From a virus: a DNA stretch of 39,987 nucleotides. The notes below the pieces were generated by a model that made no database searches, was not told the DNA's origin, and saw nothing but the letters and a program-made list of their open reading frames with translations. Shown here piece by piece: positions 1 through 39,987 of this stretch. The stretch covers positions 1 through 39,987 of IMG/VR virus record IMGVR_UViG_3300041955_001176. One strand, 5' to 3'. Within the stretch, counting starts at the first letter, position 1, and each line of letters opens with the position of its first letter. The translations under genes were made by a program, and so were the position numbers.

Positions 1-249
1 GACACAGATCCTGCGACCAGGGTGGGCGTCGATGTTCCCGCCATGATCGATCGCGGCGATGTCGACGGCTGCAGCTTCAGCTTCAACGTGCGCAAGCAGA
101 CCTGGAGCGACGTCTTCGACGACGACGGCCACTACGTCAAGTCGATTCGCATTATCGACGATTTGGATTTGTTCGACGTCGGGCCGGTGACCTTCCCGGC
201 TTACACAGACACCACGGTCGATGTGCGCTCGCTGTGGCCCCTTGGAATT
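1..249. repeat. Terminal direct repeat, left copy
   Basis: Bases 1-249 recur at 39739-39987. The only difference I found is G at 128 versus A at 39866. This marks the contig as circular or circularly permuted with a unit length of about 39,738 bp. The repeat lies inside the prohead protease gene, so it is more likely an assembly overlap of a circular or permuted genome than a biological T7-type terminal repeat. Confidence 0.95.
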
Positions 250-762
250 CCTCACGAGATACGCAGCCACGTCCCCGAACTTGGTGATCGCTGGCTTAAA
301 CAGTTGTACCAGCGCGCCGAGGACAAGAAGACCAAGCGCGTCGATGGCGAGGATCTCGAGAAGTCGGCGTTCGCCTACCAGGGCAGCGACGAACTGGCCG
401 ACTGGAAGCTTCCCATCAAGTTCTCCACCGCCGAAAAGACCGAATCGCATATCCGGAACGCCATCGCGCGCTGGTCGAAGACCGATATGCCCAACGAGGC
501 GGAAAAGAAGCGCGCCCGCGGCCGTATCAAGGCTGCGGCCAAAGAGCACGATATCGAACTGGGCGATGACAGCCTGGCCAGTGCCCGCGCCGATTCTGAG
601 AAGTGTGAATGTGATTGCGACCCGTGCGTGGCTGGCAACTGCGAGGACTGCACGAATCCCGACTGCGAGGAGCCCAACTGCCTCTGCGACGCCGCGCAGA
701 ACCGCGCGCTGCTCGAGCGCGCCAGGGCGCATGTGTACGCAAGCCTGCACCTGATCGCCTGA
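1..762 (+). CDS. Prohead protease, C-terminal part (gene wraps the window ends)
   Basis: This is the continuation of the gene that starts at 39466. Joined through the repeat it encodes about 344 aa, and this piece holds everything from residue 92 on. It matures the capsid by cleaving the delta domain of the major capsid protein and itself (HK97 gp4, peptidase S78 family). The likely catalytic Ser is S116 in the Cys-Ser-Phe-Ser-Phe stretch; the His (H64) is in the other piece. After the protease core there is a charged helical segment at about residues 220-275, seen in several phage proteases and structural proteins. Then comes a tail with nine cysteines at about 293-321, probably metal-binding, and a short helix. 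Polymorphism G128/A39866 changes Gly to Asp after three Asp residues. The identity is firm; the role of the Cys-rich tail is unknown. Confidence 0.92.
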   Translation, partial: DTDPATRVGVDVPAMIDRGDVDGCSFSFNVRKQTWSDVFDDDGHYVKSIRIIDDLDLFDVGPVTFPAYTDTTVDVRSLWPLGIPHEIRSHVPELGDRWLKQLYQRAEDKKTKRVDGEDLEKSAFAYQGSDELADWKLPIKFSTAEKTESHIRNAIARWSKTDMPNEAEKKRARGRIKAAAKEHDIELGDDSLASARADSEKCECDCDPCVAGNCEDCTNPDCEEPNCLCDAAQNRALLERARAHVYASLHLIA

Positions 763-825
763 GTTTTGATTCCGTTCGCCGCGCTCCAGCAGCGCCGCCT
801 TCAGTGGCCGGCGGAAAGAAGCGAC

Positions 826-841
826 CCACACTTTTGTGTGG
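826..841 (+). other. Small hairpin before the capsid gene
   Basis: CCACAC-TTTT-GTGTGG forms a perfect 6-bp stem with a four-T loop, inside the 195-bp gap between the protease and capsid genes. No T-run follows, so it is not a standard terminator. It may be an mRNA processing or stability element ahead of the highly expressed capsid gene. Nothing else is recognisable in the gap except the capsid ribosome binding site at 946-953. Confidence 0.3.
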
Positions 842-957
842 ATGCCCCTTCCTGGCAACGGCCGCGCCGCCAACAGGTCAACCGCAACTCCGGGCCCCGA
901 GCGATAGGTCTTTGGCTTGGGTGGAACCGTCAACATCACCGCCCCAAGGAGGGCACC

Positions 958-2298
958 ATGACGATACTCGAACTCAAATTGAAGCGCGGCCAGCTCGGCA
1001 CCGAAGCAAGCAGACTGCTTCAGGAGGCAAGCCTCCTTGTCGCCAAGTCCGGCCGCACCAAGGAAGAGACCGCCCGCGCCAAAGAGCTGCGCGCCCAGGG
1101 CGCCGCGATGCTCGACGAAGCCGACACCTGCAGTGAATTGATTGCCGCTCTGGAACGTTCCAAGGAGCTCGAAACGGAACAGCGCCGGATCCCCGGGGCG
1201 CCCCGGCCCAACCCCGGCTCGGAGGATTTCGCCGGCCGCGACGACATTGCGCACGGCAAGCTGCTCACCAACGCCGTAGAGGTCTACTTACGTTTTGGCG
1301 AGCAGGGTGTCGCTTCCATGTGCACAGCGGATGAGCGTAGCGCATTCGCCCGCGGGCGCCGCGATACCCCCGCCCGGACCATCGTGATCGGCGGCGAGCG
1401 CCGCGACATCACCGAGGCCGGCACCGGCGCCTATATCGTGCCCCAGGAGTTCTATCCGGAGCTCCTCTCCGGCAGGAAGTTCATCGGCGCTCTCACCGGG
1501 GACGTTCACAAGAAAGTTACCCCCGGCAACGGCGCGCCCATGAAGATTGGCCTGGAGAACGATGTCGCCAACACCATCACGGTGATGACCGAGAATACCG
1601 ACGTCAGCGAGACCGATCCCACCCTCAGCGGTTTCGTCGGGTCCACCGACACCCTGGCCACACTCATCCTGATCTCCAAGCAGGAGCTTGCCGACGCCGG
1701 CTTTCCGCTGGCGTCCATCTTCCGCGACCGGCTTACCAAGCGCTACGCCCGCGGCGTTGAGAATTTCATCGCCAACGGCGACAGCTCCAACATCGCCAGT
1801 CTGCTTGCCAACGTCTTTACCGGCGCTTCGGGATCGGTGATGGGAACCAACCTCTGGTTCACCACAGCCACCAACGCGGGCCCGGGCTACGAGGATTTCA
1901 ACACTTGCGAGGGCCTGCTCGATCCCGTTTACGAGGAAGGCGCGGCCTGGTACATGCACAAGTCCACCCGTGTTTATGTCGCCGGCCTGCTCGACACCCT
2001 CAACCGTCCGCTCTTCCAGCCCAACCCGCAGAGCGGCATGCTCGACCAGATCCTCGGCTATCCCCTCAAGCTCTCGGCCTACCTACCCATCGGCACCACG
2101 GCCAACGCAGAAGGGGTGGTTTTCGGCGATCTCGATGAGGGCTACCTTCTCCGCACCGATGGCGAAATGGTGGTGCAGCGGCTCGAAGAGCGCTTCGCCA
2201 CCAAGCTAATGGTCGGCTTCTTGGCCTACACCCGTGTCGGCGGCTACTTCACCGATCCGGGGACCCACCCGCTGGTAGGCCTCAAGACCCACTCTTAA
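958..2298 (+). CDS. Major capsid protein, HK97 fold
   Basis: The 446-aa protein forms the icosahedral head. The start ATG at 958 has a strong ribosome site AAGGAGGG at 946-953; the open frame runs further up but without a better start. Residues 1 to about 75 are charged and helical with heptad-like Leu/Ala, which matches the delta (scaffold) domain removed by the upstream protease. A Pro-rich linker (about 80-90) follows. From about residue 160 (GAYIVPQEFYPELL) the sequence has the usual HK97-family layout: N-arm, E-loop, and P- and A-domains ending near TDPGTHPL. Gene order portal, protease, capsid is the classical one. Length and position leave little doubt. Confidence 0.95.
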   Translation: MTILELKLKRGQLGTEASRLLQEASLLVAKSGRTKEETARAKELRAQGAAMLDEADTCSELIAALERSKELETEQRRIPGAPRPNPGSEDFAGRDDIAHGKLLTNAVEVYLRFGEQGVASMCTADERSAFARGRRDTPARTIVIGGERRDITEAGTGAYIVPQEFYPELLSGRKFIGALTGDVHKKVTPGNGAPMKIGLENDVANTITVMTENTDVSETDPTLSGFVGSTDTLATLILISKQELADAGFPLASIFRDRLTKRYARGVENFIANGDSSNIASLLANVFTGASGSVMGTNLWFTTATNAGPGYEDFNTCEGLLDPVYEEGAAWYMHKSTRVYVAGLLDTLNRPLFQPNPQSGMLDQILGYPLKLSAYLPIGTTANAEGVVFGDLDEGYLLRTDGEMVVQRLEERFATKLMVGFLAYTRVGGYFTDPGTHPLVGLKTHS

Positions 2299-2313
2299 GC
2301 GCCCTTCAACGCG

Positions 2314-2354
2314 GCGCCGGCGCTTCTCGGCCCTGAGCCCAGGAACGCCGGCGC
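2314..2354 (+). other. Inverted repeat after the capsid gene
   Basis: GCGCCGGCG (2314-2322) can pair with CGCCGGCGC (2346-2354) across a 23-nt loop. It sits just after the capsid stop codon and before the ribosome site of the next gene. No T-run follows. It could partly attenuate read-through or stabilise the capsid message. Confidence 0.3.
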
Positions 2355-2402
2355 GGTTGTCTGAACCTCCAACCCAACCCGCTCTTGAAAGGAGCTTATT
2401 CC

Positions 2403-3107
2403 ATGCCCCACACCATTACGCTTTCCAACTCCGGCGCCGTGGTTCCCACCACCGGAGCTCCCGATTACGGCGGCGGCGCAACGGATTTTGCGCTGCTCTG
2501 CCTGGCGCTTGGCACCATCGATGCCGCGCTTCCTGGCGCCACTGCCGTTCCTGTCTATGCGGCCGATACTGGCGCAGCCAACGCCTATGCCATTACCTAC
2601 AGCCCGGCGCCCACGGTGGCGGCCGGCTCGCGCTTCCTGTTCAAGGCCCTCCACACCAATACCGGCGCTTCCACCCTGGCAGTCAACGGCGCCGCTACCG
2701 TTCCCATCACCGACAGCGTGAATGCGGCGCTGATCGGCGGCGAGATCCTCGCGGGACAGCTTTGCCTGGTTGTCTACGACGGCACGCAATATCAACTCAT
2801 TGGCAGCTACAACACGGCGGCCATCGCGGCGGCGATTCAAAACAGCAGCTACGAATACGCGGCCGACACCGGTGCCGTCAATGCCTACGCCGTTGCCCTC
2901 ACACCTTCACCGGCCGCTCTTGTTGCGGGCCTGTCCTTCCAGTTTAAGGTCAAAACCCTCAATACCGGCGCTTCCACCCTGACGGTCAACAGCCTCGCCA
3001 CCAAAGCGATCACCAAAAACGGTGCCACGGCGCTCTCCGGCGGCGAACTGGTCGCCGGGGCGATCGTGCTGGTCACCTACGACGGCACGCAGTTCCAGCT
3101 CATCTAA
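2403..3107 (+). CDS. Head decoration or fibre-like protein with two tandem repeats
   Basis: The 234-aa product starts at ATG 2403, chosen because AAAGGAG lies at 2388-2394; an in-frame TTG at 2385 has no such site. The body is two copies of one module (about residues 55-145 and 155-234). Each carries NTGASTL-V-N, an I-T/K segment, then GG-E-AG and ends YDGTQ(Y/F)QLI. This motif series is common in phage tail-fibre and capsid-decoration proteins (established from family knowledge). The place directly after the capsid gene favours a head decoration or head-fibre role; a tail-fibre role cannot be excluded. No signal peptide or membrane segment is visible. Confidence 0.7.
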   Translation: MPHTITLSNSGAVVPTTGAPDYGGGATDFALLCLALGTIDAALPGATAVPVYAADTGAANAYAITYSPAPTVAAGSRFLFKALHTNTGASTLAVNGAATVPITDSVNAALIGGEILAGQLCLVVYDGTQYQLIGSYNTAAIAAAIQNSSYEYAADTGAVNAYAVALTPSPAALVAGLSFQFKVKTLNTGASTLTVNSLATKAITKNGATALSGGELVAGAIVLVTYDGTQFQLI

Positions 3108-3140
3108 CCAGCAACCCGGAGCTTGGATCTGTTTTCTCCT

Positions 3141-3178
3141 CCGCGGCGGTTATCGCTCGCCGCCGCGGCTCTTTTACC
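3141..3178 (+). terminator. Rho-independent terminator after the head genes
   Basis: CCGCGGCGG (3141-3149) pairs perfectly with CCGCCGCGG (3160-3168) around a 10-nt loop and is followed by CTCTTTTACC. It separates the abundant head genes from the connector genes and would lower downstream transcription. Confidence 0.7.
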
Positions 3179-3200
3179 GGAAATTACCGGGTTTTACCGG
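3174..3200 (+). repeat. Three TTACCGG repeats at 10-bp spacing
   Basis: TTACCGG occurs at 3174-3180, 3184-3190 and 3194-3200, exactly 10 bp apart, between the terminator and the next start codon. The last copy runs into the GGAG ribosome site. The phased spacing would put all copies on one face of the DNA. It could be a protein-binding site or simple local duplication. Confidence 0.5.
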
Positions 3201-3209
3201 AGCCTTTAA

Positions 3210-3398
3210 ATGAAGAAATTGGCCACCGTCATTGCCGCCGACCGTATTCGGCCCGAAGGCTGCCTGCGGCCGGCTCAGCCTGGCGAAGTTCTCTACCTGC
3301 CGGCCGGGCTCGCCCGCGAGCTCGTCAAGCTCGGCGTCGCCGTCCCGGCCAAGCGCGCTCCTGAATTTGCTGTCCGCACCCCGAAAGAGTCCCGCTGA
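3210..3398 (+). CDS. Small protein before the head-tail connector
   Basis: This is a 62-aa basic protein with no recognised family. ATG 3210 is preceded by GGAG at 3199-3202. Its stop overlaps the next start (TGATG at 3396-3400), so it is translationally coupled to the connector gene and probably belongs to the head-tail joining set. The central part reads as a beta-strand/helix pattern (PGEVLYLPAGLARELVKLGVA), as in small head-completion mini-proteins that list a residue limit and a helix. Function is not assignable. Confidence 0.6.
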   Translation: MKKLATVIAADRIRPEGCLRPAQPGEVLYLPAGLARELVKLGVAVPAKRAPEFAVRTPKESR

Positions 3399-4294
3399 TG
3401 GCGCTGAACATTCAAAAACTCGCGGATGCCATCGTCGAGCCGATTACGCTGGCCCAGGCGCATCACCAGTGCCGCATCGATGCCGGGTGTACTCTCGACG
3501 ACGTGCTGTGGCTGGTCTATATCTCCGCCGCGCGCCAGCTCGCGGAGAAGGTTACCCGGCGCGCCTTCTTCAACCAGACCTGGCAGCGCACTCTCGACAA
3601 CTTCCCGCTGGCCGCCAGTTTCGATTACACGCCCTCCCCCGCTGACAAGTGGAACTGGCCCGTCTACGGCGGCATGTGGAACCGCCTCACCATCGATCTG
3701 CCCATGGGCCGCGCGCTCGCCATCAATGCCATCACCTACATCGACGCCAGCGGCAATCCGCAGACGCTTCCCGCCTCGCAGTACTATGCCGATCTGAGCG
3801 GCATCCCCTGCCGTCTCACGCCCTCGCAGGCCGCCGAGAGTGGCATGGTCTGGCCCTGGCAGGGCAGCTACCTTCCTGGCTCCGTCAACATCCAGTGGCA
3901 GGCCGGCAGCTACGTTCAGCTCGTTACTGAGACCTTTCAGGCGCCCAGCGCGGCGCCCTGGACCTACCAACTCAAGCAGCCGAGCGTCACTGCCGTGGTT
4001 TCGGTTGTGAACGCCGCCGGCGCTTCCGTTACCGGCTGGACGTTCGCGCCCGGCCTGATCGGATTGCCCTCCACTCTCACTCTTCCTGCCGCGGAGGCCG
4101 GCCTGCAGCTCACCGTGAGCTATTACGTTGCCGCCCTGCCCGCGGACCTGCTGGTGGCCATGCTGATGCTCGTCGGCCACTTCTATCGCAATCCCGAGGC
4201 CACTACGGACCTCAAGATGGAGCAGCTTCCCATCGGCGTGCAGGCGCTGCTCAGCTCCCACGTCGTCGAGTGGACGGATTATCGGCCATGCTGA
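3398..4294 (+). CDS. Head-tail connector, phiE125 gp8/HK97 gp6-like, with an inserted domain
   Basis: This 298-aa protein probably forms the adaptor ring under the portal. The first ~110 residues fit the gp8/gp6 adaptor family: EPITLAQAHHQCRI, the acidic pair in the next helix, an AARQLAEKVTRRAF helix and the Q-TW-L-FP strand. The last helix (PADLLVAMLMLVGHFYRN) matches the family end. Between them, about residues 180-240 make an extra Ser/Thr/Val-rich beta segment (PSVTAVVSVVNAAGASVTGW), which looks like an Ig-like insertion. Usual family members are 180-230 aa, so this one is long because of the insert. The start ATG overlaps the upstream stop. Confidence 0.75.
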   Translation: MALNIQKLADAIVEPITLAQAHHQCRIDAGCTLDDVLWLVYISAARQLAEKVTRRAFFNQTWQRTLDNFPLAASFDYTPSPADKWNWPVYGGMWNRLTIDLPMGRALAINAITYIDASGNPQTLPASQYYADLSGIPCRLTPSQAAESGMVWPWQGSYLPGSVNIQWQAGSYVQLVTETFQAPSAAPWTYQLKQPSVTAVVSVVNAAGASVTGWTFAPGLIGLPSTLTLPAAEAGLQLTVSYYVAALPADLLVAMLMLVGHFYRNPEATTDLKMEQLPIGVQALLSSHVVEWTDYRPC

Positions 4295-4644
4295 CGCAGT
4301 CGGTACTCAATCCCTCACTGCGCGCCGGCGAGCTCGTTCACCAGGTCACCTTTTCGCATCCCGACGTGACGCAGGACAGCTTCGGGCAGCCGATCAATAC
4401 CTGGAGCAACTACCTCACCACCCGCGCCAAGGTGGAGAACCTGAGCGGCCAGCAGAATTATCAGCAGTCCGTTTTCACCGCGGAAGCGGTCTGGCGCATC
4501 ACCCTGCACTACCATCCCGGCATCGCCTCCGGCGATCGCTGCTTCTACGGTTCGCACGTCTACGTTGTGCAGATCGTTAACAATCTCTTCGAGCGCAACC
4601 GCGTGATCGAGCTTACCTGCCTGGAAATTCAGGGAGCGAGCTGA
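4288..4644 (+). CDS. Head closure / head-tail adaptor protein
   Basis: A 118-aa protein of the phage head-tail joining type (SPP1 gp16-like small beta-barrel). It begins with RAGELVHQVTFSHP and continues with DSFGQPINTW, an AKVENLSG strand, then TLHYHPGIASGDR and V-IVNNLFERNRVIELTC; that order of strands is characteristic of this family. ATG 4288 overlaps the connector stop by 7 bp. A GTG at 4270 in frame would add six residues but has no better ribosome site. It closes the DNA channel at the bottom of the connector and docks the tail. Confidence 0.75.
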   Translation: MLTQSVLNPSLRAGELVHQVTFSHPDVTQDSFGQPINTWSNYLTTRAKVENLSGQQNYQQSVFTAEAVWRITLHYHPGIASGDRCFYGSHVYVVQIVNNLFERNRVIELTCLEIQGAS

Positions 4645-5075
4645 TGCTGGAAGCTGGAATCCAGGAATTGGTGGTCGCCGATGCCGGCGTCCAGGCGCTT
4701 ATCGGAACGCGCTTCTATCCGGTGATCCTGCCTGAGAATATCGGAACGCCCAACGGGCCGCCTTTTCCCGCCGCCAGCTTTCAGGTCATCAACGACGTGC
4801 CGGATTACATTCTCTCCGGCGTCAGCCCGCTGGAGGTCAAGCGCCTGCAGGTCGATACCTGGTCCGGCGGTCCCGACCAGGCTAGTTATGCTTCCGTCCG
4901 CAACGTGCAGGCGGCGATCCGCGCCGTTCTGGAAGGCTATAAGGGCACGCTTCCCGACGGCACGGCCGTCGCCGGCATCTTTGTCGCCAACGCCCGGGAT
5001 CTCTTCGAGCAGGATCCCCGCGCTTACCGCACCACCACCGATTACATGATCCACTTCTACCCGGCCGCCGGATAG
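4644..5075 (+). CDS. Tail completion protein, DUF3168-like
   Basis: The 143-aa product begins with a helix (GIQELVVADAGVQALIGTRFYP) followed by the PPFPAASFQVIN strand. The later pattern is LQVDTWSGG, a long helix VRNVQAAIRAVLEGYKG, and a C-terminal strand ending in DYMIHFY. This order matches DUF3168-type tail terminators, which cap the tail tube and bind the head closure protein. It overlaps the upstream stop by one base (TGATG), within the connector operon. Confidence 0.75.
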   Translation: MLEAGIQELVVADAGVQALIGTRFYPVILPENIGTPNGPPFPAASFQVINDVPDYILSGVSPLEVKRLQVDTWSGGPDQASYASVRNVQAAIRAVLEGYKGTLPDGTAVAGIFVANARDLFEQDPRAYRTTTDYMIHFYPAAG

Positions 5076-5096
5076 CGCGCAGCAAAGGAAAATACC

Positions 5097-5579
5097 GTGA
5101 CTCAGACAGCGACGCCGCTTATTGGCCTGGGCTTTGCGCTATCCATCGGCACCCAGGGCGGCACTCCAACCTACACCGTGGTGAACGGCATCAAAACCTT
5201 CAAGATGGCCGACGGTTCCTGGGGCACCGAGGATGTCACCGTCCTCAACACCGCGGCCTTTTCGCGCCGCTTCATCAAGACTCTCGAGGATGCCGGCGAG
5301 GCCGAGGTCAGCATGCTCTGGGACTCGGCCGATCCCGGCCAGGTGCTGCTGCTCGCGGCCTACGCGGTCGGTTCCAACTCTGCCAACGGCGCCGATTTTC
5401 CGATCAAGGCCGCCATGCCTATCGACCTGGCCGGAGGCCAGACCACCACGGGCGACACTTTCGCCTTCAATGGCCTGGTCACCAAGTACAAGCGCCCCGA
5501 AGTCCAGGTGGATAAAACCCTCACCTGGGGCGTCACCATCAAGGTCGATGGCGCGGTCACCCTCACCGAAGGCGCGTAA
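5097..5579 (+). CDS. Major tail tube protein
   Basis: A 160-aa protein starting with GTG at 5097, with AAAGGAA just upstream. It follows the tail terminator and precedes the chaperones, the standard tube position. It has the usual tube pattern: an early VVNGIKTFKMADGSWGTEDVTVLN segment, a RFIKTL region, the helix DPGQVLLLAAYA, and beta strands ending KTLTWGVTIKVDG. Subunits stack as hexamers to form the non-contractile tail tube. Family assignment is by order and pattern, not by exact motif. Confidence 0.82.
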   Translation: MTQTATPLIGLGFALSIGTQGGTPTYTVVNGIKTFKMADGSWGTEDVTVLNTAAFSRRFIKTLEDAGEAEVSMLWDSADPGQVLLLAAYAVGSNSANGADFPIKAAMPIDLAGGQTTTGDTFAFNGLVTKYKRPEVQVDKTLTWGVTIKVDGAVTLTEGA

Positions 5580-5581
5580 AC

Positions 5582-5619
5582 TTGCTTCTCCAGGGGCGCC
5601 GGCGTTATACTGGCGCCCC
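5582..5619 (+). promoter_or_regulatory. Cargo-gene promoter with the -10 in a hairpin loop
   Basis: TTGCTT (5582-5587), an 18-bp spacer and TATACT (5606-5611) resemble a sigma-70 promoter. The -10 sits in the 11-nt loop of an inverted repeat, GGGGCGCC (5593-5600) and GGCGCCCC (5612-5619). A GGAGGGG ribosome site follows at 5621-5627. With the terminator at 6431-6453 it makes the gene between them independently expressible, as in classical morons. Confidence 0.6.
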
Positions 5620-5629
5620 CGGAGGGGCT

Positions 5630-6406
5630 ATGGCCGTCTGGATCGTCCTTTTTTGTGCTGCGGCGATTACGCTGTGGTTCGCTTTCAGAGCCGCCTTGGC
5701 GCCCAGCGCGAGGATTGACACACGCGAATCGAGGTCGCCTAGCCACGCCTCAGGGGCAAATCCGTCAGGCGCGGATCCTGAGAATATGTATCGGGCGAAG
5801 TTTAGTGCTAGAGCGGCCTCGGAGGCAGCGAGAGCGCCGGCTGATCCCTTTGTTGACGAGCATCCGGCGCCATTGAGGAATAGGATCGATGCCGTTTGGA
5901 CTGCAGCTGAACAGCCTACGAACTGGGAGCGTCAACGGAATTACGAAGAGGCGCTAGACGCTCAGCGAGAGCCCAGCGTTTGGCATATCCGCGTAGCTGG
6001 CGCTACGCACCCGACTCGGGTAGGCAATGTTGATCGGAAAACGATCTATCGCCAATTAGTTTCCGGCCAGCCACTTCGCATGGTGAGGGAGCCGGATAAC
6101 GTCTACGATTTTAACTGCATTTGCTTTTGGCTCGACCCGGATGTAGGGCCGCCCTTGGATGTCGGTTATCTCCCGCGGACCTGGGCCGCCCATTTTGCGG
6201 CGCTTATGGAGAGGCGCGCAAAATTCTCGGCCTGTGTTCAAAAGATCGAGAGACAGGGGGAGCACGGTCAGTTCCTTTACCTTTTCGTTGAGATTCGCCA
6301 AATTTCGGAGCCAGAGATTAAGCATCGGCCGAAAGCTGAGCAGGTGCTTAGAACTTATCGCAAGCAAGAAACCCCGGCGCCAGAGCGAATCGGACAAAGC
6401 ACCTAA
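5630..6406 (+). CDS. Membrane-anchored HIRAN-domain protein (moron)
   Basis: 258 aa from ATG 5630, chosen because GGAGGGG precedes it by a normal spacing. Residues 2-22 are a hydrophobic segment (AVWIVLFCAAAITLWFAF) that should anchor the protein in the inner membrane. A polar linker follows, then a HIRAN-like domain at about 115-225: HIRVAG, a QLVSGQPLRMVREPDNVYDFNCICFW core, VGYLPRTWAAHFAALM and a closing strand. HIRAN domains in HLTF/Rad5-type helicases bind 3' ends of DNA; bacterial stand-alone HIRAN proteins are poorly known. The codon choice (ATA, GGA, AGG, CTA) is less GC-biased than in the neighbouring tail genes, and it has its own promoter and terminator. It is an inserted cargo gene, perhaps a host-defence or superinfection factor (inference). 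Confidence 0.75.
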   Translation: MAVWIVLFCAAAITLWFAFRAALAPSARIDTRESRSPSHASGANPSGADPENMYRAKFSARAASEAARAPADPFVDEHPAPLRNRIDAVWTAAEQPTNWERQRNYEEALDAQREPSVWHIRVAGATHPTRVGNVDRKTIYRQLVSGQPLRMVREPDNVYDFNCICFWLDPDVGPPLDVGYLPRTWAAHFAALMERRAKFSACVQKIERQGEHGQFLYLFVEIRQISEPEIKHRPKAEQVLRTYRKQETPAPERIGQST

Positions 6407-6430
6407 CCTGACGTCAGCCGTCGCAAATCA

Positions 6431-6453
6431 AAGCCGCCTTCGGGCGGCTTTTC
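6431..6453 (+). terminator. Terminator after the HIRAN gene
   Basis: AAGCCGCC, loop TTCG, GGCGGCTT, then TTC: a perfect 8-bp stem with a stable UUCG loop and a T-tract. It is a textbook rho-independent terminator, placed 25 bp after the cargo gene stop and just before the next tail gene. Confidence 0.88.
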
Positions 6454-6466
6454 TATCGGGGAAGAC

Positions 6467-6823
6467 ATGGCCAAGACTGAGAAATTCGAGTTTACTATCG
6501 ACAAAGTCAATGAAGAGGCGACGCTGCGCGTAGGGGAGGAAACTTTCCAGCTTGAGTTTGATTTCAATGCGCTTTCTTCTTTCTATTCGGTGTTCAAGGT
6601 CAACCCTGCCGTCGAGCCCCTCGGCTCAGATCCGGCCCGGTGGGCCGGATTGCTCTGGGTAGGGCTCTTGCATCATCAGCCGGACTTCAAATCAGACACG
6701 GTGAGGTCATGGTTCAATTCGCGCTCTTGTTTGAAGCTTTGCGAGGGGACCCTGCGTGCCTTTCGGTTAGCATCTCCGGAGCCGGAGGCTGAGGAGAAAT
6801 CGCTGGACCCTCCGAGCGCCTGA
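6467..6823 (+). CDS. Tail assembly chaperone, G-like
   Basis: This 118-aa acidic protein follows the tube (after the cargo insertion) and precedes the tape measure, the position of lambda gpG. ATG 6467 has the weak site GGGGAAG at 6458-6464. The sequence is a beta-rich N-terminus (FEFTIDKVNEEATLRVGEETFQLEFDFNALSSFY) followed by helices, like many short phage chaperones. It coats the tape measure before tube polymerisation. The next frame is -1 relative to this one and stays open from 6793, so a G-GT type frameshift product is possible, but no canonical slippery heptamer is visible. Confidence 0.65.
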   Translation: MAKTEKFEFTIDKVNEEATLRVGEETFQLEFDFNALSSFYSVFKVNPAVEPLGSDPARWAGLLWVGLLHHQPDFKSDTVRSWFNSRSCLKLCEGTLRAFRLASPEPEAEEKSLDPPSA

Positions 6824-6855
6824 CGGGAGCTGCATGGTGGCGGCATATCCGAAGC

Positions 6856-7182
6856 GTGGCGCGGATCGATCTCCGGCTCTCATTGGAGGAGCTCGGGAAG
6901 CTCCGGTTGCGCGATTTCCGCGCCTACCATGACCGTTACCTGCAGGCGCTTAAGCACCGAGAACTTCTGGCGGGCATCATCGCCAGCGCTACCGTGAACT
7001 CCGGTTTCTGCCGTCCCAAAGAGTCGATGGCTCCAAGCGATTTCATGCCCTCGATGCGCGGCCAGGTCGAGGCTGTGAGCGAGTTACAGCAGCAAGTGGA
7101 TGTTTCATTTGGCGCGGCGCTTTTGCGGGCCAGGGCTAAAGCCGCCGGGCGGCTGGAGAAGTGCGATGCCGATGGGGCTTGA
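6856..7182 (+). CDS. Tail assembly protein T-like (DUF4035-like)
   Basis: The region from the GTG at 6856 gives 108 aa. The motif series LSLEELGKL, a Tyr-rich helix, then AGIIASATVN with RPKES and a DFMP near the middle resembles lambda T/DUF4035 proteins. The frame is -1 to the G-like gene and is open already from 6793. GTG 6856 has no ribosome site, so the product may arise by frameshift from the upstream gene, as in lambda G-GT, or by reinitiation. It ends inside the next gene (17-bp overlap). Confidence 0.6.
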   Translation: MARIDLRLSLEELGKLRLRDFRAYHDRYLQALKHRELLAGIIASATVNSGFCRPKESMAPSDFMPSMRGQVEAVSELQQQVDVSFGAALLRARAKAAGRLEKCDADGA

Positions 7183-7654
7183 GATATCAGGCCTGGGCGA
7201 CCTGCGGGCGAACCTCGGCGAACTTCGGCAGGCGGCCAGTGACGACGCAACGCGCCAGGCCTTGCGCGCGGCGGCGGCCCTGATTCGTGACGAGGAACAG
7301 CAGATTGCGCCGGTTCTGGATGACTGGACGGCGCAAAGCACCGCGCTTCCGCCTCGCGCGCTCAAGGATGGTATTGAGTTCAGGATCCGTAAGGACGGTC
7401 CGGGCTTTCTCACCGCACTTATAGGGCCTCGGAAGGGCACGCGCCGGGCCGCGCACCTGGTCGAGTTTGGGCACCGGCTTATTAAGGGCGGCCGATCGCA
7501 CGTGGGCGCGCGCGGGGCCGAAGGGTCGGGCCGCGAGATCGGTCAGGTTCCAGCGCATCCGTTTCTGAGGCCGGCTTTCGATTCAAAGTGGCGTCCTGCG
7601 CTTGCCCTATTCGCTGAGACCTTGAAGCTACAACTGAAGAAGTGGGTGAAGTGA
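7166..7654 (+). CDS. HK97 gp10-like head-tail or tail component
   Basis: 162 aa from ATG 7166, with GGAG at 7154-7157. The N-terminal GLGDLRANLGEL, the helix DDATRQALRAAAALIRDE, and the AHLVEFG and PAHPFLRPAFD blocks are typical of the HK97 gp10 family. That family usually sits between head closure and tail completion; here it lies after the chaperones, directly before the tape measure. It overlaps the T-like frame by 17 bp and the tape measure by one base. Confidence 0.78.
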   Translation: MPMGLEISGLGDLRANLGELRQAASDDATRQALRAAAALIRDEEQQIAPVLDDWTAQSTALPPRALKDGIEFRIRKDGPGFLTALIGPRKGTRRAAHLVEFGHRLIKGGRSHVGARGAEGSGREIGQVPAHPFLRPAFDSKWRPALALFAETLKLQLKKWVK

Positions 7655-9864
7655 TGGAGAACATTGGCACGGTAACCGCGCAGTTCACGGCGGATACCCG
7701 CACCTTCGACGCTTCTGTCAAGGGCATCGATCGGCAGCTGGATGCGGCTGGAAAGAGCGCCAAGGAATCGGCGGGGAAAATTGCCGACCTGGGCGCCGTC
7801 GTCGATCGCACGGCCAAGTTGCAGGAGCAGGCCAAGGAGCGGGCGCGACGTGCCTGGGAACTAGAGGCTGCTGCTCAGAACAAGGCGATCGACAAGGAAA
7901 AGGAACTCGCCCGCGTCAAGGAGCTGGCCGCGCTCAAGGCGGATATCGAGACGCGGGCCGTCGAGCGCGAAGCCGCCGCGCATAAAATGCTCGGCGTTTC
8001 TATCGACAAAATTGGCGCTACGCTCAAGTCTGGTTTCGCTCTGGCCGGCGTGACGCTGGGCTTGGAAGCAGCTATTGCGGGTCTCAAGACTATGGTGACC
8101 GAAACCATGGAGACGGGCGTGGAGCTTGGCAAGCTGCACCAGCAGACCGGCATCTCCACTGAGGACCTCTCAGTGTTGCGATTTGCTGCCGCGCAGAGCG
8201 GCGTTGAATTCGAATCCTTGACCAGGGGCTTCAAGAAGCTCGCGGTTACCGTCTTCGAAGCGGATAGTGGCAACAAGACGGCTGCCAAGGGATTTCAGCA
8301 GCTTGGGATCAGCACAGCTGAATTGAAAGCCAAGGGCGACGATATGTACGCTGTCCTTGCTCTTCTAGCCGACAAGTTCAAGGAGATGCCCGACGGCATC
8401 GGCAAGAGCGACGCCGCCGCGAAGATCTTCGGCGCTCGCATGGGTTCGGAGATGATTCCAGTTCTCAATCAGGGCTCAGCGGCCCTCGAAAACTTCAAGC
8501 GTGAGGCCCCCATCTTCAGCGACGCCGACGTAGAGCAGATGGAAAAGATGCATAAAGCCACCGTGGACCTCAATTCCTCCTGGCAGCGAATGCAGCTTTC
8601 CATCGTTGAGGCCATCGGTCCTGGCATGACCGTGTATCTCAATAACTTCGCCGAGGGACTGGACACGATTGCGGAGGCGGCTAAGAATGCCTGGCACTGG
8701 CTTTCTCATGTCGCGACGCCCAAAGAGGCGGGTCTCGATTTTTCGTGGGAAGACAACGCGCCAACGGCCGGTCCCAGAGTGGCTTCCACCAAGCCATCTG
8801 TGCCCGTGTTGCCCCCCGCCGGCACGGCTGGCCCGAGTATGGTGACCATTCCCTTCTGGCAGACGAACCTGGAATTTAAAATGGCTCAGCTCGAGTCGGA
8901 GATTGCCGCGACGCGCGCGGAGGATAGGACGGCGGCCGCGGCGGCCGCGCAGGCGCTGGCGGCCACCGGACAGGCGGCCTGGAACAAGATGGGATCGCCG
9001 AGCCTGCAGAGCTTGACCGGCATCTTTCCAGGCGCGCAGCCGCCCTCCGTTAGCTATGTTCCCCCCCAGCAGGAGACGCTTCAGGCGAGCATGGGCGCCA
9101 TGTTCCAGGATTGGATTGACAAGGCGGAGAGCGTGAAGACCCAGATGCGCGAGATCTGGCAGATGTCCACCGCCCTGAATGACGAGCTGGCCAAGGCGAT
9201 GCTGGGCGAGAAAACCAACTGGGCCGCGACAACCCGAGGCATGGGCGTCTCGATGGTGAAGATGGGCCTGCAGAGTGCCGAGGGAGCGATCCTGCCTCAC
9301 ATTCCCGGCGTCAAGGGCGCGATGGATGCATCCAGGAAGTTCCAGTCGATGAACGTGCAGGCGACCACCGTGAATGTCAGCGGGCCGATCAGCTCTTCCG
9401 CGCCGGCCGCCAGTACGACGCAGCTCTGGATGCAGAGCGGCGGCGTTGGTACCAACGCCAGCATTTTTGGGGGCGCCGCAGGCCTGCTGGGCGCGGGGGG
9501 CGCCGCGCCCGCCGGCTTTTCGTCAGACTTTTTCAGTGGGCTGGGCGCCCCCGGATCGACGCTATCCGGGCTTGATATGTCGGCCTTCTCCGGCATGGCC
9601 TTCGGCGGCCCGGTCCTGGCCGGAGTGCCCTACGACGTAGGCGAGATGGGCCGCGAACGCTTTGTTCCCGACACGCCCGGCCGCATCGTTCCCAACCATG
9701 AACTGGGCGGGAACGTCGCCTACTACCACATTGACGCCAGCGGCGCCGCCGCGGCCGAGGTCGAGCAGCGCGTGCAGCGATCGCTGGCCGCCGTTCACAC
9801 CTCCGCCGTGCGCACGTCGCTTACCATGATGCGCGAGCAGCAGCGCCGCCGCCCGCACGGTTGA
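7654..9864 (+). CDS. Tail tape measure protein
   Basis: A 736-aa protein, longest in the tail core. ATG 7654 overlaps the previous stop; a GTG four codons up is also possible. The N-terminus (VTAQFTADTRTFDASVKGIDRQLDAAGKSAKES) is the common tape-measure start. Coiled-coil segments cover about 20-110, and a hydrophobic segment (GFALAGVTLGLEAAIAG) lies near 127-145. The rest is Ala-rich helical with an AQALAATGQ region, and the C-terminus has FGGPVLAGVPYDVGEMGRER followed by PGRIVPN, which is the typical tape-measure end. By the usual 0.15 nm per residue this predicts a tail of about 110 nm (inference). Confidence 0.92.
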   Translation: MENIGTVTAQFTADTRTFDASVKGIDRQLDAAGKSAKESAGKIADLGAVVDRTAKLQEQAKERARRAWELEAAAQNKAIDKEKELARVKELAALKADIETRAVEREAAAHKMLGVSIDKIGATLKSGFALAGVTLGLEAAIAGLKTMVTETMETGVELGKLHQQTGISTEDLSVLRFAAAQSGVEFESLTRGFKKLAVTVFEADSGNKTAAKGFQQLGISTAELKAKGDDMYAVLALLADKFKEMPDGIGKSDAAAKIFGARMGSEMIPVLNQGSAALENFKREAPIFSDADVEQMEKMHKATVDLNSSWQRMQLSIVEAIGPGMTVYLNNFAEGLDTIAEAAKNAWHWLSHVATPKEAGLDFSWEDNAPTAGPRVASTKPSVPVLPPAGTAGPSMVTIPFWQTNLEFKMAQLESEIAATRAEDRTAAAAAAQALAATGQAAWNKMGSPSLQSLTGIFPGAQPPSVSYVPPQQETLQASMGAMFQDWIDKAESVKTQMREIWQMSTALNDELAKAMLGEKTNWAATTRGMGVSMVKMGLQSAEGAILPHIPGVKGAMDASRKFQSMNVQATTVNVSGPISSSAPAASTTQLWMQSGGVGTNASIFGGAAGLLGAGGAAPAGFSSDFFSGLGAPGSTLSGLDMSAFSGMAFGGPVLAGVPYDVGEMGRERFVPDTPGRIVPNHELGGNVAYYHIDASGAAAAEVEQRVQRSLAAVHTSAVRTSLTMMREQQRRRPHG

Positions 9865-9929
9865 AGCATTGCCACGTTATCGCATTATTAGGGAATTACA
9901 TACTTAAACTCCCTTAAAGGAGGGAAACG

Positions 9930-10268
9930 ATGAAACTTGATCGGAATATCGCAGAAAACCACGGGCGCGGCAAATATGCGTTACTTTTGCTGCGGAGCGT
10001 TGAACAATATCGGGGCGGAACATTTAATTCAATTCGACCTGACATCCTTGCGGCGCTGAAACTGCTTTCAGATGAGCATCTCTTGGATTTTGGTGACACT
10101 CCTGAAACAGAGTTCTTTGTGATGCGTCTCAAGGATCAATTTGCTTCGCATGGACTCACGGCCTACGCTAACGCTGCCGAGTTGGTCGATTACGAATACG
10201 GTCAAGAAGTCGGAGCCTTAGCGAAACGCAGCGGGAAGAACAACCCCTTTTGCAAACAACCAGATTAA
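9930..10268 (+). CDS. Small cargo (moron-like) protein of unknown function
   Basis: A 112-aa protein from ATG 9930 with AAAGGAGGG just upstream. It is flanked on both sides by AT-rich DNA that differs sharply from the GC-rich tail genes, which points to recent acquisition. It starts with MKLDRN and GRGKYALLLLRS and ends with a P-F-CKQPD motif; the same end-pattern occurs in a widespread, uncharacterised small-protein family as far as I recall. A stem-loop at 10269-10290 follows directly. No membrane segment or enzyme motif is visible. Confidence 0.7.
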   Translation: MKLDRNIAENHGRGKYALLLLRSVEQYRGGTFNSIRPDILAALKLLSDEHLLDFGDTPETEFFVMRLKDQFASHGLTAYANAAELVDYEYGQEVGALAKRSGKNNPFCKQPD

Positions 10269-10290
10269 GGGACTCAAGTATATAAGTCCC
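10269..10290 (+). other. Stem-loop after the 112-aa cargo gene
   Basis: GGGACT (10269-10274) pairs with AGTCCC (10285-10290) over a 10-nt AT-rich loop, starting at the base after the stop codon. The downstream DNA is AT-rich but lacks a clean T-run, so terminator activity is uncertain. A second small dyad (ACGTT/AACGT) follows at 10298-10309. Confidence 0.4.
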
Positions 10291-10338
10291 CATTATTACG
10301 TTTTAACGTTCCCTGACCTCTGATCCCTGGAGAACTCC

Positions 10339-13300
10339 ATGAAGATCTCTCGTATCGGGCCGCTCGCGGTCCTCGCCTTTCTTGCGTTCGCGCTCGCCCT
10401 TTCGGCACAGGTGCCCGTCGGCTGGGTCCAGGTTACTGCGGCTAACACCATGGACGCCGGGGTGGTGATCGCCAACGGCACGGTCGCCTTTCAGCCTGTC
10501 AATAACAATGGACAGCCGATCAGCCTGCGCGTGGCCGGCGGCTACGGCGCGGCGGCCACCGCCAAGTTCGGCGTGATTATCGCCGCGCAGACGCCCGGCT
10601 CCGGCTATAGCGGCTCCTGGGCTTGCGCGGTGAATGGCGGGACGTACACCAGCCAGGCCACCTGCACCGCGACCGTTTCCTCCGGAGGCTTGGTCTTCGC
10701 CGTCACCTCCGCGGGCGTCTATACCGCGCCGCCTGCGAGCTTCACCTTTAGCGGAGGAACGTACACGGCCGGAACGCCCGCCACCGTTACCCCCTCGCTG
10801 ACTCTAAGCGGCACTAACGTGACCGCCGGCGGCGCGGGCTACGTGGCCACATCTGCCAGCTTCCCCGGTTGCACCGGGACCATCACCTCGAGCGTGACCA
10901 TAATCTCTGGCGCGGTCACCGCCATCTCCGCCACTGGTGGCAGTTGCCCCGCCGGATCCACGGTGCAGATCCTGGGCAGTGGCCAGCACGGCCCGGCCCC
11001 GCTCACGGCCACGGTCACCAACGGCGCTTTCGCTATCAACGTTCCGGATTCGGTTCTGGCCTGGCCGAACAATGTTTGCTACAACGTCACGGTTAGCGAC
11101 AATGCCAGCGGCAACACCCTTACCGGGCCTGGCTACAATTGCGTGCAGCCCGCCGGCTCCGGCACGGCCGTTACCGGCTCCCAGGCCTGGTGCACGGCCG
11201 CCGGCGGCACTTACGGCGGATCCTGCAACTTCGACGCCTACCCGCCTAACCTGTCCGCGCTGGTGGTTGCCCAGACGGGACCTGCGGGGGCGCCTGGAGC
11301 GACGGGGCCCCCGGGGGCGGGCCTTACCGGTTGGACTTCAGCCGGTTCCGGGTCTTCGCAGGTTGTTACTGCTCCAGGAGTGATCGCGGCCGGCAATCTG
11401 GTGGCGAATGTCAATGGTGAGAATCTCTTATCTCTTCAGTGGCCATTAAACGATAACTCGGCAGCCACTACCGTGGCCGGAAATGCCATAACGGGCACGA
11501 TAGTTGGCGCGGCGAGCACCTCTGCCGTGGCGGCGACCTTGAACGGTCAAGGGGCCTTGCGCCTGAATAATGGGACGTCGGGACAGTACGTGCAGGTGGA
11601 CCTAGGACAAATACAGCCGTATGAGGTTGCGAATCTCTGGACGAAGTCTTCCAGCAATCCTGTGATCCCCGGCAACGTGCAATTTGGCAACTTCGTTCCC
11701 AACCCTAGCGGCGGTTGGTGGTATTTCGGCGCAGACAACACGGTGGGCGGGGTGCAACGCTGGCAGGCGACAAGCATTAACGGCCCGTGGACCAACGAGA
11801 CCACAGTGCTGACTCCGGGCAGTACGGGCGCTTGGGATCAAACCATTGATGAGGCATACGCGTTTTATGACCCGCTCGGCAGTCAATGTGTGCTGTTTTA
11901 CCGGGGCTATCTCGCCGCTTCTGGCCACCAAGCCGGCATCGCCACCAGTTCAAGCGCAAATTGCGGCGGTTCGTTCACCAAGGGAGGCACCGCCGGCCTT
12001 TGGGGGCAGGTAGGAACCAATTACGATATAAGCAGCGTGATCCTGGTCGGAAGCACTTATTACATTTACGTCAATGGCTACGCGGACCATGGAGTTACAA
12101 ACGTCTACACGTCCACTAATGATCTGGCGACAGCCGCCGCCTATCCGAATAACCCCATATTCGCTACCGGCACTTACTGCCCTTTTGTCTGGGCCTACAA
12201 CGGCTATTACTACATGCTGATTTCCCGCGATATTGCGGGGCTTGTTTCCGTCTCCACTCCTTACGCCCACGGCCTCGCCCTGTATCGTTCTACCATCCCG
12301 ACCTTCGATCTCGGCGCGCGGGAATATCTGGGCTACGCGGCGGTGAACGATCAAAGCTACGACAACGCCTATTTGGATCGTTCCAGCGTGCCGATGACCA
12401 GCAGCTATCAATCGACATACTCGCCCGCGCTGGGGTCTACGCTGTATGCGATGTATTCCGGGCTGAACGGCACGTCGAACCTGTGGACTCAGAATTTAAT
12501 CTCCACGCCGCTGTCTAATCTGTCGGCTTTGCCAGCGTTGAACGAGTCCGCCGGCCTGTACTACGGCGGAAATTCGTATTCCAGTTATAGTTTTTGGGTA
12601 CAATTTGATTCGCTCACCGCTGGCGATCCGATTTTCAGCGTGAGCTACCTGCCCACCGCCGCCGATCCTACTGTTTTTGCTGCCGCGAAAACGCAAGGTG
12701 CGAATCTCGTACTCACATTTTTTCTGGCCGGATCTTATCGATACACAACCCAAATCCTGACCACCAACACCCCGTACCACATTGTGCTCGTGAACAACGG
12801 GGCCGCGAGCCATTTAGTTTATGTGAACGGCGCGCTGGTTGGCAGTTTTACACAGAACAACACCTATCTCGATGCCAATTACTTATACATCGGAGAGGGA
12901 TACGGAACACAATTCCTGCACGGATATGTGCAGGATTTCAGGGTATTCCCGCGCACGCTATCGGCAGCAGAAGTGGCGGGGCTTTATGCGGCCGGTCCGG
13001 ATGGCGGCTTCGCGGCGGCGGCGGCGAATAGTGGAGCGCCCTGGTCGCCGACATACTATGTCACAAAAGCTATGTTAGCAGGTACAGCGCCATTTTCGGG
13101 CTTTGAGTTTTGGCCCGGAAACGCCCCGCCGAGAGCGGGAACCGCCGCCGACTTCCAGGCTCTTACCGGCTATGTGCCATCTACGATTAACAGCGCCTTC
13201 GGCGATCTGGCTTGCGCCCTGGCGGCGGATACCACCATCGGAGCGCAATCGATCACGGGTGGTACGCTGAGCGGCTCCGCGGCCACTCTTACGGCGGCTT

Positions 13301-13926
13301 CGGTACCTAACTATTATCAGCTCGGCAGCATCATAGGTGTAACTGGCGCGACTCCCTCCGGCCTCAACGGCGGCCCGTATACGCTAACCGGACGAACCAC
13401 GACGAGCATCACCTTTGCGAGCACAGTGACGGGCAGCGTCAGCGCGGCGGGAACATTCTATCTCTGGTGCGGGAACCAATCAAACAACGCAGTGAGCGGG
13501 ACGCCGTATACTTTCGCCAACACGCTGCCCATCGGCTCCTTCTCAGCCACGGCCACCTATTCGCTCCGTGCGCAGTTAGCCCAGTTTACGCCCGGAACGG
13601 TGGCGAATCCGGTGCTTGCCTTGTACTACGGCTCAGGCAACGAATTATATCTCCAAGGAACAGCCTCGGTGCAGTACACAAATCAAGCCGGCACCCTCTA
13701 CGACATGGCGTTTGACATCAACGCCATGTCCACCTCCATGCTTCAAACCGCGCTTTTATCGACAACACAGCCGTCAACCAGCGCCATGACGTTTTTCAAT
13801 AACAGCCTAAAACAGCCCGTAACAGTGATTCCAGGCGCCAGCAAAACGTTCAATCTGCAGGTGTATTTCTCGGCGGCGACGGCGGGAAACGGTATTTTGA
13901 TGCAAGCGTTCAAGGAATCGCAATAA
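10339..13926 (+). CDS. Large tail fibre/spike with signal-peptide-like start, beta-propeller and LamG-like domains
   Basis: 1195 aa from ATG 10339, with CTGGAG upstream. Residues 1-24 look like a Sec signal peptide: Lys and Arg, a hydrophobic core, then ALSA before Gln. Next is a Gly/Thr/Ser-rich beta region (25-310) with paired Cys. A short collagen-like Gly-X-Y run lies at about 313-330 (GPAGAPGATGPPGAG). About residues 420-780 have repeated W/Y-rich blades (W-KSSSNPVIP, GGWWYFGADN, GSTYYIYVNGY, NGYYYMLISRD) resembling a GH43/GH32-type five-bladed propeller. Residues 745-890 are LamG-like (SYSFWVQFDSL..., LYVNGALVGSF). The C-terminus is beta-rich. It is the probable receptor-binding or polysaccharide-binding virion protein. 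The signal peptide is unusual for a phage structural protein. Confidence 0.75.
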   Translation: MKISRIGPLAVLAFLAFALALSAQVPVGWVQVTAANTMDAGVVIANGTVAFQPVNNNGQPISLRVAGGYGAAATAKFGVIIAAQTPGSGYSGSWACAVNGGTYTSQATCTATVSSGGLVFAVTSAGVYTAPPASFTFSGGTYTAGTPATVTPSLTLSGTNVTAGGAGYVATSASFPGCTGTITSSVTIISGAVTAISATGGSCPAGSTVQILGSGQHGPAPLTATVTNGAFAINVPDSVLAWPNNVCYNVTVSDNASGNTLTGPGYNCVQPAGSGTAVTGSQAWCTAAGGTYGGSCNFDAYPPNLSALVVAQTGPAGAPGATGPPGAGLTGWTSAGSGSSQVVTAPGVIAAGNLVANVNGENLLSLQWPLNDNSAATTVAGNAITGTIVGAASTSAVAATLNGQGALRLNNGTSGQYVQVDLGQIQPYEVANLWTKSSSNPVIPGNVQFGNFVPNPSGGWWYFGADNTVGGVQRWQATSINGPWTNETTVLTPGSTGAWDQTIDEAYAFYDPLGSQCVLFYRGYLAASGHQAGIATSSSANCGGSFTKGGTAGLWGQVGTNYDISSVILVGSTYYIYVNGYADHGVTNVYTSTNDLATAAAYPNNPIFATGTYCPFVWAYNGYYYMLISRDIAGLVSVSTPYAHGLALYRSTIPTFDLGAREYLGYAAVNDQSYDNAYLDRSSVPMTSSYQSTYSPALGSTLYAMYSGLNGTSNLWTQNLISTPLSNLSALPALNESAGLYYGGNSYSSYSFWVQFDSLTAGDPIFSVSYLPTAADPTVFAAAKTQGANLVLTFFLAGSYRYTTQILTTNTPYHIVLVNNGAASHLVYVNGALVGSFTQNNTYLDANYLYIGEGYGTQFLHGYVQDFRVFPRTLSAAEVAGLYAAGPDGGFAAAAANSGAPWSPTYYVTKAMLAGTAPFSGFEFWPGNAPPRAGTAADFQALTGYVPSTINSAFGDLACALAADTTIGAQSITGGTLSGSAATLTAASVPNYYQLGSIIGVTGATPSGLNGGPYTLTGRTTTSITFASTVTGSVSAAGTFYLWCGNQSNNAVSGTPYTFANTLPIGSFSATATYSLRAQLAQFTPGTVANPVLALYYGSGNELYLQGTASVQYTNQAGTLYDMAFDINAMSTSMLQTALLSTTQPSTSAMTFFNNSLKQPVTVIPGASKTFNLQVYFSAATAGNGILMQAFKESQ

Positions 13927-13947
13927 GCAAACAGAAAAGGCAACGAT

Positions 13948-14163
13948 ATGATTACCCAATTGCTCGACGCTGATACCGCTTGGATTGCACAGGCGGGACC
14001 GGAACTCAAAATTTCGCCGGTTGCGCCTGCGGAGTCCAGCGTGGTTCCTATCCTTCACGTCAAGGAGCTGGAAGAGGCGCTGAATATCTGCAGACAAAGC
14101 AATTTGGCGCTGGTCGAGGAGAATCAGCGGCTGCACGATCTGCTCAACCCGCCCGCGGCTTGA
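13948..14163 (+). CDS. Small coiled-coil protein after the fibre
   Basis: A 71-aa acidic protein, ATG 13948 preceded by AAAAGG. The C-terminal half forms a clear coiled coil (LHVKELEEALNICRQSNLALVEENQRLHDLLN). The N-terminus has a short hydrophobic segment. It follows the fibre gene closely and may be a fibre chaperone or tail-fibre assembly helper, but no family is recognised. Confidence 0.6.
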   Translation: MITQLLDADTAWIAQAGPELKISPVAPAESSVVPILHVKELEEALNICRQSNLALVEENQRLHDLLNPPAA

Positions 14164-14186
14164 GCGGCGACTGACTGGAGGATCAA

Positions 14187-14948
14187 GTGGAACCTAGCGG
14201 TAACCAGACAGAAAGGATTGGGGGCACGATCGTGCTGAAGGACGGTGACACCTTTCCCAGGCCCGACCCGACCAAGCTGACCACCGAACAGCTCGACAGG
14301 GAAACCGCGTCCATCAAACTATTCTTCACGATGCGTGTCGACGAGGTGAATAAGCGAATCGACCTCATCAACCAGGAAGTCTTGGCTGTGCCGCGACAGT
14401 TAGCGGAGGCGATCGATCACTTGCAGGCCATGGTTGAAACCAGGCTGCACGGCATGGATCGGGCCACCGAGATCCTGCAGGAAATTCTCGATCGCATTCC
14501 TCGCCAGATGGATGAGAAGATAACGGCGCTCAGCAAGCTGCACGAGGAAAAGTTCCTTTCTATCCAGACGCAATTCCGCGAGCGGGATGTGCGGACGGAA
14601 GAGTCCAGCAAGGATAGCAAAATGGCTGTGGCCGCCGCCCTCCAGGCCGCCAAGGAAGCTGTGGGCGAGCAGAACAAAAGCTCCGCCCTGGCCATTGCCA
14701 AAAGCGAGACGTCCACCACCAAGCAAATCGATCAGCTGGGCATGCAGGTGCAGGCGCAAAGCAAGAACTTCGATGACAAGATCGCGGACGTGAAAGACAG
14801 GCTGACGCGCATCGAGGGCGGCGCCGTCGGCGTGGGAGAGAATGAGCGGCATCATCAAATCAATGCGTCGTTCATCTTTTCGATCATCGCTGCTATTGTC
14901 TCCGTCCTCTCGCTGTTCGTGGTGATTTTTATAGCTTTGAAGCATTAG
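14187..14948 (+). CDS. Long coiled-coil protein with a C-terminal membrane anchor
   Basis: 253 aa from GTG 14187 with TGGAGG upstream. Residues 35-215 are almost fully helical and polar with heptads (DEVNKRIDLINQEV, QMDEKITALSKLHEEK, KQIDQLGMQV). The end (SFIFSIIAAIVSVLSLFVVIFIAL) is one membrane helix. This makes it a tail-anchored rod on the inner membrane. It lies between the fibre and the lysis genes, so it could be a lysis regulator or membrane-protection cargo; I do not recognise its family. Confidence 0.65.
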   Translation: MEPSGNQTERIGGTIVLKDGDTFPRPDPTKLTTEQLDRETASIKLFFTMRVDEVNKRIDLINQEVLAVPRQLAEAIDHLQAMVETRLHGMDRATEILQEILDRIPRQMDEKITALSKLHEEKFLSIQTQFRERDVRTEESSKDSKMAVAAALQAAKEAVGEQNKSSALAIAKSETSTTKQIDQLGMQVQAQSKNFDDKIADVKDRLTRIEGGAVGVGENERHHQINASFIFSIIAAIVSVLSLFVVIFIALKH

Positions 14949-15031
14949 CTTCGCCGGAGAGAAGGAAGCAACGGGGCCGCAAGCGACCAGTAATAGGCGC
15001 TCCTGAAGACGGGCGGCAAAACGAGGGGAGC

Positions 15032-15391
15032 ATGGGCGTGGTCGAGAAAATCAGGGAAGGCGCCCGACTGCATGGCGCTAATGCGATCGTCACCCTCATT
15101 GCGGCGACGCTGGGAACGGGATTGGCTATTGTCATCGCCGTCGCCAGCCTTGGCAGGACGCTGGGCGGCATCGACGCGCGAGTTGTCACACTCGAGAACG
15201 ATCGCAGGACCACCGCCTCTCAAATGCAATCCCTCACAGACAAGGTAGACAGCCAGACTCGCGAAATTCAGCGCCTCGAGGACCAATTGGAACTCAAAGG
15301 AGACATTTCGTATTCACGCCACCACTGGGGCCTGCACTCTTCGCAGGAACCGAAACAGGATGCGGGAAGCGACATTCCGATCCACTACTAA
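15032..15391 (+). CDS. Membrane protein with N-terminal helix and coiled coil
   Basis: 119 aa, ATG 15032 with GGGGAG just before it. A hydrophobic segment (AIVTLIAATLGTGLAIVIAVASL) lies at about 18-40 and a coiled coil (LENDRRTTASQMQSLTDKVDSQTREIQRLEDQLEL) at about 52-90. The mirror topology relative to the previous gene suggests the two may interact in the membrane. The 83-bp gap before it holds a short GAAGC/GCTTC hairpin at 14938-14951. Function is unknown. Confidence 0.6.
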   Translation: MGVVEKIREGARLHGANAIVTLIAATLGTGLAIVIAVASLGRTLGGIDARVVTLENDRRTTASQMQSLTDKVDSQTREIQRLEDQLELKGDISYSRHHWGLHSSQEPKQDAGSDIPIHY

Positions 15392-15399
15392 GGAGCATC

Positions 15400-15681
15400 A
15401 TGGCAACTCCACAAAGTCCGATCAGTCAACCTCCCCCGAAGGGCTATCCCCCGCTTCCAGGACAGCCACCGCCGCAGCAACCTATCCCCACTGTCTTGAA
15501 GCCGTGCCCGTTTTGTGGAAGCGACGCCGAATACCAGGACGGCGGGTTAAAAGGCTACGTCCGCTGCCCGAACGTGCCTGAATGGAACAGCCCCGGCTTT
15601 GAAGGATGCTGCCCTATCGGCCCGCATACAGGATTGCTCTCTAAAGAGAAGGCATTTGCTGCCTGGAATGCCAGGAAATGA
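15400..15681 (+). CDS. Lar-like restriction-alleviation zinc-finger protein
   Basis: 93 aa, ATG 15400 with AAGGAG upstream. A Pro-rich N-terminus (residues 1-30) leads into LKPCPFCGSDAEY, a GYVRC strand, GFEGCCPIGP and the end KEKAFAAWNARK. The CPFCG start with the AFAAWN-R end is the signature of the Lar family, named for E. coli Rac prophage Lar, which modulates type I restriction. Many family members have no tested function. It starts a tightly packed run of small genes. Confidence 0.7.
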   Translation: MATPQSPISQPPPKGYPPLPGQPPPQQPIPTVLKPCPFCGSDAEYQDGGLKGYVRCPNVPEWNSPGFEGCCPIGPHTGLLSKEKAFAAWNARK

Positions 15682-15911
15682 GCAGCGATAAGCTCAGGTC
15701 CGGCCGCGCTGCCAAGAAAACCAGGTCCAAGAAGCCGAAGGGCCAGAACCGCGGGCCAATGTACATCGGGCCTGACGGAGCGAAAAGCACCTGGGCCGAG
15801 CGCAACAGCACAATCCACTACGATCCGACGCACGAGCCGACGCAGGCGGAGATTGACGAATGGCGCAAGGGTCAGCCGGCGCCGTTTAAATCCACGAAGG
15901 ACAAGCCATGA
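15678..15911 (+). CDS. Small basic protein
   Basis: 77 aa, very Lys/Arg-rich at its N-terminus, with GPMYIGPDGAKSTWAERNST and a C-terminal segment PTQAEIDEWRKGQ. ATG 15678 overlaps the previous stop by 4 bp (ATGA). No family is recognised; DNA or RNA binding is possible from the charge. Confidence 0.55.
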   Translation: MSSDKLRSGRAAKKTRSKKPKGQNRGPMYIGPDGAKSTWAERNSTIHYDPTHEPTQAEIDEWRKGQPAPFKSTKDKP

Positions 15912-16021
15912 TGCTCGCATTGAAGATCGTCATCGGTATTCTGCTGGCCTCCTGCGTCCTCTGCGTCGTGGCTTTCATCGCCGCGGCCTTTGCAGCTTCG
16001 AAGAACGAAAGGGAATTTTGA
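15908..16021 (+). CDS. 37-aa single-span membrane peptide
   Basis: A short gene coupled by ATGATG to the previous stop. It reads M-M-L-A-L-K followed by a hydrophobic stretch (IVIGILLASCVLCVVAFIAAAFAA) and a charged SKNEREF tail, an N-out or N-in single-span peptide. It sits next to the holin-like 89-aa gene and upstream of the endolysin, which suggests a pinholin or antiholin role (inference). The next gene starts two bases after its stop. Confidence 0.55.
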   Translation: MMLALKIVIGILLASCVLCVVAFIAAAFAASKNEREF

Positions 16022-16022
16022 A

Positions 16023-16292
16023 ATGACAAGATTTATCGCAGCTTTGAACACCATCAGTTCTCCGATCTTGGCCGTGCTGGTCATTCTGATCGGCTGCGCC
16101 TTCGCTGTCGTCTCGAGGAAATATGGGCTGGACGGCAATACGGCTGCGGGTATCGTTGGCGCGGGAATCGGGCTGCTTACCGGCCAGGTCCTTTCTGCCA
16201 CCCGGACCCAGAGCACCGACGGCCAGCCATCGGCTACACAGCAGAGTACGGGGTCGCCGGCCGTCGACGCGACCTTTCCCGAAACCAGGTAA
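16023..16292 (+). CDS. Holin-like membrane protein
   Basis: 89 aa from ATG 16023; GGGA at 16011-16014 is a usable ribosome site. Two hydrophobic segments are visible, about residues 10-31 (SSPILAVLVILIGCAFAVVS) and 37-55 (TAAGIVGAGIGLLTGQVLS). A polar Ser/Thr/Gln-rich C-terminus follows. Size, two membrane segments and position upstream of the endolysin fit a class II holin. No family-specific motif is seen. Confidence 0.55.
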   Translation: MTRFIAALNTISSPILAVLVILIGCAFAVVSRKYGLDGNTAAGIVGAGIGLLTGQVLSATRTQSTDGQPSATQQSTGSPAVDATFPETR

Positions 16293-16323
16293 CCCTCAAC
16301 CCGCGCCAAAGGAGGCGCACAAT

Positions 16324-16725
16324 ATGTCATTTCTCAGCAAATTCGGCGCGGACTTCAAGAAGGTCTTCGCGTGGGTCGGCAGTCCCAAGGGCCAAGCAAT
16401 CGTCACTACCGTGGAAGGCGTCGGCGAGGTCGCAGCGGATGCCATAGATCCCGCGCTGGCGGGACTCAACCCGCTCATCACCTCATGGACGCAGGAGATC
16501 TTCAAGGCCGAAGCTCTCTCGGCGGCGGCAGGAACTCAGACTAGGAGCGGCCTGCAGAAATCGGCGGCCGTGCTCAACACCATCACTCCGCAGGTTGTGG
16601 CCTTTGCGGAGACCAACAAACTTCCCGTTCCCGTAGGAGCCGACCTTACGGCCGCCAACAATGCCCTGGTGGCCTTTCTCAACGCGCTTGGAGGCTCGGC
16701 GCCCGCTGCGCCGGCGGCCACCTGA
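16324..16725 (+). CDS. Ala-rich helical protein in the lysis region
   Basis: 133 aa, ATG 16324 with an ideal AAAGGAGG site upstream. Helical and Ala-rich with no strong membrane segment: KFGADFKKVFAWVGSPKGQ, a VGEVAADAIDPALAGLNP middle and an Ala/Pro end. No family recognised. A clean terminator at 16754-16777 follows, so it ends a transcription unit. Confidence 0.6.
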   Translation: MSFLSKFGADFKKVFAWVGSPKGQAIVTTVEGVGEVAADAIDPALAGLNPLITSWTQEIFKAEALSAAAGTQTRSGLQKSAAVLNTITPQVVAFAETNKLPVPVGADLTAANNALVAFLNALGGSAPAAPAAT

Positions 16726-16753
16726 TAAGTTCCCTTGAAACAGAGAAACAAGA

Positions 16754-16777
16754 GGGCCGGAAACGGCCCCAATTTTT
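16754..16777 (+). terminator. Rho-independent terminator
   Basis: GGGCCG, loop GAAA, CGGCCC, then CAATTTTT. The stable GNRA tetraloop and five-T run make a strong terminator between the Ala-rich gene and the membrane/endolysin pair. Confidence 0.85.
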
Positions 16778-16787
16778 CGAGATGCTT

Positions 16788-17498
16788 ATGAACTGGCCCA
16801 TAAAGCTGATCTGCGAGTCGATTTGCCTGCTCGCCGTCGCCTTCAGCGCGGCGTTTGTTGCTTGGGATCTTCACCAGACGCAGATCGGGATCCGCGCCAG
16901 CATCGCGCCCATCGGGGCGACTGTCGCCAAGGTAAATCAGGCGCTCGATACGATCAACCGGCCGTGCGCTTCTGGCCCCTGTGGGGCGCTGGCTGAGGTC
17001 GATAAGACCATCGTCAAGGTAGGCGATGCTATCGTGACGACGCAACTGCAGGAGCGCACCACGGCCCCGCATGTAGTGGCCGCGATGGATCAGTTCAAGG
17101 ATTCCGCCGCGCATCTATCGAAAACGGCGGACGCGCTCGCGGATACGGCGCGCGCAGGCGCAGGCACGCTCGAGAGCGCGACGGCCGCCATCGGTGAGGG
17201 TCAACGCACCATCGCCGCCATCCAGCCTCTGGCGGCCAGCCTGATGGCTACGGCGGCGGCATCTACGGCAACCATCAACTCGCTCAATGTGCGAATCAGC
17301 GATCCGCGCATCGACAGAATCATTGGTTACGCCGAGACCACTACCGGGCACGTGGACGCAATCGCCGGCGACGCACAAAGAGTCGCCGACAAGACTGCAG
17401 GCGATATCCTCGCGCCCAAACCTTGGTGGCAGAAGCTTCCCGGCTACGCCAATGATCTGGTGCGCGCCGGCTGCCTGATTACCGGAAGATGCCCGTAG
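16788..17498 (+). CDS. Membrane-anchored helical protein upstream of the endolysin
   Basis: 236 aa from ATG 16788 (ATG 16782, two codons earlier, is also possible; neither has a strong ribosome site). Residues 5-25 form a membrane anchor (IKLICESICLLAVAFSAAFVAW), followed by a long Ala/Thr-rich helical periplasmic region with Cys pairs near 57-63 and at the end. The anchor plus long helical domain beside the endolysin resembles an i-spanin-like shape, but it is longer than usual spanins, so the role is uncertain. It overlaps the in-frame upstream extension of the endolysin. Confidence 0.55.
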   Translation: MNWPIKLICESICLLAVAFSAAFVAWDLHQTQIGIRASIAPIGATVAKVNQALDTINRPCASGPCGALAEVDKTIVKVGDAIVTTQLQERTTAPHVVAAMDQFKDSAAHLSKTADALADTARAGAGTLESATAAIGEGQRTIAAIQPLAASLMATAAASTATINSLNVRISDPRIDRIIGYAETTTGHVDAIAGDAQRVADKTAGDILAPKPWWQKLPGYANDLVRAGCLITGRCP

Positions 17499-17506
17499 GA
17501 GGGCGC

Positions 17507-17989
17507 GTGGACCCCAAGCTCAAGGCGATGCTCGATTTGATCGGCTGGTCGGAAGGGACCAGCACGAGTCCTATCACGCGAAACGACGGCTACGATGTGA
17601 TCGTGACGGGCGCTAACGGTCCGTCCATCTTTACGGATTATTCCGATCATCCCTTTGCCAATGGCGGCTCGGTTCTGGTTCGTAATGGACCGCCGCCGCT
17701 CTATTCCACGGCAGCCGGCCGCTATCAGCTTCTAGCTCGGTATTGGAGAGTTTACAGGGTGCAGTTGAATCTCCGCGAGTATTTGCCGGCTAGCCAAGAT
17801 GTGGTGGCGCTGCAGCAACTGAAGGAACGCGGCGCGGATGTGAAGTTGCTGGCCGGCGACGTGCAAGGCGCAATCGAAGCGCTGTCGAACATCTGGGCCA
17901 GCTTTCCCGGTAACAACTACAACCAGGGCGGTAAGAGCATGGACGCGCTGATCGCGCAATACGCACGTTTCCTGGAGCTCGTCCCGTGA
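17507..17989 (+). CDS. R: Endolysin, lambda R-type lytic transglycosylase
   Basis: 160 aa. It cleaves the MurNAc-GlcNAc bond of peptidoglycan. The sequence follows lambda R: GWSEGT with catalytic Glu16, GYDVIV, FTDYSDHP, STAAGRYQLL, SQDVVALQQLKERGA, and SNIWASFPG-NYNQGG. The GTG at 17507 is chosen because TAGGAGGG lies just upstream at 17496-17503; an ATG at 17489 is in frame but inside the previous gene with no such site. No signal peptide or SAR segment is visible, so it needs a holin for release. The next tail gene overlaps its stop by 4 bp. Confidence 0.93.
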   Translation: MDPKLKAMLDLIGWSEGTSTSPITRNDGYDVIVTGANGPSIFTDYSDHPFANGGSVLVRNGPPPLYSTAAGRYQLLARYWRVYRVQLNLREYLPASQDVVALQQLKERGADVKLLAGDVQGAIEALSNIWASFPGNNYNQGGKSMDALIAQYARFLELVP

Positions 17990-18636
17990 CCTATCCCGTC
18001 TTCAACGGCTGGACCATTATCGATCCGCCCCCGGGGCCCGGCTTCAAGGGGGTCGTACTGCGCATGAACGACACGGTCGCGGAGTCGCGCTCGCCGTTTT
18101 CCGCTATGTCGCAGATCCAGCAATGGGCCGGCGCGGACTGGTGGGAAGCCGAGATCCAGATGCCGCCCCTTTTGCCCTTTCAAACGGCGCCATGGCAGGC
18201 ATGGCTGGCGTCCTCGCAGGGCAAGGCCAACGTCTTCCAGATTGGCGACCCCAGCCGCCCGCAGCCGCAGAATCCGGTGGTCAGCTCCACCCCGGTGTGT
18301 GCCACGGGAGGCCTGCCCTCGGCCGTGAATCTGCCCGGAGCAACCGCTTTGGTTACTCGCGGCTGGCGCGCCTCGCAGGCCCGCATCCTGCTGCCCGGCG
18401 ACTATCTCCAGATCGGCTACCGGCTACACATGGCGCTGCAGCCCGTTACCTCCGACGTCAACGGCGATGCAATAATCAACGTCTGGCCCAGCCTGCGCGA
18501 GCAGCCGGCCGATGGCGCGGCGATCGTGCTGAAGTGGCCCAAAGGACTCTTCAGGCTCGCCGACAACGCGCGCCAGGTCTCGATCGACCTCGCCGGCCTG
18601 GGCGCGCTGGGCTTCAAGTGCGTGGAGGCGAGATAG
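17986..18636 (+). CDS. Minor (distal) tail protein
   Basis: 216 aa from GTG 17986, overlapping the endolysin stop (GTGA). The N-terminal WWEAEIQMPPL, WQAWLASSQGKANVFQIGDP block is typical of distal tail-type proteins that join the tube to the tip. C-terminal beta strands include VSIDLAGLGALGFKCVEA. It starts the distal tail set that continues to the tip protein at 23252. Confidence 0.68.
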   Translation: MTYPVFNGWTIIDPPPGPGFKGVVLRMNDTVAESRSPFSAMSQIQQWAGADWWEAEIQMPPLLPFQTAPWQAWLASSQGKANVFQIGDPSRPQPQNPVVSSTPVCATGGLPSAVNLPGATALVTRGWRASQARILLPGDYLQIGYRLHMALQPVTSDVNGDAIINVWPSLREQPADGAAIVLKWPKGLFRLADNARQVSIDLAGLGALGFKCVEAR

Positions 18637-18642
18637 CGATTT

Positions 18643-19194
18643 ATGCCGCGCGATCTTGCCAATCCCAACCTGACGGCCGTTCTGAGCCAGTACCTCGAAC
18701 CCGTGCTGCTGGTGCGCCTGGACTTTACCACGGAGACCCTGTACCTGGCGTCGACGCCCTTCAACCTGGTTTGGAACTCGCAGACCTGGCTGGGCGTGGG
18801 TGCGCTGGGCTCGGTCTCCGGAGTTACTGAGAGCGTCGCGACCGAGGCGCAGGCCACCACGCTGAAGATCACCGGCATCCCGCTTGAATACGTCACGGAC
18901 GCGCTAGAAGTGGTCAAGTATGGAGGCCTGGCGCAGCTCTATTTAGGCTTCCTGTCGCAAGGGGCGCTCGTGACGGATCCCATCCCCGCCAATCTTGGGC
19001 TTATCGACGAGCCCTCACTTTCCATCGGCCCCGACACCTGCGAGATCTCCATCACCATTGAGAGCGAGATGGCCGATCTGCAGCGCGCCCGCGGCGGCCG
19101 CTACACCATGTGCGACCAACGCAGTCGTTATCCCAATGACGGCAGTTGCGATTACGTTTCGCTGATTCAGGACAAGCTACTGCTGTGGAAGTGA
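18643..19194 (+). CDS. Minor tail protein, DUF2163-like hub protein
   Basis: 183 aa, ATG 18643. It has the hub pattern: LVRLDFTTETLYLASTPFNLVWNSQTWLGVGALGSVSGV, a LKITGIPLEYVTDALE segment, a Y-LGFLSQGALV strand and the end YTMCDQRSRYPNDGSCDYVSLIQDKLLLW. Family members lie between a distal tail protein and an NlpC-like hydrolase, as here. It probably binds the tip complex. Confidence 0.7.
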   Translation: MPRDLANPNLTAVLSQYLEPVLLVRLDFTTETLYLASTPFNLVWNSQTWLGVGALGSVSGVTESVATEAQATTLKITGIPLEYVTDALEVVKYGGLAQLYLGFLSQGALVTDPIPANLGLIDEPSLSIGPDTCEISITIESEMADLQRARGGRYTMCDQRSRYPNDGSCDYVSLIQDKLLLWK

Positions 19195-19201
19195 GGCGAT
19201 C

Positions 19202-19645
19202 ATGATCCATCGCAAGCCCAACTGGCAGACCCTGCTGCATGAGTTCCTGGAGAAGCGCGTGCGCGAGCCCTTTACCTGGGGCGGGAACGATTGTGCGCTA
19301 TTCGCAGCCGACGCCGTCAATGTCATCACCGGCACGGACCTGGGTGCGGGCTTTCGCGGCAAGTACTCCGATCAGGCCGGAGCCCTGGCGCTGATGAAGA
19401 CCACCTGCGGGACCGAAGATGCCCTGGCGCTGGCCGTTTACCTCTGCGCCCAGGCCAAGTTTGTGCCCTGGGCTTCCGTGGCCTACGCGCAGCGCGGCGA
19501 TGTGATCGTGCTCAAGAATCCGGATGGGAGCCATTCGCTGGGTATTGTGGCCCTCGACGGCCGCCACGCGCTCTTTGTTACCGAGGACGGCCTGCGCCGC
19601 ATGAAGGTGCTCTCCTGCGTGGCCGCGTGGAAGGTGGGAGCGTAG
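19202..19645 (+). CDS. Tail-associated NlpC/P60-like hydrolase (DUF6950-like)
   Basis: 147 aa, ATG 19202. WGGNDCALFAADAVNVITGTD carries the candidate catalytic Cys37. His104 sits in the SHSLGIVALDGRHALFV region, after the RGDVIVLKNPDG strand. The layout is that of small cysteine peptidases that accompany phage tail tips (lambda K-like) and cut cell-wall peptides during DNA entry. It sits between the hub protein and the ASCH/tip genes. Confidence 0.72.
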   Translation: MIHRKPNWQTLLHEFLEKRVREPFTWGGNDCALFAADAVNVITGTDLGAGFRGKYSDQAGALALMKTTCGTEDALALAVYLCAQAKFVPWASVAYAQRGDVIVLKNPDGSHSLGIVALDGRHALFVTEDGLRRMKVLSCVAAWKVGA

Positions 19646-20095
19646 ATGGCCGACCTGGCGGTTCGAAAGGCGCTCAGCGTTCGCGCGCCATGGTGGTGGG
19701 CAATCCTGCACGGGAAACCGGTAGAGAACCGGGATTGGTACACAGGGGTGAGGGGTCGCGTCTACATCCATGCCTCCAAGTTCTGGAAGATTGACGAGAT
19801 CAGCGATGACTGGGACGATGTGAAGTACATGGCTGAAAAAGACAAGATTGCCATGCCGCTTCCGTCGAGCGGCGAACTTACGGCCTTCACGACGGCGATG
19901 CGGGACGCTGGCGGTTGCCTCGTCGGAACGGTAGAAATTCACGGATGTGTGCAGCAGCATCCGAGCGCGTTCTTTGTAGGCAAGTACGGTTTTCTACTGC
20001 GCAATCCGTTTATATTGCCAAAGCCGGTTCCATACAAGGGCGCGCTGGGCTTCTTTGAAGTTCCCTCTGATCTCTGCGGGGCGATCCATGGCTAA
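19646..20095 (+). CDS. ASCH-domain protein inserted in the tail module
   Basis: 149 aa, ATG 19646 directly after the previous stop. ALSVRAPWWWAILHGKPVENRDWYTGVRGRVYIHAS is the ASCH N-terminal pattern, with K24-x-x-E27-x-R29 at the usual position. The middle has GGCLVGTVEIHGCV and the end reads PVPYKGALGFFEVP. ASCH proteins have a PUA-like fold and are thought to bind RNA or act on modified nucleosides (for example the N4-acetylcytidine hydrolase YqfB). A virion role is not expected; it is probably cargo. It overlaps the tip gene by 8 bp (ATGGCTAA), so it is well integrated in the operon. Confidence 0.82.
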   Translation: MADLAVRKALSVRAPWWWAILHGKPVENRDWYTGVRGRVYIHASKFWKIDEISDDWDDVKYMAEKDKIAMPLPSSGELTAFTTAMRDAGGCLVGTVEIHGCVQQHPSAFFVGKYGFLLRNPFILPKPVPYKGALGFFEVPSDLCGAIHG

Positions 20096-23000
20096 GGCCA
20101 TCATCGGCGCCGTCGAGATCGCCGGCGGCATCACGTTGTTGCTCGTCGCGCCTGCAGCCTTGGCGCCTTTTGCCTGGGGCCTCATTATGTCCGGCGCCGG
20201 CGAGGAGCTGGCCTACGTCGCCAGCGTTTTGCAGGGCAACCCGGCCCTGACCGCCAGCGCTAAGCTGCCCTCCGCGCCCCGTGAATTTATTTACGGCGAA
20301 GTGCGCAAGGGCGGCATGTTCCTCTACCAATCCACCACGGGCCACCAGCTCAACCAGGTCATTGCCTGGGCCGCCCATTCTTGCCAGGCGCTGATCGCTC
20401 TCTACATCGACCAGCGCAAGCTCTACTACAACTACGATAATCTGAGTCCCTGGGGCGGCGGCACAGGCGACGGCGTTACTTACGTCGACGACAGCGACAA
20501 TAATTACAACTTCGGCAGCGGCGTGGCCGCCTGGCATACCAAGGGCTGGCTGGCCGGCGCCTCTACGCCAGCCTGGTCCTCGGGTATGCCCGCCAGCCGT
20601 AATCAGGACGCCATCGACAACGCCGGCAGCCTGTCGCCCACCATGATCGCCGTGCCCATCGCTGGCGTCACATACATCTTCGGCTGCGTGGCCGACGGCG
20701 TCGCCGGTTCCAGCGTGAGCGTCTTCTCCGCGGCCACGGCCACCGGCGCTTTCGTCACCGATGGCTCCATTACCTGGGTCAACTGCGGACCTTCGCCGGG
20801 CGGCTACTGGTTCCAGGAGCTCAACGCGCAGGACACCGCCAATTGGCTTTCCAACTGCCTGATGCAGGGCATCTTCGGCACTTATCTTAAGCTCACCTAC
20901 GACGCGGGAGTCTTCAACGGGCCGCCGCAGCTCCGCGCCACCGTCCAGGGCAAGAACACCATCTACGATCCGCGCTCCTCGACGTACGGCTACACGAGCA
21001 ATGCCGCGCTGTGCATCGCCGACATGCTCTGCGATTCCCAGTTCGGCCTGAGCGCGCCCTTTGCGGCCGTCTATGGGGGCGCATTCGGTGAGCAGTTGAT
21101 TGCCGCCGCCAATCTCTGCGACGAGCAGGTCCAACTCGCCGACGGATCCATTGCCGGATCCGCGCTTCCCTGGGAGGCCTACCACCCTTACGCGGCCACC
21201 AATCAATTCACCTATGGGGGCACCACCTGGACAGTGAATGTGAGCTACGTCTCCGGCGGCTACTTCGGCCAGGATGATTACACGCTGGGCGAAATCACGC
21301 AAACCCCCGGCACGCCCGGCTATGAATCGCGCTATACAATCAACGGCTACGGTGACTCGAACCAGCTCCCGGGCGAGATCATCAGCTCCATGCTGATGGC
21401 CTGCGAGGGCCGCATCGTGCGCCAGGGCGGCGGCTACTATATCTATCCGGCCGCGTGGTACGGCACCAGCCTCAACTTCGGCGCCAACGATCTCTGCGGT
21501 GGGGTCGACTGGTCGCCCTCGCGCAAGTTCCGCGATCGCATCAACTGCGTGCGCGCCACCTTCGTCTGCCCGCAGTATCCCTACGCGGTTGCCGGCTACA
21601 GTTGGGACTACAAAGATCCCAACATCTTTGCCGGCGAGTGGCAGCCCACCGACGCGCCGCCCTACGCGCAGGACTACCTGCACGGGTACGGCGCCATCAC
21701 CGATCCTGGTGGCGGTGATGCCAACCTGGTCCAGGACGGTCTGGTGCGCCTCTACGCCGATCGCCGCTACCAGTTCGTCACCTCTGCCGCCACCGTGCAG
21801 CGGCTCGTGAAGATCTTCCTGCTGCGCAACCGCTTCCAGGGTTCGGGGACCTTTCCCCTGAAACTCTCCGCGCTGCAGGCGCAGGCGCAGGACGTGGTGA
21901 ACTTTATCTTCGCGCCGCTGGCCATGGATGGGACCTACCTCGAGGTTGCCAAGTTCGACTGGGTATTGAAGGAGAGCGCGGGAGACAAGGGCGGCCAGGG
22001 CGCGCGCGCCATCGAGCTTTCGACGGCGCTCAAAATGCAGCTCACGGATCCCAGCGTCTACGAATGGTCGCCGGCTGAGGAGATGACGCTTTACGACCAG
22101 CCCTCCCCGCTCATCGAGAACGCTTTCCAGGTCACGCCGCCGACCGACCTGGTGGCCACAGGCAGCATATCCGCGGCTCTGGTAACCCCGGGTGGCCAGG
22201 TGACGCCGCGCATCGAGCTCACCTGGATCGAGCCCGCCGATCCCTTTACCGTCAGCGGCGGCCATATCCAGATCGAGATCACGCCGCACGGCACGGGCGC
22301 CTGGGTCAGCGTGCTAGTGCTGGCGGGCACGGCTCAGATCGCCTACCTTTCCAACGTGGTCTCCGGCTTAAGCTACGACGTGCGTATCCGAAGCGTGCGC
22401 GCCTCGGGCGCCTACTCGGTGTGGGTGGAAGTGGATAACATCGTCGTCGGCGCCATGATGAGCTCCACCGGGCTTTCACCGGTAGCGCCCTCGGGAACCT
22501 TGACCGCGACCACCAGCTCGCCCACTGACTCCACCATTTTTGTCGGAAACTTCCTGGCCAGCGGCGGCGGCTTTACTGTCGCCTGCACGCCCAGCCCTTC
22601 CTCGATCGACGGAGAGACCCCTTCACAGCTCTATTTCATCTATTACATTGACCCGGGCTTTGCCGGCGGGACGATCACCCCTATCGTCACGCAGGATCCG
22701 GTGGACTTCGAGAACAAGGCCGGGTACTTCCTGATTGGGTCAATTACCACGCCGGCCTGGACGGTCCGCTACGAGCCCTCGGCATATACCGACACGGGCA
22801 CCTCGACCACCATCGATCCGTCGGCAGCCTATGATAACAACATCCTGACCGATGCTATCGTCAATTCGACGCTGTGGAGCGTGCCCACGGGCGGGGGTCC
22901 CGAATATGAATATTTGACCAGCGTGGGCAACTGCATCTGGTCCGGCTTTCCCAAGATCACCATCTCTTCAGCCATGACGCTGAGCGTGGCGGCCGCCGCG

Positions 23001-23252
23001 AATATCTCCGGCGCCAGCACGGCGTCGGCCAGCATCGCGGCCTATATCGGAAGCACCCCGCTGGCCTTTTCGCCCTCGCCGGATTTTACCTCGACCACGG
23101 CCAAGGCCACCTACACCGCTACCGTCCCCAGTGGGACTGACCTGAGCACCATCACTGTGGTGGGCAATGCCGCCGTCACCGGCCTTCCGAATGGGGTGGT
23201 GATTCTGAACGGCTCGGCGCAGCTTGACAGCTTTGAAATCTGGATCCAGTGA
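20088..23252 (+). CDS. Tail tip / host specificity protein, J-like
   Basis: 1054 aa, ATG 20088 (an in-frame TTG at 20055 lies inside the ASCH gene). The hydrophobic N-terminus is followed by the long tip region (YGEVRKGGMFLYQSTTG, W-QELNAQDTANWLSN, RDRINCVRATFVCPQYPYAV, FLLRNRFQGSGTFPLKLSALQAQAQDVV). A fibronectin type III-like domain lies at about 683-790 (PTDLVATGS, IELTWIEP, SGLSYDVRIRSVRASGAYS). The C-terminus is a beta-rich adsorption region. It closes the tail tip and contacts the host receptor. Confidence 0.85.
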   Translation: MAKAIIGAVEIAGGITLLLVAPAALAPFAWGLIMSGAGEELAYVASVLQGNPALTASAKLPSAPREFIYGEVRKGGMFLYQSTTGHQLNQVIAWAAHSCQALIALYIDQRKLYYNYDNLSPWGGGTGDGVTYVDDSDNNYNFGSGVAAWHTKGWLAGASTPAWSSGMPASRNQDAIDNAGSLSPTMIAVPIAGVTYIFGCVADGVAGSSVSVFSAATATGAFVTDGSITWVNCGPSPGGYWFQELNAQDTANWLSNCLMQGIFGTYLKLTYDAGVFNGPPQLRATVQGKNTIYDPRSSTYGYTSNAALCIADMLCDSQFGLSAPFAAVYGGAFGEQLIAAANLCDEQVQLADGSIAGSALPWEAYHPYAATNQFTYGGTTWTVNVSYVSGGYFGQDDYTLGEITQTPGTPGYESRYTINGYGDSNQLPGEIISSMLMACEGRIVRQGGGYYIYPAAWYGTSLNFGANDLCGGVDWSPSRKFRDRINCVRATFVCPQYPYAVAGYSWDYKDPNIFAGEWQPTDAPPYAQDYLHGYGAITDPGGGDANLVQDGLVRLYADRRYQFVTSAATVQRLVKIFLLRNRFQGSGTFPLKLSALQAQAQDVVNFIFAPLAMDGTYLEVAKFDWVLKESAGDKGGQGARAIELSTALKMQLTDPSVYEWSPAEEMTLYDQPSPLIENAFQVTPPTDLVATGSISAALVTPGGQVTPRIELTWIEPADPFTVSGGHIQIEITPHGTGAWVSVLVLAGTAQIAYLSNVVSGLSYDVRIRSVRASGAYSVWVEVDNIVVGAMMSSTGLSPVAPSGTLTATTSSPTDSTIFVGNFLASGGGFTVACTPSPSSIDGETPSQLYFIYYIDPGFAGGTITPIVTQDPVDFENKAGYFLIGSITTPAWTVRYEPSAYTDTGTSTTIDPSAAYDNNILTDAIVNSTLWSVPTGGGPEYEYLTSVGNCIWSGFPKITISSAMTLSVAAAANISGASTASASIAAYIGSTPLAFSPSPDFTSTTAKATYTATVPSGTDLSTITVVGNAAVTGLPNGVVILNGSAQLDSFEIWIQ

Positions 23253-23527
23253 CCGCATTCGATCTGATCGACTCGATCTTCTCCCGGCACCAGGAGGGCG
23301 TCGCCGGCAACGTGCGCAACATTTCGCCGGAACAGTTCCAATATCTTAGCGATTTGATCGACGCCGATCCAGAGGGCGGTGCGGTCCGTCGTGGCCAGGG
23401 AGACTCATTTATCTGGATGCCGTCGGGGCGTCACAAGTACGCCCTGACGCGCTTCGCTGGCAGCCGCCGCTGCACGCTTACCAAGTTCAGCACCATCGAC
23501 GCGAGCGCCATGGGTAGGCTGTTTTAG
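23249..23527 (+). CDS. Small protein after the tip gene
   Basis: 92 aa from GTG 23249, overlapping the tip stop by 4 bp (GTGA). Features: IDSIFSRHQEGVAGNVRNISPEQFQYLSDLIDAD, then a SFIWMPSGRHKYALTRF basic segment. No family name is known to me. It ends the rightward late region; the minus-strand cassette begins 7 bp later with no clear terminator between them. Confidence 0.62.
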   Translation: MTAFDLIDSIFSRHQEGVAGNVRNISPEQFQYLSDLIDADPEGGAVRRGQGDSFIWMPSGRHKYALTRFAGSRRCTLTKFSTIDASAMGRLF

Positions 23528-23534
23528 GGTTCGT

Positions 23535-23750
23535 TTAGGGAACGTCTGGCGCAGTCGCGAGCGCTAGTATTGTGAGGTCTTCATCGTATTCAAAACCGCC
23601 GCATTCAGAGTTATACATCGCCTTTCCCGTCACTGGATCATGTTCGCTGCGATAGTCTCCGCAAGCGCACACGTCCCAACAGGCGCAGGGCGGAAAACCG
23701 CCGCATTGGATGCATTCCGTTGGCTCGTCCATGTTGTCAACCTTTGCCAT
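23535..23750 (-). CDS. Cys-rich mini-protein
   Basis: 71 aa on the minus strand, third gene of the cassette. The segment CIQCGGFPPCACWDVCACGDYRSEH and the later ECGGFEYDED hold seven or more Cys and a His, suggesting a bound zinc. GAGAGG precedes the ATG, which overlaps the upstream gene by 14 bp. Function unknown; it may be a small regulator of a host complex. Confidence 0.65.
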   Translation of the reverse strand: MAKVDNMDEPTECIQCGGFPPCACWDVCACGDYRSEHDPVTGKAMYNSECGGFEYDEDLTILALATAPDVP

Positions 23751-23919
23751 TCCTCTCGATGTGCAGTGTGTCAGCAGGCTTTTTGATCTTCGGCCATGTA
23801 GGAGGTGGGATATTACTTTGTGCTCCCCTGGGAATGCAGTTGGGGCACTTTGCGTTGTCTGGACCGAACGGCTTAGTCGAATGCAGACCGCAGTTGCCGC
23901 AGATGTAGATCTTTTTCAT
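23737..23919 (-). CDS. Zinc-ribbon mini-protein
   Basis: 60 aa, minus strand. MKKIYICGNCGLHSTKPFGPDNAKCPNCIPRG has two CxxC pairs (CGNC and CPNC), a classic zinc ribbon, and a Pro/Lys-rich tail. Its start overlaps the stop of the ribbon-helix-helix gene by 4 bp (ATGA), so the genes are cotranslated. Confidence 0.7.
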   Translation of the reverse strand: MKKIYICGNCGLHSTKPFGPDNAKCPNCIPRGAQSNIPPPTWPKIKKPADTLHIERNGKG

Positions 23920-24104
23920 TTCTGGTTCCTCTCGATGTATTCCGCGATCGCGATCTGGATCAGTGCGGCGCGGTTCGTTCCTTTCCTGTCGACGATCGCG
24001 TCCAGATTCTTGAGCTTGTCGGAGCGCACTCGCAGTTGCACGGGTACGCTCTTCTCTATTGGCTTCGTGGGCGCCTTCGCCGGCGGCGTGGCTGGTCTTT
24101 TCAT
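23916..24104 (-). CDS. Ribbon-helix-helix transcriptional regulator
   Basis: 62 aa, first gene of the minus-strand cassette. PVQLRVRSDKLKNLDAIVDRKGTNRAALIQIAIAEYIERN has the RHH layout: a short beta strand (VQLRVR), helix A, a Gly-Thr-N turn and helix B with the IAEYIER end. Members bind direct or inverted repeats as dimers and often repress their own promoter. Two identical 9-mers overlap the promoter immediately upstream (see 24105-24139). The start codon lies about six bases after the -10 box, so the transcript may be leaderless. Confidence 0.78.
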   Translation of the reverse strand: MKRPATPPAKAPTKPIEKSVPVQLRVRSDKLKNLDAIVDRKGTNRAALIQIAIAEYIERNQK

Positions 24105-24136
24105 GAAGAAACTGTAACCTGAAAAGGAGAAACTGT
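24105..24136. repeat. Two operator-like direct repeats
   Basis: AGAAACTGT is found at 24107-24115 and 24128-24136, 21 bp apart, two helical turns. Each repeat covers one promoter hexamer of the minus-strand cassette. The arrangement fits a site for the adjacent RHH protein (autoregulation), which is an inference. Confidence 0.65.
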
Positions 24137-24139
24137 CAA
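24111..24139 (-). promoter_or_regulatory. Minus-strand promoter of the RHH cassette
   Basis: Read on the minus strand: TTGACA (24139-24134), 17-bp spacer, TACAGT (24116-24111). The -35 is perfect and the spacing optimal. The -10 ends only six bases before the ATG at 24104-24102, so transcription would begin at or next to the start codon, giving a leaderless or nearly leaderless mRNA. Confidence 0.75.
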
Positions 24140-24181
24140 CTTTACGGTAATGTTGTAGTGGATCGTATAGGAGAAGCCACC

Positions 24182-24190
24182 ATGAAATGA
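24182..24190 (+). other. Two-codon minigene overlapping the integrase start
   Basis: ATG AAA TGA at 24182-24190 has AGGAG at 24169-24173 at good spacing, and its stop overlaps the ATG at 24187. It could tune integrase translation by reinitiation. The known parallel is the lambda bar minigenes (two-codon frames near att). If integrase starts at 24271 instead, this is chance. Confidence 0.35.
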
Positions 24191-25338
24191 GCGTAAAATT
24201 TGCGCCTCGTCTAATCTTTCAGCATACCCTTGGGCACGTCGATTGCTTCGCTTGCAGTGAGGCTAATCGTATGTCCGAACGATCGTTGACCGCCGACTTG
24301 CTCTTTCCCGATGCTTTCAACCTCTGGCTCTCCTGGCGGCTGCTGGCGCCGTCCGGAGACGTCGGGCGACTTACCGACGCGCGCTACTTGGCGCCCAAAA
24401 GCATCAAGGATTATCGCGCCTGCGCGGTCGCCTTGGATAAATTCTTCGGCCGACTCGCGTTGGGCGAGATCCACGCTGGCCACCTGCGGGAATATCAGCG
24501 CACGCGCGCCTATTGCGATCCTGCCGGGGGCGCCTGGGCGCATCCAGCGGGCGCCAACCGCATTCGCAAGGAGATCGCTCTGCTGATCCGTATTCTCCGC
24601 GATGCGCGGCTTTGGGGCGATCGGGAGGAGCGCTGCTTTACGCGGTTGCGGGCTGTCGAAGAAGATGTGCCGCGCGCCCTGCAACCGGAGGAGCAAGCGC
24701 GTTTTCTGGCCGTGGCTGCGAGCCGTGTCGAGTGGCAGTTCGTTTATTGGTATGCCGTCCTGGCTTTGCAGACCACGGCGTCGACGAACGAGCTGCGCGC
24801 CCTGCGCATTGGCGACGTGCTCCTGGCGCAGGGCATATTGCAGATCCGGCGCGAGGGAGCGAAGAATAAATACCGCATCCGCACTATTCCGCTCGAAACT
24901 CCGGAGGTGATCTGGGCGCTGGCGCGGCTGGTGGAACGGGCGCGATCGCTGGGAGCGGCCGCTCCGCACCATTACCTCTTCCCGATCCAGGAGGCAAAAG
25001 GACATTACAATCCCAATCGGGCGATGTCCGACTCGGGATTGAAAAAGCGTTTCAACGCCGTGCGCGCGGCCGCCAACCTGGATTGGCTTCGGCCTTACGA
25101 CCTGCGCCACACAGCGATCACCCGCATGGCCGAGGCTGGCGTGCCCATCCAGGTGGTTATGAGCTTTGCCGGCCACATGACGCAGCGCATGCAGCAACAC
25201 TACACGGCGATCAGCCTGACGGCCAAGCGCAAATGGGCGCGCTCGACCTGGTCGGAAGATCCCGCACAGGGCTTTCCCGTTGTGGGAGAGAACGAAAGTG
25301 GTAGGCGTTTTCCACAGGAAAAGTTGCATCGTGCCTGA
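24187..25338 (+). CDS. int: Tyrosine recombinase (integrase)
   Basis: 383 aa from ATG 24187 (a second start, ATG 24271, would give 355 aa). It integrates and excises the phage at attP. The N-terminal SAM-like DNA-binding domain covers about 45-150 (SIKDYRACAVALDKFF...). The catalytic domain has Lys in GAKNKYR, DLRHT with Arg307, the GHM His and the nucleophile Tyr339 in QQHY. The usual first Arg position in the TGLR-x-x-EL block reads Ser199 (TTAS-T-NEL), and the Box II His position is Tyr (YDLR). Attachment-site DNA follows the gene. Confidence 0.9.
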   Translation: MSVKFAPRLIFQHTLGHVDCFACSEANRMSERSLTADLLFPDAFNLWLSWRLLAPSGDVGRLTDARYLAPKSIKDYRACAVALDKFFGRLALGEIHAGHLREYQRTRAYCDPAGGAWAHPAGANRIRKEIALLIRILRDARLWGDREERCFTRLRAVEEDVPRALQPEEQARFLAVAASRVEWQFVYWYAVLALQTTASTNELRALRIGDVLLAQGILQIRREGAKNKYRIRTIPLETPEVIWALARLVERARSLGAAAPHHYLFPIQEAKGHYNPNRAMSDSGLKKRFNAVRAAANLDWLRPYDLRHTAITRMAEAGVPIQVVMSFAGHMTQRMQQHYTAISLTAKRKWARSTWSEDPAQGFPVVGENESGRRFPQEKLHRA

Positions 25339-25346
25339 TTTCGAGC

Positions 25347-25375
25347 TTGACAGCCCGGCCGCTGCTGGGTGTAGG
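25347..25375 (+). promoter_or_regulatory. Possible promoter after integrase
   Basis: TTGACA at 25347-25352 with a 17-bp spacer to TGTAGG at 25370-25375. The -35 is perfect but the -10 is weak, so activity needs proof. It would read through attP into the early operon. Confidence 0.3.
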
Positions 25376-25452
25376 GTTGCAAACAGTCGCATTGATTTGT
25401 TCCGTTTTGCTCACCGCTCGCACAAAGAGCGACGGATCGTCCGCTTGGACCC

Positions 25453-25502
25453 ACGGATTCATAACCCGTAGGTCGGCGGTTCAATCCCGCCCTCCGCCAC
25501 CA
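25453..25502 (+). other. attP core: 3' half of a tRNA with anticodon CAT
   Basis: The sequence contains the end of a tRNA: anticodon loop TTCATAA (25458-25464), stem CCCGT, variable loop AGGTC, T-arm GGCGG-TTCAATC-CCGCC (25475-25491), acceptor strand CTCCGCC, discriminator A and CCA (ends 25502). The 5' side of the anticodon stem (ACGGA) has a mismatch at its inner pair and no 5' acceptor is present, so it is not a functional tRNA. It is the identity block by which the phage restores a host tRNA(CAT) (Met or Ile2) gene on integration. Position next to int supports this. Confidence 0.85.
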
Positions 25503-25563
25503 GCCCAGCAAAATGGCACAACCTGCAGGGATTTGCCGGAAATGACCACAATAAAGCGCAGTG

Positions 25564-25606
25564 TCGGCGCATGGAGCGATGGACCTCAGACCGTCGCTCC
25601 ATGCGC
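25564..25606. other. Strong 13-bp inverted repeat upstream of the early genes
   Basis: GCGCATGGAGCGA (25567-25579) and its perfect complement TCGCTCCATGCGC (25594-25606) flank a 14-base centre, of which three more pairs can form. The stem is up to 16 bp with an 8-nt loop. No T-run follows. It lies between attP and the first early gene; the 324-bp stretch 25339-25662 holds attP, this stem-loop and no gene. Confidence 0.7.
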
Positions 25607-25662
25607 GCGTGGGCTTTCTGTCCGGATTTCTCCTCTTCGGTGCGACGGAAAAGAGAGAAATC

Positions 25663-26457
25663 ATGGACGAACCTCGCACCGTCCTCACTGTCTCCAGTCC
25701 TGAACTTGAGGAGTTCTTTCTGGACGGCACGCTGGCCTACCAGGCCGAAACGATTCAAGAACAGAAGTCGATCACATCTGACCTTATTGGGCAGGTGGCT
25801 GAGGTTGTATGCGATGCCTATAACAATGAGGGGGGCACCTATCAATGCGCGATGCCTGCAGCTCAGATGGCCTGGAAATTTGCAGCGCGCGCTGGCATCG
25901 ACGTAGCCCGTGCGAACCTGTTTCCGCAATATGAGGGCCGCGGGCGCCTGCTGGGGCAGCTTATCTTTGCCGCCCGCGATCTTGCCCACCACACTATTTC
26001 CCACATCGAGGTCGACGTCGGGGAGCCACACTCGGCCATCCTTTGGACCTGCCGCGAGTGCAAGCGCAGCGCTTTTCGCGTAGCGCCTATTCAGCATCGC
26101 GACCGCTGTCGCGTGGGGCGCGTCCTGCGGCTGCTGGAGCAACTCTGCGCGCTGGACATTTCGACTTTAATTTCAGATGAAAAGGAGGTTGCGCCGGCGG
26201 GGGAGATTGGCGATCGCGCGCCAGGGGTCGCGGGCGCCGGGATGCGCCCGCGTGCCCAAGCTTTATATGGGGAGCCGTGGTCCTACTCGATCGACGGCGT
26301 TCTCGAAGAAACGAAAATACTCGACCGTGAGGGCACGCTGATCGCCTCGATCGATAAGGCCGATCTTGAGGCTCGGGAATGGGCGGCGCGCATTATGTGC
26401 TGCGTCAACACACTGGCCGGAGTTCCGGACGCGGAGCTGGAAGGCGGTGCGCGATGA
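25663..26457 (+). CDS. Early protein with a CxxC/H/C metal motif
   Basis: 264 aa, ATG 25663 with AAGAGAGAAA upstream; the frame is open further up but through the stem-loop. A Cys-x-x-Cys...His...Cys motif lies in WTCRECKRSAF...QHRDRC (about residues 125-148), and the C-terminus has the phage pattern LDREGTLIASID...AARIMCCVNTLAGVPDAEL. The first half is helical. No family name known. First gene of the early operon, coupled to the next by ATGA. Confidence 0.65.
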   Translation: MDEPRTVLTVSSPELEEFFLDGTLAYQAETIQEQKSITSDLIGQVAEVVCDAYNNEGGTYQCAMPAAQMAWKFAARAGIDVARANLFPQYEGRGRLLGQLIFAARDLAHHTISHIEVDVGEPHSAILWTCRECKRSAFRVAPIQHRDRCRVGRVLRLLEQLCALDISTLISDEKEVAPAGEIGDRAPGVAGAGMRPRAQALYGEPWSYSIDGVLEETKILDREGTLIASIDKADLEAREWAARIMCCVNTLAGVPDAELEGGAR

Positions 26458-26558
26458 CGACCCTGACTGCAATCGCGCTTGGCTTTGCGTTGGGCGTCGC
26501 CGTCATCGTGCTTGCCGTTCTCGCGGAGCTCCGGCGCCGGGAAGGCGGCGCGCGATGA
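26454..26558 (+). CDS. 34-aa single-span membrane peptide
   Basis: Begins in the ATGA overlap with the preceding gene and ends in the next one. It reads M-T-T-L-T then a hydrophobic stretch (AIALGFALGVAVIVLAVLAEL) and a basic RRREGGAR end. It is real as judged by the two overlaps and the shared ribosome-site element, although no function can be given. Confidence 0.65.
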   Translation: MTTLTAIALGFALGVAVIVLAVLAELRRREGGAR

Positions 26559-26809
26559 GATCTCTTAGCGAACGAAAGACGCGCCTGATCTTCGAAACCG
26601 AGGACGCGTTGTACGAAGCGGGGCGCATGCGCCAGGTGATCTTTGAGGCGCGGCCGGCCTACGCGACGGTGAGATTGAAGGGCCTGCGCAGGGCCTTCTC
26701 TTTCCCCTATGCGGCCGTGTACCACGTCGCAGTAAAGATGGCCGTTGAGGCGGATCGCGCCGCGAAGGTCAGGGAGCGCAAGACGTCCAAGAAAGGCGGC
26801 GCGCGATGA
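26555..26809 (+). CDS. Small basic early protein
   Basis: 84 aa, ATG 26555 in the ATGA overlap. RSLSERKTRLIFETEDALYEAGRMRQVIFEARPAY then a Lys/Arg-rich C-terminus. No family recognised. The beta-strand/helix layout with many basic residues could mean nucleic acid binding, unproven. Confidence 0.65.
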   Translation: MRSLSERKTRLIFETEDALYEAGRMRQVIFEARPAYATVRLKGLRRAFSFPYAAVYHVAVKMAVEADRAAKVRERKTSKKGGAR

Positions 26810-28551
26810 CCACGAAATTAAAGATTGAACCGCCGTCCGCCAACCAGGTAAGGGAGATTCCGCTCGACCTGCTGGACTCGAACCCGCGTAACCCACGCAA
26901 GACCTTCGACGCTCTCGCCCTTGGCGAGCTCGCCGCGTCGATCAAGTCGATCGGCTTTACGCAGCCGCTGCTGGTGCGGCCTACGCCCCAGCTTGATGGC
27001 CTGGTAGAGATGCGTTACGAGATCGTCTGCGGTCACCGCCGCGTGGAGGCCGCGGACATGCTGGGTCTCGAAAGCGCGCCCTGCACCGTGCGCAGCCTGA
27101 GCGACGAGGAGGCGGCGGATATCGCCATTGTCGATAATCTCCAGCGGGCCGACGTGCCGGCTCTGGAAGAGGCGGACAGCTACGAGGCTTTGCGCCAGCG
27201 CCTGGGCACCGCCGAAGCCATCGCCGCCCGGGTTTCGAAGCCGGTCGAATACGTGGCCAAGCGGCTGCGCCTGGTTAGCCTGGGCGAGCATTCGCGCCGT
27301 GCGCTGGCCGCACAGCTCATTACTGTGGACCACGCGCTTCTCTTGGCGCGCCTTGGCAGCGAGGAAGAGAACGCCGCGCTGAAGTGGACGCTCGATCACA
27401 ATGCCGGCGTCAAGGTCAAGATCGAGGCTGTAATTGCCGCGGCGATCGAGCGGCGCGAGGAGGAGAGGAAGGAAAAAAGCCACTGGCGCAACACCTGGGA
27501 GCCCATGTCGGTGCAGCGCCTCAAGGAGCACATCGAGCGGAGCTCTGGTCGCAAGCTAAGTCGCGCGCCTTGGAGCCTTGACGATGCGGAGCTGGTACCC
27601 GCCGTGGGCGCTTGCACGGTCTGTCCCTCGATCACTAAGGCTAACGCTTCGCTGTTTAGCGACCTCGACATCGAGGAAGCTACCTGCGCCGATGGCCTGT
27701 GCTTTGAGTCCAAGCGCGCGGCTTTCGTGCAGTTGCAGACGCGGAAAGCGATCGCGCCGGAGGATGAGCAACTGCCGCTCCGCGTGAGTTGGAAATCGAC
27801 GGCGGTCAAGCCGCGCATGACGAAAGACGGGAGTGGGCCGGTGCTCTCGCAGATCTTCAAGTACGGCCAATGGCTGGATGTGAAGAAGGACTCGTGCATT
27901 TATATGCGCAAGGGCGTCACGGTGGATTGGAGCGACGCCGGCGACCGCGGATATTTGCGCAATGGCCGCAAAGTGCGCAACCCGGGCGAGGTTTTGCTGG
28001 TCTGCGTAGCCGAGAAGTGCAAGGCACACCCGAAGGGCTGGGAGAAGGCGCAGGGCTGGCCTCCGGCAATGCTCCGCGCGATGAAGCCGCGGGAGAAGGC
28101 CGCGCAGGAGAAGCGCAAGGAGGAAGCCGTCGAGGAATCGAAGCTGCGCATGGCGGTGGCGGCGAAGGCTATCGAAGGCGTCACGAAGCTTCCCGTCGAC
28201 GCGCTGCGGGCGCTGGCTATCGATTCGCTCGCGGATTGGGCGGACGACCGGAAATATCACGAAGCCTTGGTTCCAGGGATCGCGAAGATCCTGGGCGAGG
28301 CCAAGGCCGACAGCGTACCGTTCTTCCGCGCCCTGGCCGCGGCCTCGATCGACATGGGCCTCCTCGCCGCCGATGAATGGCGCCCGGCGAAAGAAGGCCG
28401 CGGCGATTTCCTGGCCGCGGTGAAGAGACTCGGCTATGACGGCTCGAGTGCGTGGCTAAAGCCGGCGAAGCCGAAGGCAAAGTTCGCGAAATTGCCTGGT
28501 AAGAAGAGTGTTAAAACGGCGGCGGCGAAGAAGGCCGCCAAGCGTAAGTAA
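26806..28551 (+). CDS. ParB/RepB/Spo0J-family protein
   Basis: 581 aa. The ParB N-terminal domain is clear: REIPLDLLDSNPRNPRKTFD, ELAASIKSIGFTQPLLVRP, and box II GHRRVEAA at 76-83, which bind nucleotide in CTP-using ParB proteins. A helix-turn-helix follows (TAEAIAARVSKPVEYVAKRLRLVSLGE). The C-terminal half has a Cys cluster (CTVC...CADGLCFESK) and a long Lys/Ala-rich helical tail. No ParA gene is in the window, so it may be an orphan ParB, either a nuclease/regulator or a partition factor using host ParA. ATG overlaps the previous stop. Confidence 0.85.
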   Translation: MTTKLKIEPPSANQVREIPLDLLDSNPRNPRKTFDALALGELAASIKSIGFTQPLLVRPTPQLDGLVEMRYEIVCGHRRVEAADMLGLESAPCTVRSLSDEEAADIAIVDNLQRADVPALEEADSYEALRQRLGTAEAIAARVSKPVEYVAKRLRLVSLGEHSRRALAAQLITVDHALLLARLGSEEENAALKWTLDHNAGVKVKIEAVIAAAIERREEERKEKSHWRNTWEPMSVQRLKEHIERSSGRKLSRAPWSLDDAELVPAVGACTVCPSITKANASLFSDLDIEEATCADGLCFESKRAAFVQLQTRKAIAPEDEQLPLRVSWKSTAVKPRMTKDGSGPVLSQIFKYGQWLDVKKDSCIYMRKGVTVDWSDAGDRGYLRNGRKVRNPGEVLLVCVAEKCKAHPKGWEKAQGWPPAMLRAMKPREKAAQEKRKEEAVEESKLRMAVAAKAIEGVTKLPVDALRALAIDSLADWADDRKYHEALVPGIAKILGEAKADSVPFFRALAAASIDMGLLAADEWRPAKEGRGDFLAAVKRLGYDGSSAWLKPAKPKAKFAKLPGKKSVKTAAAKKAAKRK

Positions 28552-28555
28552 CGCT

Positions 28556-28825
28556 ATGCGGAAACGAGTGGGCCCAATTCGCGCGAGTCAGCCTGTCAGG
28601 GTAGTGACCCGGGGCGCCTGCCGTTTCTGCGGTTGCACCGAGGAGACGGCCTGTCGCGTGGCTCCTTACGAAGAGGGCGACCTGTGCAGCTGGCTTTCGG
28701 GTACGAGCCACACGGTTTGCACAGCGGCAAGCTGCCTGCGGCAATGGAGCGTTGCGCAGGCGCGGGAGAACCGGGAGCGCGAATTGCGGGAGACGCGCTG
28801 GCTGCGTCGCTGGCTGTTGCGCTGA
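28556..28825 (+). CDS. Small zinc-binding early protein
   Basis: 89 aa, ATG 28556. ACRFCGCTEETACRV, DLCSW and TVCTAASC form a Cys-rich centre resembling phage mini-proteins with a CxxCGCT motif. The ends are strongly basic (RKRVGPIRAS; RWLRRWLLR). No function known. Confidence 0.65.
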   Translation: MRKRVGPIRASQPVRVVTRGACRFCGCTEETACRVAPYEEGDLCSWLSGTSHTVCTAASCLRQWSVAQARENRERELRETRWLRRWLLR

Positions 28826-28846
28826 GCGCCGGAAAGGAAAAAGGCC

Positions 28847-29230
28847 GTGAACAGGACAGAGGGACGAGAGCGAGGAATGTGGGAACTGGCGGCAGCGGTC
28901 CAGCGCGTTGGCTGTCAGACCTGTAGACGGCCGGCGACGGGCTTCTACGCTTCGCGCGCGCTATGCACTGAATGCCGGGCGCAGGTGATCGCGCTGCAGC
29001 AACTCTGGGACGGGGAAGGGCAGACGGAGCAACAGAAACGCGAGGCGCTGCGCCAGGACGAGCTCACTGGTATGCAGACGCCGGCGCTCGACGGCTATCG
29101 CCTGCGCCTGAAGCTGGGTCGCTGGCTGTGGGCACCGACACTGCTGGCCGTCGGCGGCGCGCTGTGGTACATGGGCTGGCTGTTGGGCTACGCAGTGCTT
29201 ACTTGGATACGCAGCGGAGGAGCGAACTGA
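28847..29230 (+). CDS. Zinc-ribbon protein with a membrane segment
   Basis: 127 aa from GTG 28847 with GGAAAGG upstream. CQTCRRPATGFYASRALCTEC is a zinc ribbon near residues 23-44; the C-terminal half has a hydrophobic stretch (LWAPTLLAVGGALWYMGWLLGYAVLTW). Overlaps the next gene by one base. Function unknown. Confidence 0.6.
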   Translation: MNRTEGRERGMWELAAAVQRVGCQTCRRPATGFYASRALCTECRAQVIALQQLWDGEGQTEQQKREALRQDELTGMQTPALDGYRLRLKLGRWLWAPTLLAVGGALWYMGWLLGYAVLTWIRSGGAN

Positions 29231-29613
29231 TGAAAACGGAAGTGCCGGACAGTGAACTGATCCCGATCAATATCGGGAACATCAACGAAGGCGCAATGAT
29301 TCAGGGCTTTGAGATCGCGCTCGCCGAGGCGCTGGCCAACATTGCCGATCTCAACACGCCTGCAACCGCAACGCGCGCCGTCAACTTGCAACTACTGCTC
29401 AAGCCACATTCGGACCGCGTGGTCATCGAGACGGAATTCAAGGTGGCCTGCAAGCTGGCTCCCATCGAGACGCACAAGTCTAAAGTCTTTCTCGGTCGCA
29501 CGGCAGAGGGAGGCTTGCAGGCCTTCGACGCCGATCCGCGCCAGATGGCGCTGTGGACGGCTCCCAAGCCGGCCGAGGTTCAGAAACCCATCGAGTTCCA
29601 CTCGGGCTCGTAA
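29230..29613 (+). CDS. Early protein upstream of the DUF2303 gene
   Basis: 127 aa, ATG 29230 overlapping the previous stop. The sequence (IPINIGNINEGAMIQGFEIALAEALANIAD and a VIETEFKVACKLAPIETHK strand) has the pattern of the small gene that commonly accompanies DUF2303 genes, which is the next gene here. Possible partner in the same complex; no catalytic motif seen. Confidence 0.6.
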   Translation: MKTEVPDSELIPINIGNINEGAMIQGFEIALAEALANIADLNTPATATRAVNLQLLLKPHSDRVVIETEFKVACKLAPIETHKSKVFLGRTAEGGLQAFDADPRQMALWTAPKPAEVQKPIEFHSGS

Positions 29614-29650
29614 CCGCGAGGCTTCAGCTCGCACTGAAAGGATTTTTCCG

Positions 29651-30394
29651 ATGATTGCAGAAGCTCTTGAATTTCTGGCGAAGATTCAGACGCCGAAGAA
29701 CCCCGTCACCGTGGAACTGCACGGAAAACCGTATGCGGTGAAGGCCGACGGAACGGTCGGCGAGGCAGTCAAACCCGTTGACCTGCGTTTTCCGAGGCCC
29801 GTCTTGCAGGTGAACACCCTCAGCGGCCTGGTCGGCGCCTATCGGGCCAAGGTGGGCGAATTGGGCCAGCGCGTGGCTTTCCATGTGGAGAGTTATCTCA
29901 GCGTGCGATTGCTCGATCTTGACGCTGACGAATATGGGAAGCGCCTGACCTACGCGGTAGCCACGCACACGCCCGACACAGCCTTCACGTTCAACAAATA
30001 TATGGAGCCGGAGCAGTTTCTGATCGCCTTCCGGTCCAGCTTTTACTTCAATGACGAGGCGGTCAAGGTGCAGCAGCTCTGCTCCACGGTGGTTTCGGGT
30101 AACACGGTCGCGGTGGCCGACGATGGCGTCTCGCAGGAGATCACTGTCGCGTCAGGAACGGTGACCAAAACCGCTGTGGTGTTGCCGGCGTCGGGCGTTC
30201 CGTTGATCCCGTGGCGCACTTTCCGCGACGCCAATCCAGTGGTGAGCAACTTCCTGCTGCGCATGAAGGGCGTGAAGGACGCCCTGCCGCAGATCGCGCT
30301 CTTCGAGATCGACGCCAAGTGGCAGTTGGATACGATGGGGTCAATCCGCAGCTACCTCGCCGGCGAGCTGCCCGACGCGACGATCATCGCTTGA
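29651..30394 (+). CDS. DUF2303 / YfdQ-family protein
   Basis: 247 aa, ATG 29651 with AAAGGA upstream. VNTLSGLVGAYRAKV, FTFNKYMEPEQFLIAFRSSF, DDGVSQEITVASGTV, PWRTFRDANPVVSNFLLRM and PQIALFEIDAKWQLDTMGSIRSYL match YfdQ of E. coli and phage homologues. The family is common in early phage regions; a role in recombination or repair is suspected, not proven. Confidence 0.85.
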   Translation: MIAEALEFLAKIQTPKNPVTVELHGKPYAVKADGTVGEAVKPVDLRFPRPVLQVNTLSGLVGAYRAKVGELGQRVAFHVESYLSVRLLDLDADEYGKRLTYAVATHTPDTAFTFNKYMEPEQFLIAFRSSFYFNDEAVKVQQLCSTVVSGNTVAVADDGVSQEITVASGTVTKTAVVLPASGVPLIPWRTFRDANPVVSNFLLRMKGVKDALPQIALFEIDAKWQLDTMGSIRSYLAGELPDATIIA

Positions 30395-30583
30395 CGAGTG
30401 CCGCGCCGGAGTGCGAGCGACGGTGCGGATGCGCGCGGCGGATGGAATCTCCTTCTGGTCCGCCGCGCAGCAAAGACGCGATAACTTTGAAGTTAGCGCG
30501 ATTTAATTGACAGCTGCCGGATGTTAATGACTGTCCGACGCGGGATGTTAGCGGGGAGTTATGAGCAAAGCGAGAAAGCTCTT
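30395..30583 (+). promoter_or_regulatory. Regulatory gap with repeats and a stem-loop
   Basis: No gene of useful size is seen here. GCGCGGCGGA (30433-30442) pairs with TCCGCCGCGC (30459-30468), a 10-bp stem with a 16-nt loop. TTGACA at 30507-30512 could be a -35, though the -10 is poor. GGATGTTA recurs at 30519-30526 and 30543-30550 (24-bp spacing) and GTTAGCG at 30491-30497 and 30547-30553. These fit a promoter/operator region for the genes after it. Confidence 0.45.
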
Positions 30584-30697
30584 ATGAGGATTATGTGCGA
30601 ATTCGTTCCGGGCTTATGTGTTGGCGCGATCCTTAGCGATGAACACTGTCTCTATCTTTTCTTTATCTGCATCTGCGTCAGTTTTGATTGGAGTTAG
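30584..30697 (+). CDS. Possible 37-aa Cys-rich hydrophobic peptide
   Basis: ATG 30584 overlaps the stop of an eight-codon frame starting at 30561, which has GGGGAG upstream (a leader-like arrangement). The peptide is rich in Cys and Phe (LFFICICVSF) and ends three bases before the DUF5131 gene start. The evidence is position and overlap only. Confidence 0.35.
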   Translation: MRIMCEFVPGLCVGAILSDEHCLYLFFICICVSFDWS

Positions 30698-30700
30698 GCG

Positions 30701-31807
30701 ATGGGAACTAAGACCGCCATCGAGTGGACGGACGCGACGTGGTCGCCGATCCGGGCGCGGGTCAAGGAGGATGCCGCGAAGATCGCGCGAGAGAAAAGGT
30801 ACGAATCGCTCGTTCAGATCGCGGAGAAGATGGCGGGGAGAGTTGGTCCGCATTGCGAGCACGTTTCGCCTGGCTGCGGGAACTGCTACGCGGAGGCTAA
30901 CAACGCGCGCTGCTTGCCGGCGAACGGCACCGGATTGCCCTACGATCGGCGTGCGCGCGACCTGGTCGAACCATTCCTGGATGAGAGCCATCTAAGGTTG
31001 CCGCTGAAATGGCGCGGTATGGAGAGAATCTTTGTCGAGAACCAATCGGACCTCTTCGGCGAATGGGTGACAGACGAGATGCTTGACCGGGTTTTCGCCG
31101 TGATGGCGCTCTGCCCGCAATATGCCTTTCAAGTGCTCACGAAGCGGCCAGAACGGATGCTGCGCTATTTCTCTGAGGCAATCGGGCGTGATGGTTCTCT
31201 GATGACCTCACGGCGAACCGGTAGCCATATTTGCACTGAGCGCGAAATGCAGATACGGGAGGCCGCGGGGCATTATCTCTCGTTTGTGGATCAGCGCGAG
31301 GTGGTCCTGCGATTTCCGCTGCCGAACCTATGGCTAGGTGTGAGCGTGGAGAACCAGGCCGCGGCGGATGAGCGCATTCCGCTGCTGTTGCAGACGCCGG
31401 CGGCCGTGCGGTTTATCTCGGCAGAACCGTTGCTGGAACCTGTTCTACTGGATCGCATTGGCGAAGAGCCCGAAGGATATCTCGACGCCTTGCGTGGATT
31501 TGTCAGCTGCGATGGGCGCGGGACTAAGGGAATTGCGACGCTGGACTGGGTGATCTGCGGCGGGGAGAGCGGCCCAGGCGCGCGGCCTATGCACCCAGAC
31601 TGGGCGCGATCGCTGCGCGATCAATGCGCGGCGGCGAGCGTGCCGTTCTTCTTCAAGCAATGGGGTGAATGGCTGGCGGCAATGCAGGATGGCGCGCGAG
31701 ATAGCGGGATTTTGAATGCTTCCGATGGACCGCTCCGAGTGGGCAAGCATAAGGCCGGGGCGCTCCTGGATGGTGCGGAATACAGACAGTTTCCGGAGGC
31801 GCGATGA
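30701..31807 (+). CDS. DUF5131 (phage Gp37/Gp68) family protein
   Basis: 368 aa, ATG 30701 with GGAG upstream. Signature: IEWTDATWSP, then a Cys cluster C52-x6-C59-x2-C62 followed by Tyr-Ala-Glu in SPGCGNCYAE. FQVLTKRPERML, LGVSVENQAAADERIPLLL, RFISAEPLLEP and WVICGGESGPGARPMHPDW follow in the family order. The fold and cysteines resemble radical SAM proteins such as spore photoproduct lyase, so it may hold an iron-sulphur cluster (family inference). Its substrate is unknown. Confidence 0.85.
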   Translation: MGTKTAIEWTDATWSPIRARVKEDAAKIAREKRYESLVQIAEKMAGRVGPHCEHVSPGCGNCYAEANNARCLPANGTGLPYDRRARDLVEPFLDESHLRLPLKWRGMERIFVENQSDLFGEWVTDEMLDRVFAVMALCPQYAFQVLTKRPERMLRYFSEAIGRDGSLMTSRRTGSHICTEREMQIREAAGHYLSFVDQREVVLRFPLPNLWLGVSVENQAAADERIPLLLQTPAAVRFISAEPLLEPVLLDRIGEEPEGYLDALRGFVSCDGRGTKGIATLDWVICGGESGPGARPMHPDWARSLRDQCAAASVPFFFKQWGEWLAAMQDGARDSGILNASDGPLRVGKHKAGALLDGAEYRQFPEAR

Positions 31808-32019
31808 CGAAGTCAACAGGTGCGCTGGCAGCGCAACGACGGCGGGAAGAATTGTTGTTCGCGGAGATGGCGTTGCGTAGAGTGCAACTCCACTTACGCA
31901 ATCTAAACGACGAGGCGACGGCTGTCCAGTGGAGACGGAGTCTTGTCTCGGCGATGGAAATTGTGCACGTAGCATATTGCGCTGTGCTTGATGAGCACTC
32001 GTCGGGGGCGCGCAGATGA
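31804..32019 (+). CDS. Small helical early protein
   Basis: 71 aa, ATGA overlap with the previous stop. Mostly helical (RREELLFAEMALRRVQLHLRNLNDEATAVQWRRSL). No family recognised. It is coupled on both sides (ATGA again at 32016). Confidence 0.55.
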   Translation: MTKSTGALAAQRRREELLFAEMALRRVQLHLRNLNDEATAVQWRRSLVSAMEIVHVAYCAVLDEHSSGARR

Positions 32020-32681
32020 ATGCCACGCCGCTCCAGCCGCCGATGGGCAAGATGTGCGACGACTGTAAATGTTGTCCGGCGGTGATCGCGGCGGGAAATG
32101 ACTGGGTGTGCTGGGAGTGCGACGCCGGCGAGATGTGCAGGAGCAAGATCGCGGCGATCGCTGCGAATGTGGCGCGGGTCAAGGTGGATAACTACCAAGC
32201 CAGGACCGCAGCGGCGAAGGAGGAGAGAGTGTCAGTGGAAAGCGAAAGAAAAGGCCGAAGAAACGAGCCGATATCCGAGGAAGTCAGAACGGCGATTCTG
32301 GCGGCGGATCCGAGCGTGCCTCACGCGGAACTGGCGCGCCAGTTCGGCGTTAGCGACGTAAGTATTTTTACTATTCGCAAGCGCGCCGGAATCAAGCTGG
32401 CGAAGGCGCCGAAGACAAAAGCTGCGAACACTAAACCCATCAGGGCTAAGCCGGCGAAGAAGCACGGCCGGCCGCCCGGTCTCGCGCACGCCATTATTCT
32501 TCCGCGCCGGACAAACGGCCTGCCTGCTTCCCTGCGCCAAGTCACGGTCTGCGTGAGCGAGCCGATGCTCGATGCATGGTGGGCGGCGCAGGATCTCGAC
32601 AAGAAGGCGGAACTGTTCGCGGAAAACTACGCTGGCACGCGCTGTGCAGTCCGCGAATTGGTGGCGGGAGCAGCGAGCTAA
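32016..32681 (+). CDS. Regulator with zinc ribbon and helix-turn-helix
   Basis: 221 aa. The N-terminus has CDDCKCCPA and CWECDAGEMC Cys pairs (about 14-42). A helix-turn-helix reads EEVRTAILAADPSVPHAELARQFGVSDVSIFTIRKRAGI (about 88-127). A basic linker with AT-hook-like KHGRPPG comes next, and a C-terminal segment with VTVCVSEPMLDAWWAAQDLDKKAEL. Probably a DNA-binding transcription regulator of the early operon. Confidence 0.68.
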   Translation: MNATPLQPPMGKMCDDCKCCPAVIAAGNDWVCWECDAGEMCRSKIAAIAANVARVKVDNYQARTAAAKEERVSVESERKGRRNEPISEEVRTAILAADPSVPHAELARQFGVSDVSIFTIRKRAGIKLAKAPKTKAANTKPIRAKPAKKHGRPPGLAHAIILPRRTNGLPASLRQVTVCVSEPMLDAWWAAQDLDKKAELFAENYAGTRCAVRELVAGAAS

Positions 32682-32741
32682 AGCCATGACGCAGGAAAAC
32701 AGGCAGCGCCAAGGCGTTCGAGCGGCGCGCGGGAGAACGCT

Positions 32742-33548
32742 GTGAGCCATCGCGCCACCGCCTACGTGAAGGAACTGCGCGTCTGCCCCAACGGAGAACC
32801 GCTGTCGAAGATGGAGAAGCTGGTGCTCTACGGTCTAGCTGATTATCACCAGGACAAGATGGGGCTCTATACCTACCCCAGCGTGGAGACGCTGGCCGCA
32901 GAGGCGCTGATGAGCAAGAGCAGTTGCCAGCGGTCCTTGAAAGCTTTGGAGCTCAAGGGAGTGCTGGGGCGGGAGCGCAACAATCACCAGGGACGGGGCC
33001 GCATGACCTTTTACCGGTTGGTGGAAATCGATGGGAAAGGGTGTCAGGCTGACACCCTTTTTCCGGATTCCGCGGCGCCGGAAAGGGCTACAAAAGGGCT
33101 ACAAAAGGGTGTCAGGGGCGACAAACCCCCGCACCCCCTTATAGGAAGAACGGGAACAGGAACAAAAGCTAATACTCCACCCCCCTGCCCCCCGCCTCAC
33201 CAGGCGGGGGACGGCGCGGATGGACTGGATGCCGCTGTGGACCAGGTGATGCAGGATTGCGGATTCACGGCGCGGCGACTGCGGCTGAAGCTACGCGCGG
33301 TCATCGAACAGCAGGATAAGCGCGCGGATACCTACAGGCCCTTTGAATCGCCAGCTGAAGTCGCCGCGGCGATGGTCGATGCCTGGAAGCGTTACGCAGT
33401 GCAAGGCCTGCGTTTGCGAGTGCACCTGAACGCGGCGCGGTTTTTCGAGGAGGGTTACTGGCTCGATTCGAAGAGCTGGCACTGGGACGGAGACGCGATA
33501 CGCGAGGAGCGCAAACGCATGGAAGCGAGCGTGGGGAGCGTACAATGA
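32742..33548 (+). CDS. Replication initiator-like protein (HTH_36 domain)
   Basis: 268 aa, GTG 32742 with GGGAG upstream. The N-terminal domain (about 18-95) is a winged helix: LSKMEKLVLYGLADYHQD, TYPSVETLAAEALMSKSSCQRSLKALELKGVLGRER. This domain is typical of phage replication initiators and replisome organisers. A Pro/Gly/Lys linker (about 105-160) holds the iterons, and the C-terminal half is helical with SWHWDGDAIREE at its end. The lambda O gene also contains its origin in the middle. The start overlaps a 19-codon frame at 32686-32745. Confidence 0.75.
   Translation: MSHRATAYVKELRVCPNGEPLSKMEKLVLYGLADYHQDKMGLYTYPSVETLAAEALMSKSSCQRSLKALELKGVLGRERNNHQGRGRMTFYRLVEIDGKGCQADTLFPDSAAPERATKGLQKGVRGDKPPHPLIGRTGTGTKANTPPPCPPPHQAGDGADGLDAAVDQVMQDCGFTARRLRLKLRAVIEQQDKRADTYRPFESPAEVAAAMVDAWKRYAVQGLRLRVHLNAARFFEEGYWLDSKSWHWDGDAIREERKRMEASVGSVQ
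33036..33114. other. Candidate replication origin: dyad and tandem iterons
   Basis: The DNA in the linker coding region has a palindrome AAAGGGTGTCAG-G-CTGACACCCTTT (33036-33060), followed by three tandem 11-mers: AAAGGGCTACA (33082-33092), AAAGGGCTACA (33093-33103) and AAAGGGTGTCA (33104-33114). The last 11-mer equals the arm of the palindrome. Eleven-base period equals one helical turn, so bound initiators would stack on one face. A GC hairpin at 33189-33210 follows. This is the same logic as lambda ori within O. Confidence 0.68.
33189..33210. other. GC-rich hairpin next to the iterons
   Basis: CCCCCGCCT, loop CACC, AGGCGGGGG: a perfect 9-bp stem. It lies about 75 bp after the last iteron. 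It may be a single-strand initiation or priming structure of the origin; as a terminator it lacks a T-run. Confidence 0.6.
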
Positions 33549-33979
33549 GGCCGCCGAAGACGATTTTACTGGTGGGTGACGATATGCGCGTGGGCATATT
33601 GCGCTTTGTGATTGCAACCCACTCCCGGTACCGGGTTTCGCTTGCTGTTGGCGCTCAGCAGGCGCTTGACCTGCTGGCAGTTGGTCGCTACGACCTGCTG
33701 CTTTGCCAGGCGCCACTGGATTTACTGGAACCGCTCCTAGTTCGCGCCAAGATGATCGATGACGTCATGCCTACGATGGTTTTGGGCGCCGAGGGACACC
33801 CCAGACCGGACTGTTACTGTGGCGCTTTTCTAGCCGGCGCGAGCACAGCTGAGGTCCTTGAGCGCATGCGAGTGATGATAGCGCGCAAGCGCGGACCTAA
33901 AGGATGCTTTGTGGCCGGATGCAGGCCGCCGAGGCCCGAATGCTTCACGCTTAGCGAAGAAGTGGCGACGGTGCGCTGA
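33545..33979 (+). CDS. Degenerate CheY-like receiver-domain protein
   Basis: 144 aa, ATGA overlap with the initiator stop. The first 120 residues follow a receiver: KTILLVGDDMRVGILRFVI, AVGAQQALDLLAVGRYDLLLC, MPTMVLGAEG, a GAFLAGASTAEVLERMRVMI end. The acidic pair D12-D13 is kept, but the phospho-acceptor position is Gln55, the Thr position is Gly and the Lys position is Ala. So phosphorylation is not expected. It may act as a decoy or a protein-interaction domain, unproven. A Cys/Pro-rich tail follows. Confidence 0.65.
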   Translation: MRPPKTILLVGDDMRVGILRFVIATHSRYRVSLAVGAQQALDLLAVGRYDLLLCQAPLDLLEPLLVRAKMIDDVMPTMVLGAEGHPRPDCYCGAFLAGASTAEVLERMRVMIARKRGPKGCFVAGCRPPRPECFTLSEEVATVR

Positions 33980-34431
33980 TGGTGATGAAGGTGAGTCCTG
34001 AGGAACGGCAACTCGAAGAGCGGATCGGCGCGCGGGTGGCGATTTGGCGCGATCGACGCGGCCTAACAGCCTGCGCGCTCGCCGATTTGGCCGGGTTGCA
34101 CCGCAACACCATTTGGCGGCTGGAGGCTGGAATTTGCGGTTTCTCGATTGTCATCCTGTGGAAAATCGCGGCTGTATTAGAAGTTGACCTCTTCGCTTTC
34201 ATAGGGGACCCGCCACGCAACCCCTTTGCTTTGATAGAGGGTGCACCTAATCTGGTTCATTCTTGGGAAAAAGCTGTTGTGGAGTACAAAAAACCTGTTA
34301 ATGTTGTTTGCGGAACGGAAAACAGCCCGAACCCGTCATCGGCAAGCTCGATGGTCTCTACGACAAGCGGTAGCTTTAAGAGTAAGCCGACGACCGTTCA
34401 AACCGCGACCAACACATCATCCCGCGCCTGA
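33979..34431 (+). CDS. XRE-family HTH regulator
   Basis: 150 aa, ATG 33979 overlapping the previous stop; ATG 33985 is an alternative. RIGARVAIWRDRRGLTACALADLAGLHRNTIWRLEAGICGFSIVILWKIAAVLEVDLFAFIG is a standard Cro/C1-type HTH (about residues 15-76). The C-terminal third is Ser/Thr/Pro-rich low-complexity. It could be the lysogeny repressor or a control gene, but it is not divergently placed from an operator, so its role is open. Confidence 0.72.
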   Translation: MVMKVSPEERQLEERIGARVAIWRDRRGLTACALADLAGLHRNTIWRLEAGICGFSIVILWKIAAVLEVDLFAFIGDPPRNPFALIEGAPNLVHSWEKAVVEYKKPVNVVCGTENSPNPSSASSMVSTTSGSFKSKPTTVQTATNTSSRA

Positions 34432-34483
34432 AAACTGGCGATTGTGCTGGCCGCATCCTTCTCTCGCCGGCGCGAAATGCGCC

Positions 34484-34984
34484 ATGAGTAAAGACCGTAA
34501 CCAGCGCCGCCAGGAAAAAGGCGAGCGTTCTGTTAATGTGTATCCGCCCGATACTTCGTTGGGTTGGCGCGTCATTTACATGGTGTCAGCGTTGAAAGCC
34601 GCCGAAAGGCTGGCCGCAGGCGTGTGGCGCGAGGTTTATGACGAATACGGCAGCTTTTGGGGTTGCCAGGTTGTGGCCAACTTCGGAAAAGACGAGGCAA
34701 TCCTCAGCGGGGCCAGTTCCACTTCAATTACCGTGAGCGAGCTCGAGCTTAACGCCGGGCTGCGCGGCAAGTCGCGCACGGTAGGCCTTTCGGAAGAGCA
34801 GCGTATCGCGCGCATCAATGGGAAAGGCAAGCCGTTGCCGCCGGAAGACGCGATCGAGCGCGCCCAGGCGAAAGTGAAGCAGTGGCCGTATCCGGCATCG
34901 CGCATCGATGATGGCCGCGGCGAACCTAAGTATGGTGATCGCGCGGTGCGCGTGTACCCGAAAGCTGCGGAGTTCGGGGTCTGA
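34484..34984 (+). CDS. Hypothetical early protein
   Basis: 166 aa, ATG 34484. Basic N-terminus (SKDRNQRRQEKGERS), a central helix (ALKAAERLAAGVWREVYDEYG), WGCQVVANFGKDEAILSGASSTSITVSELELNAGLRGKSRTVGLSEEQRIARINGKGK. No family recognised. The position just before the HNH and terminase genes is where phages often encode small packaging-related proteins, but this is not shown here. Confidence 0.6.
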   Translation: MSKDRNQRRQEKGERSVNVYPPDTSLGWRVIYMVSALKAAERLAAGVWREVYDEYGSFWGCQVVANFGKDEAILSGASSTSITVSELELNAGLRGKSRTVGLSEEQRIARINGKGKPLPPEDAIERAQAKVKQWPYPASRIDDGRGEPKYGDRAVRVYPKAAEFGV

Positions 34985-34986
34985 CA

Positions 34987-35391
34987 ATGAGACCGTGTGC
35001 ACGTCCAGGCTGTCCGAACGTGACGGCCGGCAAATACTGTACAAGATGCCGCCCCATCGCGGCGGCAATCGGCGAACGAGGACGGGGAACCGCGGCAGAG
35101 CGATTATATGGATATCGCTGGCGGATGGCGCGGCGGGTATGGATGAGCAAGCCGGAGAACGCAGTCTGTGCGGATCCGTATAAGCGGCATCCGGGAGTGG
35201 CGATCGCCACATGGTGCCCGGATCACATCGTCCCACACAAGGGCAGTCCGGCGCTCTTCTGGGACTTGAGCAACTGGCAGCCGCTCTGCCAGGGGTGCAA
35301 CTCCTACAAGGCCGCCAGGGAGGAAGGCGGCTTTGGGAATGAAACACAGGGGGTAGGGGGGTCTAAATCCTCCGCGACCCCGGGCGTCTAG
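34987..35391 (+). CDS. HNH endonuclease
   Basis: 134 aa, ATG 34987 two bases after the previous stop. N-terminal Cys pairs (CARPGC, YCTRC) form a zinc site, followed by the HNH core: C-P-D79-H80, H84, N96, C101-x2-C104-N105-x2-K108. Such an HNH gene next to the terminase is common in HK97-like phages, where it is needed with the terminase for DNA cutting and packaging. Confidence 0.85.
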   Translation: MRPCARPGCPNVTAGKYCTRCRPIAAAIGERGRGTAAERLYGYRWRMARRVWMSKPENAVCADPYKRHPGVAIATWCPDHIVPHKGSPALFWDLSNWQPLCQGCNSYKAAREEGGFGNETQGVGGSKSSATPGV

Positions 35392-35413
35392 ACCGTGCCG
35401 CAAACACATTTTT

Positions 35414-35442
35414 TTGTCCACAAAATTCAAGTTTTCAATAAG
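35414..35442 (+). promoter_or_regulatory. Possible late promoter
   Basis: TTGTCC (35414-35419), 17-bp spacer, AATAAG (35437-35442), in an AT-rich stretch unlike the rest. It precedes the terminase and all structural genes and could be the late promoter. The 181-bp gap 35392-35572 also contains several GCCGT repeats and may include the cohesive-end or packaging site (unproven). Confidence 0.45.
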
Positions 35443-35572
35443 TTACCCGGCGGACGCCAGGTATTCAACATGCCGTTCTAGAAGGCTTGTTCCGGGGCGT
35501 TTCAAGCCGTCTCACGCCGTTCCAACTCGCTCGCTCTCTTCGAAAGAGGCCGCCGCTGTCTCAGCGAATCCT

Positions 35573-36031
35573 ATGGGCCGCAACCCCAAACCCGCCGCGC
35601 TCCTCGAGTTCTCGCCTGGATACAACAAGAATCCAGCCCGGAAGCGGGCGCGCGCAAAAGAGCCGAAGATCAAGCCCGGCCTGGGCGATCCGCCCGCGGA
35701 GTGGGTTGCCGGCGCAGAGCACAACGCGCGCTTCACCGGTCTGCTTATTGCCTGGAAGGAGATCGTCGAGCAGGACGTCTGTCATGTGCTGAACCGTTCG
35801 CATCGCGACCTGGTCGAGGTCGCCTGCCATCTCAAATACAAGATCCGCCGCGCCAGCGCCGGCTACGGCCGTTCCACCTCCGGCGATTTCGCGCAGCTTA
35901 CGACCGTTCTCGGCAAGATGGGGATGACCCCCGTCGACAGCGCCCGCGTAGCCGGCTCCGTAACCCTCCCCGGCCAGGGACCTGGAAGCGAAACCACCGG
36001 GGCTCGGGACTGGGGAGAACTCGTTGGCTGA
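35573..36031 (+). CDS. Terminase small subunit
   Basis: 152 aa, ATG 35573 (the frame is open upstream but no good start exists). It recognises the packaging site and recruits the large subunit. The centre, FTGLLIAWKEIVEQDVCHVLNRSHRDLVEVACHLKYKIRR, and TTVLGKMGMTPVDSARV are typical of P27-type small terminases. Overlaps the large subunit gene. Confidence 0.78.
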   Translation: MGRNPKPAALLEFSPGYNKNPARKRARAKEPKIKPGLGDPPAEWVAGAEHNARFTGLLIAWKEIVEQDVCHVLNRSHRDLVEVACHLKYKIRRASAGYGRSTSGDFAQLTTVLGKMGMTPVDSARVAGSVTLPGQGPGSETTGARDWGELVG

Positions 36032-37781
36032 GGCCAAGCTCCGCGCTGCGGCCCGGAAGCGGCTTCTAGCTTACTCGGCCAAGGCAACGCAGTACTGTCG
36101 CGATGTTGTTTCCGCCAAGATTCGCGCCTGCAAGTGGGTCCGGCTCGCCTGTCAGCGCCATCTCGACGATTTGGTCAAATCCCGCACGGAGGAGTTTCCT
36201 TACAAGTTCGATCGCGTGAAGGCCGGCAAAGCTTGCGCCTTCATCGAGCGCTTTCCGCACGTCAAGGGCCGCTGGGCCCGCGATGGCTCGCTTCTGGTTC
36301 TCGAGCCGTGGCAGTGTTTCATAGTCTGCTCCATCTTTGGGTGGACCAAAAAGGAGAATGGTTTCCGCCGCTTCGTTGAGGCGGTCATCCTGGTACCGCG
36401 CAAGAACGGGAAGACGGCTCTGGCCGCCGGCATCAATCTCAAGATGTTCGTCGGCGACGACGAGCCTGGCGCTGAGGTTTATGCCGGCGCCAGCGACAAG
36501 GAGCAGGCCAAGATTCTTTTCAACATGGCTGCCAGAATGGCCCGGCGCGCCCGCGGTTTCAGGGAGTACTTCGGCATCACTTTCGCCAAGGAGTCGATGT
36601 ACTGCGTTGACGGCGGCAACGTCTTCGCGATCGTCATCGGCAACCCCGGCGACGGCCCCAACCCTCATTGCTTCACCCACGATGAGTTTCACGAGCAGCT
36701 CAGCTTCGCGCAGTACGAGACGGCGAAGACCGGCATGATGTCGCGCGACCAGCCGCTCGACCTGGTCATTTCCACCGCCGGCATCGATGTTGAATCGCCG
36801 TGCCACGCTCTCCAGGAGGACTTGAAGCGCGTCCTCGAAGGGATCATGGTCAACGAGGGCCTCTTCGGCCTCATCTACACGCTCGACAATCCCGAGGATT
36901 GGAAGACTCTCGAAGGCGCAAAGGAGGCCAACCCAAATTTTGGTGTCAGCGTGCTGCCTGAGCGCCTTATGGCCGACGTGCAGGGCGCCATTCAGCGCCC
37001 CAACCGGCAGAACTCGGTCAAGAGCAAGAATTTCAATATCTGGGTCAACGCCGGCGATCCCTGGATGGATATGGAGAAGTGGAAGAAGTGCCTCGATCCG
37101 GAGATGAAGCTCGAGGACTTCCTCCAAGACCCCTGCTATGAGGGCTTCGACCTTGGCGCGCGCATCGATCTCGCTTCGCGTTGCAAGGTTTTCGTTCGCG
37201 CCGACCAGGACGCGAAACGGCACTATTACGTCTTCGGGCGTCATTACGTTCCCATTGACCGCGCCAGCGACGGCGAGCATTCACATTACGAACGCTGGCT
37301 TAATCTCAAGCCGGCGCCGGCCATGATCGGTCACATTGGCGCGGAGATCCAGTTGGCCTTCATCGAGAAGGAGGTCCAGGAGGAGTTGGGCCGCTTCAAT
37401 TACGCGCGCCTGGTGTTCGATCCCTACCAGGCCATGCAAATGCAGCAAGAGTTACGCCTGCAGCTCGGCGAGGGCGAGCAGACGCCGGAGGAACTGAGAA
37501 GGGTGCTCGACATTCCGCAGACCGTGACTTATCTTTCGCCGGCCATGAAAGAGGTCCAGGCCGCGGTTTATTCCGGCCGCTTCCATCACACCGGCGACGA
37601 GGTCCTGACCTGGGCTGTTTCCTGCGTTTACGTGAAAGCGGATCGCAACGAGAATATCTTCCCGCGCAAGGTGGAGAACCGGATCAACAAAATCGACCCC
37701 GCCAGCGCCCTGTTCAACGCCTTTTATCCTGCGCTGTCGGCCGTCCCCGCTCAGGCCAGCAACGAAATGTTTTTCGTGTAG
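36024..37781 (+). CDS. terL: Terminase large subunit
   Basis: 585 aa, TTG 36024 with GGGGAG at a normal distance; no ATG is available nearby. ATPase: Walker A-like VPRKNGKT with K130, Walker B with D220-E221 in THDEFHEQ, and a coupling motif near STAGID. Nuclease domain begins FDLGARIDLAS with D376 as a metal ligand. Terminase_1 family; pumps DNA into the prohead and cuts it. The overlap with the small subunit indicates coupled translation. Confidence 0.94.
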   Translation: MAEAKLRAAARKRLLAYSAKATQYCRDVVSAKIRACKWVRLACQRHLDDLVKSRTEEFPYKFDRVKAGKACAFIERFPHVKGRWARDGSLLVLEPWQCFIVCSIFGWTKKENGFRRFVEAVILVPRKNGKTALAAGINLKMFVGDDEPGAEVYAGASDKEQAKILFNMAARMARRARGFREYFGITFAKESMYCVDGGNVFAIVIGNPGDGPNPHCFTHDEFHEQLSFAQYETAKTGMMSRDQPLDLVISTAGIDVESPCHALQEDLKRVLEGIMVNEGLFGLIYTLDNPEDWKTLEGAKEANPNFGVSVLPERLMADVQGAIQRPNRQNSVKSKNFNIWVNAGDPWMDMEKWKKCLDPEMKLEDFLQDPCYEGFDLGARIDLASRCKVFVRADQDAKRHYYVFGRHYVPIDRASDGEHSHYERWLNLKPAPAMIGHIGAEIQLAFIEKEVQEELGRFNYARLVFDPYQAMQMQQELRLQLGEGEQTPEELRRVLDIPQTVTYLSPAMKEVQAAVYSGRFHHTGDEVLTWAVSCVYVKADRNENIFPRKVENRINKIDPASALFNAFYPALSAVPAQASNEMFFV

Positions 37782-37790
37782 AGGAACCAC

Positions 37791-39476
37791 ATGGGAATCT
37801 TATCGAGACTATCGGGCATCGGCCGCGGATTGATGGGCAATGAGCAGCGGACCAGCCTGGAAAATCCCTCGGTTCCGCTGAGTCTGGCGTCCTTTCTGGG
37901 CTGGCTCGGCGCAGGAGAGCCCACCGCTTCCGGCGAAATCATCAACGTTCAGAGCGCGCTGCAGGTGACGGACTTTTATATTGGCATCCGCTGCATCACG
38001 GAAAGCGTCTCGTCGCTGCCTCTGGTCATCTACGAGGTCCAGAATGACGGCACCAAGGAGCGCGTCGACCACGATCTGACGTGGATCTTGGCGAACGAGC
38101 CCAATGATGAAATGGCCGCGCCGCCGTTCTGGGAATCCCAGGTTGGCGCCATGGCCTGCGCCGGTAACAGTTACGCCGAGATCATTCGCGACAACGGTAA
38201 CCGGATTCGCGGGCTTTACCCGCTCTCGCCCGGCGTTACCGAGCCGCGGCGCAATACGAAGACGGGGGTACTCGAGTACGCGACCAGGTCGGGGATGTCG
38301 GACGGCCGCGAGCGCATCATCGCCAAGGAAGACATGGTGCATTGCCCCCTATTCTCCTTCGACGGTCTGAAAGGTTTCTCGCCAGTTACCCTCGCCCGCC
38401 AGACTCTGGGCCTGGCCCGCGCCGCAGAAAAGTTTGGCGGCAAGTTCTTTGGCAATGGCGCGGTGCCGTTACAGCTGCTCACGCCGGAAGTCGGCAATAC
38501 GGTTACAGAGCCACAGCGCGCGGCTCTCAAGGAATCCTTCGAGCGCGGCTTCGGTGGCGAGAACCAACTCCGCACCGCGGTCCTGACCGGCGCCTGGAAG
38601 CTCCAGGCGATGGGACTTTCTCCGGAGGATTGCCAGTTCATTCTTACGCAGAGCTTCACCCGCTCCCGCATCGCCGGGCTGCTGCGTGTACCGCCGCACA
38701 TGATCGGCGACACAACCAGGCTCAGCAATAACAATCACGAGAACCAGACCCTCCAGTTCGTCACCGACTGCCTGCGGCCGTACCTGAACCGCATCGAGAA
38801 GGAGTTGGTTCGCAAGCTCATGCCGCGGTCGGGCCCCAAGGCCTACCAGTATGTCATCGAGTTCGACGTTACCGAACGGCAGCGCGGCGACTTCGTTACC
38901 ACCCAGCAAGGCTTCGCGCTGGGCCGGCAGTGGGGATGGCTCAGCGCCAACGACGTGCGCCGCGCCCTGGGCATGAACCCCGGCGGTCCGGAGCTCGACA
39001 TCTACCTCTCGCCGCTTAACATGCTGGACGCCAACCAGGTTCTAAACCCGCCAGACGAGCCGGAGAATGATGCCGCCGGCGCGGCTCTCGACGAGGGTCA
39101 GCGCGCCATCCTGGCGCGCTACGTCGTTCGCTACGGCAAACCGTTCGTCGAGGCCTTCCGGAGAGCCGGTACGGATCTCGATCGCGTGGCCGCGGAGCTG
39201 CGGCCCGTGGTCACGTCGATCGCTGACGGGTCGATTCATCATGATCCCTTCAGCTTGCGCGACGATGATGCCGCCGGGCGTATTGCCGCCGATGCTGTTG
39301 CCGCCGTGATTCGCCGCCTGAAGAAGCGCGGGCCGGCCTGGGTCTTCAGCGAGAGGCTTTGCCGCGACGAGTTCTGCCGCGTCGTTCGTGCCGTCCATAT
39401 CCACTCCGCGCGCCAGAGCGCGGCAACCAAAGCCGAGCGCGAGCTCGCCGAGCCGGAGGAAGAATATGCAAATTGA
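37791..39476 (+). CDS. Portal protein, HK97 family
   Basis: 561 aa, ATG 37791. ALQVTDFYIGIRCITESVSSLPLVIYE, a GNSYAEIIRDNGNRI segment, RIAGLLRVPPHMIGD, the NHENQTLQFVTDCLRPYLNRIEKEL helix, and GWLSANDVRRALGMNP are the family blocks. It is longer than the HK97 portal (about 420 aa) through a C-terminal helical extension (about 420-561, Ala/Arg-rich). It forms the dodecameric DNA channel. Overlaps the protease start by 11 bp. Confidence 0.94.
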   Translation: MGILSRLSGIGRGLMGNEQRTSLENPSVPLSLASFLGWLGAGEPTASGEIINVQSALQVTDFYIGIRCITESVSSLPLVIYEVQNDGTKERVDHDLTWILANEPNDEMAAPPFWESQVGAMACAGNSYAEIIRDNGNRIRGLYPLSPGVTEPRRNTKTGVLEYATRSGMSDGRERIIAKEDMVHCPLFSFDGLKGFSPVTLARQTLGLARAAEKFGGKFFGNGAVPLQLLTPEVGNTVTEPQRAALKESFERGFGGENQLRTAVLTGAWKLQAMGLSPEDCQFILTQSFTRSRIAGLLRVPPHMIGDTTRLSNNNHENQTLQFVTDCLRPYLNRIEKELVRKLMPRSGPKAYQYVIEFDVTERQRGDFVTTQQGFALGRQWGWLSANDVRRALGMNPGGPELDIYLSPLNMLDANQVLNPPDEPENDAAGAALDEGQRAILARYVVRYGKPFVEAFRRAGTDLDRVAAELRPVVTSIADGSIHHDPFSLRDDDAAGRIAADAVAAVIRRLKKRGPAWVFSERLCRDEFCRVVRAVHIHSARQSAATKAERELAEPEEEYAN

Positions 39477-39987
39477 ACGCAGATTCGTCAAGGGCGGTAA
39501 TGTCCGCGCCAAGAAAGACGGAAAGCCCGGCATCGCCGGCGTCGCCGCCGTCTATACCCAGGAGTACGACACGGGCTGGTTCGTCGAGAGCATCGCGCCC
39601 GGCGCGTTCAGCCGCGCCCTCAAGGAAAAGCAGGACGTGCGCTGCCTGTTCAATCACGATGTCAGCCAGGTTCTGGGCCGCACCAAGTCGGGCACGCTGC
39701 GTCTTGAGGATTCGACTGAAGGTCTCAAGTTCGAGTGCGACACAGATCCTGCGACCAGGGTGGGCGTCGATGTTCCCGCCATGATCGATCGCGGCGATGT
39801 CGACGGCTGCAGCTTCAGCTTCAACGTGCGCAAGCAGACCTGGAGCGACGTCTTCGACGACGACGACCACTACGTCAAGTCGATTCGCATTATCGACGAT
39901 TTGGATTTGTTCGACGTCGGGCCGGTGACCTTCCCGGCTTACACAGACACCACGGTCGATGTGCGCTCGCTGTGGCCCCTTGGAATT
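39466..39987 (+). CDS. Prohead protease, N-terminal part (gene wraps the window ends)
   Basis: ATG 39466 lies inside the portal end. The piece encodes residues 1-174, of which the last 83 repeat what is encoded by 1-249. IAGVAAVYTQEYDTGWFVESIAPGAF is the usual first strand and the catalytic His is H64 in LFNHD. Sequence variant: Asp at the site where the left copy has Gly (base 39866 versus 128). The gene continues at 1-762. Confidence 0.92.
   Translation, partial: MQIERRFVKGGNVRAKKDGKPGIAGVAAVYTQEYDTGWFVESIAPGAFSRALKEKQDVRCLFNHDVSQVLGRTKSGTLRLEDSTEGLKFECDTDPATRVGVDVPAMIDRGDVDGCSFSFNVRKQTWSDVFDDDDHYVKSIRIIDDLDLFDVGPVTFPAYTDTTVDVRSLWPLGI
39739..39987. repeat. Terminal direct repeat, right copy
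   Basis: Repeats 1-249 with one substitution (A at 39866 for G at 128). Together the copies allow circularisation of the contig. Confidence 0.95.

What the first reader, a model, noticed from the sequence alone, without database searches (positions are those of the whole stretch)
5582..6453. Membrane-anchored HIRAN protein as a self-contained moron in the tail operon
The gene has its own near-consensus promoter, a strong UUCG-loop terminator, and a less GC-biased codon choice, and it interrupts the tail tube-chaperone junction. HIRAN domains are known mainly fused to helicases; a HIRAN domain tethered to the inner membrane by an N-terminal helix could watch incoming or broken DNA at the envelope, e.g. 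for superinfection exclusion. I know of no described system like this.
Basis: partly seen in the sequence, partly recalled or inferred. Interest (0 to 1): 0.78.

Follow-up and report, generated by a model that had tools for sequence, protein, structure and literature searches.

The report
Membrane-anchored HIRAN protein in prophage slot
A temperate soil phage carries, in a slot between two tail genes that related phages fill with other membrane or secreted proteins (including relatives of a known infection blocker), its own switchable gene for a DNA-end-binding-type domain tied to the inner membrane, which would let a dormant phage guard its host's envelope against other phages, although that function is not tested.

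Summary
The HIRAN call is right: Pfam E=2.2e-8; a domain model at pLDDT 83.5 matches the HLTF HIRAN structure. Residues 1-23 form one membrane helix, and the charges around it put the HIRAN domain in the cytoplasm. The gene is a moron in a complete temperate phage, in a clade linked to Acidobacteriota. Related phages carry different cargo at the same tail-tube/chaperone junction. Two carry other N-terminally anchored HIRAN proteins; two carry T4-Imm-family superinfection proteins. In outgroups the junction is empty. Single-gene cassettes in the slot share TATACT-N9-GGAGGGG-NN-ATG or are leaderless, and 15 of 17 encode a membrane or secreted protein, against 0 of 10 junction genes without the motif.
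Corrections: the -35 is not real, and the terminator probably belongs to the slot. New: the -10 lies in the loop of a strong hairpin (-37 kcal/mol) that buries the ribosome site only in read-through mRNA, as T4 does for I-TevI. Six of eight first-position cassettes have such a hairpin; none of nine later ones does.
Best reading: a lysogen-expressed envelope protein, probably for superinfection exclusion, acting on entering DNA. Location and expression logic are well supported; function is inferred. New variant of a known kind.

The parts
5097..5579 (+). major tail tube protein gene, upstream border of the slot
   Evidence: PHROG_158 E 4e-13 and weak PF16461; A5 profile across the clade
5584..5628 (+). 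hairpin: arms 5584-5591 and 5593-5602 with 5610-5619 and 5621-5628, loop 5603-5609; holds the -10 and buries the Shine-Dalgarno
   Evidence: -37.0 kcal/mol, z -4.0; Shine-Dalgarno unpaired probability 0.002, 5 of 5 bases paired with sequence upstream of the inferred start site
5606..5611 (+). -10 element TATACT; inferred transcription start about 5618
   Evidence: conserved TATACT at fixed distance from ATG in cassettes with different cargo; no conserved -35; start site inferred, not mapped
5621..5625 (+). Shine-Dalgarno GGAGG
   Evidence: sequence; same motif in sibling cassettes
5630..6406 (+). membrane-anchored HIRAN protein, 258 aa
   Evidence: Pfam, profile and fold matches
5630..5698 (+). 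N-terminal transmembrane helix, residues 1-23; N-out/C-in by charge
   Evidence: KD 2.33, C-flank net +1; helix 2-23 in the model
6041..6250 (+). HIRAN domain, residues 138-207 (Pfam match)
   Evidence: PF08797 2.2e-8; domain model pLDDT 83.5, Foldseek to HLTF HIRAN E 3.7e-4, probability 1.00
6430..6451 (+). terminator-like hairpin with UUCG loop and short U-run, shared by the slot
6467..6823 (+). tail assembly chaperone-position gene, downstream border of the slot
   Evidence: weak PHROG_2115 tail protein E 0.03; A6 profile and synteny

Best explanation
This is a lysogen-expressed moron in an envelope-cargo slot of a temperate phage clade. In the prophage, host RNA polymerase starts at the -10 inside the hairpin loop; the short mRNA lacks the 5' arm, so its ribosome site is free. 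In lytic growth, mRNA reading through from the tail tube gene folds the full hairpin and hides the site, so the gene is off or low. The product sits in the inner membrane with its HIRAN domain facing the cytoplasm. It most likely protects the lysogen by superinfection exclusion, binding or blocking DNA of an incoming phage as it crosses the membrane. Shown by comparison: slot, cargo exchange, -10, hairpin, envelope bias, HIRAN fold. Inferred: start site, the regulatory switch, topology. Least certain: the target and the exclusion activity.
For: HIRAN. Anchor and C-in charge bias in three diverged HIRAN proteins at one junction; another Acidobacteriota HIRAN has a C-terminal anchor. Same slot, other cargo; empty in outgroups. 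Superinfection immunity family PF14373 in the slot of two relatives. TATACT geometry P=3e-13; a blind collection scan returned 17 loci, 14 of them in this clade, all 14 with an N-terminal hydrophobic segment and none of the other 3. Cassettes with the motif: 15 of 17 with a hydrophobic helix, against 0 of 10 without, Fisher 8e-6. Hairpin: first-position Stouffer Z -8.3, later-position +0.6. Precedent for the switch: T4 I-TevI, e, soc (PMC2988022, PMC3014915). Temperate: integrase 24187-25338, repressor-like 33979-34431. HK97 gp15, an N-anchored exclusion moron, sits one gene further on. A PADLOC defence-candidate family, PDC-M03B, matches the HIRAN part.
Against: No functional data, and no close homolog outside a near-identical contig. 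Only part of the slot's cargo has a known exclusion link; other envelope roles are open. The DNA pocket aromatics known from HLTF vary (Tyr93 position: Y in the window, F in L011, V in L015). The Shine-Dalgarno is fully buried in only 4 of 8 first cassettes, and later cassettes are mostly not hidden this way. No nuclease or second gene that would destroy incoming DNA.
Confidence: 0.5

Rival explanations
1. A lysogenic-conversion gene that serves the host rather than phage exclusion: an inner-membrane DNA-handling protein, for example in DNA uptake, repair at the membrane or envelope stress.
For: Other slot cargo includes secreted proteins without a known exclusion link; HIRAN proteins with Tat-like or C-terminal membrane segments occur in Acidobacteriota genomes.
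Against: Imm-family genes in the same slot and the HK97 gp15 parallel point to exclusion.
Confidence: 0.22
2. A lytic-cycle or virion function: a membrane tether for replicating or packaged phage DNA, or a tail-assembly accessory, made from late mRNA.
For: Lies in the tail operon in the same orientation; a HIRAN protein of another phage is listed in its replication and repair module (PMC6469090).
Against: Read-through mRNA would hide the ribosome site; cargo varies between relatives, so it is dispensable; absent from outgroups.
Confidence: 0.12
3. The protein aids the phage's own entering DNA, for example by capping ends against host exonucleases at the membrane.
For: The HLTF HIRAN domain binds DNA (PMC4666394) and HIRAN is described as a DNA 3'-end binder (PMC9503650); the DNA of tailed phages is usually linear on entry (PMC12904381).
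Against: It would have to be made before or during entry, while the promoter looks host-read and independent; no virion signal seen.
Confidence: 0.08
4. On the expression part only: the 5' hairpin is not a translation switch but a transcription insulator or a 3' stabiliser of the tail tube mRNA; the buried ribosome site is a by-product.
For: The hairpin is tied to first position, directly after the tail tube gene; HK97 has an annotated terminator after its major tail gene; in L006 the hairpin ends before most of the Shine-Dalgarno.
Against: In window, L007, L012 and L081 all five Shine-Dalgarno bases pair upstream of the inferred start, and the -10 lies in or at the loop; leaderless sibling genes (L011, L015) would equally favour the local transcript.
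Confidence: 0.35

Closest known systems
HIRAN domain family PF08797 (HLTF, Rad5, standalone bacterial and phage HIRAN)
   Same: Pfam match over cut-off, fold match, N-x-x-D-x-N-x-I core motif
   Different: No helicase; a membrane helix and about 110 residues of poorly conserved linker precede the domain; pocket aromatics vary
HK97 gp15 superinfection exclusion moron
   Same: Single-gene moron in the tail region with an N-terminal helix and a cytoplasmic tail by charge, next to a terminator; blocks DNA injection according to PMC10883804
   Different: 62 aa, no HIRAN domain, sits one gene later (chaperone/tape measure)
T4 Imm family PF14373
   Same: Members occupy the same slot in L015 and L006 with the same -10
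   Different: The window protein is not a member
SNIPE and Kiwa (membrane-tethered DNA-binding defences)
   Same: DNA-binding module held at the inner membrane where phage DNA enters (PMC13190303, PMC12904381)
   Different: No DUF4041, no GIY-YIG nuclease, no KwaA/KwaB pair in the window gene
T4 hairpin-controlled genes (I-TevI, segB, e, soc)
   Same: Ribosome site hidden in read-through mRNA, free in mRNA from a promoter inside the structure (PMC2988022)
   Different: Here a -10 presumably read by host polymerase in a temperate phage moron, expected on in the prophage and off late; not tested

Membership tests
HIRAN PF08797 | profile match over curated cut-off | tested here: met
   34.2 bits against 24.7
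HIRAN PF08797 | HIRAN fold | tested here: met
   model pLDDT 83.5; Foldseek to HLTF E 3.7e-4, probability 1.00
HIRAN PF08797 | aromatic pocket for the DNA end (HLTF Tyr72, Tyr93) | tested here: inconclusive
HIRAN PF08797 | binds ssDNA 3' ends | not testable with these tools
   needs protein
phage moron | extra gene between genes adjacent in relatives | tested here: met
   3 nt in Caulobacter phage TMCBR2, 88 nt in L042, 888 nt here
phage moron | own promoter and terminator | tested here: inconclusive
   -10 supported, -35 not; terminator shared by the slot
phage moron | different base composition | tested here: met
   GC3 0.60 against 0.78-0.83 upstream
phage moron | expressed in the lysogen | not testable with these tools
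   no RNA data
superinfection exclusion protein (HK97 gp15 type) | blocks entry of other phages' DNA | not testable with these tools
   needs lysogen or expression strain
T4 Imm PF14373 | profile match | tested here: not met
   no PF14373 hit in the window protein
SNIPE | DUF4041 and GIY-YIG nuclease | tested here: not met
   only HIRAN found
PADLOC candidate PDC-M03B | full-length match | tested here: inconclusive
   4.8e-6 but only the HIRAN part aligns
T4-type hairpin-hidden ribosome site | Shine-Dalgarno paired only in upstream-started mRNA (predicted fold) | tested here: met
   unpaired 0.002 in long mRNA against 0.22 in the short one

The most novel reading that the evidence does not exclude
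A membrane-tethered DNA-end sensor for superinfection exclusion: the HIRAN domain captures the leading end of DNA entering through the inner membrane, in a nuclease-free, single-protein system that is switched on only in the prophage by a promoter placed inside an RNA hairpin.
Probability: 0.25. Interest if true: 0.85.

Novelty: new variant of a known kind. Interest (0 to 1): 0.6.

Why it matters
If true, a DNA-end-binding domain known from fork repair has been put on the inner membrane as a phage gatekeeper, a third way beside SNIPE and Kiwa to use the place of DNA entry to tell self from non-self. The slot is also a ready hunting ground: one motif (TATACT-N9-GGAGGGG-NN-ATG) next to the tail tube gene picks out envelope cargo in this clade, and exclusion genes of Acidobacteriota phages are, to my knowledge, almost unstudied. 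The promoter-in-hairpin design would explain how a gene inside a strongly transcribed late operon can be kept for the prophage stage.

Tried and rejected
Close relatives of the whole protein in phages, plasmids and genome contigs: none. Distant DNA matches to the region in phages and plasmids: none. Structure of the full protein with 3 sequences: low confidence (pLDDT 55), so the domain was modelled alone. A conserved -35 was looked for and rejected. The hairpin as a DNA operator: rejected as unlikely because the arms differ in sequence between phages while pairing is kept. Prophages of this clade in Acidobacteriota genomes: only one close match in 396. The best A3-profile Acidobacteriota hit, in G218, has its anchor at the C-terminus and lies after rpoC, not in a prophage tail operon. 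The HK97 gp15 paper is not held.

Full report
What is there. The window is an IMG/VR virus record of 39,987 bases whose ends overlap by 249 nt with one mismatch, so it is probably a complete, circularly closed genome of about 39.7 kb. It has an integrase (24187-25338) and a repressor-like protein (33979-34431), so it is temperate. Relatives by tail terminator protein include a contig of an Acidobacteria MAG; the host phylum is inferred from that link. The gene of interest runs 5630-6406 (258 aa) between the tail tube gene and the chaperone-position gene. Another contig carries the same region at 99.97%.

HIRAN and anchor. Pfam HIRAN scores 34.2 bits (E 2.2e-8). A profile of the three anchored relatives finds HLTF HIRAN in the PDB at 5e-6. 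A model of the domain (pLDDT 83.5) matches HLTF HIRAN (E 3.7e-4, probability 1.00) and the standalone bacterial protein lp_0118 (TM-score up to 0.75). Residues 1-19 have a mean hydropathy of 2.33, the second best segment 0.73. In all three proteins the flank after the helix is more positive than the one before it, which predicts a cytoplasmic HIRAN domain. This is a rule-based prediction; no dedicated topology program was run. HLTF holds DNA between Tyr72 and Tyr93 (PMC4666394). The window keeps a tyrosine at the second position; relatives have F or V.

The slot. A scan with the tail terminator protein gave 14 loci and further scans gave more. In every junction of this clade read in full, at least one extra gene lies between tail tube and chaperone. 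Cargo differs: N-anchored HIRAN in L011 (E 2.9e-8) and L015 (1.3e-8), 26% and 20% identical to the window; PF14373 superinfection immunity proteins in L015 and L006; small C-anchored, secreted and lipoprotein-like proteins in others. The outgroup Caulobacter phage TMCBR2 has the two genes 3 nt apart, and the distant junction in Acidobacteriota genome G383 (L042) is empty, with 88 nt and a terminator-like hairpin. So the slot is filled in this clade by exchange of cargo.

Promoter. TATACT occurs 17 times on the forward and once on the reverse strand of 15 loci (165 kb). Of the 17, 13 lie 7-8 or 17-22 nt before an ATG of an open frame, against a background of 6% (P=3e-13). The usual form is TATACT-N9-GGAGGGG-NN-ATG. 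An exact scan of 2.9 million viral contigs for this form returned 17 loci; 14 are in this clade and all 14 encode a protein with an N-terminal hydrophobic segment, while the other 3 do not. In 396 Acidobacteriota genomes it occurs twice. The HIRAN genes of L011 and L015 have TATACT-N7-ATG, which predicts leaderless mRNA. No -35 is conserved. At junctions, genes with a -10 of this kind encode a strongly hydrophobic helix in 15 of 17 cases, genes without it in 0 of 10 (Fisher 8e-6). Some sequences are related, so these P values overstate independence.

Hairpin. RNA of 5580-5640 folds at -37 kcal/mol (z -4.0). The -10 lies in and next to the loop, and the Shine-Dalgarno lies in the 3' arm. A transcript starting about 7 nt after the -10 lacks the 5' arm. 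With upstream sequence shuffled as control, 6 of 8 first-position cassettes have a stronger fold than expected (p<=0.04; Stouffer Z -8.3), and none of 9 later-position cassettes does (Z +0.6). The first/later split was seen after a first test; L081 (first), L087 and L077 (later) were added afterwards and agree. The Shine-Dalgarno is fully paired upstream of the start, and unpaired with probability below 0.01, in window, L007, L012 and L081. T4 uses the same device for I-TevI, segB, e and soc (PMC2988022, PMC3014915). Because the hairpin goes with the first position, a role as insulator or mRNA 3' stabiliser after the tail tube message cannot be excluded.

Terminator. The UUCG-type hairpin upstream of the chaperone recurs with different cargo, and HK97 has an annotated terminator right after its major tail gene. 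It is best seen as part of the slot.

Function. HK97 gp15, an exclusion moron (PMC10883804), has an N-terminal helix with a cytoplasmic tail by charge and lies one gene further on. SNIPE and Kiwa show that DNA-binding modules tied to the membrane can stop entering phage DNA. PADLOC's candidate defence family PDC-M03B matches the HIRAN part of all three proteins. Together with Imm-family neighbours this makes superinfection exclusion the leading reading, but it rests on association. Literature search found standalone phage HIRAN proteins and no membrane-anchored one; most subscription papers are not in the library searched.

Noticed in passing
window 9905-10268: ORF 9930-10268 (112 aa, GC3 0.48) after the tape measure gene has TAAACT-N8-GGAGG before its ATG; a second moron candidate in the window.
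   Followed up: partly
window 1-249 and 39739-39987: Terminal overlap of 249 nt with one mismatch; the record is probably a complete circular genome whose end repeat is not exact.
   Followed up: yes
L015 1838-2035 and L006 7115-7348: T4-Imm-family (PF14373) genes in the tail tube/chaperone slot with the same TATACT cassette layout.
   Followed up: yes
L069 / L074 (G218, after rpoC): Acidobacteriota HIRAN protein with a C-terminal membrane helix as a lone gene after rpoC; membrane anchoring of HIRAN seems to have arisen at either end.
   Followed up: partly
L054, L055, L056, L067: HIRAN proteins with Tat-like N-terminal signals in Acidobacteriota genomes, possibly exported.
   Followed up: no
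L053 2974-3744: Viral contig with a HIRAN domain followed by C-terminal hydrophobic segments.
   Followed up: no
L011 3608-3623, L015 2097-2112, L011 3345-3360: -10 element exactly 7 nt before ATG, predicting leaderless mRNA for moron genes.
   Followed up: partly
L004 7332-7862, L007 7216-7398, L012 7657-8181: HK97-gp10-like frames (Pfam match for L004, look-alikes in the others) sit inside the slot in some relatives, without the -10 motif.
   Followed up: no
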